A DNA stretch of 63,414 nt. Origin: Pirellulales bacterium (GTDB lineage: Bacteria; Planctomycetota; Planctomycetia; Pirellulales; Thermoguttaceae). The stretch is from the NCBI GenBank assembly GCA_016931995.1, contig JAFGDS010000100.1, positions 1-63,414 on the forward strand. The letters run 5' to 3'. The notes under the pieces are model-generated. The model made no database searches. It saw nothing but the letters and a program-made list of their open reading frames with translations, and had not been told where the DNA came from. Position numbers and translations under genes: made by a program. Shown here in pieces: positions 1 to 63,414 of this stretch; the stretch's first letter is position 1, and every line of letters begins with the position of its first letter.

Positions 1-373
1 CAGCGCCATCGCCACGAGCCTAGGCACGTTGTTCTTCCTGTTTGTCGGCGTGGCCACCTGCATGAGGATGATGGTCGCCTTCAGCGGATCGTTCCAGGCG
101 CAGTTGCAGCCGTTTTTGGCCTTCACCGTGGGCGGCGGGATCGGTCTCTACGTGGCCCTGGGCGCCCGTAACCCCTCGACGGCCATTGGCGTGGCCTCGT
201 TCGTCTGCCCGTTCGCCACGTTCTACGCGATCACGAGCTTTCTGCTGCACCAAACGCTGTCGGTGTTCCTGGTCACCGCCGCGGCCTACGGGTTCATGAC
301 CGCGGCGATGCTCGTGCCGGCGATTTTCGAATTCGACGTCGCCACGGGGCGCACCACGGCGGATGAAGAGTGA
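1..373 (+). CDS. Membrane protein, C-terminal part (5' end outside window)
   Basis: The frame is open from the first bases of the window and stops at a TGA at 371-373, so the gene begins upstream. About 120 residues are visible, with at least three hydrophobic stretches: LFFLFVGVATCMRMMVAF, FLAFTVGGGIGLYVALGA, and a long segment from FATFYAITSFLL to AAMLVPAIF. A short charged tail follows (GRTTADEE). The layout fits the membrane part of a transporter, perhaps an ABC-type permease, but no diagnostic motif is present and I do not recognise the family. The TTG at 29 is only the first possible start inside the window and is unlikely to be the real one. Confidence 0.6.
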   Translation, partial: SAIATSLGTLFFLFVGVATCMRMMVAFSGSFQAQLQPFLAFTVGGGIGLYVALGARNPSTAIGVASFVCPFATFYAITSFLLHQTLSVFLVTAAAYGFMTAAMLVPAIFEFDVATGRTTADEE

Positions 374-532
374 GGGAGAGGGATTGGGGATTAGGGATTG
401 GGGAGAAGGCGGGACCGCTCGCGGCTTCGCACTGCCCGTGTCGCGATGCTCGTTTCATTCTTCGGACTTCGTCCTTCTTTCGTCATTCGGGTTTCGTCCT
501 TCCGATTTCCTTCGCGTTAGCGAGCCACCGCC
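370..532. repeat. Low-complexity GGATTAGGGATTGGGGA and TCGTCATTCGG-type repeats
   Basis: The gap between the partial membrane gene and the CNNM gene holds short imperfect tandem units. The GGGATTGGGGATTAGGG type lies near 377-402. A pyrimidine-rich TTCTTCGGACTTCGTCCTTC / GTCATTCGGGTTTCGTCC series lies near 457-510. No gene is supported here. From general knowledge, similar units occur between genes in many planctomycete genomes. Confidence 0.5.
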
Positions 533-1798
533 ATGACCCTTTTGATCGCCCATCTGCCGTGGCTGGTGGCGATGAGCGTGTTGGTCATCGCGTCGGGATT
601 TTGTTCGGCCAGCGAGGCGGCGTGGTTCTCGTTGCGCCGCAAGGACGTCCGCGCGATGGCGCGGGGTAACCGCGCCCAGCAGTTGGGCGCCGCGCTCCTG
701 GACCAACCCGATCGGCTGCTCACGGCCATCCTCTTCTGGAACCTGCTGGTAAACGTGGCCTACTTCTCGTTGGCGTCGATCACGAGCCTGCGACTGGAAC
801 GCGCGGGGCGCGCGACCGCCGCCGGCGTCTTCGCGGTTGCGGCGCTTCTGGCCTTGATCGTTCTGAGCGAGATGTTGCCGAAGAGCCTGGCGGTGCTGGC
901 GCCCCGCGCCATTGCGACCATCCACGCCGCGCCGCTGTCCGTCATGGTTCGGCTGCTGGACCCGATCATGCCGTGCTTTCGCTGGGCGAATCTCCTGTCC
1001 ATGAGGCTCTTCTGGCCCGGCTTCCGGCCGGAACCCTATCTCCGCGTGGCCGACCTCGAACGGGCCGTGAAGCTCTCCACCGACGATGCCTCGCTCCTGG
1101 CCCAAGAACAGAACGTGCTGCGGAGCATCGTGTCGCTCTCCGAGATCCGGGCGGACGAGCTCATGCGCCCCCGCACGCGGTTTCGGGCGTTCCGCCCTCC
1201 CGTTTCGCGGGCGGACCTCGGCGGGTGGATACCGGCCAGCGGCTATCTTCTCCTCACGGAACCGGACGGCGACGAGGTGGCCGCGGCGGTTGATCTTCAA
1301 CGCCAATCCAGCCTGGACGCGGCGCGCCTGGATCGCGACGCCGAGCCCGTGGTGTACGTCCCCTGGTGCACGACCGTGGCCGCCGTGCTCGAACAGATGC
1401 GCGAGCGGAACTCCCACGTGGCCGCCGTGGTGAACGAGTTCGGCGAGACGATCGGCGTGTTCACCTTCGACGACGTGCTCGACACGATTTTCACGTACGC
1501 CCCGAGCCGGAGCGAACGCCTGCTGAAGCGCGTGCCCATCCGGCAACACGCGCCGGGCGTGTGGCACGTCACCGGCATGACCAGCCTCCGCCGGCTCGTG
1601 CGTTTTTTTCAGGTCGAGCGTCCGCCGAGCAAGAGCGTCACGGTGGCCGGCGTCATTCAAGAGGTCCTCGAACGACTGCCCGAAACGGGAGACCAGTGCC
1701 GCTGGGGCCCGTTCACGTTCACCGTGCTCGACGTGCCCGACCGGGGCCAGTTGCTGGCCGAACTCCGCCGGACGGATACGGAGGGACCCTCGCCATGA
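533..1798 (+). CDS. CNNM/CorC-family membrane protein (DUF21, CBS pair, CorC_HlyC domain)
   Basis: This 421-residue protein has the usual order of the HlyC/CorC (CNNM) family. An N-terminal DUF21 membrane domain has its first helix near residues 5-25, contains GFCSASEAAWFSLRR, and shows the family signature EMLPKSLAVLAP near residue 122. A CBS pair follows; its second half contains VVNEFGETIGVFTFDDVLDTIF near residues 300-325. A C-terminal CorC_HlyC domain begins near GVWHVTGMTSLRRL. Family members are linked to Mg2+/Co2+ transport or efflux at the inner membrane; the substrate here is unknown. Its TGA overlaps the ATG of the next gene (ATGA at 1795-1798), and that gene is a paralogue, so the two are probably co-translated and may form a heteromer. 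Confidence 0.88.
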   Translation: MTLLIAHLPWLVAMSVLVIASGFCSASEAAWFSLRRKDVRAMARGNRAQQLGAALLDQPDRLLTAILFWNLLVNVAYFSLASITSLRLERAGRATAAGVFAVAALLALIVLSEMLPKSLAVLAPRAIATIHAAPLSVMVRLLDPIMPCFRWANLLSMRLFWPGFRPEPYLRVADLERAVKLSTDDASLLAQEQNVLRSIVSLSEIRADELMRPRTRFRAFRPPVSRADLGGWIPASGYLLLTEPDGDEVAAAVDLQRQSSLDAARLDRDAEPVVYVPWCTTVAAVLEQMRERNSHVAAVVNEFGETIGVFTFDDVLDTIFTYAPSRSERLLKRVPIRQHAPGVWHVTGMTSLRRLVRFFQVERPPSKSVTVAGVIQEVLERLPETGDQCRWGPFTFTVLDVPDRGQLLAELRRTDTEGPSP

Positions 1799-2802
1799 TC
1801 GCGCTGGTGCTCGTGCTGGCGGCTGGAGGTTTGCTCCTAAGCGCGTTTTTCAGCGGCTCGGAGACGGGCTTTTACCGGGTCGTCCGCGTGCGGCTCGTGT
1901 TGGATGCGTTGGGGGGCGACGCGGTGGCGCGATCGCTGGTCTGGTTGGCCAACCGGCCGAGCCTGTTCGTGGCGACGTCGCTGGTGGGCAATAACGTGGC
2001 CAACTACCTGGTGTCGCTGGCGATCGTGATGGGAATGCATCTGTGGTTTGGCCCCGATCGACCCGTCGCCGAGATGGCGGCGCCGCTCCTGCTGGCGCCG
2101 GTGCTGTTCCTTTACGGCGAGTTGTTGCCGAAAAACTTTTTTCTTCACGCGCCCAACCGATTGCTCCGGCTGGGCGGTCCTCTCTTTGGCGTGTTTGTTG
2201 TGCTGTTTCTTCCCGTAAGCGCGCTATTGTGGGGTCTCAATGCCCTGATTGCCCGGCTCCTCGGCCAATCGCCGGAGCGGGTTCGTCTGGCCCTGGCGCG
2301 ACGCGAGTTGGAACGGGTGCTCGACGAGGGACACGAGGCGGGCATCGTTCATCCGGCGCAGCAGCGTCTGGCGCGGGGGATGTTCGCGCTGGCCACCGAA
2401 CCCGTTTCCCACGCGGCCACGCCGCTGGCCGATCTGCCCATCGCGCCCGGCGACGCGGATAAGGACGAGGTCTTGCGCCTGGCCCGTTGGCACGGAATGG
2501 CGGATGTGCCCATCGCCAACCCCGAGAACGACGACGCGCCGGCAGGCTACGTCCGCGTGTTCGAGGCGCAGTTGTCACCTTCGGAAACGGTCGGCCCGAT
2601 CCGCCCACTGCTGGAAATCGCCGCGAGCGACACGTACTTGGCGGCGCTGGTCCGGATGGAGAACGAGGGGCAAACCATGGCCCAGGTCGTGGACGCCGAG
2701 GGACGCGCCGTCGGTCTCTTGTCGGCGCGGCGGCTGCGCGAGTCGCTCTTCCGGGGGCAAAAGACGGCCGGCGACCCTACTTGTGATAGCCCAGCGACGT
2801 GA
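1795..2802 (+). CDS. Second CNNM-family membrane protein (DUF21 plus CBS, no CorC domain)
   Basis: The 335-residue product starts at the ATG that overlaps the upstream stop. The frame is open further upstream, but the ATGA coupling and the N-terminal helix (IALVLVLAAGGLLLSAFF) favour this start. The DUF21 domain contains SAFFSGSETGFYRV and GELLPKNFF, the equivalents of the SASEAAWFS and EMLPKS motifs of its neighbour. A degenerate CBS-like region follows, up to VVDAEGRAVGLLSARRLRES. The C-terminal CorC_HlyC domain found in the upstream paralogue is missing. Paired, non-identical CNNM genes occur in other bacteria. The 3' end overlaps the convergent small gene at 2777-3013 by 26 bp. Confidence 0.85.
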   Translation: MIALVLVLAAGGLLLSAFFSGSETGFYRVVRVRLVLDALGGDAVARSLVWLANRPSLFVATSLVGNNVANYLVSLAIVMGMHLWFGPDRPVAEMAAPLLLAPVLFLYGELLPKNFFLHAPNRLLRLGGPLFGVFVVLFLPVSALLWGLNALIARLLGQSPERVRLALARRELERVLDEGHEAGIVHPAQQRLARGMFALATEPVSHAATPLADLPIAPGDADKDEVLRLARWHGMADVPIANPENDDAPAGYVRVFEAQLSPSETVGPIRPLLEIAASDTYLAALVRMENEGQTMAQVVDAEGRAVGLLSARRLRESLFRGQKTAGDPTCDSPAT

Positions 2803-3013
2803 TCACCGACAACATCTCCTCGTACGTGATGAAGCGGCGGCGATGACGCAGCTTGTAGCCGTCAATCGCGTGGGCAAGCTCCCGCGCCTCCGGCGAAAGC
2901 TCCTCGTGGCTGTTGGCGAATTGACGCCGCTCGCCGGTCGGAGCGCCGACGGCCGGGGTCGGGCTGCGTCGGTCAAAAAACGTGTCCGTCGAACTGTCCA
3001 TTACTTGCGACAT
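2777..3013 (-). CDS. Small conserved planctomycete-type protein, 78 aa
   Basis: The product begins MSQVMDSSTDTFFDRR and ends with a basic block, ELAHAIDGYKLRHRRRFITY, followed by EEMLSVITSLGYHK. I recall short proteins with this ending as widespread in Pirellulales, without known function. A good Shine-Dalgarno match (AAGGTG) lies just upstream of the ATG at 3013, so I prefer this start to the longer open frame reaching 3157. The gene converges on and slightly overlaps the CNNM gene. The C-terminal block could be a small nucleic-acid-binding or regulatory helix, which is inference only. Confidence 0.75.
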   Translation of the reverse strand: MSQVMDSSTDTFFDRRSPTPAVGAPTGERRQFANSHEELSPEARELAHAIDGYKLRHRRRFITYEEMLSVITSLGYHK

Positions 3014-3491
3014 GATGCACCTTGACCTCGTTGCCCTTGACCGCGTAGCCAGGCAAACGCCTGCGCTTCCACACAATCCTACGTTCTTCCAGACGGTATG
3101 CCGCTCGTTTTCGGACGCGCGCCGCCGCGAGGGCGGCCACGGGCACGGAATCGCCATTGAACTCTACGTTGCGAACCGGCGGCCGTCAAACCGCCTTTGT
3201 CGCCTGGCGCGGCTCGCGCGGCGCCGCCGGACCGAAAAAAACGGTCGTGTCGGTTGTCGCGTTGACGCGGGCGCCTTCCCGACAATACTGCCCAGACACG
3301 GAGAGAAGAACGAGGAAAACAGACCACGGATCAACACGGATGAACACGGATGAAGGGGGAGATAAGAGACGAGAAAGGATCCGCGAATGAACGCGAATGG
3401 ACGCGAATGAGGGGAGAGGAGGCGGGGACAGGGGCGTCGAGTTCTCGATTATTCACTCTATTCTTCAATTTGTCTCTGTCCCCTTTCAAGT
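3014..3491. other. Intergenic region with AACACGGATGAACACGG / GCGAATGAACGCG repeats
   Basis: No convincing gene is present in this stretch. From about 3325 it contains a run of ACGGATCAACACGGATGAA-type units, then GCGAATGAACGCGAATGG-type units up to about 3412. Complementary units lie at 3489-3560, partly inside the coding end of the next gene. The two arms could form a large imperfect cruciform. Confidence 0.6.
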
Positions 3492-3560
3492 TTATTCGCG
3501 TTCATTCGCGTTCATCCGCGGTTCTCTTCCCTTCACTTTATCCGTGTTTATCCGTGGTTC
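3325..3560. repeat. Imperfect large inverted repeat built from GCGAATGAACGCG and ACGGATGAACACGG units
   Basis: The left arm (3325-3412) has ACGGATCAACACGGATGAAC followed by CGCGAATGAACGCGAATGG. The right arm (3489-3560) has TTCGCGTTCATTCGCGTTC, ATCCGCGGTTC and TTATCCGTGTTTATCCGTGG, the reverse complements in mirrored order. The spacer of about 75 bp is unremarkable. The right arm is translated as the last 20 or so residues of the convergent gene that ends at 3492. Confidence 0.7.
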
Positions 3561-4451
3561 TCTCACCCCCCCGTCCGGTTCGCGGAAACGGCCGAGGATC
3601 TCCCGGCGGAAGCGGCGGTCGGCAAGGCTGGCCCGACGCAAAAGGATCGCAACGGCGGCCAACACCAGGAGGAACAACCCACCCGTCACCGCGCCGACCG
3701 CGCCCCAACCGCCCGGCTCGGGCGCCGGCCTCCGACGGACGTCGCCGCCGACGAGAAGCGGGGCCAGTTGCCGGGCCGCGCCGGGATTCTCCCGCTGCGC
3801 GACGCTGCGATACGCCCAACTCTTCAAAAAGAACCCGGCCACCTCGATCCGCTCGGCGTACCGTGGTCCCTCGCCGGTGGGCATCCCCTCGGGGATCGCG
3901 CGGACGCAAAAGACCAACGGATTCTGTTGCGAGTCGTCGGTGAACAGATACAGCTCGAAGTAGTGGTCGATCCCAAACCGCTCGACCACGTCCGGCTCGT
4001 CCACCCTGACGCGAGTAATCCGCCGCGCCGTGCCCGTCAATAGGACGAGTCGGCCGCGTTGGGCGTCTGGATCGTTGAACAGCGGGACCACGCTATCGAA
4101 CCGTGACCCGGCGTCCGCAAGTCGTTGCCGCGCGGCCTCGGCAAGCTGGCCCGGCCGGGCGCGGCCCACCGCGGCGAGCATCTGGTAAAAGCACTCCCGC
4201 TCCTCGTGGCCAATGCGCGTCCGGTCGCGGAGCGTATCGAGCAACCCCAGGTCCATGCCCAACGAGCGGAGGATTTCGCGCGACGACTCGATCTCGCCGC
4301 CGGGGACAGCCCCGATCTTCGCGTCGGCGCAAAAGGGACTGTCCCCTTTGCCGATCCCCGCTGCATGGCACTGGCAAAGCCAGTGGCACCCCAGCATCGC
4401 CAGGATCGCCATCCCCACGAGCCGCGTCGATCCGATTGGACAATAGAGCAT
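3492..4451 (-). CDS. Lipoprotein-like membrane protein, paralogue of the protein at 19774-20733
   Basis: From the ATG at 4451 the product is 319 residues. It begins MLYCPIGSTRLVGMAILAMLGC, a signal peptide with a lipobox-like end. A soluble domain follows, with LLTGTARRITRVRVDEPD and VFCVRAIPEGMPTGEGPRY. A membrane helix lies at GAVGAVTGGLFLLVLAAVAILL, with a basic cytoplasmic tail after it. The protein at 19774-20733 has the same layout (VTVRGTVRGALRKEP, VVYCLELPEGFPTGDG, then one helix), so both belong to one family of unknown function. The residues around the lipobox (GCHWLCQCHAAG) are a translated REP palindrome, and the last 20 or so residues are translated repeat units, so both ends look remodelled by repeats. 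Other start codons exist upstream, to 4529. Confidence 0.65.
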   Translation of the reverse strand: MLYCPIGSTRLVGMAILAMLGCHWLCQCHAAGIGKGDSPFCADAKIGAVPGGEIESSREILRSLGMDLGLLDTLRDRTRIGHEERECFYQMLAAVGRARPGQLAEAARQRLADAGSRFDSVVPLFNDPDAQRGRLVLLTGTARRITRVRVDEPDVVERFGIDHYFELYLFTDDSQQNPLVFCVRAIPEGMPTGEGPRYAERIEVAGFFLKSWAYRSVAQRENPGAARQLAPLLVGGDVRRRPAPEPGGWGAVGAVTGGLFLLVLAAVAILLRRASLADRRFRREILGRFREPDGGVREPRINTDKVKGREPRMNANERE

Positions 4452-4530
4452 CCCCGTCGCCCCTCGCAACGTGTGCCACTCTACGCCAGTGCTAGTCCAT
4501 GGGATCCGGGCACTGGCAGCCAGTGGCACT
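4366..4530. repeat. REP-like palindromes (GGCACTGGC...GCCAGTGGCAC), copy 1
   Basis: Two units are present. The first, GGCACTGGCAAAGCCAGTGG at about 4367-4391, lies inside the 5' coding part of the gene ending at 3492. The second is a pair at 4473-4530. The same family recurs at seven other places in the window. A separate GGGGACAG...CTGTCCCC inverted repeat sits beside it at about 4303-4347 and is also translated. Confidence 0.75.
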
Positions 4531-4584
4531 CAGCCTTCTCCTCCGCGTCTCCGTGGTGAATCACATTACTCTCTTCGAGCGTTC

Positions 4585-6732
4585 CTATTCCCGCGGGATC
4601 CACGCGAAATCCAACGCGAACACCCAGACCATCAAGGCCACCAGCAGCAGGAGGCCGACGTAGCTCAGGCCGATCTGCACCCGTTCGTCGGCCGGCTTGC
4701 CGCGGATGCCTTCCCAGGCGAGGAAGACCATGTGCCCGCCGTCGAGCACGGGGATGGGCAGGAAATTGAGCACGGCCAGATTCGCGCCCAAGAGCGTCAA
4801 AAAAAGCAGGAAATGGGAGAGCCCCATGGATGCCCGGGCCCCCGCCGCCCTGGCGATCATGACCGGTCCCCCCAGCGACTTGGGCGAGACGTCGCCCGTG
4901 CGGAGCCGCTCCAGAATGAGCAGAACCTGCGTGGCCGACTCCCACGTTTCCTTCGCTCCCAGCGAAATCGCCTCGCCCAGCGACGACGCCTGGCGCGTGT
5001 AGCCGAGCGCCTCCAGGCGGAACCCTCGCTCCGGATTGAACCAGTCGGTCGATTCCGCCCCTTCGAGCGTGACCATCTTTTCCTGGCCGTCCCGAGCCAC
5101 CGTCAATTCGACCTTCGTGCCGGCGGGATACCCCTGGAACTCGTGGAAAAACGCCGGCCAGAAGGCCTTCTCGTCGTCAAACTCGTAGCTCTCCTTCGGA
5201 AAGAGCTTCCGGTCTTGCCTGTTGCAGCCCAGGGCCTCAAGCGCCTTCTTGTCGGGCGGCTTGATCGTCGCCTGGACGAGCTTCGCCCCCGGCTTCACCC
5301 CGGCCCGATCCGCCGGACTGCCGGGCAACACTTCGGCAATCGTGTTGCCGACCGCGATGGCCACGCCCAAGGCCGGCACGTCGATCGGGCTATCCTTCGA
5401 CGGGGGTTGATGGATCGTCTCGGTCGGACGCAGCGCGACCGGAACCGATATCGTCTTGCCGTGCCGTTCCACCGAGAGCGAAACGGTCTCGCCCGCGCGG
5501 CGTCGAAGTCGATCGGCGAGCGTCATGGGATCGCCCACCGGCTGGTCGTCGATCGCCGTGATCCGGTCGCCCGGCATGAGCCCCGCCTCGACCGCGGGCG
5601 AATGCTCCTGGATCGCCGCGATGGGTCCCATCGTCATCACCAGGCCCAACCGCCGCATCGGCCGCGGCGCGACCTCGATCGCGACCCGCTCGGGCTCGGG
5701 CGGATTCTCGGCCGACGGGGCCGCGTCCTTCGGAAGTCGCTCGACCGTGATCGCCAGCGATCCGTCGGGCTTCGAGGCCAATTGCCGGCGAAGCTCGTGG
5801 TGGTCCGCGATGGGCACGTCGTCGATCGCGACGATCCGATCGCCGTGTTTGAAGGCCGGCTGGGCGGCCGCCGCCGGCGAACCCGGCAGACACGCCATGA
5901 TCTTGTCGCTGTCGAGCAACGTCGTTTTGAACGTCGGACCGATCCCGATCATCGCCATCAGCCCGGAGCGATCGGGATGAAGGTTTATCGTCGTCCGCTC
6001 CGACAAACCGGGGCGCTCGACGACGATGGGCACGGCTTCGCCGCGTTTGCTCAAGAAGACCTTGGCCTTCAGATCGTCGAACGCGCGGACCGGCTCGCCG
6101 CCGATCTCGACGATCCGATCGCCCGGCCGAAGGTCCGCCTGCCAGGCGGGAGAGCCCGGTTGGAGATTGCCCACCTCGCAAGCGGTCTTCTCCACGCCCA
6201 GCCCATAAGCCACCGCGGCCGTGACGACCGCGAAGATCAAATTCATAATCACGCCGGCCGAGATGATGGCCATGCGCTTGGGCACGCTCTTGGCCAGATA
6301 GCTGCGGGGATCGTATAGGGCCGCCTCCGCCGCCGCGATGTCCAGTGGTTCATCGTCCTTGTCGGCGGCGCCGGTCTGGCCGGCCGCCTGGGCGGTCTTC
6401 GCCCGCTCGAGCTCCTCCTTGAGCCGCGAGGGGTTGTCCTCTTGGCCGAGCATCTTCACGTAGCCGCCCAAGGGCAGGATGCCGATGCCGTACTCCGTTT
6501 CGCCCTTGCGGAACTTGCACAGCTTGTAGCCGGCGATGTCGAAGCCGAGGTAAAACTTCTCGCATTTCACGCCGCAGAGCTTGGCCACGGCGAAATGGCC
6601 CAACTCGTGGACGAAAATCACCATGCCCAGCCCCAGGACCACCTCGAGGATGACGAGCCACGCGCCCGGATCGATCACCCACTCCCAGGTGCCGAGCTCG
6701 AAAAACCAATGACCGATCAGGAACGGATCCAA
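4585..6732 (-). CDS. rseP: Site-2 intramembrane metalloprotease, RseP/M50 family
   Basis: The zinc protease motif HELGH lies near residue 41 in a membrane helix (MVIFVHELGHFAVAKLCG). The second catalytic motif, NFLPIPVLDGGH, lies near residue 655, as in RseP/YaeL. Between them are three PDZ-like regions (LQPGSPAWQADLRPGDRIV, EHSPAVEAGLMPGDRIT, LPGSPADRAGVKPGAKL) plus one degenerate copy, so at 715 residues the protein is much longer than E. coli RseP (about 450). RseP-type enzymes cut transmembrane anti-sigma factors or signal-peptide remnants in the inner membrane. I start it at the TTG at 6732, because GAGGAGGT sits 6-7 bases upstream; the alternative start at 6756 lies inside dxr. The 16-bp overlap with dxr indicates an operon. 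Confidence 0.92.
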   Translation of the reverse strand: MDPFLIGHWFFELGTWEWVIDPGAWLVILEVVLGLGMVIFVHELGHFAVAKLCGVKCEKFYLGFDIAGYKLCKFRKGETEYGIGILPLGGYVKMLGQEDNPSRLKEELERAKTAQAAGQTGAADKDDEPLDIAAAEAALYDPRSYLAKSVPKRMAIISAGVIMNLIFAVVTAAVAYGLGVEKTACEVGNLQPGSPAWQADLRPGDRIVEIGGEPVRAFDDLKAKVFLSKRGEAVPIVVERPGLSERTTINLHPDRSGLMAMIGIGPTFKTTLLDSDKIMACLPGSPAAAAQPAFKHGDRIVAIDDVPIADHHELRRQLASKPDGSLAITVERLPKDAAPSAENPPEPERVAIEVAPRPMRRLGLVMTMGPIAAIQEHSPAVEAGLMPGDRITAIDDQPVGDPMTLADRLRRRAGETVSLSVERHGKTISVPVALRPTETIHQPPSKDSPIDVPALGVAIAVGNTIAEVLPGSPADRAGVKPGAKLVQATIKPPDKKALEALGCNRQDRKLFPKESYEFDDEKAFWPAFFHEFQGYPAGTKVELTVARDGQEKMVTLEGAESTDWFNPERGFRLEALGYTRQASSLGEAISLGAKETWESATQVLLILERLRTGDVSPKSLGGPVMIARAAGARASMGLSHFLLFLTLLGANLAVLNFLPIPVLDGGHMVFLAWEGIRGKPADERVQIGLSYVGLLLLVALMVWVFALDFAWIPRE

Positions 6733-7889
6733 CGTGCTACCTCCTCGCGGGCCCAACGGTCCAGCGCAAGCAGCCGGTCGAGGCTGGGGTCGGGGTCAAA
6801 ATCGTGATGGTCCAGTGCCGCGCGCGCCGCGGGCACGATGCGGGTAAAGGGAAGCCGGCCGGCCAGGAACGCGGCCACCGCCGCCTCGTTGGCCGCGTTG
6901 AGAACCGCCCCGGCGGTGCCGCCCGACCGGGCCACCTCCTGCCCCAATCCAATCGCGGCAAATCGCTCCCCGTCCGGCGGCTCGAAATCCAGACGCCACG
7001 CGCGGCTCCAATCGAGCCGGGGGGCCAAACCCTCCCATCGCGCCGGCCACGACAGGGCATACTGGATCGGCAACCTCATGTCCGGGGGGCCGAGCTGCGC
7101 GATGATCGAACCGTCCCTGTATTCTACCATGGAATGGATGATCGACTGCGGGTGGATCACCACGTCGATTTGGTCGGGTTCGAGGTCGAACAGCCACCGG
7201 GCTTCGATCACCTCGAGCGCCTTATTCATTAACGTGGCCGAATCGACCGTGATCTTCGGCCCCATCGCCCAGGTGGGATGGGCCAGCGCGTCCTGGACGG
7301 TCACGCCGGCCAACTGCTCATCCGAAAGCGTGCGGAATGGCCCCCCGCTAGCGGTGAGCACCACCCGACGGACCTCCTCCCGCCGGCCCGCCTGGAGAGC
7401 CTGAAACACCGCGCTGTGCTCGCTATCGACCGGGAGGATCTCGGCCCCGTTCTGCCGCGCAAGCCTGGTGATGAGGGACCCCCCTATTACCAGGCTTTCC
7501 TTATTTGCCAAAGCCACCCGTTTACCCGACTCCAAAGCCGCCCACGTGCCCAGCAACCCCGCGCTTCCCACAATGGCGGAGACCACGACGTCTACCTCGG
7601 GAGAAGTAACCGTGCGCGTGATTGCCTCGGGTCCAACGAGAAGCTCGACCCCGGGGGGCAACTCGGACCAATCCTGCCCAGCCGCCGCGACCGGATCGGT
7701 CACGACGATGGTCGCGGGACGAAACGCCCTGGCCTGCTCCAGCAGGAGCGCCGTGTTGCGGTGCGACGAGAGCGCCGCGGCGCGGAGCCGGCCGGCCGAG
7801 CCGGCGATCACCTCCAGGGTGTTCCGGCCGATGCTTCCGGTGGAGCCCAGTACGGCAACGTGCGTGGGGCGGTCGCTCATAGTGCCCAT
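6717..7889 (-). CDS. dxr: 1-deoxy-D-xylulose 5-phosphate reductoisomerase
   Basis: This is the second enzyme of the MEP isoprenoid pathway, an NADPH-dependent conversion of DXP to MEP in the cytoplasm. At 390 residues it has the normal length. The nucleotide-binding loop GSTGSIGRNTLEVI is at the N-terminus. Family motifs follow: ALANKESLVIGG, ILPVDSEHSAVFQ (metal and substrate site), WAMGPKITVDSATLMNKALE, HPQSIIHSMVEY and LNAANEAAV. Two starts are possible, MGTMSDRP at 7889 or MSDRP at 7880, and neither has a strong ribosome-binding site. It is followed immediately by rseP, a gene order common in bacteria. Confidence 0.96.
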   Translation of the reverse strand: MGTMSDRPTHVAVLGSTGSIGRNTLEVIAGSAGRLRAAALSSHRNTALLLEQARAFRPATIVVTDPVAAAGQDWSELPPGVELLVGPEAITRTVTSPEVDVVVSAIVGSAGLLGTWAALESGKRVALANKESLVIGGSLITRLARQNGAEILPVDSEHSAVFQALQAGRREEVRRVVLTASGGPFRTLSDEQLAGVTVQDALAHPTWAMGPKITVDSATLMNKALEVIEARWLFDLEPDQIDVVIHPQSIIHSMVEYRDGSIIAQLGPPDMRLPIQYALSWPARWEGLAPRLDWSRAWRLDFEPPDGERFAAIGLGQEVARSGGTAGAVLNAANEAAVAAFLAGRLPFTRIVPAARAALDHHDFDPDPSLDRLLALDRWAREEVARWIRS

Positions 7890-7913
7890 TCTAGCCCGGT
7901 CGGGTCGCGAACT

Positions 7914-8033
7914 GTAGGGCCGCCTGTAGGGAACGGCCTCCGTGCCGTTCCAAACCCGGGGAAACAGCTGTCTCGACTGGGTCGGTTTTCAAGGCCCGCC
8001 CCGGATCGGCGACCTCGTTCCGCCCTACACGGA
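7914..8033. repeat. Palindromic intergenic element (GTAGGGAACGGCCTCCGTGCCGTTCC type)
   Basis: The gap between the divergent dxr and ftsH genes holds an inner palindrome, GGAACGGCCTCCGTGCCGTTCC, at about 7929-7950. Outer arms GTAGGGCCGCC and GTTCCGCCCTAC lie near 7914 and 8018. It probably overlaps the promoters of both genes. I saw no second full copy in this window. Confidence 0.55.
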
Positions 8034-8094
8034 TGTCGGATAGTATGTTTGAATTGAGGTTTCGTGGCAGCGGTGAGAAGACAAGGTGCGCCGA

Positions 8095-10176
8095 ATGGAC
8101 AACGACAACGAAGATCAGTCACGACGTTCCGCGCCGGAGAAGACGCCCTCCGCGCCGGGCGGCAACTTCCTCTGGTACGCCGTGCCGGTGGGCATCCTGC
8201 TGGTGTTGATGACCGGCATCTGGGCGTCGAAGCCGGGGACGGTCGACCTCAACTACGGCGATCTGCACCGCCTTATTGCCCAAGGCGCCCCGCAAGAAAA
8301 CCCCGGCGCGGCCATCGACGTCGTCGAGGAAGTGGAGGGCGCCCAACAGACGGTCCGCTACTCGAATCTGCGCGACGTGCGGATCGGGCGTTACGAGATC
8401 ACCGGCCGCCTCACCCGCCAGATCATCGCCCCCGAGGAACGCCGAACCGAGCCGCAGGAGAACGTCGCCATCCGCACGCCCCGCGTTGGGTTGGAGGAAG
8501 ACGGCAATCGTCTGTTCCAATTGTTGGACGAGAAGGGCTTCAACAATGCCGAGGGCAGCGTGGCCGCCGAGGCGGCGCCCAGCGGTTGGGGCGCGCATTT
8601 GCCGCTCTTGGCCATCACGGCGGTCCTCATCATCCTCTTCATCGTGATGATGCGTCGACTGGGCGGGGCGGGCGGGGCCATGGCCTTCGGACGCAGCCGC
8701 GGGCGGCTGGTCGCCCCCGAGGACGTCAGCGTCACCTTCGACGACGTGGCCGGCATCGACGAGGCCGTGGACGAGCTGCGCGAGGTGGTCGAGTTCCTCA
8801 AAACACCCGACAAGTTCCGCGTCCTCGGCGGGCGGATCCCCAAGGGCGTGCTCCTGGTCGGCCCACCGGGCACGGGCAAGACGCTCTTGGCCAGGGCGAT
8901 CGCCGGCGAGGCGGGCGTGCCGTTTTACAGCCTCTCGGGTTCCGACTTCGTCGAGATGTTTGTCGGCGTCGGCGCCGCCCGCGTCCGCGACATGTTCCAG
9001 CAGGCCCAAACCCGCTCGCCCTGCATCGTGTTCATCGACGAACTGGACGCGCTGGGAAAGACGCGCGGCTCCAGTGTCGTCGGCGGGCACGACGAACGGG
9101 AGCAAACGCTCAATGCCCTGTTGGTCGAAATGGACGGGTTCAGCTCCAACAGCGGCGTGATCGTGATGGCGGCCACGAACCGGCCCGAAACCCTCGATCC
9201 GGCCCTGCTTCGACCCGGTCGATTCGACCGCCACGTGTTGGTCGACCGGCCCGACATCCGCGGCCGCGAGGCCATCCTCAAGGTCCACGTCGCCGACGTC
9301 AAAATCGACGAATCGGTGGACCTGCGGAAGGTGGCCGCCCTGACGTCGGGTTTTGTCGGGGCCGATCTGGCCAACCTGGTGAACGAGGCCGCCCTGCTGG
9401 CCGCCCGCAAGGAAAAGTCGGCGGTCACGATCGACGAGTTCAACGAGGGCGTCGAGCGGGTGACCGCCGGGCTCGAGAAGCGGCAGCGGATCATCCACGT
9501 CGACGAAAAGGAGCGCGTGGCCTATCACGAATCGGCCCACGCGCTGGTGGCCCACAGCCTGCCGAATACCGATCCGGTGCACAAGGTTTCGATCATTCCG
9601 CGCGGTCTGGCGGCGCTGGGTTACACGATGCAGCGACCCGAGGGCGACCGCTATCTGATGACCCAATCCGAGCTGGAAAGCCGCATCCAGGTGCTCCTGG
9701 CCGGCACGGTCGGCGAAGAAATGGTTTTTGAGGACGTTTCGACCGGGGCGCAGAACGACCTGCAGCGGGCGACCGAAATCGCCCGGAGCATGGTGATGGA
9801 TTTCGGCATGAGCCGGCTGGGCCGCGTGAACTACCGGGAGGACGCCCACGCGTCGATGCTCGGCGACGCGGCCGATTTCGCCCGCGCGCGGATGCACAGC
9901 GAGCAAACCACGCGGGAGATTGACGAGGAGATCAAGCGGATTATCGACCAGGCGATCGAGAAGGTCCGCCATATTCTTCAAACCCGCCGCGCGGCGCTGG
10001 TGGCCTTGGCCAAACGGCTGATCGAGAAGGAAGTGATCGACACGGCGGAGCTGGACGAGATCGTCGAGGCGAACTCGCCCGGCCCCGTGCTCGCCCCCGG
10101 CACGACCCAGCCGCCGCGCCGGGCCCTGTCCGACCCACTTGCCCCCGAAGCCGACTCGGAAGCCGCTGGCGCGTAG
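8095..10176 (+). CDS. ftsH: ATP-dependent zinc metalloprotease FtsH
   Basis: This is a membrane-anchored AAA+ protease of 693 residues. Helix 1 is at [18 protein letters not shown] and helix 2 at [16 protein letters not shown], with a periplasmic domain between them. The AAA module has Walker A GPPGTGKT near residue 255, Walker [12 protein letters not shown], and the second region of homology [20 protein letters not shown]. The peptidase motif is HESAH near residue 477, with the HExxH zinc ligands retained. A short variable tail ends in [19 protein letters not shown] sits 8 bases upstream of the ATG at 8095, so I prefer it to the GTG at 8086. FtsH degrades misassembled membrane proteins and regulatory factors. 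Confidence 0.96.
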
Positions 10177-10567
<391 letters not shown>

Positions 10568-11974
10568 GTGACCGTCACACGTGCAAACCGAATCGCGATG
10601 GCAGCTTTGTTGTGTTGGCTTCTAGCTCCCCCGGCTTGGGCGAGCGGTTTCCAGACAGCCCCCGACCCGGCGGCGACTGAGCAAGGCGGACTTGTCCCGC
10701 AGCCCGAAAGCACGGCCCTCCAAGAGGTCGAGCCGGGCCCGTGCGATGGTTCGTCCGACGGCCAGATCTGCACCCCGCACTGCGTCGGTGGATGCCCTTC
10801 GTGCATGGCCGGGCCGACGGGCCGGTATTGGGTCCGGGCGGACTACCTACTCTGGTGGACGCGGGGGCCGCGGGTCATTCCACTGGTCACGACGAGCACG
10901 AATCAGGCGGAGGATGGCATCATCGGGCAGCCCACGACGAGCATCCTCTTCGGCGGCGAGCGCCTGGCCAACGACGCCCAATCCGGCGCCCGGCTCAACA
11001 TGGGCATGTGGTTCGACTGCGGCCAGACGTTCGGCTGGGAATTCGACCTGTTCACCCTCGGCGACCACAACACGCATTATTCCTTCACTTCGACCGGGAG
11101 CCCCTTGTTGGCCCGGCCGTATCTCGACGGCCAAACGGGCCAGCAAGCCTCGGAACTGGTCGCGAAGACCGGCGTCATCGAGGGCAATACCAGCGGCGAC
11201 ATCGACGAGTACTTCCACTCCGCCGGCGTGAACCTGCGGATGAACCTCTGCTGCTGCGAGACGTATTGCCCTCCGCAGTGCCGCGACACCGAGATTTGCA
11301 CGCGAGCAGGGCTCTACGGACATTACCTTTGCGGCGCAGCGCGAAGTCGGTTTGCTCCCGATCGCTACCGCGTCGATCTCATTGGCGGTTACCGCCACTA
11401 CCGGCTGGACGACACGCTCCGCGTGACCGAGGACCTGACCGTAATCTTCGACCCGGAGATTCCGGCGGGCACCACCTTCGACATCGAGGACCTTTTCCGC
11501 AGCCGCAACGAATTCCACGGCGGCGAGCTCGGGCTGATCGCCCAACTCTATCGGGGTCGCTGGTCGTTGGATCTGCTGGCCAAGATGGGCTTCGGCAGCA
11601 ACACGCAGGTTGTCGAGATCAGCGGCCACACGACCGTCGACCGGCCGCTCGACCCCCCGAACACCTATCAAGGCGGTCTTTTGACTCAACGGACGAACAT
11701 CGGCAGGTATTCCCGCGACGAGTTTATCATCATCCCGCAGTTCGGGGCCGAGTTGGGCTACCAGCTCACGTGCAACCTCCGCGTGCATGCCGGCTACAAC
11801 ATCCTCTTTTGGGCCGACGTCACCCGGGCGCCCGAGCAGGTGGACTACACGGTGAACACGTCGCAGATGGGCGGCGACCCGTTGGTGGGCCCGGCCCGGC
11901 CGGCGTTCTCGTCCTACCGCGAGACCGACTTCTGGGCCCAGGGCCTCAACTTCGGCGCGGAGTACCGGTTCTAG
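10568..11974 (+). CDS. BBP7-family outer-membrane beta-barrel protein
   Basis: The protein has 468 residues and a GTG start. A signal peptide (MAALLCWLLAPPAWA) is followed by a Pro/Gln-rich linker. The segment GRYWVRADYLLWWTRG is typical of planctomycete BBP7 porin-like proteins, in which WxxxDYLLWW recurs. Alternating-hydrophobic strands follow: LNMGMWFDCGQTFGWEFDLF, RVDLIGGYRHYRL, WSLDLLAKMGFGSN, GYQLTCNLRVHAGYNILFW. The chain ends with an aromatic residue, FGAEYRF, as outer-membrane barrels do. The central CCCETYC cluster is unusual. Its likely place is the outer membrane; its substrate is unknown. Confidence 0.85.
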   Translation: MTVTRANRIAMAALLCWLLAPPAWASGFQTAPDPAATEQGGLVPQPESTALQEVEPGPCDGSSDGQICTPHCVGGCPSCMAGPTGRYWVRADYLLWWTRGPRVIPLVTTSTNQAEDGIIGQPTTSILFGGERLANDAQSGARLNMGMWFDCGQTFGWEFDLFTLGDHNTHYSFTSTGSPLLARPYLDGQTGQQASELVAKTGVIEGNTSGDIDEYFHSAGVNLRMNLCCCETYCPPQCRDTEICTRAGLYGHYLCGAARSRFAPDRYRVDLIGGYRHYRLDDTLRVTEDLTVIFDPEIPAGTTFDIEDLFRSRNEFHGGELGLIAQLYRGRWSLDLLAKMGFGSNTQVVEISGHTTVDRPLDPPNTYQGGLLTQRTNIGRYSRDEFIIIPQFGAELGYQLTCNLRVHAGYNILFWADVTRAPEQVDYTVNTSQMGGDPLVGPARPAFSSYRETDFWAQGLNFGAEYRF

Positions 11975-11992
11975 CCAACGCGGCGTTTGCGA

Positions 11993-12059
11993 GTGCCACT
12001 GGCTTTGCCAGTGCCTGCAACAATGTGGTCGAAATCGGCATTGGCGGAGCCAGTGGCAT
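11993..12059. repeat. REP-like palindrome pair, copy 3
   Basis: GTGCCACTGGCTTTGCCAGT is followed about 30 bp later by a mirrored imperfect unit (GGCATTGGCGGAGCCAGTGG). It lies just after the BBP7 stop, between convergent genes, and could act as a transcription-ending or mRNA-stabilising structure. Confidence 0.75.
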
Positions 12060-12097
12060 ACCCGCTTGCGGTTTCGCTAGCGCAGCCGTGGATTGCG

Positions 12098-12667
12098 TCA
12101 GCGCGTCCGGCGGCGCACGGCCAGCAGGACCAACGCGCCCAGGCCCAGCAGGGCCAGGCTCGACGGCTCCGGCACGACGACCAGGAAGGGCTTCTTGTTG
12201 ATGTACCGCGACTTGAGGCCCCACTCGCCGAAGTTGTAATCCGTCGCCGCGACACCCGCCGAGAGCGCGATCTTCGCGAACCGGTTGCTGCCGACGGCCT
12301 TGCCGCCCGCCGTGCCGACGGCGTTGGGCAGGCCCTCGACGTACCGCGCGGGCTGGATCTCGGTCAGCGCGTAGGTGCCCGGCTCGAGGTCGGCGAAGAG
12401 GTATTCGCCCCGTTCGCCGGTCAGCACGGAAAACGACACGATCGTGTCATCCTCCAAGACGCCTTCGAGCAGGATCTTCACGCCGGCGATGGGTCTCTCG
12501 ATTGGATCGCGGACGCCGTCGCCGGAGATGTCGGAATAGACGAAGCCCGACAACGACGCATACAGTTCGGAGTCCAGCGGCACGAACTCCGCGCGGGCGC
12601 CGCCAGCCAGTCCGAGCGTCAGCCCGGCCACCAGGACGGCCCACTTGCCGCCGCATGTACGAAACAT
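12098..12667 (-). CDS. Secreted SdrB-like domain protein with PEP-CTERM sorting tail
   Basis: The protein has 189 residues. A signal peptide ends near GLAGGARA. It is followed by an SdrB-like (Cna-B-type) domain, recognisable by SGFVYSDISGDGVRDP, IAGVKILLEG and GEYLFADLEPGTYALTEIQP. The C-terminus is a PEP-CTERM signal: VPEPSSLALLGLGALVLLAV then RRRTR. PEP-CTERM proteins are processed by an exosortase and exported to the surface or matrix; no exosortase gene is in this window. GAGGTGAG lies upstream of the ATG. It is a close paralogue of the next gene upstream on the same strand. Confidence 0.85.
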   Translation of the reverse strand: MFRTCGGKWAVLVAGLTLGLAGGARAEFVPLDSELYASLSGFVYSDISGDGVRDPIERPIAGVKILLEGVLEDDTIVSFSVLTGERGEYLFADLEPGTYALTEIQPARYVEGLPNAVGTAGGKAVGSNRFAKIALSAGVAATDYNFGEWGLKSRYINKKPFLVVVPEPSSLALLGLGALVLLAVRRRTR

Positions 12668-12960
12668 GGCCTCACCTCAGGAGATAGGGGATCCCGCTTG
12701 CCCTAGTTGCCTACTCTGTCCAGACGCACATAGCCCGAAATGTTTGCAGAATCCCTCTAGCTACTACATTATCCAGAGACCGCCAAAAAGGCAAGCGTTT
12801 GGACGCCCAGGCGGCAATCCAGACCGGAAAAGAATACCCACTAAAGAGTGGTATGGGCTATGCCATGCGCGCGGGCAAATGGCCCAATGGGGTGGGGAGT
12901 CGGTCCATCCACCCGGGCGTGGAAGAAGCATCCGTGCGACGAAGCCGGCGGGGACGCGGG
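12668..12960. other. Intergenic region upstream of the PEP-CTERM gene
   Basis: No gene is supported. The stretch near 12745-12800 is less GC-rich than its surroundings and is a plausible promoter region for the gene at 12098-12667, read on the minus strand. I see no clear repeat. Confidence 0.4.
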
Positions 12961-13548
12961 CTAGGGGTGCCGCCTGTGGCGGCGGAGCAGCAGGCCCAAC
13001 GCGGGCAGGCCGGCCACGGCCAGCCAGAGCGTGGCCGGCTCCGGAATCACCACCAGAAACGACTTCTTGGTGATGTACTTGGACTTCAAACCGTACTCGC
13101 CGAAGAAGTAGCCTGTCGCCTGGTCGCCGGCGTTCAAAACGATGCCGGTGATCTGGTTGGGTTTGGCCGTCGTGCCGCCGGCCGTGCCGGACGCGTTGGG
13201 TTTGCCCTCGACGTAGCGCTCCGGCTGGAACTGGGTGAGCGAGTACGTGCCCGGTTGAAGGTCGTCAAACAGGAAGGCGCCGTCCGTGCCGGTCTTCAGG
13301 GAGCGGGACACGTCCTGCCCGTCGTCGGTTTCGCCTTCGAGCAGGATCCGCACGCCGGAGATTGCCCGCTCGTTGTCGTCGCGCACGGCGTCGTTGTTGA
13401 TGTCGCAGTAGACCCAGCCCATCAGACTGGCGGTTTCTTCGGAGCCCAGCGAGAGGACCTCGGCCTGTGCAGGCCGAACCCCGACGAGGACGAACCCGGC
13501 GATGAGCGACGCGCCGATCCATCGGCAACCATGACGTGTGAAACACAT
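12961..13548 (-). CDS. Second SdrB-like PEP-CTERM protein
   Basis: From the ATG at 13548, which has an AAAGGAGGG ribosome-binding site, the product is 195 residues. The open frame runs on to 13746, but that part has no signal-peptide character. A signal peptide (IGASLIAGFVLVGVRPAQA) precedes an SdrB-like domain (MGWVYCDINNDAVRDDNERA, LFDDLQPGTYSLTQFQPERY). The chain ends in the PEP-CTERM tail IPEPATLWLAVAGLPALGLL plus basic residues. Domain order and many positions match the downstream neighbour (RYVEGKPNASGTAGGTT against RYVEGLPNAVGTAGGKA), so the two arose by tandem duplication and then diverged. Confidence 0.85.
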   Translation of the reverse strand: MCFTRHGCRWIGASLIAGFVLVGVRPAQAEVLSLGSEETASLMGWVYCDINNDAVRDDNERAISGVRILLEGETDDGQDVSRSLKTGTDGAFLFDDLQPGTYSLTQFQPERYVEGKPNASGTAGGTTAKPNQITGIVLNAGDQATGYFFGEYGLKSKYITKKSFLVVIPEPATLWLAVAGLPALGLLLRRHRRHP

Positions 13549-13889
13549 GGCAAGACCCTCCTTTGCGCGGGGAAGCCGCCTTGCCCGGCTTCCCTGCTCA
13601 ATCGGCATATTTTTCCCAAGCCTTAATGTCCTGCTTTTCATTCTAACGGCCTCTATCCAGACCTCCAACGGGAATTCACCGCGAATCCTAATCCGGGGGG
13701 CTGCCCTCATTACAGGCCAACCCGCTCGCTCGTTTTCCACGCGCAACTTGAATTCTCGGCAACGCGCGGAGCGGAGCCGGGTGGGGCGAGTTCCGGTCGC
13801 CTGACGTCCCTGGCGTGCCGGCCGCCGGTCGAGTGAATCGGCGGCAGCGACCTTCGGGGGGGGTATACTCTCTCTGGGAGGACTCGTCC
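13549..13889. promoter_or_regulatory. Divergent promoter region between PEP-CTERM and lipoprotein genes
   Basis: This 341-bp region separates divergent genes. On the minus-strand side a GGGAAGCC...GGCTTCCC hairpin (13570-13577 with 13587-13594) lies just upstream of the ribosome-binding site and would sit in the 5' leader. On the plus side a TATACT box near 13863 lies about 25 bases before the lipoprotein ATG. A less GC-rich stretch at 13605-13690 may hold the core promoters. No gene is supported. Confidence 0.4.
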
Positions 13890-15107
13890 ATGCCGGTTTG
13901 GCGCGGGCGGCGGATGGTCGAGCGGGTGGGGCTGCTGGCGGTTCTGCTGGGCGCCTGCGGCTGTGGTGGCGGTCCGTCCGGCGGTTCCCCCGCCACGCAG
14001 GCGGACATGCCCAGCCAGGATGCCTGCCTCGAATGGGCCTGGCGGCTTGAAGATTCCGTCGCGCGCGGAAGCGTCAAGGCGTTCAACACGTGCTTCGATT
14101 GGGACGCCTTCGTGGCGACCGCCACGCGGGGCTTCGAGGACGCGAAGGTGTCGCGCAAGGCCTTTCGTCGCGGGTTCGACGAGGGCATGACCTCGCGGAC
14201 GGGGTTCGCCGCGTCGCTCTGCGCCAATCGGCGGGGCGAGGTGAAGTATAATTTCCTTCGCCTTCACGACGTTGACGGGAAGCGTCACGCTCTGTTCCGG
14301 TCGATCATGCCCGATGGCCAAGTCGACTACCACGATCACGTCCTCGCGCGCCAACCCGGCGGCCGCGCGATTTCGGTCGATCTATTCGTTTTCCTCGGCG
14401 GCGAGAAGCTTTCCGACACCTTCCGGAAGCTGTTCGTGCGGGCCGTCGCCGCCCATTCGCGGTCGCTTCTCGGGCGGCTCACCGAGCGCGAGGGCCAACT
14501 CATCGCCAAGTCCGAGGAGATCGAAGCGATGACGGTCCTTCTTCAAGACGGCCTGCCGCGCGACGCGCTGGACATCTACAAGTCGCTGCCTCCGTCCGTG
14601 CAAAGAGAACGACAGGTCCTCGTCGTGGGTCTCGAAGCGGCGGCGCGCGTCGGCGAAAACGATTACCGCCAAGCCATGACCAACCTCGACAAACTGAGCA
14701 AGGACGACCCATCCATCTACTTGCTCTTGATCGATCAATACGCCTTCGGACGGCAATTCGCCAAGGCAATGGAATGCGTGGACCGGCTGGACAAGGCCCT
14801 GGGCGGCGATCCCTATCTCGACACGCTCCGCGCCACCTATTTCATGGAGGAAGATCAATACGAACTGGCCCGGAAATTCGCCTCGCGGGCGATGGAGGAC
14901 CCCAACGTCACCGAGGAAGCCTACATGGTCCTTATGACCATGTCGCTGCGGCGGCGCGATCACGACGAAACGAGCCGGCTGCTCGACGTGCTGGAACGCC
15001 GATACCACGTCGAGATCGGAGACCTGGCGACCTTGCCGGGATACACCGAGTACGTCCAATCGCCGCAGTACCGGGCGTGGTTCGAAAAGCACGCCGCCAA
15101 GCCCTGA
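13890..15107 (+). CDS. Putative lipoprotein with C-terminal TPR-like repeats (tandem copy 1)
   Basis: The 405-residue product starts at the ATG with GGGAGGA upstream. The signal peptide ends in the lipobox LLGAC followed by GCGGGPSGG, so it is probably lipid-anchored. Residues 50-220 form a domain I do not recognise (ARGSVKAFNTCFDWDAFVAT, GEVKYNFLRLHDVDGKRHAL). The C-terminal half is helical with TPR-like spacing (DALDIYKSLPPSVQRERQVL, AKAMECVDRLDKALGGDPYL). The next gene is a tandem paralogue with the same ribosome-binding site and spacing. The function is unknown. The C-terminal half suggests protein-protein contacts, which is inference. Confidence 0.72.
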   Translation: MPVWRGRRMVERVGLLAVLLGACGCGGGPSGGSPATQADMPSQDACLEWAWRLEDSVARGSVKAFNTCFDWDAFVATATRGFEDAKVSRKAFRRGFDEGMTSRTGFAASLCANRRGEVKYNFLRLHDVDGKRHALFRSIMPDGQVDYHDHVLARQPGGRAISVDLFVFLGGEKLSDTFRKLFVRAVAAHSRSLLGRLTEREGQLIAKSEEIEAMTVLLQDGLPRDALDIYKSLPPSVQRERQVLVVGLEAAARVGENDYRQAMTNLDKLSKDDPSIYLLLIDQYAFGRQFAKAMECVDRLDKALGGDPYLDTLRATYFMEEDQYELARKFASRAMEDPNVTEEAYMVLMTMSLRRRDHDETSRLLDVLERRYHVEIGDLATLPGYTEYVQSPQYRAWFEKHAAKP

Positions 15108-15281
15108 CGCGCATCCGACCGCCCGCGGCGCGCCTCCCCAGGCGGGAGCGATCCCCGACTCCCCATCCCGCAGCTAGAGCCGCCCGCGGGACCGCGCCTC
15201 TGGCGGGACCGTCACCGGCGGGCTATATTGACGGCTGGATCCCGCTGGGGGGACAGGTTCTGTCTCGGGGAGGACTCTTCC

Positions 15282-16517
15282 ATGGCGTTCTCGCACGCGT
15301 GGCCGGTGGTCGTGGGGCTGAGGCCGTTGGCCGTCCTGTTGAGTCTCTGCGGCTGCGACAATCCGTCCGGCGGCGTGGGCGGTTCCGTCGCCGTGCAAAC
15401 GCCCCTGCCGAAGATGGAAATGCCCAGCGAAGAAGCCTGCCGCCAATGGGCCGCCGAGCTCGAGGATGCCGTGGTCCAGGGGGACGTACACGCGTTCAAC
15501 GCGCGTTTTGACTGGGAGACGTTTCTGAAGATCACCACGCGGGGCTTTGAGGACAAGACCGAGTTCCGCGAGGGTTTCTGCCGAGGTTTCAGGAACAACC
15601 TGGGGGGAGCCTCGGGGTTCGCGGCGCAACTGTGCGACAATCCGTTGGGCAAAGTGAGGTACCGGCTCCTTCGGATTCACGACGTCGGCGGACAACGATA
15701 CGCCCTGTTCAGAGCGCTTCTTCCTGACGGCGGGCTCAACTACCACGATCATCTCCTGGCTTTGCAGCCGAGTGGCGGGGCGCGAGCCGTGGATTTGTCC
15801 GTGTTCATCAGCGGCGAGCGGCTTTCCGAGACCGTGCGTCGGATGTTCGTGCAGGGCCTCAGTGGCACGTCTAGGTCGCTTCTCGACCGGCTCACGGGGA
15901 CGGAAAGCGACTTCGTCGCCAATGCCGAGAAGATCAAGCAGATGGGGCATCTGTTTCGCGCCGCCCAATACAGGGAAGTGTTGGACGCCTTTGAAACGCT
16001 GCCCGCATCCCTTCAAAAAGAAAAGATGATTCTGCTTCTGCGATTGGGGGCAGCAGCCCACCTGGAGAACGATGAGTATCTCCAGGCGATCACGGACTTT
16101 CGCCAAAACAATCCTGGCGATCCGTCCCTGGACCTGATAATGCTGGACCAATTCTTCCTCAAGCGGGAATTCTCGAAGGCACGAGAGTGTCTCGACCGAT
16201 TGGACAAGGCCATCGGTGGCGATCCGTATCTGGATATTTTGCGCGCCAATTCCTATATCGAGGAAGATAAGCACGACGCGGCCAAGAAACATGCCTCCCG
16301 GGCTCTGACGGACACCGACATCGCCACGGACGCGTGCTGGATCCTCGTTACCTTGGCCCTCGTCCAACGCGATCACGACGAGACAACGCGTCTTCTCAAC
16401 CTCCTCGAACGCGACTACGGCGTCGAGACCGAGGACCTGACGACCATCCCCGAATACGCCGAATACGTCAAATCGCCGCAGTATCAGAAGTGGCTCGAAG
16501 GCCGGTCCAAGCCGTAA
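15282..16517 (+). CDS. Putative lipoprotein with TPR-like repeats (tandem copy 2)
   Basis: The 411-residue product begins at the ATG after GGGGAGGA. The signal peptide ends LAVLLSLCGC, a lipobox. It aligns along its length with the preceding protein, for example HAFNARFDWETFLKITTRGF with KAFNTCFDWDAFVATATRGF, and YHDHLLALQP with YHDHVLARQP. Both end with the same pattern, TEYVQSPQYRAWFEKH here EYVKSPQYQKWLEG. The 174-bp gap has a TATATT box near 15221. Tandem duplication with divergence is clear; the role of the pair is not. Confidence 0.72.
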   Translation: MAFSHAWPVVVGLRPLAVLLSLCGCDNPSGGVGGSVAVQTPLPKMEMPSEEACRQWAAELEDAVVQGDVHAFNARFDWETFLKITTRGFEDKTEFREGFCRGFRNNLGGASGFAAQLCDNPLGKVRYRLLRIHDVGGQRYALFRALLPDGGLNYHDHLLALQPSGGARAVDLSVFISGERLSETVRRMFVQGLSGTSRSLLDRLTGTESDFVANAEKIKQMGHLFRAAQYREVLDAFETLPASLQKEKMILLLRLGAAAHLENDEYLQAITDFRQNNPGDPSLDLIMLDQFFLKREFSKARECLDRLDKAIGGDPYLDILRANSYIEEDKHDAAKKHASRALTDTDIATDACWILVTLALVQRDHDETTRLLNLLERDYGVETEDLTTIPEYAEYVKSPQYQKWLEGRSKP

Positions 16518-16550
16518 CGCTTCTCCGGCCGCTCGCTTCCGAACACACGC

Positions 16551-17177
16551 ATGGCCAACCGCGACAACCATTACGAGGCGGCGTTCGAGGCCTTTTTGAG
16601 GGCGAGGGAGCTGCCCTACGTGGCCGTGGACGAGGCGAAGCGGAGCCTGATGGCCGGAGGAACGTCGATCAAGAGCCTCGACTTTATCGTCGCCGCGCCT
16701 GGCGGCGGCACGTGGCTGGTGGACGTCAAGGGCCGCCGGTTTCCCTCGGGCGACGAGCAGAAGCAATACTGGAAGAACTGGTCCACCCGGGACGACATCG
16801 AGAGCCTCTTTCGCTGGGAGTCGCTTTTTGGGCCGCGGTTCGCCGGGCTGTTCGTGTTCGCGTACAACATCGTGGGCGACCGGGCGCCGCTCGGGCCGGA
16901 GGAGCTGTTCGCGTTTCGCGGGTCGCTCTACGGATTCGTGGCGGTGCGTCTGGCCGATTACGCCGCGCGCGCCCGGCCCATCTCGCCCGCTTGGGACACC
17001 CTGGCCATGCCCGCCGACGCCTTCCGCCGCCTGGCCCAAAACGTGGAGACGTTTCTCGGCGCCCTGGCGCCCGCCGAGGCGACGCGCGGCCACGGGCAAG
17101 ACGCGGCGGTCTCTTGCGGGATTGGCCAGAGCGAGAGGGAACGGCAAACAAACCCAGATGAGCGGAGACTAAATTGA
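16551..17177 (+). CDS. HYExAFE-family protein, possible PD-(D/E)XK nuclease-like fold
   Basis: The protein has 208 residues. The N-terminus NHYEAAFEAFLRARELPYVA matches what I recall as the HYExAFE motif that names a planctomycete family. It is followed by SIKSLDFIVAAPGGGTWLVD then VKGRR. The D...(D/V)xK arrangement on two predicted strands resembles the catalytic core of PD-(D/E)XK nucleases, so a nuclease or nuclease-derived role is possible but unproven. The last 25 or so residues are low-complexity and may be a tail. Its TGA is one base from the ATG of the lutC-like gene, so the two are co-transcribed. Confidence 0.7.
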   Translation: MANRDNHYEAAFEAFLRARELPYVAVDEAKRSLMAGGTSIKSLDFIVAAPGGGTWLVDVKGRRFPSGDEQKQYWKNWSTRDDIESLFRWESLFGPRFAGLFVFAYNIVGDRAPLGPEELFAFRGSLYGFVAVRLADYAARARPISPAWDTLAMPADAFRRLAQNVETFLGALAPAEATRGHGQDAAVSCGIGQSERERQTNPDERRLN

Positions 17178-17178
17178 T

Positions 17179-17835
17179 ATGACGCCGAACAGTCGCGACG
17201 TGGTGTTGAACCGGATTCGCCAGGCGCTGGCGGACCGGCCGGAGGCGGAGTTGCCGGCGGCGCCGGAGGTGTGGCCTTCGACGAACCCGGACGTGGAGTC
17301 GATGGTCCAGCGGTTCGCCGAGGAGTTCGACGCGCTGGATGGCGAACTGTATCGTCTGGGGTCGATCGACGAAGCCAGGGCCAAGCTGCGGGAGCTGGTC
17401 GACGGATTGGACGGGGCGACCCTGGGGGTCGTGGACCGCCCGCTGCCGCGGGATCTGACCCAGGGCCTGGCGCCGGAGCGGATCGCCTGGGCGGCGGACG
17501 CCGGCACGCCCCGCGAGATGGCCCGGCTTGGCGCGGGACTGATCGAGGCCGAGGCCCTTCTGGCCGACACGGGCAGTTGCGTGGTGGCTTGCGGCACGGC
17601 CGAGGAGCGCCTGATGTGTTACGTCGTGCCCACGTGCATCGTCGTCGCCCGGCCTAGCCAGCTTCGCGAGCATCTTCCGGCCGCGTGGGGCGAGTTGGGC
17701 CCGCGGGCGGCCGACCCGGCGTTGCGCGGCGAGTTGGTCCTTTTGACCGGCCCAAGCCGCACGTCGGACATCGAGAAGATCCTCATTCTCGGCGTGCATG
17801 GCCCCAAACGCCTCGTCGTTTTGCTGGTACAATAA
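17179..17835 (+). CDS. lutC: LutC/YkgG-type LUD-domain protein
   Basis: This 218-residue LUD-domain protein has the family features EARAKLRELVDGL near residue 65, GLIEAEALLADTGSCVVACG in the middle, and the C-terminal ILILGVHGPKRLVVLLV. LutC works with LutA and LutB in L-lactate oxidation in other bacteria; neither partner is in this window, so the pathway role here is inferred from the family only. TGATATG joins it to the upstream gene. The stop is followed by a strong 20-bp inverted repeat. Confidence 0.85.
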   Translation: MTPNSRDVVLNRIRQALADRPEAELPAAPEVWPSTNPDVESMVQRFAEEFDALDGELYRLGSIDEARAKLRELVDGLDGATLGVVDRPLPRDLTQGLAPERIAWAADAGTPREMARLGAGLIEAEALLADTGSCVVACGTAEERLMCYVVPTCIVVARPSQLREHLPAAWGELGPRAADPALRGELVLLTGPSRTSDIEKILILGVHGPKRLVVLLVQ

Positions 17836-17855
17836 AGCAGCGAAGCCGTGGCATG

Positions 17856-17917
17856 CGAGCGCGGCGAGTCCCACCCTTGCCAGTCCGATCTCATGATGGT
17901 GGGACTCGCCGCGCTCG
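17856..17917. terminator. Perfect 20-bp inverted repeat after lutC
   Basis: The left arm CGAGCGCGGCGAGTCCCACC (17856-17875) is exactly complementary to the right arm at 17898-17917, with a 22-base loop. It lies between the lutC stop and the TIGR03790 gene. No T-run follows, so it may be a mobile-type palindrome or an mRNA-processing structure rather than a classic terminator. Confidence 0.5.
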
Positions 17918-17966
17918 ACACGTGCTACATGATCCGCCGCGAGCATTGGAACAGAAAGGGCCGTTC

Positions 17967-19754
17967 ATGTTGGATTTGGGATCGTCCGCGCGGGGGACTC
18001 GTTGGGGGGCGGTGGTGGCGATCGCCCTCGTGTTGGCGACGGCCGGCGCGGCCCGGGGAGGCGGCGGACCGGAGAATCTCCTTCTGGTGGTTAATTCCCG
18101 CAGCAGCGAATCGCTGGCCGTGGCCAACGCGTACGCGCGCCTGCGCGGCGTCCCGCCGATCAACGTTGTCTACGTGCCTTGGGATCCGAAGAAGCCGACC
18201 ACCGACGTGGAGTCCTTCCGCGAGGAGATTCTGCGGCCCGTATTGGACGCGATCAACCGCCGACGACTGACCAACCAAATCGACTACGTGGCGTATTCGA
18301 GCGGCTTCCCGTGGGAGATGGATCTGGAGGGCGACGTCAAACGGTTTCTCGACGAGTTGCCCTCGGGCAAGAAGCCCGAATGGCCGAAGATCCTGACCAA
18401 ACGCGGCTCCCTTTCCGGTTTGACCTACCTTTGGCAGGCGGTCATGGCCCGCGAGGTCGAGTACGTGGGCCTCTCGGCCAACCGGTATATGCGCGTCATG
18501 GACGGCGACCGGCAGAAGGAGCCGACCATGGCCTTCCACGGCCGGCTGCAATTCGATCCGGCGGGGAAGACCGTGGCCTCGGGGGGGCGGTCCTATCTGC
18601 TCTCGATCGTGCTCGGCGAGGTGGCCAACGAGCAACGGCGGGGCAATACGCTCGGCGAGGCGATGCAATGTCTCGAGCGGAGCGCCGCCGCCGACGGGAC
18701 CCGGCCCCGCGGGACGATCTACTACGCGGCAAACGGCAAGATCCGCTCCACGGTCCGGGAGCCGCTCTTTCCCACGGCGGTCAAGGCGCTGGGCGAGTTG
18801 GGCGTGACCGCCGAGATCGTTCGCGGCGACATCCCCAACAACCGCGCCGACGTTCAGGGCGTCATGATGGGCGTGGACAGCTTCGATTGGGCCCGCTCCG
18901 GCAGCGCGATCCGGCCCGGCGCCATCGCGGACAATCTGACCAGTTCCGGAGGAGTGATGACGCCGACCCAAAGCCAGACGTGCCTGACGGACTACATTCG
19001 CTACGGCGCGGCGGGCTCAAGCGGCACGGTCTTCGAGCCGTTTGCCATCCCGCCGAAGTTCCCCAGCCCCATGATCCACGTCCACTACGCCCGCGGCTGC
19101 TCCCTGGCCGAGGCCTTTTATCAATCGGTCCACGGACCGTACCAACTTTTGATCGTGGGCGACCCGCTCTGCCAGCCCTGGGCGCGGCTACCGGAGGTGA
19201 GCGTGGCGGGCGTCGAGCCGGGGGCGACCGTCCGCGGCACGGTGGCGCTGGAACCGTCGGCCACTCTCGACGACGGGCAAACCATCGACCATTTCGAATT
19301 GTTCGTTGACGGCTTGTTGGCGGGCCGGGCGGCGCCGGGCGAAAAAATGTCGTTCGATAGCGCCCTGTTGGCCGACGGGCGCCACGAGCTGCGCGTGGTG
19401 GGCGTGGGACCCGCGCCTATTTGCAGCCGCGGCCGCGCGGTCCTGGCCATCCAATCGGCCAATCACGACCGCTCGATCGAGGCCGCCTGCGACCAAACCG
19501 AGGCGCCGTTGGGCGGGACGCTCACGGTCACGGCCTCGTGTCCCGGCGCGTCGCGGATCGGGATCTACCAGAACCACCGGCTGGTCGGTGGAATCGACGG
19601 CGCCGAGGGCAAGGCGGACGTGCCCACCTCGGCGCTGGGCCTGGGGCCGGTCCGTCTCGAAGTCCTCGGCTACTTCAACGCCCCCAGCCCGAAAGACCGC
19701 GTCGCCGCCGCGCCGATCGACGTGACAATTCAGGTCCCGGGGAATAAGAAGTAG
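17967..19754 (+). CDS. TIGR03790-family secreted protein
   Basis: The protein has 595 residues. The ATG at 17967 has AGAAAGGG upstream and starts a signal peptide (WGAVVAIALVLATAGAARGG). The first domain begins ENLLLVVNSRSSESLAVANA and GVPPINVVYVPWD, which is characteristic of TIGR03790, a family of unknown function in planctomycetes and relatives. The block HVHYARGCSLAEAFYQSVHG followed by PYQLLIVGDPLCQPWA ends that domain. The remainder, from about residue 415, looks like beta-sandwich modules (VRGTVALEPSATLDDGQTID, DGRHELRVVGVG). The larger open frame starting at 17685 lies within lutC and is not real. The gene converges on the gene at 19774-20733. Confidence 0.82.
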   Translation: MLDLGSSARGTRWGAVVAIALVLATAGAARGGGGPENLLLVVNSRSSESLAVANAYARLRGVPPINVVYVPWDPKKPTTDVESFREEILRPVLDAINRRRLTNQIDYVAYSSGFPWEMDLEGDVKRFLDELPSGKKPEWPKILTKRGSLSGLTYLWQAVMAREVEYVGLSANRYMRVMDGDRQKEPTMAFHGRLQFDPAGKTVASGGRSYLLSIVLGEVANEQRRGNTLGEAMQCLERSAAADGTRPRGTIYYAANGKIRSTVREPLFPTAVKALGELGVTAEIVRGDIPNNRADVQGVMMGVDSFDWARSGSAIRPGAIADNLTSSGGVMTPTQSQTCLTDYIRYGAAGSSGTVFEPFAIPPKFPSPMIHVHYARGCSLAEAFYQSVHGPYQLLIVGDPLCQPWARLPEVSVAGVEPGATVRGTVALEPSATLDDGQTIDHFELFVDGLLAGRAAPGEKMSFDSALLADGRHELRVVGVGPAPICSRGRAVLAIQSANHDRSIEAACDQTEAPLGGTLTVTASCPGASRIGIYQNHRLVGGIDGAEGKADVPTSALGLGPVRLEVLGYFNAPSPKDRVAAAPIDVTIQVPGNKK

Positions 19755-19773
19755 GGATCAGACGAGGGATCGA

Positions 19774-20733
19774 TCACCGATTCTCCTCGCGAGGCCCGCG
19801 ACGCCGGGTTCGCCGGTGGACGTAATACGTGACCGCCACGGCCACAAGCAACGCGACGGCGGCGGCCCAGAGGAAGTCGGTTCCGCGGGGAGGCGCCGCG
19901 GGAACCCCCGGCGGCCGCGGCCGCCAGTCCACGCCGCGGGCGAGCAAAAGCGGGGCCACCTCCATGCCGCGCTTCGATCGGTAAAGCCACCGCTTGAAGA
20001 CGAAACCCGTCACCGCGACCGGCTCCGCCAGGCCGTCGCCGGTCGGGAAGCCCTCGGGCAGTTCCAGGCAATAGACGACCACCGGCCAGCCGGGGCTATC
20101 CTCCGGCTCGATCCAGAGCTGATCGTAGCGGGCGATGCCCGCCGCGTTGGACGGCGGCTCCTTGCGCAGCGCCCCGCGAACCGTGCCGCGGACCGTGACC
20201 AACTCGCCGCGATACGCCGGCAACTGCTCGAACAGCTCGATCCGTGTCACGCGGCCAATCGACGCCTTGGCTAGAGCCGCCGGCTCGGTCCGGGCAAGAA
20301 TCTTCAAGAGGCCGAACCAAGCCGCGTCTTCGGCGGGCCGCAACACGGTGTTGTCCTTGATCGCCGCTAGCCACTCGGCCGGAACGTCCGGGCGGCGCCG
20401 GTCTTTGGGTTCGCCTGGCGGTTTCACCGGTGGTTCGGTCGCCACCGGCTCGGCCGCCGTTGCGTCGTCGTCGGGTCCGGCCAAGCGGATCGTGCCAGGT
20501 TCGTCCTCGGGAACTGGGTCCGCATGGCGCGGCGGCGCGAGCGGTGGCTCTTGCGACGCAGCCGACTCGTCCAATCGCGCGAACCACGTCCAATTGGCCG
20601 GCTTTCGGGCCTCGACGGCCAGGATCACCACCAATCCCAGCGCCCCGACCAACAGAAGCAGGCGTCCCTGCTCGCGTCGCGAGAAGTAGTCGCGCGGCCT
20701 GGGCTTGTCGGGAATGCGAGCCAATCGAACCAT
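19774..20733 (-). CDS. Membrane protein, paralogue of the lipoprotein-like protein at 3492-4451
   Basis: The protein has 319 residues. The N-terminus has a helix at LLLLVGALGLVVILAVEA after a basic segment (RDYFSRREQGR). A Pro-rich linker and a central domain with YRGELVTVRGTVRGALRKEP and VVYCLELPEGFPTGDG follow. A second helix, FLWAAAVALLVAVAVTYYV, lies near the end with a basic tail. The central domain and C-terminal helix match the protein encoded at 3492-4451. The beta-rich VTVRGTVRG segment resembles an OB-like fold, which is inference. The function is unknown. The gene starts beside a REP-type cluster. Confidence 0.68.
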   Translation of the reverse strand: MVRLARIPDKPRPRDYFSRREQGRLLLLVGALGLVVILAVEARKPANWTWFARLDESAASQEPPLAPPRHADPVPEDEPGTIRLAGPDDDATAAEPVATEPPVKPPGEPKDRRRPDVPAEWLAAIKDNTVLRPAEDAAWFGLLKILARTEPAALAKASIGRVTRIELFEQLPAYRGELVTVRGTVRGALRKEPPSNAAGIARYDQLWIEPEDSPGWPVVVYCLELPEGFPTGDGLAEPVAVTGFVFKRWLYRSKRGMEVAPLLLARGVDWRPRPPGVPAAPPRGTDFLWAAAVALLVAVAVTYYVHRRTRRRGPREENR

Positions 20734-20741
20734 GTTCGCGC

Positions 20742-20912
20742 CCTTGGAGTGCGGCGACTTGTCGCCGCTTTCGCCTGGTTTCGTCGCGAGAACAAGTGTA
20801 CCACTGGCTTGGCCGGTGCTGAATCCTCAGCGCTCCAAGGCACTGGCGAAGCCAGTGGCACACTCGGCGATCACGCCCTCCAGGAAGCCGCGACAAGTCG
20901 CCACACTCCAAG
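20742..20912. repeat. Composite palindromes: GGCGACTTGTCGCC units around REP-like pair, copy 4
   Basis: GCGGCGACTTGTCGCCGC (about 20751-20768) is followed by a REP pair at 20797-20862. An inverted partner of the first unit, CCGCGACAAGTCGCCACACT, lies at about 20888-20907. The whole cluster sits between the divergent genes at 19774-20733 and 21092. It is the most complete composite in the window. Confidence 0.7.
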
Positions 20913-21091
20913 AGACCCCCGAATAGGTTGTTACTTCCGACGCGACAGGGCTGCGGGGGTGGTTATAATGAACCGGTACGGGAGCCCTCGATTCGTCCCG
21001 GGGTTACCCTCTGATCTGGGGGTGTGGAATAAGTCTCCACGTGACAGGCGAACGGGTAGGGAGAGCGGCCTGTCACCTCGACGGCCCGCGG

Positions 21092-21631
21092 ATGGCCTCC
21101 GCGGCCAGTGAGGAGCGACCGGCCTTGGCGTTATCCGGGTCCGAATTTGACCGTTTGGTGGACGCCCACGCGGCGACGTTGTACCGCATGGCGTACCGGA
21201 TGGTGGGCGATCGCCACGAGGCCGAGGATCTCGTCCAGGATACGTTCCGATCGGCGTGGACCAGCCGGGCGTCGTTCGAGCCGGGCCGGAGCGATCGGGC
21301 GTGGCTCGTGTCGATCCTGCGGCGGCGCTCCGCCGACCATTGGCGGCGCCGGCGCCTGCCGATGATTGTCGGAGGTGGGTTGCCCCCGGAGGTCCGCGTC
21401 GAAGGAGACGATCCCTTGCACGACCGCTTCACCGACGCCGTGCAGCACGCGCTGGATGCCCTGCCGGGCGAGTTGCGCGAGTCGCTGCTTTTGGTCGTGG
21501 TGGGCGAATTGACGCACCGCGAGGCGGCCCGCGAGCTGGGCGTGCCCCTGGGCACCGTCCTGTCGCGCGTCAGCCGCGCCCGGGCGCGATTGCGTAAACT
21601 GCTGTTGGAGGTGGACCGTCGGACGGGATAG
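21092..21631 (+). CDS. ECF-type RNA polymerase sigma factor
   Basis: From the ATG at 21092 the product is 179 residues; a GTG at 21041 would add 17, and neither has a good ribosome-binding site. Region 2 is clear: FDRLVDAHAATLYRMAYRMV, GDRHEAEDLVQDTFRSAW. Region 4 is HALDALPGELRESLLLVVVG followed by the helix-turn-helix ELTHREAARELGVPLGTVLS. It lies 168 bp upstream of a membrane protein with an anti-sigma-like layout, which is its likely regulatory partner. Confidence 0.88.
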   Translation: MASAASEERPALALSGSEFDRLVDAHAATLYRMAYRMVGDRHEAEDLVQDTFRSAWTSRASFEPGRSDRAWLVSILRRRSADHWRRRRLPMIVGGGLPPEVRVEGDDPLHDRFTDAVQHALDALPGELRESLLLVVVGELTHREAARELGVPLGTVLSRVSRARARLRKLLLEVDRRTG

Positions 21632-21652
21632 TTGGGCGCCAAGCCCATCCGA

Positions 21653-21716
21653 GTGCCACTGGCCCCGCCAGTGCCTTGGAACACCGGGAAGTTGACACTG
21701 GCAGAGCCAGTGGCAC
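21653..21716. repeat. REP-like palindrome pair, copy 5
   Basis: GTGCCACTGGCCCCGCCAGT is followed by GACACTGGCAGAGCCAGTGG. It lies between the sigma factor stop and the next gene on the same strand, so it would be transcribed with them. Confidence 0.72.
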
Positions 21717-21799
21717 TCGCGGTCAGGAGGCCGCTTGCGGCTTCGCAATGGTGAAAAACGCACGGGTCTTCTGGAAGACGTACCAGTCAAGATGTTGAA

Positions 21800-23332
21800 A
21801 TGGGGACGCGGGTGAGTCCGTTGGATCCTAATGTCGAAGCGTGGCTCGACGACCGGCTGCGGGACGTTCCGGTTCCGCCCGGGCTCGCGTCGCGGCTGCG
21901 CGCCATTCCTCTGGAGCAAGACGGCGACCTCGACGCGGCCGTGCGCGACGTGGCGGTTCCGCTGGATCTCCGCGCGCGGCTGAGCCGGATCGCCCGGCGA
22001 CCGCGGCGCGGGCGACGGCTCGTCTCGTCGATCGTGGCCGCGTCGCTGGTGGTGGGTGTCGCCTTGGGATATCTGGGCGCCGTGGCGGGCCTCATGCGGA
22101 GCAGCTACGCGCGTCGCGACGATCGGCCGGCGGCCCGGGTCGAGCCACCCCGGCGGGTTCGGCCGGCCTTGGTAACCAGCAAGGACATGATCTCCGCCCC
22201 GCTGGCCGAAGAGACAGCCCCGCCCGACGTATTCCGCGACGTGCTCGCCCCGCGGGAAGGCCTTTGGGTGGATGATCCCTCGCCGAGCGACCTGGGCGTT
22301 TTTCCGCTGGACCAGGACCACGCGGAGGTCGATCCGCTCCTGGACCTGAGTCTGTATCGCGGCGGCGTGCTGGGTTCGCCGGCCAAGGTGGAACAGCTTC
22401 CGGAGTTGAAGGAGGCGCCGGCCTTGGCGCGACGGGGCGTGGAGTTTCCGCTCGTGCCGGGATTTGACGTGGCCTGGCTGGAGATAACGGGCGTCCACCC
22501 GTTCGTCTCGCCCGCCGCCCATCCCGCGCTTCGCGCCAGCGTGGTGCCGTTGAGCGTGGGCACGACGAGCTACGAGCGGGCGTGGCGGCTCGTGGAGGCC
22601 AACAAACCGCTCCCGCCGGCGGAGATCCGCACGGAGGAATTCCTCGCGGCGATCGACTACGCCTTCGCGCGGCCGGAGCACGAAGCGATGGAGCTTCATC
22701 TCCTGGCGGGCCCGTCGCTGACCGATCCGCGATTGCGGCTGCTTCAGGTGGGCGTGCAGGCCCGCGACGCCGCCTCCGGCGGCGAGGTCTCGACGAATTC
22801 GTCGCAACCGGTCGCCCGCAACGTCCGGCTGGAGGTGTCCTTCGAGCCGAAGGTGGTGGGGCTCTATCGCCTGCTGGGGCACGAGGGCACGTCGATGGCC
22901 GGTCTTCGCGCGGCCAAGCTCGATACGGATTTTGCCGCGGGACAGTCGGCCACGGCCGTTTTCGAGATCGCGACCATTCCCGAGGCGCAGGGCGAGGCGG
23001 CGCTGGTCCGGTTGAGCTGGATCGACGCGGCCACCGGCGAAGCCCGCGAGCTGGTCCGGACGATCCAATCCGGCGACCTGCACGCGGCCAAGACACTCCC
23101 CGAGGCGCCGGCGTCGGTGCAGGCGGCGGCCGTGGCGGCGCTCGGCGCGGAGGTGTTGCGGGGTAGCCCGTTCGTGCGGATTCGCCCCGTGCCCATCACG
23201 CTGGCCCACGTGCTGCAAGTGACGCGATTTCTCGATCCCGCGTTGGTCCAGAACCCATCCTTCGTGAGATACGTCTCCCTTCTGGAGAAGGCCCAGCGAG
23301 CCAACCCCGCGCGGCGGAGCCGGCAACGGTAG
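21800..23332 (+). CDS. YfbK-like membrane protein lacking the VWA domain; candidate anti-sigma factor
   Basis: The protein has 510 residues. The N-terminal soluble part (residues 1-70) contains a repeated motif, RDVPVPPGLASRLRAI and RDVAVPLDLRARLSRI. A helix follows at 74-98. Residues 250-324 (VPLSVGTTSYERAWRLVEAN, LPPAEIRTEEFLAAIDYAF, LLQVGVQARDA) match the segment before the VWA domain in E. coli YfbK-type proteins. Residues 341-460 (VRLEVSFEPKVVGLYRLLGH, FAAGQSATAVFEI) match the segment after it (DUF3520-like). The VWA domain itself is absent: the two flanks are joined by about 16 residues. Its place after an ECF sigma gene and the cytosol-helix-exterior layout suggest an anti-sigma role, which is inference. 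Confidence 0.72.
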   Translation: MGTRVSPLDPNVEAWLDDRLRDVPVPPGLASRLRAIPLEQDGDLDAAVRDVAVPLDLRARLSRIARRPRRGRRLVSSIVAASLVVGVALGYLGAVAGLMRSSYARRDDRPAARVEPPRRVRPALVTSKDMISAPLAEETAPPDVFRDVLAPREGLWVDDPSPSDLGVFPLDQDHAEVDPLLDLSLYRGGVLGSPAKVEQLPELKEAPALARRGVEFPLVPGFDVAWLEITGVHPFVSPAAHPALRASVVPLSVGTTSYERAWRLVEANKPLPPAEIRTEEFLAAIDYAFARPEHEAMELHLLAGPSLTDPRLRLLQVGVQARDAASGGEVSTNSSQPVARNVRLEVSFEPKVVGLYRLLGHEGTSMAGLRAAKLDTDFAAGQSATAVFEIATIPEAQGEAALVRLSWIDAATGEARELVRTIQSGDLHAAKTLPEAPASVQAAAVAALGAEVLRGSPFVRIRPVPITLAHVLQVTRFLDPALVQNPSFVRYVSLLEKAQRANPARRSRQR

Positions 23333-23568
23333 GCGTGGGGTTGGGTTGTGCCGAATGTGTCGCTTGGGCGGGATGAACCGCGGCGTTCTGTCGCGGGCGT
23401 ACAGTGTCCCGCGTCGCCGGGGAAAAAAAGGGGGAATACTTGAAGGCGTGACGAGTTGTTTGATTTCACGGAAGTCTTGGTAGAATGGAGATTTGGCTCC
23501 ATCCAGACGGCGCCGGAACCCGTCTGAGGGCGTGCCACCGTGACGGTGCGACGCCGAGCAAAGTACCC

Positions 23569-26500
23569 ATGACGCACCCCATGCGACGACTGGTTTTCTT
23601 GTTCGCCTGCGGGATCCCGTGGCTATTGGCCGCGGGGCCGGCGGGGGCGGTCGAGCCGTGGCAGCCGTTTCTGGACCGGCTGCGCCAAGCCCAGATGTTC
23701 GACATGGCCTTGGCCTATCTCGACCAGATGGCCACGAGTCCCTTGTGTCCATCCGAATTGAAGGACGTGCTCGACTACGAAGCGGGCGTGACGCTCATGG
23801 CGCAATCGCGGACGCTTCGCGCGCCATCGGAGCGGGCACAGGCGCTCGACGCGGCGCAGCAGCGCCTCGGGGCGTTCCTCTCCGCCCACCGCGACCACCC
23901 CATGGCCGCCAGCGCGACGATCCAGTTGGCCAACGTCCTGGTCGAGCGGGGACGGATGAAGGCGGAGGACGCCCAGCGACCCGTCCGCCTGCCCGACGAG
24001 AAGAAACAACTCCTGGAGGAAGCGCGAGCCCTTTACGACGAGGCGAAGAAGGAGTTCACCCGAACCGAAGAGCATTTCGTCGAGGCGCTCAAGGGACTGC
24101 CCACCGGGTTGATCGACCCGAAGGACGTCAAGCTGATCGACCGGCGGGCCCAGGCGCGACGCGACCTGGTCCAGGCGCGGATCGTGTTGGCCACCGTGGT
24201 CCACGAGCAGGCAATGACGTATCCGGAGGAAAGCAAGCGGCGCAAGGAGCTTCTGAAGGACGCGGCCGCGCGGTTCCACGACGTCTTCGACAAATTCAAC
24301 GAGAGAAACGTTTACGCCGCCCCCTTTGCCCGAATGAACGAAGGGCGATGCCACAAGGAACTGGGCGATTTCAAGCGGGCGGGGGAGATCTTCGACGAGC
24401 TGCTCCTGGGCAAGGGCGACCAAGGGCCCATGCGCGATCTGAAGATCAAGACCCTTGTCCTGGCTCTGCAGGTGGCGCTCGATCCGAAGGTGAACAAACC
24501 CGCCGAGGCCATCGAGAAATACGAGGCGTGGCTGGCGGCCGCGCCAGGCGTCGAATCGAATCCCGACGCGATGGCCGCGCGGATTCTCGGCGGCCGGGCC
24601 TACCTCGAGGCGGCCCGGGCGCTGGGGGCGAGCGATCCGAAGCGGACGAAGCTCGTCGCCAGCGCCTACCAGACGCTGGAGTTCGTCACGCGGTTTCCCG
24701 GCGAGCAACAGCGCGAGGCCCGCGTGCTGCTGCTCGATCCGCTCTTCGGCAAACGCGACGCGCCCGAGACGACCCCCACGACCTTCGCCGAGGCCCGCGA
24801 CCGCGGCCGCGCGGCGTTCGAGCGGGCGCAAGTGGCCGACGCGCAGGACCGCATCGACCTGCAACGGGGCGTCACCGAGAACCACGAACGCTACGTGAAG
24901 GAGATCGCCGAGGGCCGCGCGGACGCGAAAAGATGCTACCAGATGGCCCTGGGCATGATCGCGCCGGAGACGCCCGTGGAGGACGTCAACGTCATCCGCT
25001 ACCACCTGGCTCACCTGTGCCTGAGCGAAGAGGACTATTACGACGCGGCGGTGCTGGGCGAGTTCCTGGCGGATCGCTATCCCGAAAGCGCGGCGGCCCG
25101 TCCGGCGGCCCTGGTGGCCCTGGGCGCCTTTGCGCGGCTTTTCAACGCGGCCGCGCCGGGTCCGACGAAGGACTTCGCCCATGCCCGCATGATCGCCGTG
25201 GCCAACGCCATCACCGAGCGCTGGCCCGCCAGCACGGAAGCCGCCGACGCCTGGGCGAGCCTGGCGCAAATGGCGATCCTCGGCGGTGATCTCGCCCGGG
25301 CGCGAGAGTATTTCGAGAAGCTGCCTGCCGACGCGCCCGGCCGGGCAACGGCCGCGCTGCGGCTGGGCCGCGCGCTGTGGGAGGCCTACCTCGACGCCAA
25401 CCGGGCGGACGCCCCCGGCGCGGCCCCGCCGCCCGAGCGCGAGGCGACGCTCGCCCAGGCCAGGACGTTTCTCGCCGATGGGCTGGCCCGGCTGCCGGAC
25501 GAAGAAGAAGTGGATCTGGCCGTCCTGGCGGCCGCACTGTCGCTGGCTCAAATCGACCTTCGCGACGGCAAACCGGCCGACGCGGCGGCCGTGCTGGAGA
25601 ATCCGAAGTTTGGGCCGCTGGCCCTGGTGAGGGCGAAGCGTCCGGCGGCGTCGGGACAGCAGACGATTCAAGAGACGTACAAGGCGGCGCTTCGGGCGTA
25701 CGTCGCCACGCGGCAGCTCGAAAAGGCCGAAAAGGCCATGGACGCGCTGGAGAAGGCCATCCAGGTCGGCGGCGACGCCGAAGCCGCCGCCACCCTGACC
25801 CGCATCTACGTCGCCCTGGGCCGCGAACTGCAAGACCTGCTCGAATCGCTTCGCAAGGAGGGCAAATCCCAGGAAATGGCCCAAGTGGCCGAAGGGTTTG
25901 AACTCTTCCTCGATCGCATTGCCCAGCGCGACGAAGGCAATACGTTCAACTCGCTCTATTGGGTCGCGCGGACGCTTTCGGGCATGGCGGCCGGGTTCGA
26001 CGCGCCCGGCGGACCGCCGTCGGCCGAAGCCGAGAAGTACTACAAGAAAGCGGCCGCGGCCCACCAGAAGATCCTCGACCTGGCCAAAAAGGACAACGCG
26101 TTCGCTCCCGCCGGCGCGACTTGGGGCGTCGAGGTGGGCCTGGCCACGTGCCTGCGGCGGCTGGGCCAGTATGACAAGGCCATGAACGGTCTGGTCGACG
26201 TGCTCCGCCAACGCAACACCATGGTCGACGCCCAGGTCGAGGCCGCGCGCACGTATCAAGAGTGGGCCGCCACGCCGGGCAATGCGAAGTACTACCTCTT
26301 CGCCATCTCCGGCGGACGCGCCTGGCAGAAGGACGGCCGGCGGGTGAACATCGTCTGGGGATGGGGCAAGATCGCCAAGATGGTCAGCCGGTCGGCCAAG
26401 CATATGGACGTCTTCCACGAAGCCCGGCTCAACCTCGCCCGATGCCGGCTCGAATACGCCCTGACCCTCTCCGGCGCGGAGAGGAAATCCACGCTCCAGC

Positions 26501-26640
26501 AAGCCGAACGCGACGTCACGGTCACCGCGCTGCTTTACCCCGAGCTGGGCGGGCCGAAATGGCGCGGCCAGTACGACTCCTTGCTCAAAAAGATCCAAGA
26601 ACTGCTCGGCAAAAAGCCGGTCGGGCTCGAAAAACCATGA
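23569..26640 (+). CDS. Large secreted tetratricopeptide-repeat protein
   Basis: The product has 1023 residues. I use the ATG at 23569 (or 23581) because a signal peptide follows, LVFLFACGIPWLLAAGPAGA; the longer frame from 23485 lacks one in the right place. The rest is almost all helical with TPR-type spacing, for example ELGDFKRAGEIFDELLLGKG, LSEEDYYDAAVLGEFLADRY and LRRLGQYDKAMNGLVDVLRQ. It is the first gene of an apparent operon with a second TPR protein, TolQ and two TolR proteins. In such clusters a large periplasmic TPR protein may work as a scaffold for the proton-driven complex (inference). Confidence 0.78.
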   Translation: MTHPMRRLVFLFACGIPWLLAAGPAGAVEPWQPFLDRLRQAQMFDMALAYLDQMATSPLCPSELKDVLDYEAGVTLMAQSRTLRAPSERAQALDAAQQRLGAFLSAHRDHPMAASATIQLANVLVERGRMKAEDAQRPVRLPDEKKQLLEEARALYDEAKKEFTRTEEHFVEALKGLPTGLIDPKDVKLIDRRAQARRDLVQARIVLATVVHEQAMTYPEESKRRKELLKDAAARFHDVFDKFNERNVYAAPFARMNEGRCHKELGDFKRAGEIFDELLLGKGDQGPMRDLKIKTLVLALQVALDPKVNKPAEAIEKYEAWLAAAPGVESNPDAMAARILGGRAYLEAARALGASDPKRTKLVASAYQTLEFVTRFPGEQQREARVLLLDPLFGKRDAPETTPTTFAEARDRGRAAFERAQVADAQDRIDLQRGVTENHERYVKEIAEGRADAKRCYQMALGMIAPETPVEDVNVIRYHLAHLCLSEEDYYDAAVLGEFLADRYPESAAARPAALVALGAFARLFNAAAPGPTKDFAHARMIAVANAITERWPASTEAADAWASLAQMAILGGDLARAREYFEKLPADAPGRATAALRLGRALWEAYLDANRADAPGAAPPPEREATLAQARTFLADGLARLPDEEEVDLAVLAAALSLAQIDLRDGKPADAAAVLENPKFGPLALVRAKRPAASGQQTIQETYKAALRAYVATRQLEKAEKAMDALEKAIQVGGDAEAAATLTRIYVALGRELQDLLESLRKEGKSQEMAQVAEGFELFLDRIAQRDEGNTFNSLYWVARTLSGMAAGFDAPGGPPSAEAEKYYKKAAAAHQKILDLAKKDNAFAPAGATWGVEVGLATCLRRLGQYDKAMNGLVDVLRQRNTMVDAQVEAARTYQEWAATPGNAKYYLFAISGGRAWQKDGRRVNIVWGWGKIAKMVSRSAKHMDVFHEARLNLARCRLEYALTLSGAERKSTLQQAERDVTVTALLYPELGGPKWRGQYDSLLKKIQELLGKKPVGLEKP

Positions 26641-26649
26641 ACGACCCCT

Positions 26650-26752
26650 TTGGACCGCGGTGACTTGTCGCCGCTATAATCCGTGTGCCACTGGCCATGC
26701 CAGTGTGGACTACCGTTTGGCCAACAAAAGCACTGGCATGGCCAGTGGCACT
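26650..26752. repeat. Composite palindromes: GGTGACTTGTCGCC unit plus REP-like pair, copy 6
   Basis: TTGGACCGCGGTGACTTGTC (about 26650-26669) belongs to the GGCGACTTGTCGCC family. It is followed by the REP pair GTGCCACTGGCCATGCCAGT (26685-26704) and its mirrored copy ending at 26752. The element lies between two genes of one apparent operon. Confidence 0.72.
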
Positions 26753-26796
26753 CAAATGGCAACCCAAAGCTCGACAATACCGTCGAGGAGACTATC

Positions 26797-27819
26797 ATGC
26801 GATTGGGCCAATTCGTGATGATTCTGGCCGTCGGGCTCGGGATGGCCGCGCCGGCCGGCGCGCTGGATACGGTGCGGCTGGGCAAGACCCCGCTGGCCGG
26901 GCAGATCACGGGCATGACGGCCCAGCAGGTCACGCTTGACCGGCAAACTGGCAGTGAAAACATCTCCGTCGATCGGATCACGGCGGTCTATTTCGAGGGC
27001 GAGCCGCCGGCGTTGAATCTCGCCCGCGTGGCCGTGGCCAACGGCCGATTCGAGGACGCCCAGGAGATCCTGTCGAAGATCGACGCGTCGGCGCTGCCCA
27101 ACCGGTACGTTGTCGAGGACGTCGAGTATTACAAAGCCCTGTGCGCGGCCCGCCTGGCCCTGGGCGGCAAGGGCACGATCCGCGAGGCCGGCGGCCAGAT
27201 GGCCCGATTCGTGGCCAACTACCGCGACAGCTACCACTGGTACGAGGCCAACGAACTCGTCGGTGACCTGCTGGTGGCCAACCGGCAATTCGCCGCCGCG
27301 GTGAAGTACTACGCCGTGGTCGGCAGTGCCCCGTGGCCGCGATACAAGATGCGTTCCGACGTGGCCGTGGGCCGGGCCCTGCTGGCCGAAGGCAAGACGG
27401 CCGACGCCCTGGCCGCCTTCGACAAAGTGCTCGCGGCCGCCGCCGATCCGCAATCCGAGGAGGTGAGGCAATTGGCCCAGTTGGGCAAGGCCCGCTGCCT
27501 GGCCGAACAAGGCCAAACCGACCAGGCCGTCCAGCTCGTTCAGGAGATCCTCGCCAAGTCAGACCCGGAAAACGCGGTCCTCAACGCCCAGGCGTACAAC
27601 GCCCTGGGGGCCGCCTTGCGCAAGGCCCAAAAAACCCAGGACGCCCTACTGGCGTTCCTGCACGTCCATCTGCTTTACTTCAGCAGCGGCGAGGACCACG
27701 CCGAGGCGCTGGCCAACCTGGCCGAGCTGTGGAACGACACCCGCCAGCCGCAACGCGCGGCCGAGGCGCGGGAACTGCTCAAGCAACGCTATCCAAACAG
27801 CCGTTGGGTTTCGCCCTGA
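26797..27819 (+). CDS. Secreted TPR protein
   Basis: From the ATG at 26797, preceded by GAGGAG, the product is 340 residues with a signal peptide (FVMILAVGLGMAAPAGA). The first 60 residues after it form a small beta domain (VRLGKTPLAGQITGMTAQQV). TPR-like helices follow (GRFEDAQEILSKIDASALPN, RQFAAAVKYYAVVG, QGQTDQAVQLVQEIL, FLHVHLLYFSSGEDHAEAL). It is the second gene of the TPR-TPR-TolQ-TolR-TolR cluster. Confidence 0.78.
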   Translation: MRLGQFVMILAVGLGMAAPAGALDTVRLGKTPLAGQITGMTAQQVTLDRQTGSENISVDRITAVYFEGEPPALNLARVAVANGRFEDAQEILSKIDASALPNRYVVEDVEYYKALCAARLALGGKGTIREAGGQMARFVANYRDSYHWYEANELVGDLLVANRQFAAAVKYYAVVGSAPWPRYKMRSDVAVGRALLAEGKTADALAAFDKVLAAAADPQSEEVRQLAQLGKARCLAEQGQTDQAVQLVQEILAKSDPENAVLNAQAYNALGAALRKAQKTQDALLAFLHVHLLYFSSGEDHAEALANLAELWNDTRQPQRAAEARELLKQRYPNSRWVSP

Positions 27820-27910
27820 CGGCGGCCGAACGAGGGCCCCGTCCGCATCCCGCCGCGGGAGAGAGGCAGGGCTCGGGGGACACGCAACTCGACATCAACG
27901 GGAGGTTAAC

Positions 27911-28780
27911 ATGCGGAAACGAAGCAATCTGGCGGGGTGGCGCGCGGCCTGCTGCGGGCTGATGGCGATAATGGTGGGCATGGCGTGGCTGTCCGGCCCG
28001 GCCGGGCTGGGTCCGGCCGCGGCCACGGCGCAGGTCGACGAATCGGCCGACGACGAACCCGCCGCCGACGAGCCCGCCGACGACGAGCCCGCCGACGACG
28101 CCAAACCCGCCGCCAAAGCCGCGCGGGACGACGACGCTCCGGCCAAGCCGGAGAACCTGCTGGTGTGGATGGGCAAGTCGCTGGGCATCTCCTACAGCAT
28201 CGTGTTCTTCGGGTTGTCGTTCACGCTCGTGGCCTTGCTCGTGATGAACATCCTCACTGCCCGGCGCGAAAGCGTCGTGCCCGTCGCCCTGGTCGAAGCC
28301 TTCGAGGCCCATCTCAATGCCAAGGAATACCAGGCGGCCTACGACCTGGCGAAAAACGACGAGTCGTTTCTGGGCCAGGTCCTCTCGGCCGGCCTGGCCA
28401 AGCTCTCGCAAGGCTACAGCCAGGCCATCGAGGCCATGCAGGAAACCGGCGAGGAAGAAAACATGAAGATGGAGCACCGGTTGAGCTACGTCGCCCTGAT
28501 CGGCGTGATCAGCCCCATGGTCGGCCTCTTGGGCACCGTGCAAGGCATGATCGCCTCGTTCCAGGTGATCGCCACGAGCTCGACGGCGCCCAAGCCGTCG
28601 CAGTTGGCCGAGGGCATTTCGACGGCGCTGTTCACGACGTTGGTGGGCCTCATGATCGCGATTCCGGCCATCGCCGCGTACAACATCCTCCGCAACCGCG
28701 TGGCCCGGCTCGTCCTCGAGGTCGGCATCCTCAGCGAAGACCTGATGAGCCGGTTCTCGAACGTGGGCAAAAAGGAGTAA
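27911..28780 (+). CDS. MotA/TolQ/ExbB-family proton channel protein
   Basis: The protein has 289 residues. An N-terminal signal-like helix is followed by an acidic low-complexity stretch (DDEPAADEPADDEPADDAKP). The three TolQ/ExbB helices follow: IVFFGLSFTLVALLVMNIL; LSYVALIGVISPMVGLLGTV; and GISTALFTTLVGLMIAIPAI. The signature GLLGTVQGMI is present. Such proteins form the pentameric inner-membrane channel that, with ExbD/TolR, converts proton flow into work on the envelope. GGGAGG lies before the ATG. The extra N-terminal signal and acidic linker are a variant I recall from planctomycetes. Confidence 0.88.
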   Translation: MRKRSNLAGWRAACCGLMAIMVGMAWLSGPAGLGPAAATAQVDESADDEPAADEPADDEPADDAKPAAKAARDDDAPAKPENLLVWMGKSLGISYSIVFFGLSFTLVALLVMNILTARRESVVPVALVEAFEAHLNAKEYQAAYDLAKNDESFLGQVLSAGLAKLSQGYSQAIEAMQETGEEENMKMEHRLSYVALIGVISPMVGLLGTVQGMIASFQVIATSSTAPKPSQLAEGISTALFTTLVGLMIAIPAIAAYNILRNRVARLVLEVGILSEDLMSRFSNVGKKE

Positions 28781-28791
28781 GACCGCGGTTC

Positions 28792-28834
28792 TCCCCTCTC
28801 CCGCCTCGCGGGAGAGGGGCCGGGGGTGAGGGGA
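28792..28834. repeat. CCCCTCTCCC...GGGAGAGGGG palindrome
   Basis: TCCCCTCTCCCGCCTCGCGG then GAGAGGGGCCGGGGGTGAGG forms a strong hairpin between the tolQ-like and first tolR-like genes. The same family occurs at 41199-41240, inside coding sequence, and at 42718-42744. Confidence 0.7.
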
Positions 28835-28884
28835 CGTATCTGCCCTCGCCCACACCCCATCGCGAGTCCGACTGGAGTACAACC

Positions 28885-29328
28885 ATGCGATTTCCCGTTC
28901 CGCGTCAGGCCCCGCCCGCCGAAGGCGACATGACGCCGATGATCGACATGACGTTCCAGTTGATCGCCTTCTTCATGGTGCTGATCAACTTCACGGAGGC
29001 CGATCAAAACGAGCGGATCCATCTGCCCGCCAGCGAGCTGGCCAAGCCGGCCGACGTCCCGTTCGAGTATCCCATCACGCTCCAGTTGACCAAGGGGGGC
29101 ACCGTGCTGTTTCGCGGGCAGGAGCAGCCCTTGCCGGGCCTCTTGCCGATGCTCCGCCAGGAGCGGGAGTACCTCAGGCTGCAAAAGGAGCAGCCCCGGC
29201 ACGCGACCGTCATCATCCGCGCCGACGCCGACGCCAAAACCGGCGTGGTCCAGGAGTTGATCCGGATGTGCCAGGACCTCGGGTTCGAGAAGTTCGCGCT
29301 GCGGGCCAAGCAGAAAGAGAGGATCTAG
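28885..29328 (+). CDS. ExbD/TolR-family protein (first)
   Basis: The product has 147 residues from the ATG preceded by GGAG. It starts with a short cytoplasmic segment. The single helix carries the conserved aspartate, DMTPMIDMTFQLIAFFMVLI. A periplasmic domain follows (ITLQLTKGGTVLFRGQEQ, ATVIIRADADAKTGVVQELI). ExbD/TolR partners the TolQ-like channel; the Asp in the helix is the expected proton carrier. The long frame starting at 27937 is an out-of-frame extension over tolQ and is not real. Confidence 0.87.
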   Translation: MRFPVPRQAPPAEGDMTPMIDMTFQLIAFFMVLINFTEADQNERIHLPASELAKPADVPFEYPITLQLTKGGTVLFRGQEQPLPGLLPMLRQEREYLRLQKEQPRHATVIIRADADAKTGVVQELIRMCQDLGFEKFALRAKQKERI

Positions 29329-29331
29329 CCG

Positions 29332-29820
29332 ATGAAGATCCGCAAAACGGGCCGGCAGGCCGAAAAAGTCGAGCTGATGATGACGCCGATGATCGACATC
29401 GTCTTCCAGTTGCTCATCTTCTTCATCATGACCTTCAAGATCGTCGCGCCCGAAGGCGACTTCAACGTGAAGATGCCCCTGGCCGCGCCCAGCGAGAGCG
29501 CCACCGACGTCTCGCAGCTTCCGCCGCTGAAGGTCCGCCTCACGGCCGCGGCCGGCGGCCGCATCGCCGGCGTGTACCTAGGCCAATCGAAGATGGCCAG
29601 CTTCGGCGAGCTGCGCGAAAGGATCCTCGAGGTGGTCGGCCGCGACACCGGCCCGGGCTCGGTCGCCGCGGAAACCGAGGTCGAGCTCGACTGCGACTAC
29701 AACCTCGACTTCCAATACGTCATCGACGCCGTCACGGCCGTCTCCGGCGAGGTGACGCCCGAGGGGCAGATCGTCAAGCTCGTCGAGAAGATCCGCTTCG
29801 CCCCGCCGCGCAAGCCGTAG
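29332..29820 (+). CDS. ExbD/TolR-family protein (second)
   Basis: The protein has 162 residues and its ATG lies 3 bases after the preceding stop. The helix ELMMTPMIDIVFQLLIFFIM carries the conserved Asp. The periplasmic part (PPLKVRLTAAAGGRIAGVYL, FQYVIDAVTAVSGE) fits the ExbD fold. Two different ExbD subunits beside one TolQ suggest a heteromeric stator-like complex. The operon ends here and is followed by a structured repeat. Confidence 0.87.
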   Translation: MKIRKTGRQAEKVELMMTPMIDIVFQLLIFFIMTFKIVAPEGDFNVKMPLAAPSESATDVSQLPPLKVRLTAAAGGRIAGVYLGQSKMASFGELRERILEVVGRDTGPGSVAAETEVELDCDYNLDFQYVIDAVTAVSGEVTPEGQIVKLVEKIRFAPPRKP

Positions 29821-29877
29821 CGCCGTGGCTCCTTACGCGTCTTCTCCCTGGCACGGGCGTCCACACGCCCTTTCTCC

Positions 29878-30050
29878 AGCCCAGGCGTTTACGCCTGGGG
29901 ATCGAAGTCCGTCCTTTTCCTTGAAGTCCCCTTCAGGGGACGGGAATCGGCGAAAACGGTTGCGGAATCAACCCATGGCCCCTAAAGGGGCTGCAAGGAA
30001 AAAGGACACGATGTTCTCATCCGCGGTCCCAGGCGTAAACGTCTGGGCTA
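29878..30050. repeat. Nested palindromic element, copy 1 (about 173 bp)
   Basis: The ends form an inverted repeat: AGCCCAGGCGTTTACGCCTG near 29878 and CCCAGGCGTAAACGTCTGGG near 30028-30047, each itself palindromic. Inside are AGTCCCCTTCAGGGGAC at about 29926-29942 and GCCCCTAAAGGGGC at about 29977-29990. A second copy with the same order lies at 33192-33365. No open frame in it is supported. Confidence 0.75.
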
Positions 30051-30110
30051 CAAAAAGGATCTGTAAACACGTCGACTGACTATCCAAACGCTGCAATGGC
30101 GGCCGATTGA

Positions 30111-31667
30111 TTATCGCGCGTCCCGCCGGAATCGCGCCGTGTAGCGGCGCCAGGCGTCGGCGAGGTGTTCGCGTTCGGCGGGCGACAGGACGCCCCGCCC
30201 GCCAAAGGCCAGAGCCGCGACCACCACCAGCGCCGCCAAGCCCGCCCAGACGTTCCAGGCCAATAGGGCCGGCACGCCGACGATCAGAAGCAACGTTACC
30301 CGATCCGGCCGGAAACCCATCGCGCGGTTGAACGCCGTGAGCAGGGCGAAGGCCGCCAGATTGGCCGCCGCCGTGGCCATCACCGCCCCGGGCAAGCCGT
30401 AGCGCGGCAGCAGCACGCGGTTCAGGGCGACGTTGACGACGAGTCCCACGAGCAAGGCCAAACTGCCCAGCCGGGCTTTCTCGGCGCAGAACAGATAGTT
30501 TTGCGAGACGAGCGTCATCCCAAACCAGATGCAATACGCCAGCGTCGGCGGGAGCACTTCGCGACCGTCGTTGAACTTGCCGGCCAGCGCCCAATCGAAC
30601 AGCAGCGGCGCGGCCAGCAGAATGGCCACGGCCCCGGCCGACAGGGTGAAGGCCAGCAGCTTGAGGAACAGGTTCAGCCGCATCCTCACCCGCTCGCGCT
30701 CGCCTTGCTCCCAATCGTGGCTCAAGTGCGGCGTGACCATGCTCCCGAGCATCAGGGCGATGGAGACCATCAACAGCGGCACCACCCGGCTGCTGTGGTA
30801 TTGGCCCACGATCGCCAGCGACGGGCCGGTCTCGGGCGGCGCGAAGTGGATGATCATGTACCGGTCGGCCATCTCGAACAGGCTTGCCGTGAGGTTGGTG
30901 AGCGAGATCCAGACGACGAACGGGAGGATCTTCGCCCAAAAGTCGCGTTGCGGCAGACGTTCGTTTGCCGGGGTCAGACTCCGCCAGAAGGGCCGCAGCC
31001 ACCAGACGGCCAGCATCGTCGAGACGAGGCACGCCCCGCCGTAGGCCAGCACGACGCTTCGCGCGGAGCACGACCAACCCAGAAGCAGCACGGCCCCCAA
31101 CGCGGCAAAGGCCACGCTGTTGACGAACTGGATCACGGCGAGAAACCGCACGTTGCGCAGGGCCGTGAGCAGTTCGATCATGAAATGCGTCGAGACGATG
31201 ATCGCGAGCATCAAGGCCATCAAGCCCATCAGATCGGCCCCGGCCGCCGTGCCGAACACCAGCCGCGCAAAGGGGACCCGACCCACGTAGAGAATCGCGG
31301 CCGACAGGCACACCAGCACGCCTACCACCGCGGTCGTCCGCGCCAGCAGCGTCCGCAGGTGTCCGCGCTGCCGGTAGTGCTCCAGGTAGCGCCCAAAGCA
31401 GGCCGGCAGGGCGAGCATCGAAAGCGGCGCGGCCAGCATGAGGAAGCTGAAGGCCATGTCCCACTGCCCCAGTTCCTCGGGCGGCAGCCACCGGCAAAAC
31501 AGGACCGCCCGGCAAAACCCCACCAACCGTTGCACGCCGGTCAGCGCCAACAAGATCACGACGCTCTCGGCCAGCGTGTCGGCGCGCAGCGCCGCCGGCC
31601 CCAGCTCGTCGCATTCGTCGCCCAGGGGCGGCAGAATCGGCTCGTCCAGTTCAACCGTATCGGGCAT
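30111..31667 (-). CDS. Wzx/MurJ-like polysaccharide or lipid-linked flippase (MOP superfamily)
   Basis: The 518-residue protein has about 12-14 hydrophobic helices. Typical blocks are SVVILLALTGVQRLVGFCRA near residue 35, MAFSFLMLAAPLSMLALPAC, FAALGAVLLLGW, ISLTNLTASLFEMADRYMII and VGLVVNVALNRVLLPRYGLP. The segment GLPGAVMATAAANLAAFALL near residue 400 is the usual Wzx/MOP signature (xGxxGAAxAT). It would export an undecaprenyl-linked sugar across the inner membrane. It is upstream of, and on the same strand as, no other sugar gene here, so the substrate is unknown. Confidence 0.82.
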   Translation of the reverse strand: MPDTVELDEPILPPLGDECDELGPAALRADTLAESVVILLALTGVQRLVGFCRAVLFCRWLPPEELGQWDMAFSFLMLAAPLSMLALPACFGRYLEHYRQRGHLRTLLARTTAVVGVLVCLSAAILYVGRVPFARLVFGTAAGADLMGLMALMLAIIVSTHFMIELLTALRNVRFLAVIQFVNSVAFAALGAVLLLGWSCSARSVVLAYGGACLVSTMLAVWWLRPFWRSLTPANERLPQRDFWAKILPFVVWISLTNLTASLFEMADRYMIIHFAPPETGPSLAIVGQYHSSRVVPLLMVSIALMLGSMVTPHLSHDWEQGERERVRMRLNLFLKLLAFTLSAGAVAILLAAPLLFDWALAGKFNDGREVLPPTLAYCIWFGMTLVSQNYLFCAEKARLGSLALLVGLVVNVALNRVLLPRYGLPGAVMATAAANLAAFALLTAFNRAMGFRPDRVTLLLIVGVPALLAWNVWAGLAALVVVAALAFGGRGVLSPAEREHLADAWRRYTARFRRDAR

Positions 31668-31778
31668 GGCGCGGAATGATCCAGCGTGCGCAAGGATGCG
31701 TTACGATACTCTCCCTCATGCCCCGGCGAAAGCAACCCCGCCCGTAGTGAATTTGGCCGCGCGCGAAGCCGCGCGCGG

Positions 31779-33005
31779 CTATTCCTCCGCCAGCAGTCGA
31801 CGGAGCGCCTCGGCCAGATAGGCGTACTGCCCGGGCGAGTTGTACGCCGCGGCGGAGATCCGCAACAGCCGCGCGGGCTCGGCCGGCCAGAAGTAGAGCG
31901 GCACTTCGATGCCGTATTGACGAAGCAACGCGGTCTGGAGCGGATGGAACTCCACCGCCGCGCCGGGCGTTTCCATCCGGACCGGCCCGTTCGCGTCCGG
32001 CAGGCGCACCGCGGCCATCGAGCCGAGCATCGCCTCGGGCGCGAGCGGCGCCACGCCCAGCGCGTCGCAGAGAATCGCCCGGGCCTTGATTGCCAGACGA
32101 TGATTGCGCGCCATGAGCGCCGACAGTCCACCGAAGCGATCGTCGAGAAACCGGATTGCCTCGCCGACGCAGATCCACGGCGAGGGATCGACCGTGCCGG
32201 GCCAGTCGAACTCGTCGTGCAGACGCGGAGAGCCGGCGCGGCGGCGGTTCAGCCCGTGGGTGATCGCCGCTGGATGAATACCCTCCTGCCGGTCGGGCCG
32301 GACGTGCAGGAAGCCGGCGCCCTTGGGCGCGCAGAGCCATTTGTGGCAATTGCCGGTATAGTAGGCCGCGCCCAGCGCGTTCAAATCGACGGGAACCATG
32401 CCCGGCGCGTGCGCCCCGTCCACCAGCGCGTCGATTCCCCGCGCGTCCAGCTCGCGCACCAGCCGCTCGATGGGAAACACGAGGGCCGTGGGGCTGGTCA
32501 CGTGGTCGAGCACGGCCAGCCGCGTCCGCGGCGTCACGCTGGCCAGAACCGCCTGAACCACGGCCTCGGGCGAGTCGATCGGCAGCGGCACGCGGGCGAC
32601 CACGACCTCGGCCCCGGACTGCAACGCGACAAACCGCGCCGCGTTGCGGCAGGCGTTGTAGTCGTGGTCGGTCACGAGGATCTCGTCGCCCGGCGCGAAG
32701 CGGAGCGACCGCAGCACGGAGCTGAACGCCGTGGTGACGTTGGGGACAAACACGAGATCGTCCGCCTTCGCGCCCACCAGATCGGCCAGCGCCTGGCGCG
32801 ACGCGTCGAGCAGCTCTTGCGCCTCGCGGGCGAGGAAACGCACCGGCTCGGCCTCCATCCGGCCGCGCAGCTCCGCCTGACGCGCGAGCACCGCCGACGG
32901 ACACGCGCCGAACGAACCGTGATTGACAAACACAACCTCCGGGTCGAGCGGCCAAAGCGCGGCGTGCTCCGACCCGGCGGGTTTGGAGGGAAAGGCAGGG
33001 TGCAT
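31779..33005 (-). CDS. Class-V aminotransferase, isopenicillin-N-epimerase-like
   Basis: From the ATG at 33005 the PLP enzyme is 408 residues. Its N-terminal motif is DPEVVFVNHGSFGACPSAVL. LVTDHDYNACRNAARF and LAVLDHVTSPTALVFPIERL follow, then IDALVDGAHAPGMVPVDLNA, containing the cofactor-binding Asp-Gly-Ala-His. The Schiff-base lysine is expected in YYTGNCHKWLCAPKGAGFL. This arrangement matches the isopenicillin N epimerase branch rather than cysteine desulfurases; members often act on amino-acid derivatives and the substrate here is unknown. The open frame extends to 33158, but that part is low-complexity. Confidence 0.87.
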   Translation of the reverse strand: MHPAFPSKPAGSEHAALWPLDPEVVFVNHGSFGACPSAVLARQAELRGRMEAEPVRFLAREAQELLDASRQALADLVGAKADDLVFVPNVTTAFSSVLRSLRFAPGDEILVTDHDYNACRNAARFVALQSGAEVVVARVPLPIDSPEAVVQAVLASVTPRTRLAVLDHVTSPTALVFPIERLVRELDARGIDALVDGAHAPGMVPVDLNALGAAYYTGNCHKWLCAPKGAGFLHVRPDRQEGIHPAAITHGLNRRRAGSPRLHDEFDWPGTVDPSPWICVGEAIRFLDDRFGGLSALMARNHRLAIKARAILCDALGVAPLAPEAMLGSMAAVRLPDANGPVRMETPGAAVEFHPLQTALLRQYGIEVPLYFWPAEPARLLRISAAAYNSPGQYAYLAEALRRLLAEE

Positions 33006-33496
33006 GGTCAACGGCGATGGTGGAATACGTGGGGAAACACTGCGGGCGCGTCCCGCCGCCGCCCGAATCGGTCTACTATACCCACCGCGGGACCGGCTGT
33101 AAAATGGGCAATACTCGAAGGGGGCGCTGGGCGCCATGTCCACGTTTGCCGTGGACATCCCGGGGAACCGCGTTACAGGTCCCCTTTTCTCTAGCCCAGG
33201 CGTTTATGCCTGTGGGTCGAAGGAGCGCTAATGGATCTTTTTGTTTGAAGTCCCCTTCAGGGGACGAAATCACCGCACAATCAACCCATCGCCCCTGAAG
33301 GGGCTGGGGAAAAAGGAGGGAACGGCATTCTGACTCGCGACCGCAGGCGTAAACGCCTGGGCTAGAGAAAAAGCAAGTGACTCAGCCGGCAAGGGTCATG
33401 CCTGCCGTTTCCACTGAAGTCCTCGACACCATGCGGGAATTTCCGTCAGTAGCTTAGCAGTGACGGATTCCGCCCTCCGAGAAAAGGAATGAGTGG
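33006..33496. repeat. Intergenic region: palindrome D and nested palindromic element copy 2
   Basis: This 491-bp region holds no gene. At 33131-33158 lies a GGCGCCATGTCCACG...CGTGGACAT palindrome. From 33192 to 33365 is a second copy of the nested element at 29878-30050. It has inverted ends (TAGCCCAGGCG and CGCCTGGGCTA), AAGTCCCCTTCAGGGGACG, and a GCCCCTGAAGGGGC unit. The rest, up to the SUKH gene, is less GC-rich than the neighbourhood. Confidence 0.72.
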
Positions 33497-33886
33497 ATGC
33501 CATTCCCAGTTGATGAGAAGTACATCATGTCCGCGGAGCAGAAGCTCCGTGTCGGATTCCCGGAGTCCTTTCGGAGGAAGATGCTTCAAGACAACGGCGG
33601 CGAGGTCGCAACGCCTTCTGACGCTTGGCAGCTCTACCCGTTCATGGATACGAGTGACAAGAAACGCCTCAAACGCACCTGCAACGATATTACGCGTGAG
33701 ACGGCGTCAGCTAGGCAATGGAATTCCTTCCCAAAGGAAGCTGTAGCGATTGGAGCTAATGGAAGCGGAGATCAACGGATACTCATCCCCTCCGACGATC
33801 CGGCAATCCTGCGGGATGCGGTCTTCTGGTGGGATCATGAAACCGTAGAGGTGACGAAGATCGCAGAGGATTTCGAGGAACTGTGA
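33497..33886 (+). CDS. SMI1/KNR4 (SUKH)-family protein
   Basis: The product has 129 residues from the ATG preceded by AAAAGGAA. The SUKH signature is visible: an N-terminal helix EQKLRVGFPESFRRKMLQDN then GG, AIGANGSGDQRILI, and the ending VFWWDHETVEVTKIAEDFEE. SUKH proteins are common immunity proteins of contact-dependent and polymorphic toxins, but stand-alone copies also exist and no toxin gene is adjacent. Its base composition is visibly lower in GC than its neighbours. It lies between palindrome D copies at 33131-33158 and 33909-33937, which suggests acquisition. Confidence 0.82.
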   Translation: MPFPVDEKYIMSAEQKLRVGFPESFRRKMLQDNGGEVATPSDAWQLYPFMDTSDKKRLKRTCNDITRETASARQWNSFPKEAVAIGANGSGDQRILIPSDDPAILRDAVFWWDHETVEVTKIAEDFEEL

Positions 33887-33908
33887 TAGCGGTTCTTCGA
33901 ACATGTTC

Positions 33909-33937
33909 ATGTCCACGGCAAGCGTGGACATGGCGCC
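33909..33937. repeat. Palindrome D, inverted copy
   Basis: ATGTCCACGGCAAGCGTGGA continuing to CATGGCGCC is the reverse complement of 33131-33158, extended by one base, with a single mismatch. It overlaps the end region of the SUKH gene's 3' flank. Confidence 0.65.
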
Positions 33938-33990
33938 CACAAGTCATCCGCCAGCGCAGCGAAGGATTTCCCGCTCGACAACCACGCGAC

Positions 33991-34734
33991 ATGACCGACC
34001 TCACGCCCAAAATCGAACTCCCGCAGCCCCGGGCAAGCTACTGGAGCGAATCGCGCCGGCCGCTGGTGAGCCTCGTGTTCATCTCGCCGCTTCTGGTCGT
34101 CTACGAGGCGGGCGTGCTTCTGTTGGGCTCGTCCATGGACCGCAACGGCGTCGACGTGTGGCTGCGGACGCTGCTGGAATGGATCGGGCTGGGTCACTAT
34201 TTTCTTCTGCCGGCGCTGACCATCGGTATCCTGCTGGCTTGGCACCACACCACCCATCAGCCGTGGCGCGTGGACTGCCGCGTGCTGGGCCGCATGGCGG
34301 TCGAATGCGTTTTATTGGCCGTCGTCTTGTGGGTGATCCTCCAGTTGCAGGGGGCCCTGTTCGCCGTCGGCGCCGCCGTCGAGCCGCCCCCGATGAGCCT
34401 CGCCCAAACGCTCGGCAATCTTGTCATGTTCCTCGGCGCCGGCATCTACGAGGAGCTGCTCTTTCGGTTGATTCTGCTCTCGGCGGCGATGTGGGCCCTG
34501 CGCCGCGCGGGCATGTCGCCGGGGCTTGCCGTCGTGGCGGCCGCGTTGGGCACCAGCCTGCTCTTCTCCACCGCCCATTACGTCGGCCCCTACCGGGACC
34601 AGCTCACGCTGTTCGGTTTCTTGTTCCGGTTCGTGGCGGGCGTGTTTTTCTGCGGGCTGTTCGTGGGCCGGGGATTCGGCATCGCCGCCGGCGCCCACGC
34701 CGGCTACGACATCCTGGTCGGTCTGCTGCCCTAA
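33991..34734 (+). CDS. CPBP intramembrane metalloprotease (CAAX/Abi family)
   Basis: From the ATG at 33991 the protein is 247 residues with several helices. The first family motif, EELLFRLILL (EExxxR), lies near residue 155. The second, FSTAHYVGPYRDQ, carries the catalytic His. The third lies near GAHAGYDILVGLLP. Members are CAAX-prenyl-protease-like or bacteriocin-immunity proteins; no prenylated substrate can be identified here. It is 70 bp upstream of the Ser/Thr kinase on the same strand. Confidence 0.88.
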   Translation: MTDLTPKIELPQPRASYWSESRRPLVSLVFISPLLVVYEAGVLLLGSSMDRNGVDVWLRTLLEWIGLGHYFLLPALTIGILLAWHHTTHQPWRVDCRVLGRMAVECVLLAVVLWVILQLQGALFAVGAAVEPPPMSLAQTLGNLVMFLGAGIYEELLFRLILLSAAMWALRRAGMSPGLAVVAAALGTSLLFSTAHYVGPYRDQLTLFGFLFRFVAGVFFCGLFVGRGFGIAAGAHAGYDILVGLLP

Positions 34735-34804
34735 TGGGAAAAGCTACTGGCGTTCCACCCCGCCGGAAGCTACGATGGACTGTCAGGTTACATGAATCGG
34801 TACG

Positions 34805-36688
<1,884 letters not shown>

Positions 36689-36706
36689 GCGACGGGTTGA
36701 AAATGC

Positions 36707-36812
36707 GTGCCATTGGCTCCGCCAGTGTAAACCGTGGATCGCGGGTTTGACGGCGCGCCACTCGGCAACCTCTGCGTCCCGTGCCCACGCCCACTGGCAG
36801 AGCCAGTGGCAC
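36707..36812. repeat. REP-like palindrome pair, copy 7
   Basis: GTGCCATTGGCTCCGCCAGT and the mirrored unit CACTGGCAGAGCCAGTGGCA are about 70 bp apart, the widest spacing in the window. The element sits in the short gap between convergent genes (kinase stop at 36688, next gene stop at 36835). Confidence 0.68.
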
Positions 36813-36834
36813 ACGAGACACGCGCGGCGCCGCT

Positions 36835-38388
36835 TCACTCCGCGCTGGCCCGCTCCACGAGCCGCTGCCAGAAATCGCGGGCTTTGCGATGAGGGGCCAG
36901 CGCGGCTTGACGGGCGGCGGGGTCGGCGATCTCCTCGCGGAGCATTCTCGCGCGATCGTACACCCAATCGAGGAAGAACTGGGCGTCGGCGCGGCTGATC
37001 CGCCGCGCCGGACCGATCTCGACGTGGTACGGGCCCGTCATGGCGAAGCGGTACGTGTTCGGCAAATCCGTCACCGCCCGCAAGAGAAACCAGCCGCTGC
37101 GCTCGAAGCGAACCTTTGGCAGCCGGCCCGATTTCTGATACTCGTCGAACCGGATCGACTGCGCGACCTGGCCGTCCTGGACGATCTCCAGATAGCTGAT
37201 CGGCTCGCGCGTCGAGAGGGTCAACCCGATCTCCAGCTCCACCGCCTCGCCCTCGGACGCCTGGAACACGTGGCCGGGCACGTGCCCATCCACGTCGGGC
37301 TCCATGAGCGGGCCGTTGGTGATCGTCGCGCGGCCGGCGCGGAGGCCCTGCCACCAGGCGTCGTAGCCGAACTCGCCGCCGACGTGGACGTACATCCGGT
37401 TGTAGCCAACCGGATTGGGCGCCTCGCCCGAGGCGCTTCCCGCGCTCGGCGGAATCCGCAACCCGCAGTCCAAAAGCCGGAAGTAGACCTCCTGATCCCA
37501 CTCCGGCCCGCCGCGGACGCCGGGAAACCGCTTCCGGTCGCGAGGCCGGCCCTCGTCCGGCCGATCGATCACGCGGTCGCGGCAGATCGACCCGCCGGCG
37601 AGTTGGATGGAATCGACCAGGCCCAGGGCCACAAGCGTCGGCATGTCCCACGCCGTGGGGCTGGACAGATCGATCCACGCCCCAGGCTGCTCGTGAATGG
37701 CGGTCAGTGTTTGTTCAAGCTCGGCCGGGAAGACTTCGCCGGCGGCCGGCGCGGCCGGGGGCTTCTCGACGTTCAGGCACACAAGCCGCGTTCCCGGCCA
37801 GGCGAGAAGGGCCGTGGCGGTCGAATAATAGCGATTGTCGTCGAATCGCTTGGGCGACGGCGCCGCGGCGTCCGGCGGCGTCTTCGATTTCCGACGTTGC
37901 GATTCGATCAGCGCGGCCACGTGCAGGTCTTCGGCTTGCATGACGAGTTCGATCTGGCCCGGCTCGCGCCGCACGTCCAGATCGCCCGACCACCAGCCGC
38001 GGGCGGACATGTCGACGAATCGCTTCAGGTCGACTTCCTTCGCGTCGTCGGCGAAGTGATCGATGGTGAACCGGCCGCTTCGCGTGACGTATTCCAAGCC
38101 GCGTTCGAGCTCGAAGGCGTAATCGCCCTTGGGCAGATCGAGCGTCACCCGACCTGGCAGGGCGACGTGATCGTTCCAGAACGGGAGTCCCGGCACGCCT
38201 CGCGGCCGGCCGCCGCCGGCGCGCAGGTGCATCCGGCAGGGGATCGGTTTGCCCGAGTCGCGGTCCACGACCGTCAACACGAGCCGTCCCCCACCCGCCG
38301 CGGCCGCCCGGTCTGGCCGACCGAGCACGGCGAAGCCCGCGAGGACGAAGCTGGCAATCAGAAGATGTTGTCGGGAGAGAGAAAACAT
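36835..38388 (-). CDS. Secreted CehA/McbA-like protein with altered PHP-type motif
   Basis: The product is 517 residues from the ATG at 38388, which begins a signal peptide (HLLIASFVLAGFAVLG). The N-terminal domain is beta-rich (LVLTVVDRDSGKPIPCRMHL). Next comes GWWSGDLDVRR, which occupies the position of the GDLHxH metal motif in CehA/McbA metallohydrolases; the histidines are replaced, so metal binding there looks lost. WIDLSSPTAWDMPTLVALGL and YDAWWQGLRAGRATITNGPL fit the remainder of that family. I regard it as a derived, perhaps non-catalytic, member with moderate confidence. Confidence 0.6.
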   Translation of the reverse strand: MFSLSRQHLLIASFVLAGFAVLGRPDRAAAAGGGRLVLTVVDRDSGKPIPCRMHLRAGGGRPRGVPGLPFWNDHVALPGRVTLDLPKGDYAFELERGLEYVTRSGRFTIDHFADDAKEVDLKRFVDMSARGWWSGDLDVRREPGQIELVMQAEDLHVAALIESQRRKSKTPPDAAAPSPKRFDDNRYYSTATALLAWPGTRLVCLNVEKPPAAPAAGEVFPAELEQTLTAIHEQPGAWIDLSSPTAWDMPTLVALGLVDSIQLAGGSICRDRVIDRPDEGRPRDRKRFPGVRGGPEWDQEVYFRLLDCGLRIPPSAGSASGEAPNPVGYNRMYVHVGGEFGYDAWWQGLRAGRATITNGPLMEPDVDGHVPGHVFQASEGEAVELEIGLTLSTREPISYLEIVQDGQVAQSIRFDEYQKSGRLPKVRFERSGWFLLRAVTDLPNTYRFAMTGPYHVEIGPARRISRADAQFFLDWVYDRARMLREEIADPAARQAALAPHRKARDFWQRLVERASAE

Positions 38389-38617
38389 GATGGTTGAGCG
38401 TTTGGACACCGATGGCGTGACGCAGTACTGGGGTTGGGTTGGTTGCCGCTGCGTCTTGGGAGCGTGCCGCCGAAGAAGGCGTCTGCTACACCAGCCTAGC
38501 ATACCCCCCGGCAGTGAGTGCGTGGTACGCTTGATGCACGAGGACGGGCGGCGCTACAATGGCGTGGATGCCTCGGTTGACGGGCTGAATGGTGGAAATA
38601 GCGGGTTGAGGCGGTCC
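38389..38617. promoter_or_regulatory. Divergent promoter region
   Basis: These 229 bp separate the CehA/McbA-like gene (minus) from the DnaJ-like gene (plus). I see no strong palindrome or unambiguous -35/-10 pair. Promoters of both genes should lie here. Confidence 0.4.
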
Positions 38618-39586
38618 ATGGCGGACGACTACTACAAGATTCTGGGGGTGCGACGCGATGCCTCGGCTGCCGAGATCCAGGACGCCTACCGCAACCTTGC
38701 CCGAAAGCACCACCCCGACGTCAACCCGGACGACAAGGACGCCAGCCGGAAATTCCAGCAGATTCAGGCGGCTTTCGACGTGCTGAGCGACCAGAAGAAG
38801 CGGGAGATGTACGACCGGTACGGGGCCTCGTTCGAGTCGGCCGGGGCCGGACCTCGCGGCGGCGGACCGTGGAGCGCCGGACCGGGCGGGGGCTATGGCG
38901 GATTCCAAGGCGAAGGGTTCGACTTCAGCCAATTCTTCGATGAGCGGTACGGATCGGAATCCTCCGGAGGCGGGGGATTCGCGGAGTTCCTCAACCAATT
39001 TCGCTCGTCGACCGGCTCGCGGCGCGGCCGCAGCCGTCGGGGGACCGACCTCGAACACGAGCTGACCATCCCGTTTGTTACGGCGGTGACCGGTGGCAAG
39101 ACGCAGATCGCCCTGACGCGACGCGGCGGCAAGACCGAGACGATCACGGTCAACATCCCGCCGGGCATCGAGGACGGCAAGAAGATCCGCCTTCGCGGCC
39201 AGGGCGAACCCGGGGCCGGCTCGGGCAAGCCCGGCGACCTGCTCTTGCGGATCCGCGTAACCCCGCACGAGCATTTCGAGCGCCGCGGAAAGAACCTGTA
39301 TTTGAAGGCGCCGATCACGCTGGCCGAGGCCGCGCTGGGGGCGAAAATCGACGTGCCCACGCCCAAAGGCGCCGTCTCCGTCCGCGTGCCGCCGGCCACT
39401 TCCAGCGGGACGAAGCTCCGCCTGAAGGGCCACGGCGTCGCCGCCCGCGACGGCTCGGCCGGCGACCTCCTGGTCGAGGTCCAAATCGTCCTGCCCAGAC
39501 AGTTCGACGACGAGAGCCGGCAAATGCTCGAGAAGATCGCCGCGGCGCAGCCACAACCCAATCCGCGGGCGAAACTGCGGTGGTAA
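38618..39586 (+). CDS. DnaJ/CbpA-type co-chaperone without zinc fingers
   Basis: The product has 322 residues from MADDYYKILGVRRDASAAEI. The J domain contains the HPD motif (ARKHHPDVNPDDKDA). It is followed by a G/F-rich linker (SAGPGGGYGGFQGEGFDF) and the C-terminal substrate-binding domains (LTIPFVTAVTGGKTQIAL, TITVNIPPGIEDGKKIRL, PGDLLLRIRVTPHEHFERRG). The CxxCxGxG zinc-binding repeats of DnaJ are absent, as in CbpA. It stimulates DnaK and holds unfolded proteins. It is followed after about 10 bp by rnpA. Confidence 0.9.
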   Translation: MADDYYKILGVRRDASAAEIQDAYRNLARKHHPDVNPDDKDASRKFQQIQAAFDVLSDQKKREMYDRYGASFESAGAGPRGGGPWSAGPGGGYGGFQGEGFDFSQFFDERYGSESSGGGGFAEFLNQFRSSTGSRRGRSRRGTDLEHELTIPFVTAVTGGKTQIALTRRGGKTETITVNIPPGIEDGKKIRLRGQGEPGAGSGKPGDLLLRIRVTPHEHFERRGKNLYLKAPITLAEAALGAKIDVPTPKGAVSVRVPPATSSGTKLRLKGHGVAARDGSAGDLLVEVQIVLPRQFDDESRQMLEKIAAAQPQPNPRAKLRW

Positions 39587-39596
39587 GGGGCCAATC

Positions 39597-39974
39597 GTGA
39601 CGGATCCCGATGCGCGCCAACGTTTCTTACCCGACTATCACATTCGGTCTGGGCAAGACTTCCGTCGGGCGTTCCATCGCCGGTGTCGCGCGGGCGATGG
39701 GTGGCTGACGGTGGTCGGCTGCGAGAACGGGTTGGGCCATCCGCGGCTGGGGCTCGTCGTATCGCGAAAGCTCGGCAAGGCCACCGTCCGCAACCGCTGG
39801 AAACGCCTCCTGCGCGAGGCCTTCCGGCTGATGCTACGCGAGCTTCCCGCTGGCGTGGACCTCGTGGTGATCCCGCGTCCCGGCGTCGAGCCCGGGCTGG
39901 CGATCCTGAGGGAATCGCTCCCGCGTCTGGCCCGACAGGTGGCCCGGAAGCTGAACGCGTCCGCCGGGGATTGA
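39597..39974 (+). CDS. rnpA: Ribonuclease P protein component
   Basis: The 125-residue product starts at GTG. The family core is clear: GHPRLGLVVSRKLGKATVRN then RWKRLLREAF, with VDLVVIPRPG after it. RnpA assists the RNase P RNA in 5' tRNA processing. In most bacteria it follows rpmH near oriC; here its neighbour is a DnaJ-like gene and rpmH is not in the window. Confidence 0.92.
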   Translation: MTDPDARQRFLPDYHIRSGQDFRRAFHRRCRAGDGWLTVVGCENGLGHPRLGLVVSRKLGKATVRNRWKRLLREAFRLMLRELPAGVDLVVIPRPGVEPGLAILRESLPRLARQVARKLNASAGD

Positions 39975-40021
39975 AACCATCCGGCAAACGGCAGGGCGAG
40001 GCTCCCGCCGAGCCGCATCGC

Positions 40022-40086
40022 GTGCCACTGGCTATGCCAGTGCCTGGGATACTATGGGTCTGAGCACCGGCAAAGCCAGTGGCACT
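40022..40086. repeat. REP-like palindrome pair, copy 8
   Basis: GTGCCACTGGCTATGCCAGT is followed about 25 bp later by the mirrored CACCGGCAAAGCCAGTGGCA. It lies between convergent rnpA and the DUF3616 gene and touches the stop codon of the latter. Confidence 0.75.
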
Positions 40087-41258
40087 CATTTCCCCAAAAG
40101 CCACAGGCCGCGGAACGTCTTGCGCGCCGGATCGAGCAGATCCTTGGCCTCGCACTCGCCGCGGTCGAATGCGCCCTTGCGGCATTCGGCGGGCGAGGCG
40201 ACCTTCACGCGACGCGATCCGTCGTCGCCGAGGACGAGCATCTTCTCCGAGTTGGCGAAGAGAACCAGGGCCTCGGGGGTGAAGCCGGGCTCGCCGTTCA
40301 CGGCGGCGGTGTCCGCCGGCAACAGCTCCGGTCGATCGGTCGCGCCGCCCGACCATCGGTACACGGCGAACGTCTTCTCCTCGTCGTGCGGGCCGGCGAT
40401 GAGGAAGTAGGCATTGACGCGATCGGAGTATTCGATGCCGCGGATGCCCAGAGGCCGGGTTTTGCCCGCCGCGGCGGACGCGAGATCTAGCTCGATGGGC
40501 TCGCCCCAGGCGGGCGCGGCGCCCTCGGCCACCACGGCCGCGGGATTCGTCAGGGGCACGAGCAGGGCTCTGCCGCCGGGTCGAGGATTGCGGAAGGCCA
40601 CCAACAGCGATCGCCCGTCCGGCATGGCCGACAAGCCCTCGATGTTGAACCCCTCGCGCTTCGGCGCGAGCCGCTTCACCTCGTCTCGACCGGGTTGCAG
40701 GGCCTCGTCGAGACCGTAGCCGCGCAGCCGCGGGTTCGCGGCCAGGCTGGCGGCCAGGCCGTCCGTGGGCTTGCCGAACGGTTCGAGGCGGATGCCCTCG
40801 CCGTCGGGAACGATCGAGAGCGCGAAGAACCGATGCCGATTCGCGCGCCACTTGCCGTCCTTGTTCCGCCCGTGCGACGAGATCCAATAGACGTGCCCGC
40901 CCAGGATCGCCGCGCCCTCGATATCGACCTCGGGATGCTTATCCGTCCGCGGGTCGATGCCCAGGTGAGCGTCCCAGGGAAATGACGCGACGGGCGGACC
41001 CGGACGATCCGAGCGGTAGAGACGAAGCGTGTTGTTCTCGTCGTCGGCCATGAGAATGGACACGTCGTCCACGGCCACCGCCGCCGAGGCGTCGCACGCG
41101 CCGGAGAAACGCGGGGCGAGGCTCGAGGAGTCTTCCTTCGATTGCGCCACCGGAGCACACCCGACCGCGCATAACACCGCGGCGACAAACAGCGCAAGCT
41201 CCCCTCTCTCTTTGGAAGAGAGATCGGGGGTGAGGGCAGGGCAAGGTCGTGGTGGCAT
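40086..41258 (-). CDS. DUF3616-family lipoprotein
   Basis: From the ATG at 41258 the product is 390 residues. The signal peptide ends in a lipobox, LFVAAVLCAVGC. The mature part has the repeated beta pattern of DUF3616 proteins: CDASAAVAVDDVSILMADDE; VDIEGAAILGGHVYWISSHG; GFNIEGLSAMPDGRSLLVAF; and ITPEALVLF-like GFTPEALVLFANSEKMLVLG. The function is unknown; a propeller-like fold is likely. The residues before the signal helix (CPALTPDLSSKERGELA) are the translation of a CCCTCTC/GAGAGGG palindrome, so the original N-terminus may have been altered. A longer frame to 42587 runs antisense to nothing real and overlaps the next gene. Confidence 0.72.
   Translation of the reverse strand: MPPRPCPALTPDLSSKERGELALFVAAVLCAVGCAPVAQSKEDSSSLAPRFSGACDASAAVAVDDVSILMADDENNTLRLYRSDRPGPPVASFPWDAHLGIDPRTDKHPEVDIEGAAILGGHVYWISSHGRNKDGKWRANRHRFFALSIVPDGEGIRLEPFGKPTDGLAASLAANPRLRGYGLDEALQPGRDEVKRLAPKREGFNIEGLSAMPDGRSLLVAFRNPRPGGRALLVPLTNPAAVVAEGAAPAWGEPIELDLASAAAGKTRPLGIRGIEYSDRVNAYFLIAGPHDEEKTFAVYRWSGGATDRPELLPADTAAVNGEPGFTPEALVLFANSEKMLVLGDDGSRRVKVASPAECRKGAFDRGECEAKDLLDPARKTFRGLWLLGK
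41199..41240. repeat. CCCCTCTCTC...GAGAGATCGGGGGTGAGGG palindrome inside coding sequence
   Basis: TCCCCTCTCTCTTTGGAAGA then GAGATCGGGGGTGAGGGC belongs to the same family as 28792-28834. On the minus strand it is read as LTPDLSSKERGE in the leader of the DUF3616 lipoprotein. LTPxPSPxxxERGE-type peptides are a familiar product of this repeat. Confidence 0.7.
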
Positions 41259-41392
41259 GGCATATCTCTCCAATGCACCATGCTGAGCTTGGCGAAGCAC
41301 CGGCAATTCCCGCAACACCGGGGCGAGATCCTTCGCCGCGCTCGGGATGACGCGCGATCGGGGAAACGGGCTTGGGACGCGATCCCCGTTGC

Positions 41393-42556
41393 TCACCCCA
41401 GTATCCGCTTCCAGCGATCCAAATTCCACTGCGCCTTTTGGGCGGGCGTCATCTTGCTGAAGTCGGGATCGGCGACGGTTGTTCTCGCGCCTGGCGGACG
41501 AATCGGCGAAAAACCGGTCCGGGGCGAGCCGTGGTAACTGGTCGCCGTCGCGCCGCGGCGCAAATCGTCGGACAGCGTCCGGTACGGCGCGATGCCCAGC
41601 TTGGCCAAGTCGGCGTGGTACGCCCGCACGGCCTCTTCGGGCCCCAGCGCGTCGTCGGCCACCGCGCGAAGGTATTTGACGAACGTGAGTTGGTGCTCCG
41701 CGTTGTTGATCTTCCGGCCGTACAGGGCCACGCGGGCGCCGTGCTTCTTCGCTTCCCAGAGCATGTGGAAGGCGTCGAACGTGGTGCCGGACGAGCCGCC
41801 GAGAATGCCCACCACGAGCGAACGATCGTAGCCGGCCAGGGCCTCCATCGCGGCGGGACCATGGTAGGGGATCTTCAGGAAGAGCGGCCGGCCGCGCTGG
41901 GTCACCCCGGCCAGCGCGCGAACGATGTGGTCGTTGACGAACCGGCCCACGTCGGCGGGTGGATGGTCGCCGGGCGCGTTGGGATTGAACACCTCGAGGA
42001 AGTGGCGAAAGCCCTTGGCCTCGGCCTCCAGGCGGAACTGTTTGTATTGGTCGAGCGTTTCGCGATCCAGCTCCGCCTGGTTGTTGAACGTGACGGAGTA
42101 CAGGCCCAGGTCCGCGCCGCGCGTGCGCTCGTCGGGAAGGCACTCCGCGCGGCCGCACATGATGTGGTCGATCGTCGCGGTGCGGAAGGGCCGCGAGGGC
42201 TCCTGGCCATAGCGCCCCGTGCCCGAGGCCAGCCAGATGTCCGTCGTGTCGTTGGCGCGAACGGCCGGAGTAACGTGGCTGCCGTCGAAGAGCCGCTCCT
42301 GGAGGGTGAGAATCTCGTTGGTGCTGGCGCTCATCAACAGGATGTCGATCAGCCCCTGGGCGACGATTTCGCGCATGAGCTGGCGGTATTCCTGGAGCGT
42401 GCGGAATCGGGCTTCGTCGGCGTGGTGCTCGGGGCTCTTGCCCGGCGCGGACAGGCCAAACGCCATGTCGGCGTCCTTGGCGTCGGCCAGGATGAAGTCG
42501 CGGCAGGCGGGGTCGGCCAGGATTCGGGCGAGCTTCAGATCGAGCGATTTGGGCAT
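41393..42556 (-). CDS. Conserved protein, possibly aldolase-like TIM barrel
   Basis: The protein has 387 residues and an ATG start. No signal peptide is visible. The central part, RPLFLKIPYHGPAAMEALAG then VVGILGGSSGTTFDAFHML and HGARVALYGRKINNAEHQLT, resembles strands 6-8 of class-I aldolase or DhnA-like barrels. The Lys in LKIPY would be a candidate Schiff-base residue. I recall similar planctomycete proteins annotated as hypothetical. The C-terminal 60 residues (TTVADPDFSKMTPAQKAQWN) look like an added segment. The function is inferred only from motif resemblance. Confidence 0.62.
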   Translation of the reverse strand: MPKSLDLKLARILADPACRDFILADAKDADMAFGLSAPGKSPEHHADEARFRTLQEYRQLMREIVAQGLIDILLMSASTNEILTLQERLFDGSHVTPAVRANDTTDIWLASGTGRYGQEPSRPFRTATIDHIMCGRAECLPDERTRGADLGLYSVTFNNQAELDRETLDQYKQFRLEAEAKGFRHFLEVFNPNAPGDHPPADVGRFVNDHIVRALAGVTQRGRPLFLKIPYHGPAAMEALAGYDRSLVVGILGGSSGTTFDAFHMLWEAKKHGARVALYGRKINNAEHQLTFVKYLRAVADDALGPEEAVRAYHADLAKLGIAPYRTLSDDLRRGATATSYHGSPRTGFSPIRPPGARTTVADPDFSKMTPAQKAQWNLDRWKRILG

Positions 42557-42717
42557 GGGAGGGTACGCGTCCAGGCTGGTAGCCCAAGGGTTTCTGCGGA
42601 AGACGTTGAATTATACGATGTTACGACGGCCCCCGCGACCGCCCGAGGGACTGCCATTGTGGTACAGTAGAAGGATGGTCCCGCGCGGGGCAGCGTTCCG
42701 GCGGACGGCGTCCACAA

Positions 42718-42744
42718 GTCCCCTCTCCCTCCAGGAGAGGGGGG
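42718..42744. repeat. CCCCTCTCCC...GGAGAGGGG palindrome
   Basis: GTCCCCTCTCCCTCCAGGAG then AGGGG forms a hairpin about 35 bp before the BatA-like gene. It belongs to the same family as 28792-28834 and 41199-41240. Confidence 0.68.
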
Positions 42745-42778
42745 TACTGGGAATGAGCCCCTTTGGATGGGGTCGCGC

Positions 42779-44923
42779 ATGATCTTTGTCACGCCCATGC
42801 TGCTGGCGGGAACGGCCTTCGTGGCGGTGCCGATCGTGCTGCATCTGATCATGCGGCGCAAGCCGCGGCACTTCGAGTTTCCCGCGTTGCGGCTGGTCGA
42901 GCGACGGCACGAGACGAACCGGCGGCAGGTCCGTCTGCGGCATCTGCTGCTTCTGGCCTTGCGGATCGGCTTGATCGCGATTCTGGCGATGGCGCTTGCC
43001 CGACCGAGCCTGCAATTCTCCGGCTCGTTCGGATCCCAGGAGAGCCCGGTGGCCGCCGCGCTGGTGTTTGACGCGGCGCCGCGGATGCTCTATCGCGAGG
43101 CGAACCGCACGCGGCTGGAGGCGGCGCGGCGGCTGGGCGCATGGGTCCTGACGCAGCTTCCGCGCGAAAGCAAGGTTGCCGTGTTGGACACGCGGCCCGG
43201 TCCGGCCGCGTTCCAGGTGGATCGCGCGGCCGCCGCGGAGCGGGTCGAAAGGCTCGAACCCGTGGGCAACTCCCGTTCGCTGGTCAAAACCATGCAAGAG
43301 GCCTACGGTCTTCTGACCGACCCGGCACACGAGGACGAACGGGGCGACGTGGCGCGCAAGGAGATCTACGTGTTCACCGATCTGGCTCGGGCGGCCTGGC
43401 CCGCGGCCGAAGTGAGCGCGCTTTTGGAGGACGCCGCGAAGGCGCCGGACACCAGTGTCTTCCTGATCGACGTGGGCGTGGAGGATCCGACCGATTGCGT
43501 ACTGGGCGAGTTGCGGCTTTCGGCCGAGGTGCTCCCCAACCGCAGCCCGCTGCGGCTCCGGACCGAGCTGGCCCGGCTGGGCCCGGCGGTCGAGCGAACC
43601 GTCGAGCTGCATCTTGTCAGTGCGGACGGCGAGGACCAGAAGCGGGACCAAAAAACCGTATCGCTCGCGGCCGGCGCGAGCGCGGAGTTGTCGTTCCAGA
43701 TCGGCGTGCTGGAGGAAGGAACTCACCAGGGTTACGTGCGGATCGTCGGTCAGGACAACCTGCCGGCCGACGACGTCCGCTGGTTCACCGTTCTGGCGCA
43801 GCCGCCGTGGCCCATTCTCGTGGTCGATCCCCGCTCGCCGCACGGCTACGTCGAGTTCCTCACCCAGATGCTCGCCCCGGAAAGCCTCCGCAAGAGCGGG
43901 CAGGCGCGATTCACGTGCGACGTGATCGCGATCGGTCAGTTGGCCGACCACGACCTGGCGCCCTACGCCGCGGTGTGTCTCGTGGACCCGCCGCCGTTGA
44001 GTCCGCGGGTGTGGCAGAAGCTGGCCGAGTACGCGGCGGCGGGCCACGGCCTGGCGTTGTTTCTGGGTCGCAACGCCCGGCCGGACGAATTCCGAAGTTC
44101 GCCGGAAGCCGAACGGTTGCTGCCGGCAATGCTCCTCCGTCAGGCGAGATCTCCCTCTGGCGAGTTGCATCTTTCGCCTCGCGACCTGGCGCATCCGATC
44201 CTTGCCGAGTTTCGCTCGGCGGCGGACGCGGTCCCCTGGTCCGACGCCCCCGTGTATCGCTACTGGGAATTGGGTCCCCTGGCCAAGGGGGCGCACGTGA
44301 TCGTACCCTACAGCGACGGCCGCCCGGCCCTAGTCGAGCGGAGCGTGGGCGAGGGCCGCGTTCTCGTGTTGACCACGCCGGTTTCCGACCAAGCGCAGGC
44401 CAAGCCCTGGAACCTCCTGCCCGTGGCCGACGCGTGGCCATTCTTTATCCTAACCAACCAGATGATGCTCTACGCGGCCCGCGGCGCCGATTGGCGGCTG
44501 AATTACTACGCAGGCGAACCGGCGACGGTGCCGCTGGGGATCGCGCCCAGCAAAAAGCCCTATTTGGTCACCGCGCCGGGCGACGTGAAATTCCCCCTGT
44601 CGGCCGACCCGGCGCGAAATGCGATTACCGTTACATCGACGGAGGCGGTGGGCAACTACCGGATTCAATCCGGCGGGCAGGCCGACCGGGGGTTCAGCGT
44701 CAACCTGACGCCCGAACAGACGGACCTCACGCGGCTGGATCGGGCGGAACTGGACGAGCTGCTCGGCCCCTTGTCCTTTCGCCTCGCCCGAAACCAGAGC
44801 CAAATCGAACGCGACGTAAGCACCGATCGGGTGGGACGCGAGCTGTTCCCGTTCCTGATCCTGCTGGTGGCCATCCTGCTGGGGGCCGAGCACTTCGTGT
44901 CGAATCGCTTCTACCGGGAGTGA
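42779..44923 (+). CDS. BatA-like membrane protein with degenerate VWA metal site
   Basis: From the ATG at 42779 (or 42767) the protein is 714 residues. The N-terminal BatA module has FVTPMLLAGTAFVAVPIVLH then LIMRRKPRHFEFPALRLVER and a second helix (LLLLALRIGLIAILAMALA). The VWA-like domain follows, but where DxSxS is expected it reads LVFDAAPRM, so the MIDAS is incomplete. A glutamine-amidotransferase-like region (YAAVCLVDPPPLSPRVWQKL, AAAGHGLALFLG) lies near residues 400-440. A C-terminal helix (LFPFLILLVAILLGAEHFV) ends it. Such proteins usually sit with MoxR and DUF58 genes; none are here. Confidence 0.82.
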   Translation: MIFVTPMLLAGTAFVAVPIVLHLIMRRKPRHFEFPALRLVERRHETNRRQVRLRHLLLLALRIGLIAILAMALARPSLQFSGSFGSQESPVAAALVFDAAPRMLYREANRTRLEAARRLGAWVLTQLPRESKVAVLDTRPGPAAFQVDRAAAAERVERLEPVGNSRSLVKTMQEAYGLLTDPAHEDERGDVARKEIYVFTDLARAAWPAAEVSALLEDAAKAPDTSVFLIDVGVEDPTDCVLGELRLSAEVLPNRSPLRLRTELARLGPAVERTVELHLVSADGEDQKRDQKTVSLAAGASAELSFQIGVLEEGTHQGYVRIVGQDNLPADDVRWFTVLAQPPWPILVVDPRSPHGYVEFLTQMLAPESLRKSGQARFTCDVIAIGQLADHDLAPYAAVCLVDPPPLSPRVWQKLAEYAAAGHGLALFLGRNARPDEFRSSPEAERLLPAMLLRQARSPSGELHLSPRDLAHPILAEFRSAADAVPWSDAPVYRYWELGPLAKGAHVIVPYSDGRPALVERSVGEGRVLVLTTPVSDQAQAKPWNLLPVADAWPFFILTNQMMLYAARGADWRLNYYAGEPATVPLGIAPSKKPYLVTAPGDVKFPLSADPARNAITVTSTEAVGNYRIQSGGQADRGFSVNLTPEQTDLTRLDRAELDELLGPLSFRLARNQSQIERDVSTDRVGRELFPFLILLVAILLGAEHFVSNRFYRE

Positions 44924-45047
44924 CCGCGCCGAAGGGGCATTCTAGCCGGAACGGGAAAACAGTATTACAATTCGTGGAGAACAGGTTCGGTAGGTTTATG
45001 TTTCTTGATTCTGGGGCGAAGGTGGCCGCTGCTGGGGAGAGACGCCG

Positions 45048-46208
45048 ATGCACGAGACCCGCCGCATAGCGCTACTTATGAGCCAGGACATCGCCTACTG
45101 CCGAGGGCTGCTCCGCGGCGTGCACGCCTATTCGCTCGGGAAGAAGAATTGGGTCTTTCGCGACGGATTGCCGGAGGAAAGCACGCTGGAGCCCTTGCGC
45201 GAGTGGCGGCCTCACGGCGTCATCGTGCATCTGTACCGACCGGATCTGATCAAGCCGCTTTCCCGGTTTCGCCGACCGGTGGTCAACACCACGAGCACCT
45301 TCGAAGGGCTCGATCTGCCGTTGGTCGAGGTCGATCACGGCGCGATCGGACGCCTGGCGGCGGAGCATTTCCTGGAGCGGGGGTTCACGCACTTTGGCTA
45401 CTTCGGCAGCAGTTGGACGGGGTTCTCGAAGCGGCGCGAGGAGGGATTCCGCGACGCCCTGGCCCAGGCAGGGCACTCCTTGTCGAGCTGTTATGCCGAG
45501 TATCTGCCGCGGCCGCCGGCCGGGTCGAGTTGGAAAGACATCGACAAACAGATCCACCACTGGCTTTTGCGCCTGCCCAAGCCGGTGGCCATTCTCGCCT
45601 CGAACGACATTCCCGCCCGGCAGCTCGCGTATACCTGCCGCGAGTCGGGCTTGCGCGTGCCCGACGACGTGGCGATTCTCGGCGTCGACAACGACGAACT
45701 GGAGTGTATTCTGGCCACGCCGCCTTTGAGCAGCGTGGTGAATCCCAGCGAAAAGATCGGATTCATGGCGGCGAAGCTTTTGGACGACCTGATGGAGGGC
45801 GGTCCCGCGCCCAAACGTCCCATCACGCTCAAGCCCGACCGCATCGTCACCCGACAGTCGTCCGACACGGTCGCCATTGCCGACCCGGACGTGTCGGCCG
45901 CCGTGGCCTTCATTCGCCAGCACGTGGGCGAGGGCATCGGCGTCAATCACGTGGTCGAGGCCGTGAGCCTCTCGCGGCGGAAGCTCGAGCGGAAATTCCG
46001 CCACCTGCTCGGCCGGACCATGCTCGATGAACTCCAAAAGGCGCGCGTGGAAACGGCGAAGCGCCTGCTGGTCGAGACGGACCTGCTCACGCCGATCGTG
46101 GCGCGCCGGTCGGGATTCTCGACGACCGGACGCCTCGCCGTCGTGTTCCGTAACATGGTCGGCATGACGCCCACGGAATACCGGCGCCAGTGGCAAATCC
46201 ACACGTAG
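45048..46208 (+). CDS. XylR-type transcriptional regulator (sugar-binding plus AraC domain)
   Basis: The protein has 386 residues. The first 270 form a LacI/periplasmic-binding-like sensor (IALLMSQDIAYCRGLLRGVH, VDHGAIGRLAAEHFLERGFT, ILASNDIPARQLAYTCRESG, VAILGVDNDELECILATPPL). The last 100 are an AraC-type DNA-binding domain with two helix-turn-helix units (VEAVSLSRRKLERKFRHLLG, IVARRSGFSTTGRLAVVFRN). This is the planctomycete/XylR arrangement for sugar-responsive control. The regulated genes cannot be told from context; no sugar operon is adjacent. Confidence 0.9.
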   Translation: MHETRRIALLMSQDIAYCRGLLRGVHAYSLGKKNWVFRDGLPEESTLEPLREWRPHGVIVHLYRPDLIKPLSRFRRPVVNTTSTFEGLDLPLVEVDHGAIGRLAAEHFLERGFTHFGYFGSSWTGFSKRREEGFRDALAQAGHSLSSCYAEYLPRPPAGSSWKDIDKQIHHWLLRLPKPVAILASNDIPARQLAYTCRESGLRVPDDVAILGVDNDELECILATPPLSSVVNPSEKIGFMAAKLLDDLMEGGPAPKRPITLKPDRIVTRQSSDTVAIADPDVSAAVAFIRQHVGEGIGVNHVVEAVSLSRRKLERKFRHLLGRTMLDELQKARVETAKRLLVETDLLTPIVARRSGFSTTGRLAVVFRNMVGMTPTEYRRQWQIHT

Positions 46209-46278
46209 CCGCCGTCGGCGCGAGACGCCGCAATCCACGCGAGCGGATCCGGCGCCCATAAAAGCCTCGCTGGCGACG

Positions 46279-46827
46279 TCAGCTCGACCTGACTCCCGTG
46301 AAGACGGGCTTGGCCAGGGCCTTCGATTGCGCGACCGCCAGCGGCGTGAGGGTCGCTTGGCCCCACGCAATCTCCAGCGGGAGCCGACAAAAATCCACGA
46401 TGCAGCCGTCGCGACTGTAACAGCTCAAATCGTGGGAGCTGCCCATCAGAAGACAGTGGGTTGGACACGCTTCGACGCACAACCCGCAGAAGAGGCACTT
46501 CGTGAAGTCGATCGTAAAGCCCGTGGCCAGGAACCCCTTGCGCCCGTCCGCCCGCTCCCGCTCGATGTAGATGCAGTCCACCGGGCAGTCCCGCGCGCAG
46601 GCGCCGCAGGCGATGCACGACGTGACGTCGTAGCGGTGAAACCCCCGATACCGAGGAGCCACAACGAGCGGCAACTCGGGGTATTCATAGTGCTCCGTAA
46701 ACGTCTTCCGCCGCGCGCCATACGTCTGAATCCAGATCCGCAGCGTCACCCACACGGCCGAGGCCAAGGTAACCACCACGGTGAAGATGTTCCGGCACCA
46801 GCTTCTCACGGGACGACCTCCCGCCAC
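46279..46827 (-). CDS. nuoI: NADH-quinone oxidoreductase subunit I-like ferredoxin
   Basis: The 182-residue protein has an N-terminal amphipathic or membrane segment (NIFTVVVTLASAVWVTLRIW) and two 4Fe-4S motifs, CIACGACARDCP and CLFCGLCVEACP, each followed by the usual proline. NuoI carries clusters N6a/N6b in complex I. The first cluster is extended by VDCIYIERERADG as in NuoI. No other nuo gene lies nearby, so it is either a detached subunit or a paralogue with another redox role. Confidence 0.85.
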   Translation of the reverse strand: MAGGRPVRSWCRNIFTVVVTLASAVWVTLRIWIQTYGARRKTFTEHYEYPELPLVVAPRYRGFHRYDVTSCIACGACARDCPVDCIYIERERADGRKGFLATGFTIDFTKCLFCGLCVEACPTHCLLMGSSHDLSCYSRDGCIVDFCRLPLEIAWGQATLTPLAVAQSKALAKPVFTGVRSS

Positions 46828-47276
46828 TTCGGACGCCCGCGGCTTTCCATCCGGTCGGGCTAAACGAGGGCAACCCGGCCATTATAAGCGTCGCCAATGC
46901 TCCCACAAGACAATCGGCAGAATAACACCTTGGGGTGGTGTGAATCACGATGAACGAGCCGTTTGTCGCGTGAACGCAACGGTGCGGCGTCCCGTATAGA
47001 CATTGGATGCGAACCTGGGCGTGAACCCCGCAAGCAAAGAGGAGTCCCCCTGTCTGGCGGGCCCCGTGGTCTTTGCCGCCTCGCCCCGGTTCCCGCGGCA
47101 ATATCTGGGGCAGTCCGTCCGAAGATCCTGTTGTGGAAGTACTTTCGAACGCCGGCAAAATGCGAAATTCAGGGGGGATGGCACTTTGACAGAAGGATGG
47201 AAAGGCCGGTTGTGCGCGTCGTAGGACCATGCGCATTACGGCGCGAGGCGGTCGGGTGGAATTCGACGCCGCTTGC

Positions 47277-47305
47277 TTGACTTGGCCAGATTGCCAGCGT
47301 ATTTT
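47277..47305 (+). promoter_or_regulatory. Sigma-70-like promoter for csrA
   Basis: TTGACT (47277-47282) and TATTTT (47300-47305) are separated by exactly 17 bp. This would give a csrA leader of about 110 bases. Confidence 0.6.
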
Positions 47306-47330
47306 GGAGAGTGGGTAAGTTTCACCACAA

Positions 47331-47361
47331 ATCATTTAGCTGCAAGCATCATTTAGCTGCA
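47331..47361 (+). repeat. Tandem 14-mer ATCATTTAGCTGCA in the csrA leader
   Basis: Identical copies lie at 47331-47344 and 47348-47361, a 17-bp period. They lie between the promoter and csrA and could be an operator or RNA-binding site, though the GGA core of CsrA sites is not in them. Confidence 0.6.
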
Positions 47362-47420
47362 CGCGATCACCACGGACTCCCCGAATAGGAGGCTTTCGCG
47401 AGAGGCGAAGGAACGTAGCC

Positions 47421-47648
47421 ATGTTGGTGCTATCTCGGAAAAAAAACGAGAGTATTGTCATCAACGATGACATTACGATCGTCGTGGTGGAGATTCGAGG
47501 GGATAAGGTCCGCCTGGGAGTAGAGGCCCCGAAAGAGGTGCCCGTGCATCGCCGCGAGGTCTTCGACGCGATTCATCGCAACGAAGCCGTGGGCGAAAAG
47601 CCCTCCCCCCACAAGGCCGACGCCGCCGAGCCCGCCGGCGACGCCTGA
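47421..47648 (+). CDS. csrA: Carbon storage regulator CsrA
   Basis: The product has 75 residues. The N-terminus [20 protein letters not shown] continues through [20 protein letters not shown] then [11 protein letters not shown], which is the complete CsrA fold with the RNA-binding L4 and R44 equivalents. An Ala/Pro-rich tail follows. CsrA binds GGA motifs in mRNA leaders to control translation. GAAGGA sits before the ATG. Its own leader contains GAAGGA and AGGAGG, so autoregulation is possible. Confidence 0.95.
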
Positions 47649-47863
47649 TCGCCCTGGACGTACGTCCGGCCCCCCCATTCCCTTTGTCCTCGTTCGTTGC
47701 GTGCCTTCCTGTTGACCGAGCCCGTCACGGGCCATCCAGCGCGCCGAGGGCGGCCGCCTTGCTTCGCCCCCCCTTCCCGCCGAACGGGGGCAGTCCACCC
47801 TTGACGCTCCAGCCAGGGCGTTCGTATAAAGTAGGATTCCCCGGCGCTACCAGCGCGCCGCGC

Positions 47864-47936
47864 GGCCCCATCGTCTAGCGGTCTAGGACACCGGCCTTTC
47901 ACGCCGGTAACACGGGTTCGAGTCCCGTTGGGGTCA
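47864..47936 (+). tRNA. tRNA-Glu (anticodon TTC)
   Basis: The 73-base cloverleaf has a 7-bp acceptor (GGCCCCA with TGGGGTC, one G-U pair). The D-arm is GTCTAGCGGTCTAGGAC. The anticodon arm is CCGGC CTTTCAC GCCGG with anticodon TTC. The T-arm is CGGG TTCGAGT CCCG. The CCA is not encoded. A tyrosine recombinase gene ends 38 bp downstream, so this tRNA is a likely integration site. Confidence 0.95.
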
Positions 47937-47973
47937 CTTGTACTGAAACTAAGGGAGCGCTAGGGCATGAAAA

Positions 47974-49236
47974 TCACGTTATTTTCGGGCTTTTGCGCTC
48001 CCTACGTTTCACGCGGTGATCCAAATGAGCGCACAGACTACTTCGCTTTTTACTTCGCTTTTCTTGGGCCGCCTTGGCTGCGCGCGAATTCGTAACACTG
48101 ACGGTCCGGAAAGATGCGGCGGCTGCCTCCTGCTCGGGGAGGATCTGGGCGTAGTGGCGCAAGGCCACGGTCGGGGAATGGCCCAGCCACGCGGTCACGC
48201 AGGGTATGGGAAACACGGCCAGAAGCTCGGATTCGCGGGTGCTCCGCATGTTCTGCCAGGGCTTGGCCCAGAGCGTCACCCCGGCCCGCCGGCAGGCTGT
48301 CTTGAGGTGCTTCGTCAGCCCTGTTCCCGTGAGGCCGGCATAGCGCGGGAAGAGGAGCGATTCCCCCTCGGGAGTGGCTTGGTAGAGTTCGGCCAGGGCC
48401 TTGTGGATCTCCGGGAACAATGGGACCGTGCGTCGGCCTCGGCCGGCGTACCGTTTCGTCTTAGGTGCCTCCACGACGATCAGTCGCCGCTCCCAATCGA
48501 CCTGTCCCCAGGTCAGGGGCAGGATCTCGCTCGGACAACGGAGCCCGCCAAACCGCGCCAGGGCGAGGATCCCGCGGAACTGCCGACAGGCGACTTTGCC
48601 GGCGATCGCGGTGAACAGGTCCAACGTCACCAGGAAATCGCGATCCCGGTTCGCTTCGTTCTGCCGCGTTTCGCGTCGGAAGGGGTTTCGGGCCAGCCAA
48701 CCTCGATCCACGGCGTACTTGAACGCTTGACGCACCCTACCGACCCGCCGGCTGACGGTGGCCGGGGCCATCGAACCCGGCTTGTCTCCAGCCCGGCCAC
48801 GCTTTCGGAGCCACGCGCGGAATCGGGCGGCGTCGTCCTCGGTGATCTGCGCCACGTCCTTTCCTTCGCCGAAGAACGCGATCAAGCTGGCGCCGGCCTG
48901 TTTGATGTGTCGGAGGGTGGAAGGCTCGACGTCGCGGGACGCCTCGAAGGCCGCCACGAGTTCCTTGAGCGTGCCGACGATTGGACGAGGATCGGCCAGC
49001 CCCGCGGCGGCCAGACGAGCCCGCATTCTGGAAGTGAGTTGGTCGATCCATTTGGCCGTGACCGGATCGACGGGCCGGACGAGTCTCTTGGCGTCGAGGA
49101 TCCTCTCAACCCGCAGCTTGAATTCCGCGGCTTCGGACCTCGTGGTCTTGCCCAACCGGATCGTGGGCCTCTTGCCGTTTGGGTCGCAGAACTGGATCCA
49201 GAAGTGACCGCCCGGACGACTGATGAGGCTCGCCAC
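47974..49236 (-). CDS. Tyrosine recombinase / integrase
   Basis: The 420-residue product starts at GTG. The N-terminal arm-binding and core-binding domains span residues 1-190. The catalytic domain has the first Arg in ARFGGLRCPSEILPLTWGQV. HxxR is altered or shifted, NMRSTRESEL. The box LGHSPTVALRHYAQI carries His and the catalytic Tyr. A basic Lys/Arg-rich tail ends it. It is oriented toward tRNA-Glu, as in tRNA-integrating islands. The excisionase-like gene immediately upstream on the same strand supports a mobile element. The missing His in the HxxR box may weaken activity. Confidence 0.9.
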   Translation of the reverse strand: MASLISRPGGHFWIQFCDPNGKRPTIRLGKTTRSEAAEFKLRVERILDAKRLVRPVDPVTAKWIDQLTSRMRARLAAAGLADPRPIVGTLKELVAAFEASRDVEPSTLRHIKQAGASLIAFFGEGKDVAQITEDDAARFRAWLRKRGRAGDKPGSMAPATVSRRVGRVRQAFKYAVDRGWLARNPFRRETRQNEANRDRDFLVTLDLFTAIAGKVACRQFRGILALARFGGLRCPSEILPLTWGQVDWERRLIVVEAPKTKRYAGRGRRTVPLFPEIHKALAELYQATPEGESLLFPRYAGLTGTGLTKHLKTACRRAGVTLWAKPWQNMRSTRESELLAVFPIPCVTAWLGHSPTVALRHYAQILPEQEAAAASFRTVSVTNSRAAKAAQEKRSKKRSSLCAHLDHRVKRRERKSPKIT

Positions 49237-49238
49237 GG

Positions 49239-49616
49239 CTACCTATCCTCGATTTGCGAGTCGATGTACGCCTGGACCGACTCCTCCGTGTACCGCCAAT
49301 CACCTCGGACCTTGAACCGCTTGAGCACGCCCTCGTCGGCCAGTCGGTACACCGTGTTAGTCGAGACACCGAGCCGTTCGCGAACCTGCTTGAGTCTTAG
49401 GCCCCGGGCCCGCACGAGGGGTTTCTCCTCGGCATGGGACCCCATGGATTCGAGCACGATCTTCACGGCGTTGACGAACGCAGCCGAAAAGGCGGCCCCG
49501 ACGGCATCGCCGAGGGTCGCCATGTCCACTTGGTTGTCGATGCAACTCCTTTTGGCGGAGCGTTTTCCGCTTCCTGCTACCGGCATACCGCGCTTCCTCT
49601 CGAAGATGCTTGACAT
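49239..49616 (-). CDS. Excisionase-like helix-turn-helix protein
   Basis: The product has 125 residues. The C-terminal 55 residues form a MerR/Xis-type winged helix: LRLKQVRERLGVSTNTVYRL, ADEGVLKRFKVRGDWRYTEE, ending QAYIDSQIEDR. The N-terminal part is unfeatured except for a hydrophobic segment (AAFSAAFVNAVKIVL). Xis proteins steer the integrase toward excision. Its stop lies 2 bases before the integrase GTG, so the two are co-expressed. Confidence 0.82.
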   Translation of the reverse strand: MSSIFERKRGMPVAGSGKRSAKRSCIDNQVDMATLGDAVGAAFSAAFVNAVKIVLESMGSHAEEKPLVRARGLRLKQVRERLGVSTNTVYRLADEGVLKRFKVRGDWRYTEESVQAYIDSQIEDR

Positions 49617-50490
49617 GCCGCCAATACCCCGCTATAGTCGTGTACGATCTATGCGGGGTCGTCTGGCGGCCCTTGCTGGAACGTTCAACGGGGGTGACCT
49701 GCAAAGTCGTGTCCCCGGTGAACACGAAAGTTCAAGGGGGGTCGTTTCAGGCGGCCCCCCTTTCTTTTGCCTACCTCACATCAGCCATAGCCAACCTCCC
49801 TGGCCCGCTGGCCGGCTGGAGAAGGCGCACAGCACTGGCGAGCCAGGACCCAAACGAGAATCGCGGCGCAGAGTCTCCGCGCTGCTGGAAGATCGAACAT
49901 ACCGGCCAGAAGGGCCGCAAGAATCCACGCGGGAACACGTGGCGGTCGCCCATCCGTGAAGCCTCCTAGTAAGGCTGATCGTGACGGGCTCACTCCCGGG
50001 GCGGTAACGACGCCTCGGGGGGCCGCCACGTTTCTTTTGCGCCGCATCCTAACAGGACCGCGGTCACCGGTCAACCGGCACGCCCAGGCCATCACCGCTG
50101 CGGAGACTGCTGGCGCGCGTCGGGCGCGAACCGGTTGGCCCCTGGCCGACTTGGGAGCCCGGGAACTGGCGCCCCGTGTATAGCCAGACCGAAGCCAATT
50201 AAGCCGGTGGCCCAAGAATTGGAGCGCCGGGTTGCCCATCCCCGTTACCGCAAAAAGGTCTCTGTTCCACTCATGTATGGCAACCTAGCCAATTAGCGTG
50301 AATCTGGCAAGAGCAATAACATGGGAATTTTAGGGATTTTGCCGGAGACGAGCCTGTGAGCTGTCGTCACTAGTTCCGGTTAGGCAAAATGGGAAGAGTT
50401 TGAGGGCTTGAACGGGTGGCAGGGGCGTCAATCCGCCGACGGCCATCACAGCCTGTTGGGGTCGAGCTTCTCCAGTTCGGTCAGCGACCC
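49617..50490. other. Gene-poor region between excisionase gene and CRISPR array
   Basis: I see no convincing gene in these 874 bp. An open frame at 49781-50239 (minus) has a hydrophobic C-terminal part but lacks a ribosome-binding site or recognisable family. The last 230 bases before the array (from about 50260) are less GC-rich and represent the leader-distal flank. The string GTTGGGGTC at about 50455 resembles the 3' end of tRNA-Glu but is too short to call an att site. Confidence 0.5.
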
Positions 50491-52643
50491 GTTTCAATCC
50501 ACGCCCTCGTGAAGAGGGCGACGAAGTGTTGCTGCGTATAGATCACGGGAAGAGCAAGGTTTCAATCCACGCCCTCGTGAAGAGGGCGACCGCTATCCAG
50601 CGGCAATTTCATCGTGTGGCAAACGGTTTCAATCCACGCCCTCGTGAAGAGGGCGACGTAGCCAGGTGGATCGGAGGGTAGGACGATGAGTTTCAATCCA
50701 CGCCCTCGTGAAGAGGGCGACGCGAAACGCTGGATGAATGGCCGGCGCTCGTGCGGTTTCAATCCACGCCCTCGTGAAGAGGGCGACCTACTGAGGCTCA
50801 CCTATGGCATTTGGGCGACGGGGTTTCAATCCACGCCCTCGTGAAGAGGGCGACCTTGACCATCAGCGTGATGATCGCAACGCGACCTCGTTTCAATCCA
50901 CGCCCTCGTGAAGAGGGCGACTGGCCGCGCGGGCCACGAGCGTCGCCAGATCGAGGTTTCAATCCACGCCCTCGTGAAGAGGGCGACTGCCGCCGTCCGC
51001 GTCGCGCTCGGGCGCGAACTGTTTCAATCCACGCCCTCGTGAAGAGGGCGACGAAGTGATGCTCGTCGATCCAGGTGATGCCCGAAGTTTCAATCCACGC
51101 CCTCGTGAAGAGGGCGACTGCACATCGCGCGGCGCAGGGCGTGAAAGCCAAGTTTCAATCCACGCCCTCGTGAAGAGGGCGACCCGGAATTCCAGAAAAT
51201 AATCGGCAACGCCTGTTGTTTCAATCCACGCCCTCGTGAAGAGGGCGACCCAGGCCCGCGAGAGCGGCCACGCGAGCCCGCCACTGGTTTCAATCCACGC
51301 CCTCGTGAAGAGGGCGACGGAGCGCGTGGCGTGGGCCAATTGGGTTCGGCTCGTTTCAATCCACGCCCTCGTGAAGAGGGCGACTTTCCTTTCCGTGCGC
51401 GCGTGGCGGGGCGCGCAGTTTCAATCCACGCCCTCGTGAAGAGGGCGACGCCGATACACGCTCATCTCCAACACGACGATCGAAGTTTCAATCCACGCCC
51501 TCGTGAAGAGGGCGACCGCGTTCATGCCGAAGTAAAGGGAGCTTACGGTGGTTTCAATCCACGCCCTCGTGAAGAGGGCGACACCATCGTTGCCCGTCGC
51601 GGCGGTTCCGGATTCAGTTTCAATCCACGCCCTCGTGAAGAGGGCGACATGGAGCTCGTCGTTCCGTCGCCCGTGATGTAGTCCGGTTTCAATCCACGCC
51701 CTCGTGAAGAGGGCGACAACCGGGGCCGGCGTGGCGATCACCACCGGCGTGTTTCAATCCACGCCCTCGTGAAGAGGGCGACGCACGGGCCGCACGTATG
51801 ATTTGGTGCCAATAGGTGTTTCAATCCACGCCCTCGTGAAGAGGGCGACTCGAATCGCGCATCCCGAGATGGTGCGGAACGTAGTTTCAATCCACGCCCT
51901 CGTGAAGAGGGCGACATAGCGGAAGTCGTTACGGCCGATTTGTGGATGGGTTTCAATCCACGCCCTCGTGAAGAGGGCGACCGCCGTTGACGCGCCCCTC
52001 GACCTCGAACCGATTGTTTCAATCCACGCCCTCGTGAAGAGGGCGACGCACGGGCGCGGTCACCGCACGGCGGGCCAGCCGGTTTCAATCCACGCCCTCG
52101 TGAAGAGGGCGACGTCCGGTCCTTTTGGTATCCGGCACGCTCCGGCACTGTTTCAATCCACGCCCTCGTGAAGAGGGCGACTTCAACGCCCCAGCGTTTG
52201 AACGCCGCCAGCTTGTTTCAATCCACGCCCTCGTGAAGAGGGCGACGATCGTCGTCGAGTTGAGGCCCTCGCCGTCAAGGATGTTTCAATCCACGCCCTC
52301 GTGAAGAGGGCGACGCCGATTCCACGGTCGGCTGGGCGGTTTCCATCCAGTTTCAATCCACGCCCTCGTGAAGAGGGCGACTTCAGTTTCCCACGGATTC
52401 GCGAAAAGTGAAGATGTTTCAATCCACGCCCTCGTGAAGAGGGCGACCCCCGGGGCGACGAAATCGAGCGACAGGCTCGGGTTTCAATCCACGCCCTCGT
52501 GAAGAGGGCGACGGCGCGCCGAAGAATAAGCCGGGCTTCTTCAATGTTTCAATCCACGCCCTCGTGAAGAGGGCGACCCCAGCGCGTCGGCCATGCGGGC
52601 GACCGTGGCCAGTTTCAATCCACGCCCTCGTGAAGAGGGCGAC
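50491..52643 (-). CRISPR. Type I-C CRISPR array, 33 repeats and 32 spacers
   Basis: The repeat unit is 32 bp. On the plus strand it reads GTTTCAATCCACGCCCTCGT continuing with GAAGAGGGCGAC; the first copy is at 50491-50522 and the last at 52612-52643. I counted 33 copies, all identical by eye, with spacers of 32-37 bp. Read on the minus strand the repeat ends in ATTGAAAC, the type I-C handle, with a CGCCCTC/GAGGGCG stem. That orientation places the leader at the 52,644 side next to cas2, as expected. No degenerate terminal repeat is seen at the leader-distal end. Confidence 0.98.
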
Positions 52644-52826
52644 GCTCCATTACCAAATCGTTTCGTACTAGGACTTTAGCGAGCGGAACCCGCGAACCGC
52701 AATACGACAGTGCATGGGGAACTCAACGCCGGCTCCGATGTCGCGCATAACCTTTGACTTCACATAGGTTTTTGGCTTCCGCGAACCAGCCCGGTTTTGT
52801 CGATTGCTGGGGGTTCGCGGGCGGTT
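52644..52826 (-). promoter_or_regulatory. CRISPR leader
   Basis: The 183 bp between cas2 and the first repeat contain three copies of a TTCGCGG-type motif (near 52693, 52779 and 52814, in both orientations). They also hold an A/T-richer stretch near 52740-52800. This is where the array promoter and integration anchor should be. Confidence 0.65.
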
Positions 52827-53117
52827 CTAAATGACCAAGGGGCCCTCCGGATTGTAGGTCGGTTTGGCGCCGACGTGCTCGACGCGGCGCTGCCAGTGCT
52901 TTCCCAGGAAGTAGTAGCGCAAGCTGTCTTTGTTGGTGTCGATCTCTTCCTCCAGCTTCGATTTTAAGGCAACCCACATAGCCGGCTCAACAAGGCACTC
53001 GAACACAGAGTTCTGGACTCGCTGCCCGTGGTCTTCGCAGAGCCGAGCCACCCGGCGAAGGCGCCGCCGGCCTTCCTTGGTCTCCACGTTCACGTCGTAG
53101 GCGATCAGGACCATCAT
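52827..53117 (-). CDS. cas2: CRISPR-associated endoribonuclease-like Cas2 (type I-C)
   Basis: The 96-residue product begins MVLIAYDVNVETKEGRRRLR, with the conserved Asp after the first strand. CEDHGQRVQNSVFECLVEP follows, then SLRYYFLGKHWQRRVEHVGA. The sequence is of the type I-C kind. Cas2 forms the spacer-integrating complex with two Cas1 dimers. Its only cas1 partner here is truncated. It is complete, and a few bases separate it from the cas1 remnant. Confidence 0.96.
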   Translation of the reverse strand: MMVLIAYDVNVETKEGRRRLRRVARLCEDHGQRVQNSVFECLVEPAMWVALKSKLEEEIDTNKDSLRYYFLGKHWQRRVEHVGAKPTYNPEGPLVI

Positions 53118-53126
53118 CGCGGCGGT

Positions 53127-53573
53127 TCATCTCCAGAAGAACGACGGGTAGCCATCAAGGTCGCCACGAAGCCACCGGGCTAGGAGCCGGGCCTGAACGT
53201 GGGGCAACAGGCCCAAGGTAACCTTTTCGCCCAAGAATGGATGGGTGATGGATTCCTCCTTTCGTTTCTGATAGGCGACGAGAACCGCCTTGCGGGTCCT
53301 ATCATTCATTTCGACACCGCCCGTCTCCCGCCGCGTAAAGCCTCCTGGGTCCACCTGCTGTCGATTCACGAGGGAAAGCACCAAGCGATCGGCCAGGACC
53401 GGTCGGAGTTCCTCGACCAGGTCGAGCGCCAGGGAAGGTCTTCCCGGCCGGTCCGCGTGTAGGAAGCCCATTTGACAGTCGAGCCCCACGCTCTGGCAAG
53501 CCGACGTTGCGTCGTGCGTAAGCAGGGCGTAAACGAACGACAGCAGCGCGTTGACGTTGTCCTGGGGCGGCCT
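53127..53573 (-). pseudogene. cas1: cas1 remnant, C-terminal part only (type I-C)
   Basis: About 148 residues remain of the roughly 340 usual in type I-C Cas1. Recognisable blocks are RPPQDNVNALLSFVYALLTH, GLDCQMGFLHADRPGRPSLA followed by LDLVEELRPVLADRL, and HPFLGEKVTLGLLPHVQARL then LARWLRGDLDGYPSFFW. The His and Asp of the active site (GFLH, ALDL) are kept. The first catalytic Glu lies before RRPPxD in the family and is therefore missing. The frame stays open to 53642, but there it reads the complement of the RHS gene. Without its N-terminal half the protein should not integrate spacers. Confidence 0.9.
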
Positions 53574-56500
53574 GGCGGGCGACAAGAACCTCGTCCTGAC
53601 CAACGGCTCCGCCCAGCCGATCGCGCTGTCGGTGGGCGGCAATAACGACGATACGACCTACTCGGGCGTCCTGAGCGGCGCGGGCAGCCTCACGAAGACC
53701 GGCTTCGGCACGCTCGTGCTGGCCACGCAGAACACGTACACGGGCGCGACGGCGATCGACGACGGCGTGCTGCAACTGGGCGACGGCTCGGCGAACGTCA
53801 CCGTCGCCGGCAATGTGGCCAACGACGGCACGCTTGCCTTCGTCAACCCCGACGCCTTGACCTTCGCCGGCACGATCAGCGGCAGCGGCAACCTGACCAA
53901 GGCGGGCGCCGGCGTCCTCACGCTCACCGCCGACAACACCTACACCGGCGCGACCACCATCGCCGAAGGCACCGTCCACGTCGGCGCCGGCGGCGCGAGC
54001 GGCTCGCTGGGCACGGGCACGGTCGCCGTCGAGGGCCTGCTGATTCTCGACACGAGCGACGCGCAGACCGCCTGCGTCGTCGGCTCCGGCACGCTCACGC
54101 TGGCCGGCACGGGCACGCTGACGCTCACCACCCCCGGCGCGCCTACCGTGACGATCAACGATCCCAACGGGCTTCTGATCCCCGGCGGCGCGGTCTCCGT
54201 TATCACGCCAACGATCATGCCCGGCATGACGATGACCCTCTCGGTCGCCGTGGCCGATCCGTTTGGCGATTGTCAGGCCGTGGCGTTCTACCTGGACGCC
54301 AACGGCGACGGTCTCCTTGACGGCGGCGACGAGCCGCTGGGCGCCGGCACGAACCAGGGCGGCTACTGGTCCACGACGGTCTCGACGGTCGGCTGGGGAC
54401 CCAGCCGGGCGGTCGTGTTTGCCGAGGCCACGTTCGACCCCGGCACGCTCCACCCGCCGGCCTCCACGGTGGCCCAGGCCCCGCTTGCCGTCCTGGCCGA
54501 CTGGGCGATCCTCGGCTCGACGAGCCAGACGGGCTACGCCGAGTCGGGCGGCGGCTTTTCGACCGTCTACCACGGCGACGCCCACGGCGGGGCCTACCGC
54601 CAGATGTCCGGCGCGGACCCGGACGCCTACGTCGAGTACACGTTCACGGACCTGAGCCCGGGCAACTACGAGATCTGGACGAGCCACGTCCCCGGCAACG
54701 GGTTCTCCACCGCCGTGCCCATCGACGTTTACGACGGCGACGCGGCCACCGGCACGCTCCAGCAGTCGTTCAACCTGGATGAAACCCAGCTCCACTGGTC
54801 CAACTGGGAGGTGGACGGCCAGGACTGGAACTGGTCGGACGGCGTGTTCTACAGCAACACGGGCACGATCACCGTCCGGGTCGCCGTCGGGCCGGACGGA
54901 ATCACCCAGGCTCCGGCCGTCCGGCTGATTGCCGCGCCGGCGAGCACGTCGCCCTACGCGCCGTGCGCGTCCACTTCGCAAGACCCGGTGAATTACGCCA
55001 CGGGGAGGGCGCAATACTGCAATTGCGCCGGTACGCTTCCACCGGGCGCTTCGTACAACAATCTGAATGCCGTTTATCTGTACGAAAACGGCTACGGGCA
55101 CAACAACTACAACGTCCCGACCCTCAGCGGCAGCGGGATGCAGATCCAGGCCCGCTATGTCTCCTGGGAGATGGCCTTGTTGGATGTCGGCGGAGACAAC
55201 GAAGAGTGCCCGCCGCCCGATTCGGGAATCGAGCCGGTCCGCCACTACGACATGCTCTACGGCACGAAATCGACGATCGTGGACGTGGACGAGAATCAGG
55301 ACGGCAACGGCGATTACCTGCTCTACACGGTTGCGGACGGCTCCCAATTCAAATTCATCTATCCCGACCAGGAGGAGTTCGCCACGGGCCAGTGGTTCGA
55401 GTCGCTCTATCCCGGTGGAGAGGAAATCGAGGTCGTCTCTTGGACCGACGGGAATGAGAACTACAATTCGACGTATAGCGCCGTCTACAATAAGAAACAC
55501 CAGGTCGTATACCGGACGGCGGAGGGAAACCCCTGCAAGCGGGAAACGTACACGTACGTCGGTGTTCAAACGGCGGAGGGTTACGCGTATCTGTGCAGTT
55601 CCATTGCCTATGAGCTGCCTGATTCGACCGGCACGCTGACGAACAATCACATCGTCGAGTACGTCTACTACACAACCGCCGGCGACAACGGCCTGGCGGG
55701 CGATCTGAAGACCGTCACGACCAGGTATTGGGACCCGGCGATCGGCCTAAGCGGCGACTGGTCCGGCGGCGACACCATCTATTACCGCTATTACACCCAG
55801 GAGACCTACGAAGGGGAGTTTCCGAACGAAGTGCTCGTCGGCTTTGCCCATGGGCTGAAGCGCCAACTCCTGCCCGAGGCGTACGCCAAGGCTATCGAGC
55901 ACTTCAACGTCGCCGATCTCGATACGATCAGCGACACCTACGAGTACAACGGCAAGACGCTGGCCGACTTCACCTGCTTCTACTACAAGTACGACACCGA
56001 CCAGCGGGTCAGCTACGAAGAGGTCTATGGGCAGGTTCGCCATTCGTCCTATGTGTATGACGACGACGGCTACAAGCCCGACGTGCAGGAGCTCCCGAAC
56101 CCCAACCTGAACCTTTGGTCGCTCAAGACGGTCGAAACCCGGATGGACGGAAGTACCTACACCGTCTATTCCAACTACGTGGGCTCCGCCATCTTGACCG
56201 ATCTGGCCGATGCCTCGGGCAACCACTGGTACACCTACAACTATTACGACGACAACGGCAATGTCCTGCTCAACGCCGAATCGTCGGCGGTGGCCAGCTA
56301 CGAAGAAGACGCCCTCACGGCGGGCCAACTCAACGTCACGGGGACCGACTCCGGCGCTTCCGGTCTGGTCCACGCGTACACCTACTACTCTGGCGCGGAC
56401 ACCGCCACGGCCACCACGCCCGGCAGCGTGAGCAACTATCTCGCGTCGGTGGGCGTCGCGGAGGGCATCGAGGGCACGCCCGTCGTCACCGCCGAGTACA

Positions 56501-59500
56501 CCTACTACAAGCAGACTGTTGGCGAACAGAGCGTCTACCACCTGGCCGAGCACACCAAGTACACCGAGACCGACCACACCGGCGCGATCACCACGAGCTA
56601 CGACGTCTCCTGGCATGACGGCGTTCAGATCAACACCGAAACGCTCAACCTCCCGGTCATCTCCACGACCCAGAACGGCGACGGCACGCCCGACGCCACG
56701 TCCCGGTGGTACGACGAGGACGGCCGGCTCGCCTGGACCCGCGACCAGGCCAACCGGGTGAACTACTACTGCTACAGCTCCCTGACCGGCCGGCTGGAGT
56801 ACGCGATCCAGGACGTGGACAGCGATCAGTCGTCGAGCCTCGATCCGCCTGATGGCTATGAAGGCAACAGCGACGGCGCCCACCTCAAGACCGACTACCA
56901 GTACGACCTCCGCGGCCGCGTGGTCCAGGTTCTCGGGCCCAAACACACCGTCGACCTGGCTGGCACGGCGACCGACGTCCGCACGGCCTCCTGGACCGTC
57001 TACGACGACGCCAACCACGTGACCTACTCCGGCCAGGGCTATGCCACGGAGACCTCGCCCGGCGAGTGGACCACCTGCACGCTGGTCAATCCCGTCTCGA
57101 TCACCGTGACCAACCGCGACGGCGACCTGACCGAGCGGATCGAGGCCCGCTGGGGCGCCGAAGCGACCCACGCCGGCTCGCTGGCCGATTACGTCGCCGC
57201 CGACGTGCTGGACCAGACGAACTACACCGCCTGGACCACCTACCAGTACGCCAACAAGCAGTTGGTCAGCACGCGGGTCTACCACGACATCCCGGCCTCG
57301 GGCGCGGGCGACCCCGGCACGAACTACCTCGAGACGACCTACGGCTACGACGCGCTCGGCAGGCCCGAGTGGACGGAGTCGCCCGACGGCACGGTCGCGT
57401 GGAACGTCCTGGACGCCCGAGGGCTGACCGTGAGCACCTGGGTGGGCACGGACGTCACCGGCGCGACGCACGCTGATCCCAGCAACGGCGGCACGAACGG
57501 CATGGTCAAGGTCTCCGCCAACATCTACGACAACGGCAACGACGGCGGCGACGGCCTGCTGACCGAGTCCCGCTCGCAATATGGCTCGGAGATCGGCAAC
57601 TACTACGCGACCGAGTATCACTACGACGAGCGCAACCGCGTCACCGACGTCTTGAGCCCGGCCGACGTGGTCACCCATTACGAGTACGACAACCTGGGGC
57701 GGACGCTCTCGACCGAGACCTACGCCAGCGCCGACTTCACCCTTGCCACCACCGAACTCCGCGCCCAGACGCAGACCTTCTACGACAACCTGGGCCGGGT
57801 GTACGAGACGTGGGTGTACGAGGTGGATCCCGACGACGGCACGCCGTCCGACCACCTGCCCAGCCGCGCGTGGTACGACGCCGTCGGGCGGACGATCAAG
57901 ACCGCCGACGGCAACGGCCTATTCACCAAATACGCCTACGACGGCGCGGGCCGGCTCGCGACCGCCTACACCTGCTTCGACGTGGACGAGCTTGACCTTA
58001 CGGAAACGGCCGCCTACGCCGCGGCGCAAACGGTCACGGGCGACACGGTCGTCGAGCAGACCCAGTACTACTACGACAAGGCCGGCCAGACGGTCGCCAC
58101 GGCCAGGTTCCAGCGGCGGCCGGACGACACGGGCACCGGCCCGCTCTCGGCCGCCGACAACTACGCGACCGCCGCGGTCACCTGGTACGACGGCCTGGGC
58201 CGCGTGGTGGCCACGGCCAACCTCGGCCGCGAGGACAAGGACGCCAGCGGCACGCACTTTTTCTTCCATCCGGCCAACGGCACCCTCGTCGATTTCAACG
58301 ACAACGACATCCCCGACGTGGCCGAGGAGCCGCGGACGGCCGCCGACATCGAAACCCTCGTCGAAAACGCCAATTCCGAGGTGGGCTACGACTTCCAGCT
58401 TGCCCTGACCGAGTACGACGCCGCCGGCCGGGCGTACCGGTCGATCGACGGGCTGGGCCGGATCACCCAGACCACGTTCGACGACGCCGGGCGCACCACG
58501 GCCGTCATCCAGAACTACGACGACGGCGACGTGGACGAGGACGACTTGGACCAGGACGTCACCGTCGAGTACCAGTACGACTCCGCCGGCCGGCTCGTCA
58601 CCCTCACGGCGTACAACGCCAAGGACACGGGCAACGGCGTCGAAGCCCAGGCCACCGCGTATCTCTACGAGTCGGACGTCAACGCCTCGTGGCAGACCAG
58701 CGCGATCTATCCCGACTCGGCCGACGGACAGAACGTCTCGTCGCTTTCCCAGTCGTCGGGCACCGCCACGGCCGTGGTCACCGGCCACGGTTTCACCACC
58801 GGGGACTGGGTCTACGTCTTCGGGGCCAACGAGCCGCTGTACAACGGCCGCGTGCAAGTCACCGTGCTCGACGCCAACACGTTCACCTACACCGTGGACG
58901 CCGGCGCCCCGGCCACCGCGACCGGCACGGTGATCCGCGTGTACGATCCCGACGGCACGGACCAGGTGAAGACCGACTACGACCGCCTGGGCCGCGTGGA
59001 CACAACCACTGACCAGCGGGGGGTGGTCCATGCGTACGATTACGACTTCGCCGGCCGCCGGGCGCACGACCGCGTGACCAGTCTGGGCGGGTCGGGCCTG
59101 GTCGATGGCACGGTCCGGCGGATCAGCACGACCTACGACGACCTCGGCCGCGTGGAGTTCGTCACCAGCCACGACGACCCGGTCGTGGGCCAAGGTACCG
59201 TGGTCAACCAGGTCAAATACGTGTACAATGGGTGGGGCCGCTTGGCCCGGGAGTACCAGGCGCACGACGGGACCGTCGGCGGCGGCACGCCCTCGGTCCA
59301 GTACGACTACGCCGACGGGTCGGTCGGGGGCGTGGCCAAGTACGTCCGGCTCGCCCAGGTGACCTATCCCAGCGGGCGGGAGGTCAACTACGATTACGGG
59401 ACGGCCCAGGCGATCGACGACATCATGTCCCGGCTGGCGGCAATCTTCGACGACGCCAACGACGACGGAGACATCGACGCCGGCGAGGACGTCTACGCCG

Positions 59501-61428
59501 CGTACAAGTACCTGGGCGGCGGCACGATCGTCGAGGAGGACTACCAGGAGGCGGACGTGAAGCTCAGCTACCTGGACGCCGGCGACGTCGCCGGCCTGGA
59601 CCGCTTTGGCCGGGTCGAGGACCAGATCTGGACCGACTACGGCGCGACGCCGTTTGCGACCGACCAGTACGCCTACCACTACGACCAGGCCGGCAACCGC
59701 GTCGAGAAGAACAACGCGCTGCACTCTGATTTCGACGAGACGTATCTCTACGACGCGATTGACCGCTTGGCATCCACCCAGCGCGCCGACACGTTCTATC
59801 AGGACTGGACCCTCGACGCCCTGGGCAACTGGGCGGAGTTCGACGACGACGGGGCGGCGCAAACGCGGACGGTGAACGAGGCGAATGAGATCACCGGCAT
59901 CGACGGCCAGACGATGTACAGCCAGCACGACGACGCCGGCAACATGACGCGCGTGCCGATGCTGTTCGACCGGGACGAGTACCCTGGGTCCGACTACTTC
60001 GACTTGACCTACGACGCCTGGAATCGGCTGGTGCTGGTCGAGAACTCGCAGGACGTGGTGAGCGAGATTCAGTACGACGGCTTGAACCGGCGGATCGTGA
60101 AAAGCGGCTACGACGACGGCAGCCTGCTGGACACGGTCCACTATTTCCACAACGACCGCTGGCAAGTCGTCGAGGAGCGGATGGAGGATTACGAGGGCGT
60201 GATGCGGAGCGACCCGACCTGCCAGTACGTCTGGAGCCCGCGGTATATCGACGCCCTGATCCTCCGCGACCGGGACACGGACGCCGAGCCCGACGGCCAG
60301 ATGGACGAGCGGCTCTACTCGCTCTCCGACGCCAATTTCAACGTCACCGCGCTGGTTGACGAAGACGGCGACGTCGTGGAGCGGTACGTCTACGACGCCT
60401 ACGGCAACGTGACGGTGCTTGACTCCAACTTCACGGCGGACGCCGACAACACCACCGACTTCGCCTGGCAATACACCTACACCGGCCGCCAGCGAGACGC
60501 CGAGAGCGGGCTCATGTACTACCGCAATCGGTATTACCACACGGGCCTTGGCGCGTTCGTGACGAGGGATCCAATTGCGTATTCGGGCGGACTGATGAAT
60601 TTGTACGAGTATGTTGGGGGAAGGCCTTCATTCTTCGTGGACCCGAACGGACGGGAGTTTATCGGGCCTCCATACGAGTTTCCTCCGGAGGTGTTCCCCT
60701 CACCGGAGTTGCCGGCACCTCCTATACCGTGGCCTCAACCCGGCGGCGGTGGCGGGTGCTGTGGACCAGACGTGACCACGTTCCTCTCCAACCTGATCAA
60801 CTACACTATGGACTGGTTTCAGCCGCAGTGGTTGAAGGATCCACTCACGGGTGGCTGTTGGCTTCGAGGTATTGGTATGGATACCATCCCGGGATACAAT
60901 CTCGATTGGAGCAATGATGAAGGTTACCGGACGGAGAACTGCCCTACTGAGGGCTCGCCTTGCGAGAATACTTACTCACTGTGTGGAGTTTGTGTCCATG
61001 ACCACATGATCGGTAATATCATGTTTGGGCTACTGACGAGTTTGTTTTCCATACCTGACGAATGGGCGGATGCTGCGGGCCAGGACGTCCAATACAACCA
61101 GTGTACTTCTCGCGGATGCAGTGATCCACCATGGGATCAGGCAGGGTATGGCTTGGGAAGATTGATCGTCGATAAGCTCTACGACCCTTCTTCCGACGGT
61201 GACGAGGATCTGTGTACTATCCTGAGGTCAAATCCGGGTCTCTGGAACATTGCGAACAACACAACACCTGGGTATCCACCGCCTCAAGGGAGAAAGTGGC
61301 CAAAACCACACGCAGCAGGTTATGGATCTTGCGCGAAATGTACTGAGAAACTTCCTCCATCTGTCGAAAACAAAGTACCAGGAGGGAAGTTCCCCGGCGG
61401 GTTTCCGCCCAAGTTCCCAGCGTTCTAG
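53551..61428 (+). CDS. Giant PATR / golvesin-like / RHS-repeat protein with C-terminal tip 1 (5'-truncated)
   Basis: The coding frame is about 2625 residues. Its native 5' end is lost: an in-frame TAA lies at 53530 and homology starts at about 53566-53580. Residues 10-200 hold PATR-type beta repeats (QNTYTGATAIDDGVLQLGDG, DNTYTGATTIAEGTVHVGAG). Residues 315-470 resemble a golvesin-like binding module (YVEYTFTDLSPGNYEIWTSH). YD/RHS repeats run from about 480 to 2320. The RHS core ends at YYRNRYYHTGLGAFVTRDPI near 2323. The tip (about 250 residues) contains HDHMIGNIMFGLLTSLF, DAAGQDVQ and DPPWDQAGYGLGRLIVDK, a spacing reminiscent of polymorphic toxin type 44. The tip DNA is visibly lower in GC than the core. 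No signal peptide is left. Confidence 0.88.
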   Translation: MTLSWGGLAGDKNLVLTNGSAQPIALSVGGNNDDTTYSGVLSGAGSLTKTGFGTLVLATQNTYTGATAIDDGVLQLGDGSANVTVAGNVANDGTLAFVNPDALTFAGTISGSGNLTKAGAGVLTLTADNTYTGATTIAEGTVHVGAGGASGSLGTGTVAVEGLLILDTSDAQTACVVGSGTLTLAGTGTLTLTTPGAPTVTINDPNGLLIPGGAVSVITPTIMPGMTMTLSVAVADPFGDCQAVAFYLDANGDGLLDGGDEPLGAGTNQGGYWSTTVSTVGWGPSRAVVFAEATFDPGTLHPPASTVAQAPLAVLADWAILGSTSQTGYAESGGGFSTVYHGDAHGGAYRQMSGADPDAYVEYTFTDLSPGNYEIWTSHVPGNGFSTAVPIDVYDGDAATGTLQQSFNLDETQLHWSNWEVDGQDWNWSDGVFYSNTGTITVRVAVGPDGITQAPAVRLIAAPASTSPYAPCASTSQDPVNYATGRAQYCNCAGTLPPGASYNNLNAVYLYENGYGHNNYNVPTLSGSGMQIQARYVSWEMALLDVGGDNEECPPPDSGIEPVRHYDMLYGTKSTIVDVDENQDGNGDYLLYTVADGSQFKFIYPDQEEFATGQWFESLYPGGEEIEVVSWTDGNENYNSTYSAVYNKKHQVVYRTAEGNPCKRETYTYVGVQTAEGYAYLCSSIAYELPDSTGTLTNNHIVEYVYYTTAGDNGLAGDLKTVTTRYWDPAIGLSGDWSGGDTIYYRYYTQETYEGEFPNEVLVGFAHGLKRQLLPEAYAKAIEHFNVADLDTISDTYEYNGKTLADFTCFYYKYDTDQRVSYEEVYGQVRHSSYVYDDDGYKPDVQELPNPNLNLWSLKTVETRMDGSTYTVYSNYVGSAILTDLADASGNHWYTYNYYDDNGNVLLNAESSAVASYEEDALTAGQLNVTGTDSGASGLVHAYTYYSGADTATATTPGSVSNYLASVGVAEGIEGTPVVTAEYTYYKQTVGEQSVYHLAEHTKYTETDHTGAITTSYDVSWHDGVQINTETLNLPVISTTQNGDGTPDATSRWYDEDGRLAWTRDQANRVNYYCYSSLTGRLEYAIQDVDSDQSSSLDPPDGYEGNSDGAHLKTDYQYDLRGRVVQVLGPKHTVDLAGTATDVRTASWTVYDDANHVTYSGQGYATETSPGEWTTCTLVNPVSITVTNRDGDLTERIEARWGAEATHAGSLADYVAADVLDQTNYTAWTTYQYANKQLVSTRVYHDIPASGAGDPGTNYLETTYGYDALGRPEWTESPDGTVAWNVLDARGLTVSTWVGTDVTGATHADPSNGGTNGMVKVSANIYDNGNDGGDGLLTESRSQYGSEIGNYYATEYHYDERNRVTDVLSPADVVTHYEYDNLGRTLSTETYASADFTLATTELRAQTQTFYDNLGRVYETWVYEVDPDDGTPSDHLPSRAWYDAVGRTIKTADGNGLFTKYAYDGAGRLATAYTCFDVDELDLTETAAYAAAQTVTGDTVVEQTQYYYDKAGQTVATARFQRRPDDTGTGPLSAADNYATAAVTWYDGLGRVVATANLGREDKDASGTHFFFHPANGTLVDFNDNDIPDVAEEPRTAADIETLVENANSEVGYDFQLALTEYDAAGRAYRSIDGLGRITQTTFDDAGRTTAVIQNYDDGDVDEDDLDQDVTVEYQYDSAGRLVTLTAYNAKDTGNGVEAQATAYLYESDVNASWQTSAIYPDSADGQNVSSLSQSSGTATAVVTGHGFTTGDWVYVFGANEPLYNGRVQVTVLDANTFTYTVDAGAPATATGTVIRVYDPDGTDQVKTDYDRLGRVDTTTDQRGVVHAYDYDFAGRRAHDRVTSLGGSGLVDGTVRRISTTYDDLGRVEFVTSHDDPVVGQGTVVNQVKYVYNGWGRLAREYQAHDGTVGGGTPSVQYDYADGSVGGVAKYVRLAQVTYPSGREVNYDYGTAQAIDDIMSRLAAIFDDANDDGDIDAGEDVYAAYKYLGGGTIVEEDYQEADVKLSYLDAGDVAGLDRFGRVEDQIWTDYGATPFATDQYAYHYDQAGNRVEKNNALHSDFDETYLYDAIDRLASTQRADTFYQDWTLDALGNWAEFDDDGAAQTRTVNEANEITGIDGQTMYSQHDDAGNMTRVPMLFDRDEYPGSDYFDLTYDAWNRLVLVENSQDVVSEIQYDGLNRRIVKSGYDDGSLLDTVHYFHNDRWQVVEERMEDYEGVMRSDPTCQYVWSPRYIDALILRDRDTDAEPDGQMDERLYSLSDANFNVTALVDEDGDVVERYVYDAYGNVTVLDSNFTADADNTTDFAWQYTYTGRQRDAESGLMYYRNRYYHTGLGAFVTRDPIAYSGGLMNLYEYVGGRPSFFVDPNGREFIGPPYEFPPEVFPSPELPAPPIPWPQPGGGGGCCGPDVTTFLSNLINYTMDWFQPQWLKDPLTGGCWLRGIGMDTIPGYNLDWSNDEGYRTENCPTEGSPCENTYSLCGVCVHDHMIGNIMFGLLTSLFSIPDEWADAAGQDVQYNQCTSRGCSDPPWDQAGYGLGRLIVDKLYDPSSDGDEDLCTILRSNPGLWNIANNTTPGYPPPQGRKWPKPHAAGYGSCAKCTEKLPPSVENKVPGGKFPGGFPPKFPAF

Positions 61429-61502
61429 TAGGCAGGAGCGTACTACTCCCATCATGCGGTGGCCCGGGATCGGGGATTGCTTTAGATCATAAGGTGACGA
61501 AC

Positions 61503-61880
61503 ATGCAAGTAAGGGTCAAACCGCTTGTCATCGTCTGGAATTGCATCATACTGTTGTCCGTGATGATGACTTGGTTCCTCTTCACAGGTGATATCACCAT
61601 GAAGACAGGAGCGATAATCACATCTCTCGACAGGGAAAAGGTTTTTGACGAAGTGCGTCTGAAGAAGTCTTGTCCAGAAATCGCCCAGAATGTGCGAGGG
61701 AAACTGACGGGGATGCTTTGCGAGCCCTATTTGCGTGCTGCGGGCTTCACAGTCCAGATCATGGTTTTCCTGGTCGTCGTGAATATTGTGCTCCTCCTGC
61801 TGCTTCGAGAGCGTATCCCTTCCGAGAGGGGTCGCGCAGACCCGCTCGGTGAACGAGGCGAACGAGATCGAGACGATTGA
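61503..61880 (+). CDS. Small membrane protein after RHS tip 1; candidate immunity protein
   Basis: The 125-residue product starts at the ATG preceded by AAGGTG, 75 bp after the RHS stop. It has two helices (LVIVWNCIILLSVMMTWFLF and GFTVQIMVFLVVVNIVLLLL) with a polar loop between them. The last 20 or so residues (SERGRADPLGERGERDRDD) are the wrong-frame translation of the RHS fragment that starts at about 61830, so the original 3' end was probably replaced when the cassette was displaced. Its position after a variable RHS tip is that of an immunity gene; the family is unknown. Confidence 0.6.
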   Translation: MQVRVKPLVIVWNCIILLSVMMTWFLFTGDITMKTGAIITSLDREKVFDEVRLKKSCPEIAQNVRGKLTGMLCEPYLRAAGFTVQIMVFLVVVNIVLLLLLRERIPSERGRADPLGERGERDRDD

Positions 61881-63090
61881 CTCGTCCAACGCGAACGTGG
61901 CCTACGACGCGGCGGGCAATATGATCCGCACGCCGAGCCTGGCGGACGATTGGCCGGGCCATTATCATCTGACCTACGACGCCTGGAACCGGCTCGTGAT
62001 GGTCCGGGACGCCACGGAGTACTACCTGATCGCCGACATCGAATACGACGGCCTGAACCGTCGGATCGAGAAGTACTACAGCGTCGTCGGCGACGAGGAG
62101 TTCGACAGCCGGGCGTACTACTACAACGACCGGTGGCAGGTGGTCGAGGAGCACGCGCTCAACAGCGACGAGGTGCTGATCCTGGATAGCCAATACGTTT
62201 GGAGCCCTCGGTACATCGACGCCTTGATCCTTCGCGATCGGGACACCAACGAGGATTACCAGTTCGACGAGCGGCTCTACGCCCTATCCGACGCCAATTT
62301 CAACGTCACCGCGCTGGTTGACGAAAACGGCGATGTCGTCGAGCGGTACGTCTACGACGCGTACGGCAACGCGACCGTCCTGGAGCCCAACTTCTCCGTG
62401 GATGCCAACAACACGAGCGATTACGCCTGGACGACCCTCTACACCGGCCGCTCCCTCGACGGCGAATCCGGCCTCATGTACTACCGCAACCGGTACTACC
62501 ACACCGGCCTCGGCGGGTTCGTGACGAGGGATCCAATTGGGTATCGAGGCAAGAGCCTCAATTTATTCGGTTTCCTCGATAGCAGTCCGCTGTCTTCTGT
62601 TGATCCGATGGGTACGGTCACAGTAGAATGTTTTTGCAAGTGCACTTATGTTTTCGGGTTTTATCATCCCAAATTTATTGAGACAGTAGAAGTGCAAGCA
62701 ACCGGCATTGTGGTGAGACAATGCGCGAAGGCGTGCGAAGCTTTGTCTACTACGGGAGAAAAGATTTGCTACGACGAGGACGATATCTATTGTGTCTATT
62801 CCGGGTGGAAGATGAAAGGTGGGGGTGTTCAGCCTCCTGATCCGATCTTTATAGGCACGGGGAAATACTGGAGCTGTGTGAGAAAAGGCATACTAGTGGA
62901 GGCGAAAATGGGTGCTTGCATCGGCGCGTTGCTCGCGAGCGGCTTGGCTATCCCTGCAGCCTGCGCTGAGACATTCGGGATTGCATGTGCGGCTGCTATT
63001 TCGGCCGGTGTCGGGGGGTCTATCATTTGTTGTGACGATGCGGCCACCGCTATATACGACTACGCTAATGATTGTATACGACTAGGCTAA
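61828..63090 (+). pseudogene. Displaced RHS core fragment with different tip (tip 2)
   Basis: The open frame runs from 61786, but RHS homology begins near 61828 (VAQTRSVNEANEIETIDSSN) and no ribosome-binding site is evident. It aligns with the end of the full RHS core from about 59850 (YDAWNRL, YVWSPRYIDALILRDRDT, YYRNRYYHTGLGGFVTRDPI). After that it diverges into a 165-residue Cys-rich tip (VECFCKCTYVFGFYHPKF, IVVRQCAKACEAL, hydrophobic GACIGALLASGLAIPAACAE). This is the classic orphan C-terminal cassette: silent until recombination joins it to the expressed core. I do not recognise tip 2. Confidence 0.8.
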
Positions 63091-63344
63091 TGATTGTCTT
63101 TGATATTTGTGTTTGCGCCATGAGAAGATTATTCAGTATTCTTTGCATGAAGCTCAGTCCGGAGGACTTGCGTGTCGTTGCGCGAATCGCAGCGTTGCTC
63201 ATCGTCTCTGGAATGATCATCGCCTCCATTCGTCTTCCACTTTGTGGGGTAGTTCTTTTTGGGCTGTTCGCAATACCGGGTGCCCTCCTAGGTGGTGTTA
63301 TGTATTTGATATGGCGATGGGGACGGAAAAGGGGACACCCATAA
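63090..63344 (+). CDS. Small membrane protein after RHS tip 2; candidate immunity protein
   Basis: The product has 84 residues. Its ATG overlaps the stop of the tip-2 frame (TAATG at 63088-63092), a sign of translational coupling. Two helices are visible (VARIAALLIVSGMIIASIRL and PLCGVVLFGLFAIPGALLGG). It resembles the gene after tip 1 in size, topology and position, but not in sequence, as expected if each tip carries its own partner. Confidence 0.6.
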   Translation: MIVFDICVCAMRRLFSILCMKLSPEDLRVVARIAALLIVSGMIIASIRLPLCGVVLFGLFAIPGALLGGVMYLIWRWGRKRGHP

Positions 63345-63414
63345 CCGCCGGCGAGTCAAGGCCCCGGGTATCGGATTTGGGCGGACCCAAACAGGAACTG
63401 GAACGGAGAGAGGC
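63345..63414. other. Window end, nothing recognised
   Basis: The last 70 bases contain no supported feature. If the RHS cassette series continues, further core fragments should lie beyond. Confidence 0.4.

Follow-up and report, generated by a model that had tools for sequence, protein, structure and literature searches.

Proteins of the YfbK type are built from a VWA domain and its two flanks (PF12450, VWA, PF12034). Zinc-finger class I anti-sigma factors (zf-HC2 / DUF3379-like) have a different architecture and adjoin an ECF sigma factor. In the PVC group, membrane-tethered vWA proteins encoded near TPR, tolQ-like and paired tolR-like genes have been proposed to act as force transducers, according to a 2025 study (PMC12204202). 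Soluble anti-sigma factors, as stated in a review (PMC8103513), arose by truncation of membrane-anchored ones.

Here we describe a locus of the window, by which we mean the whole stretch of 63,414 nucleotides that was analysed, where the open reading frame of an ECF sigma factor is followed on the same strand, after a gap of 168 bases, by one encoding a protein of 510 residues. This protein shares both VWA flanks with the YfbK-type proteins, but it lacks the VWA, carries a tandem repeat at the N-terminus and is paired to one ECF sigma lineage. With the proposed force transducers it has in common a YfbK-like periplasmic part and the vicinity of TPR, tolQ-like and two tolR-like genes, upstream of which it lies; compared with what PMC12204202 describes, it is devoid of the SHLS motif, of a histidine in the transmembrane helix and of a C-terminal VWA fold, and its cluster includes an ECF sigma gene, whereas the phrase "sigma factor" was not found in the searched text of that study. 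As in the zinc-finger anti-sigma factors, of which 15 out of 23 carry VPVPxGLxxRL, the motif occurs next to an ECF sigma factor; unlike them, the window protein has no finger, bears the motif in tandem and has a YfbK periplasmic part. We found no paper presenting YfbK or VWA proteins as anti-sigma factors, and an earlier description in the literature on ECF classification or on planctomycetes is possible. The novelty of the locus is a repeat motif that outlives the other parts of the protein, together with the repeated loss of the VWA.

A YfbK derivative without the VWA domain

The features of the locus are collected in Table 1. YfbK_C (PF12034) was recognised at residues 337-394 of the 510-residue protein with 28.8 bits (cut-off 25, E 1.6e-6), and the family of the N-terminal flank (PF12450, named vWF_A) at residues 246-295 with 18.1 bits, below its cut-off of 25; no Pfam match to a VWA domain was obtained in this protein. 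When four VWA-less members were compared, profile against profile, with eight YfbK proteins that have the domain, the probability was 99.8 (E 1.7e-30, 257 columns); the match spans residues 230-503 of the window protein and leaves the VWA as a single gap. The match to both flanks of the YfbK VWA, as claimed in the preliminary description, was thus confirmed. The distance between the flank hits is 20 residues in the window protein versus 173-251 in the 70 sigma-linked loci with a VWA-sized insert.

Close orthologs with a VWA align to the window protein in two pieces, with the break at residues 323/329. In the closest relative found (L033/L053, from a Pirellulales MAG; 707 aa in L033) the VWA is intact, with DVSAS, and the flanks align as residues 2-323 (45% identity) and 329-509 (53%). 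The structural models of the window protein and of L053 agree strand by strand: the VWA of the relative lies between strands 325-334 and 533-544, and the window protein bridges this gap with about 15 residues, so that the replacement of the VWA by a short linker, proposed from the first inspection, also holds. The model of the VWA-less protein matches the ArnB/Sec23-Sec24 core over residues 295-507 (Z 8.7, 168 aligned residues, rmsd 4.3; structures 8s05 and 5a8j with Z 8.7 and 7.9, at 10-12% identity), and a VWA-bearing relative matches the same core fold with E 1.9e-17. The predicted beta sandwich and helical part of the window protein resemble those of ArnB and Sec23-Sec24, which have a VWA in addition. 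We take this as modest evidence for the predicted fold, and a fold in common shows no function. The long linker of the protein was modelled at low confidence.

No relative was confirmed when the genome contigs were searched with only the window protein as query; a profile of the flanks retrieved 47 loci. Across 60 genomes (its own and 59 relatives) 36 were matched at E <=0.01, orthologs being mixed with general YfbK proteins. In its own genome there is no second YfbK_C match and no close copy of the excised VWA, the best candidate being a 1421-aa frame with 32% identity. Sequence searches of the PDB with the window protein or a zinc-finger protein gave nothing useful, and those with the family profile gave matches covering the VWA part. 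The 510-residue protein is a YfbK derivative without the VWA; it is not classed as a YfbK proper because that domain was tested for and is absent.

Table 1. Position of the sigma factor, its partner and the neighbouring genes in the window.
Feature	Coordinates	Strand	Evidence
Divergent gene often beside the sigma gene	19774..20733	-	No Pfam family over cut-off
ECF-type promoter of the sigma gene, GGAATA-N17-CGAA (predicted)	21026..21052	+	Exact motif, once in the window vs 0.05 expected
ECF sigma factor, 179 aa	21092..21631	+	Sigma70_r2 E 1.1e-18, Sigma70_r4_2 E 1e-13 (Pfam); both regions present
VWA-less YfbK-type membrane protein, 510 aa, proposed anti-sigma factor	21800..23332	+	Pfam, two-piece alignment, profile-profile
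Repeat 1 (LRDVPVPPGLASRLR), helix-VPVP-helix, preceding the membrane helix	21842..21901	+	Repeat HMM 33.3 bits; model helices 14-21 and 29-35
Repeat 2 (VRDVAVPLDLRARLS)	21926..21988	+	Repeat HMM 22.4 bits; model helices 41-49 and 55-66
Predicted single transmembrane helix, N-in by charge	22031..22087	+	Hydropathy 2.24; net charge +7 before, +2 after; model helix 70-107
PF12450-like flank on the N-terminal side of the missing VWA; its last element is beta strand 312-321	22463..22762	+	
Short loop at the VWA site of the relatives	22763..22807	+	Strands 312-321 and 337-348 of the model are some 15 residues apart
Flank on the C-terminal side (YfbK_C), with the helices and the remainder of the beta sandwich	22808..23314	+	PF12034 28.8 bits
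Large TPR-type protein, conserved as the next gene; start looks signal-like on visual inspection	23569..26640	+	Sub-threshold Pfam matches to TPR
Second TPR protein (start codon assigned by visual inspection)	26797..27819	+	TPR_19 E 4.6e-12 (scanned from 26683)
TolQ/ExbB-like motor protein	27911..28780	+	MotA_ExbB E 7.5e-30
First TolR/ExbD-like protein	28885..29328	+	ExbD E 1.4e-17
Second TolR/ExbD-like protein	29332..29820	+	ExbD E 3.3e-16

The N-terminal repeat and its zinc-finger relatives

Both copies of the motif RDVxVPxxLxxRL are exact in the window protein (RDVPVPPGLASRL and RDVAVPLDLRARL) and precede a single hydrophobic helix, as had been noticed at the outset. The repeats were modelled with a pLDDT of only about 55-72. 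A cytosolic N-terminus and a single membrane-spanning helix are predicted for the protein, and the positive charge is higher before than after the helix in 54 of 62 members of the family. The consensus across the family is LDxxLRDVPVPxGLxxRLR, degenerate in two genomes (G042 and G148). At a threshold of 5 bits the repeat model recognises 63 of the 65 family members, in one to five copies, compared with none of 19 other ECF-linked YfbKs and one of 65 shuffled sequences; the two members missed are a truncated gene and L055, the frame of which is broken by two N and has four repeat copies in another frame.

When a two-repeat profile was run over 397 genomes of the class, 39 of them matched at E 1e-5 and 38 of these belong to the order. 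The remaining match, outside the order, is a zinc-finger protein adjoining an ECF-type sigma factor, with a sub-threshold score for PF11859 (24.7 versus 33.2 bits). PF11859 itself gave matches in 29 out of 248 genomes of the class, at 30 loci. An HxxxCxxC-type finger is found in 23 of these loci, every one of which adjoins an ECF-type open reading frame with 24-38% identity to the window sigma factor; one copy of the motif stands behind the finger in 15 of the 23 proteins and the other eight are without it. The repeat therefore looks like the post-finger segment of a zinc anti-sigma domain, of which it would form part judging by its place, and it may have been retained and multiplied once the finger was lost. 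Neither Cys nor His occurs up to residue 120 of the window protein, no zf-HC2 match appears in it even at E 1, and neither Pfam nor NCBIfam anti-sigma domains were detected in the protein; because the finger is absent, it is not classed as a zinc anti-sigma domain. Ten YfbKs beside other ECF-type sigma factors were also scanned: zf-HC2 is over the cut-off in three and weaker in three more, seven thus having no match over the cut-off, and two of the ten are without a VWA.

Conservation of the sigma-linked locus and repeated change of VWA state

Of the 396 genomes sampled from the order, 100, the window's own genome included, have an ortholog of the sigma factor at E <=1e-30, one in each. Our census was anchored on these genes, and the neighbourhoods of all 100 were covered as far as the contig or stretch reaches. 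Throughout the family the sigma orthologs adjoin the gene, and the order sigma to YfbK is conserved, in agreement with the gene pair of the preliminary description, both open reading frames of which were verified. The VWA state was classed by the residues between the flank hits, since degenerate inserts escape the VWA model: an insert the size of a VWA is present at 70 loci, five are without it, 16 have a small frame only, two are divergent and seven are cut by contig ends. Among the 75 loci with both YfbK flanks, the flank hits are 173-251 residues apart in 70 (open frames 663-921 aa) and 13-23 apart in five (G000, which is the window, G040, G099, G120 and G180), and the pair is accordingly found both with and without the VWA in a conserved neighbourhood, which was the survey suggested at the start. 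In 13 genomes the space between the sigma and TPR genes is taken by a repeat-bearing open frame (72-130 aa) that encodes no hydrophobic helix; the other small frames are that of G161 (165 aa, repeat-bearing, at a contig end) and those of G042 (97 aa) and G148 (112 aa), whose degenerate motif was missed by the model and read by eye. The two divergent cases, G062 (656 aa) and G075 (791 aa), encode a hydrophobic helix; their motif is weak and their flanks were not recognised. Of the loci cut by contig ends (G006, G016, G027, G093, G159, G177 and G273), G006 retains the start of a VWA and G027 has a VWA-bearing YfbK on a different contig (L033).

In a family tree of 62 of the 65 members (three fragments excluded), the rows of which were picked by hits and not at random, the VWA state changes five times and four of these changes are forced by well supported branches; none of 200 bootstrap trees united the five VWA-less members. 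Because the VWA is present in most of the family and in YfbKs outside it, the changes, at least four with the window included, would represent losses. In a quick tree of the sigma factors 15 of the 16 small-protein cases fall in one clade (SH-aLRT 99) and G226 stands elsewhere. The metal site of the VWA is lost in many lineages: using fixed columns, DxSxS (S or T) is kept in 28 and gone in 29 of 57 full-length VWA-bearing members, and all five metal-site residues are kept in 21. The motif persists where the VWA, the membrane helix and even the entire periplasmic part have gone.

The gene cluster is conserved around the pair. A same-strand homolog of the first TPR gene lies downstream in 53 of the 61 family loci with enough sequence, and a homolog of the divergent gene in 23 of the 47 with enough upstream sequence, the window being included in both counts; an ExbB-like gene follows in nine of eleven other testable loci (window not counted). 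The promoter-like motif GGAATA-N17-CGAA is exact upstream of 40 of 59 family sigma genes at constant spacing (shuffle mean 0.02), and in these 59 regions every other spacing from 12 to 22 gives at most one exact match. In the larger set it precedes 56 of the 100 sigma orthologs, namely four of the five VWA-less, six of the 16 small-protein and 46 of the 79 other loci. In two genomes (G110 and G123) a further copy sits directly behind the two TPR genes, 47 nt ahead of where the ExbB-like gene of the cluster has its first start codon. Within its own genome the exact motif occurs five times versus once for the reversed control. One of the four non-sigma matches is within a same-strand frame, two are within long frames of the opposite strand and the fourth (G000:C134) is 161 nt ahead of a 350-aa frame, by a rough choice of reading frame; from this placement, therefore, no regulon is claimed. 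In nine other genomes 16 of the matches were inspected.

Proposed role and competing explanations

We consider it likely that the 510-residue protein is a membrane-anchored anti-sigma factor, in which the tandem peptide would bind the sigma factor and the VWA would be dispensable. The occurrence of zf-HC2 in other YfbKs, the conserved pairing, the N-in topology predicted and the small truncated forms make an anti-sigma role the best reading, and to this extent the proposal of an anti-sigma factor built on the YfbK scaffold stands. Counting against it are the lack of a finger or a known anti-sigma domain in the window protein, the middling confidence of the modelled repeats, the eight zinc-finger proteins without the motif, the seven YfbKs without zf-HC2 over the cut-off, and a promoter motif that is exact at 56 of the 100 loci and at only six of the 16 with a small protein. 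The loss of the VWA did not create that role, because 70 of the 75 flank-bearing sigma-linked loci keep a VWA-sized insert and because YfbKs beside other ECF-type sigma factors already carry zf-HC2; this part of the earlier proposal was revised. In the mechanism that we propose, two helix-VPVP-helix copies in the cytosolic N-terminus would hold the sigma factor inactive at the inner membrane, which one helix of the protein would cross. Outside, a linker would carry the YfbK-type beta sandwich reading an envelope state, perhaps via the products of the following genes, two TPR proteins and a TolQR-like motor. Upon the signal the sigma factor would be released and its own cluster transcribed from GGAATA-N17-CGAA. 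The sandwich usually holds a VWA in one of its loops; this domain would be an accessory that the protein can do without, precisely excised here and on no fewer than three other occasions. Comparison of the 100 loci suggests that the short cytosolic repeat is what must stay, and it is probably the part that holds the sigma factor. The origin of soluble anti-sigma factors described in PMC8103513 has a likeness in the 16 relatives reduced to a small protein without the helix, with the difference that the unit kept here is a peptide of about 25 residues and not a full known anti-sigma domain.

The gene neighbourhood can also be read in another way, the protein being a force transducer of the TolQR-like motor and the sigma factor sharing the cluster by chance. 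The TPR, tolQ-like and paired tolR-like genes of the window are those reported in PMC12204202, and the recurrence of the ExbB-like gene in nine of the eleven other testable loci fits as well. This is quite improbable in view of the protein itself, which has no His in its first 120 residues with the helix included; across the family, His is found in the most hydrophobic 19 residues of just three of 62 members, and a loose SHLS-like pattern in six of 65 anywhere in the first 330 residues. Moreover, five of 75 loci have lost the VWA and 16 have lost the transmembrane and periplasmic parts, with the TPR gene seen to stay in 15 of the latter. The conserved pairing by itself fits binding with or without inhibition, and the cytosolic repeats could instead favour the activity of the sigma factor, by co-activating it or tethering it to the membrane. 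We regard this as unlikely, since 15 of 23 zinc-finger proteins of the anti-sigma type contain the motif and since PMC8103513 describes anti-sigma factors that became soluble by truncation. Another kind of cytosolic partner would also fit the conserved neighbourhood.

That the gene is a pseudogene in decay or a product of misassembly, its VWA lost by chance or dropped by the assembler, would be compatible with a draft genome of 153 contigs, with the disappearance of DxSxS from 29 of 57 VWA-bearing members and with the frame break at two N in one of the five VWA-less genes (L055/G099). It is nevertheless very improbable, because the loss is in-frame and at the domain border, because five cases at one loop leave 13-23 residues each, because the rate is not increased and because 14 of 14 conserved columns are kept. 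The mean flank distance to 11 outgroup rows is 0.568 for the window protein versus 0.558 for its sister, and L102 versus L103 gives 0.614 and 0.633 to six outgroup rows. The well supported branches of the tree, with no bootstrap tree reducing the changes to one, and the exact promoter upstream of the sigma gene argue in the same direction. Binding of a nucleotide such as cyclic di-GMP by the N-terminal repeats, to which a match of PF05157 (MshEN, E 0.0083) on the N-terminus of the window protein would point, is most unlikely: the score is 16.5 bits versus a cut-off of 23.1 and was seen in one of the seven N-terminal pieces scanned.

Beyond the anti-sigma reading that we favour, it is conceivable, if rather doubtful, that the roughly 25-residue peptide LDxxLRDVPVPxGLxxRLR works by itself as an anti-sigma module, derived from the zinc-finger anti-sigma domain. 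One to five tandem copies would then be carried by a membrane sensor, whether or not this has a VWA, or by a small unanchored protein. Where there is more than one copy, several sigma molecules might be clamped or kept in store, and their release would be controlled by the TolQR-like motor that the cluster encodes. If so, the state of a force-generating envelope machine would set the transcription of its own cluster.

The 70, 5 and 16 loci of the three classes beside one sigma factor constitute a natural deletion series, which points to the smallest unit able to serve as the partner of this sigma factor and provides ready test constructs. With the predicted promoter GGAATA-N17-CGAA the regulon becomes searchable. 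The finding ties an ECF sigma factor to a TolQR-like motor cluster.

The promoter motif at further genes

The promoter motif of the sigma factor (GGAATA-N17-CGAA) is located 47 nt 5' of the cluster's ExbB-like gene in two genomes, G110 and G123 (loci L214 and L224), in which the ExbB-like products share 64% and 63% identity, respectively, with that of the window and the gene is followed by an ExbD-like frame. In the closest relative of the window (locus L216, G027:C201) a similar promoter, GGAATAAGTCTC...CGAA, immediately precedes a frame of 1056 aa that has a signal-like stretch close to its start; this frame may represent a further target.

Repeats and a kinase gene in the window

The window contains a REP-like paired inverted repeat, GTGCCACTGGC...GCCAGTGGCAC, with 16 matches (at most one mismatch) versus 1.44 expected. 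One pair is found between the sigma factor and YfbK genes and another 5' of the former. A kinase gene is also present (see table).

Coordinates of features in the window and at loci L049 and L104
Feature	Location	Strand	Detail
Serine/threonine protein kinase	window 34805-36685	+	Pkinase E 1.3e-56
REP-like pairs	window 11993/12049, 20798/20851, 21653/21706, 26685/26741, 36707/36802, 40022/40075		
VWA-less YfbK frame, 528 aa	L049 6922-8505	-	genome G021
VWA-less YfbK frame, 551 aa	L104 2028-3680	+	genome G305

YfbK genes beside other sigma factors

Within the window's family, L049 and L104 encode a second VWA-less YfbK type, which is devoid of the repeat and whose N-terminus matches zf-HC2 below threshold; a different ECF-type sigma gene (28-29% identity) precedes it, and this probably represents a separate, additional loss of the VWA domain. 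At two Methylobacterium loci (L087 and L091) YfbK lies directly 3' of an ECF-type sigma gene whose product is 35% identical to the window sigma factor, and the YfbK-ECF association thus extends past the planctomycetes.
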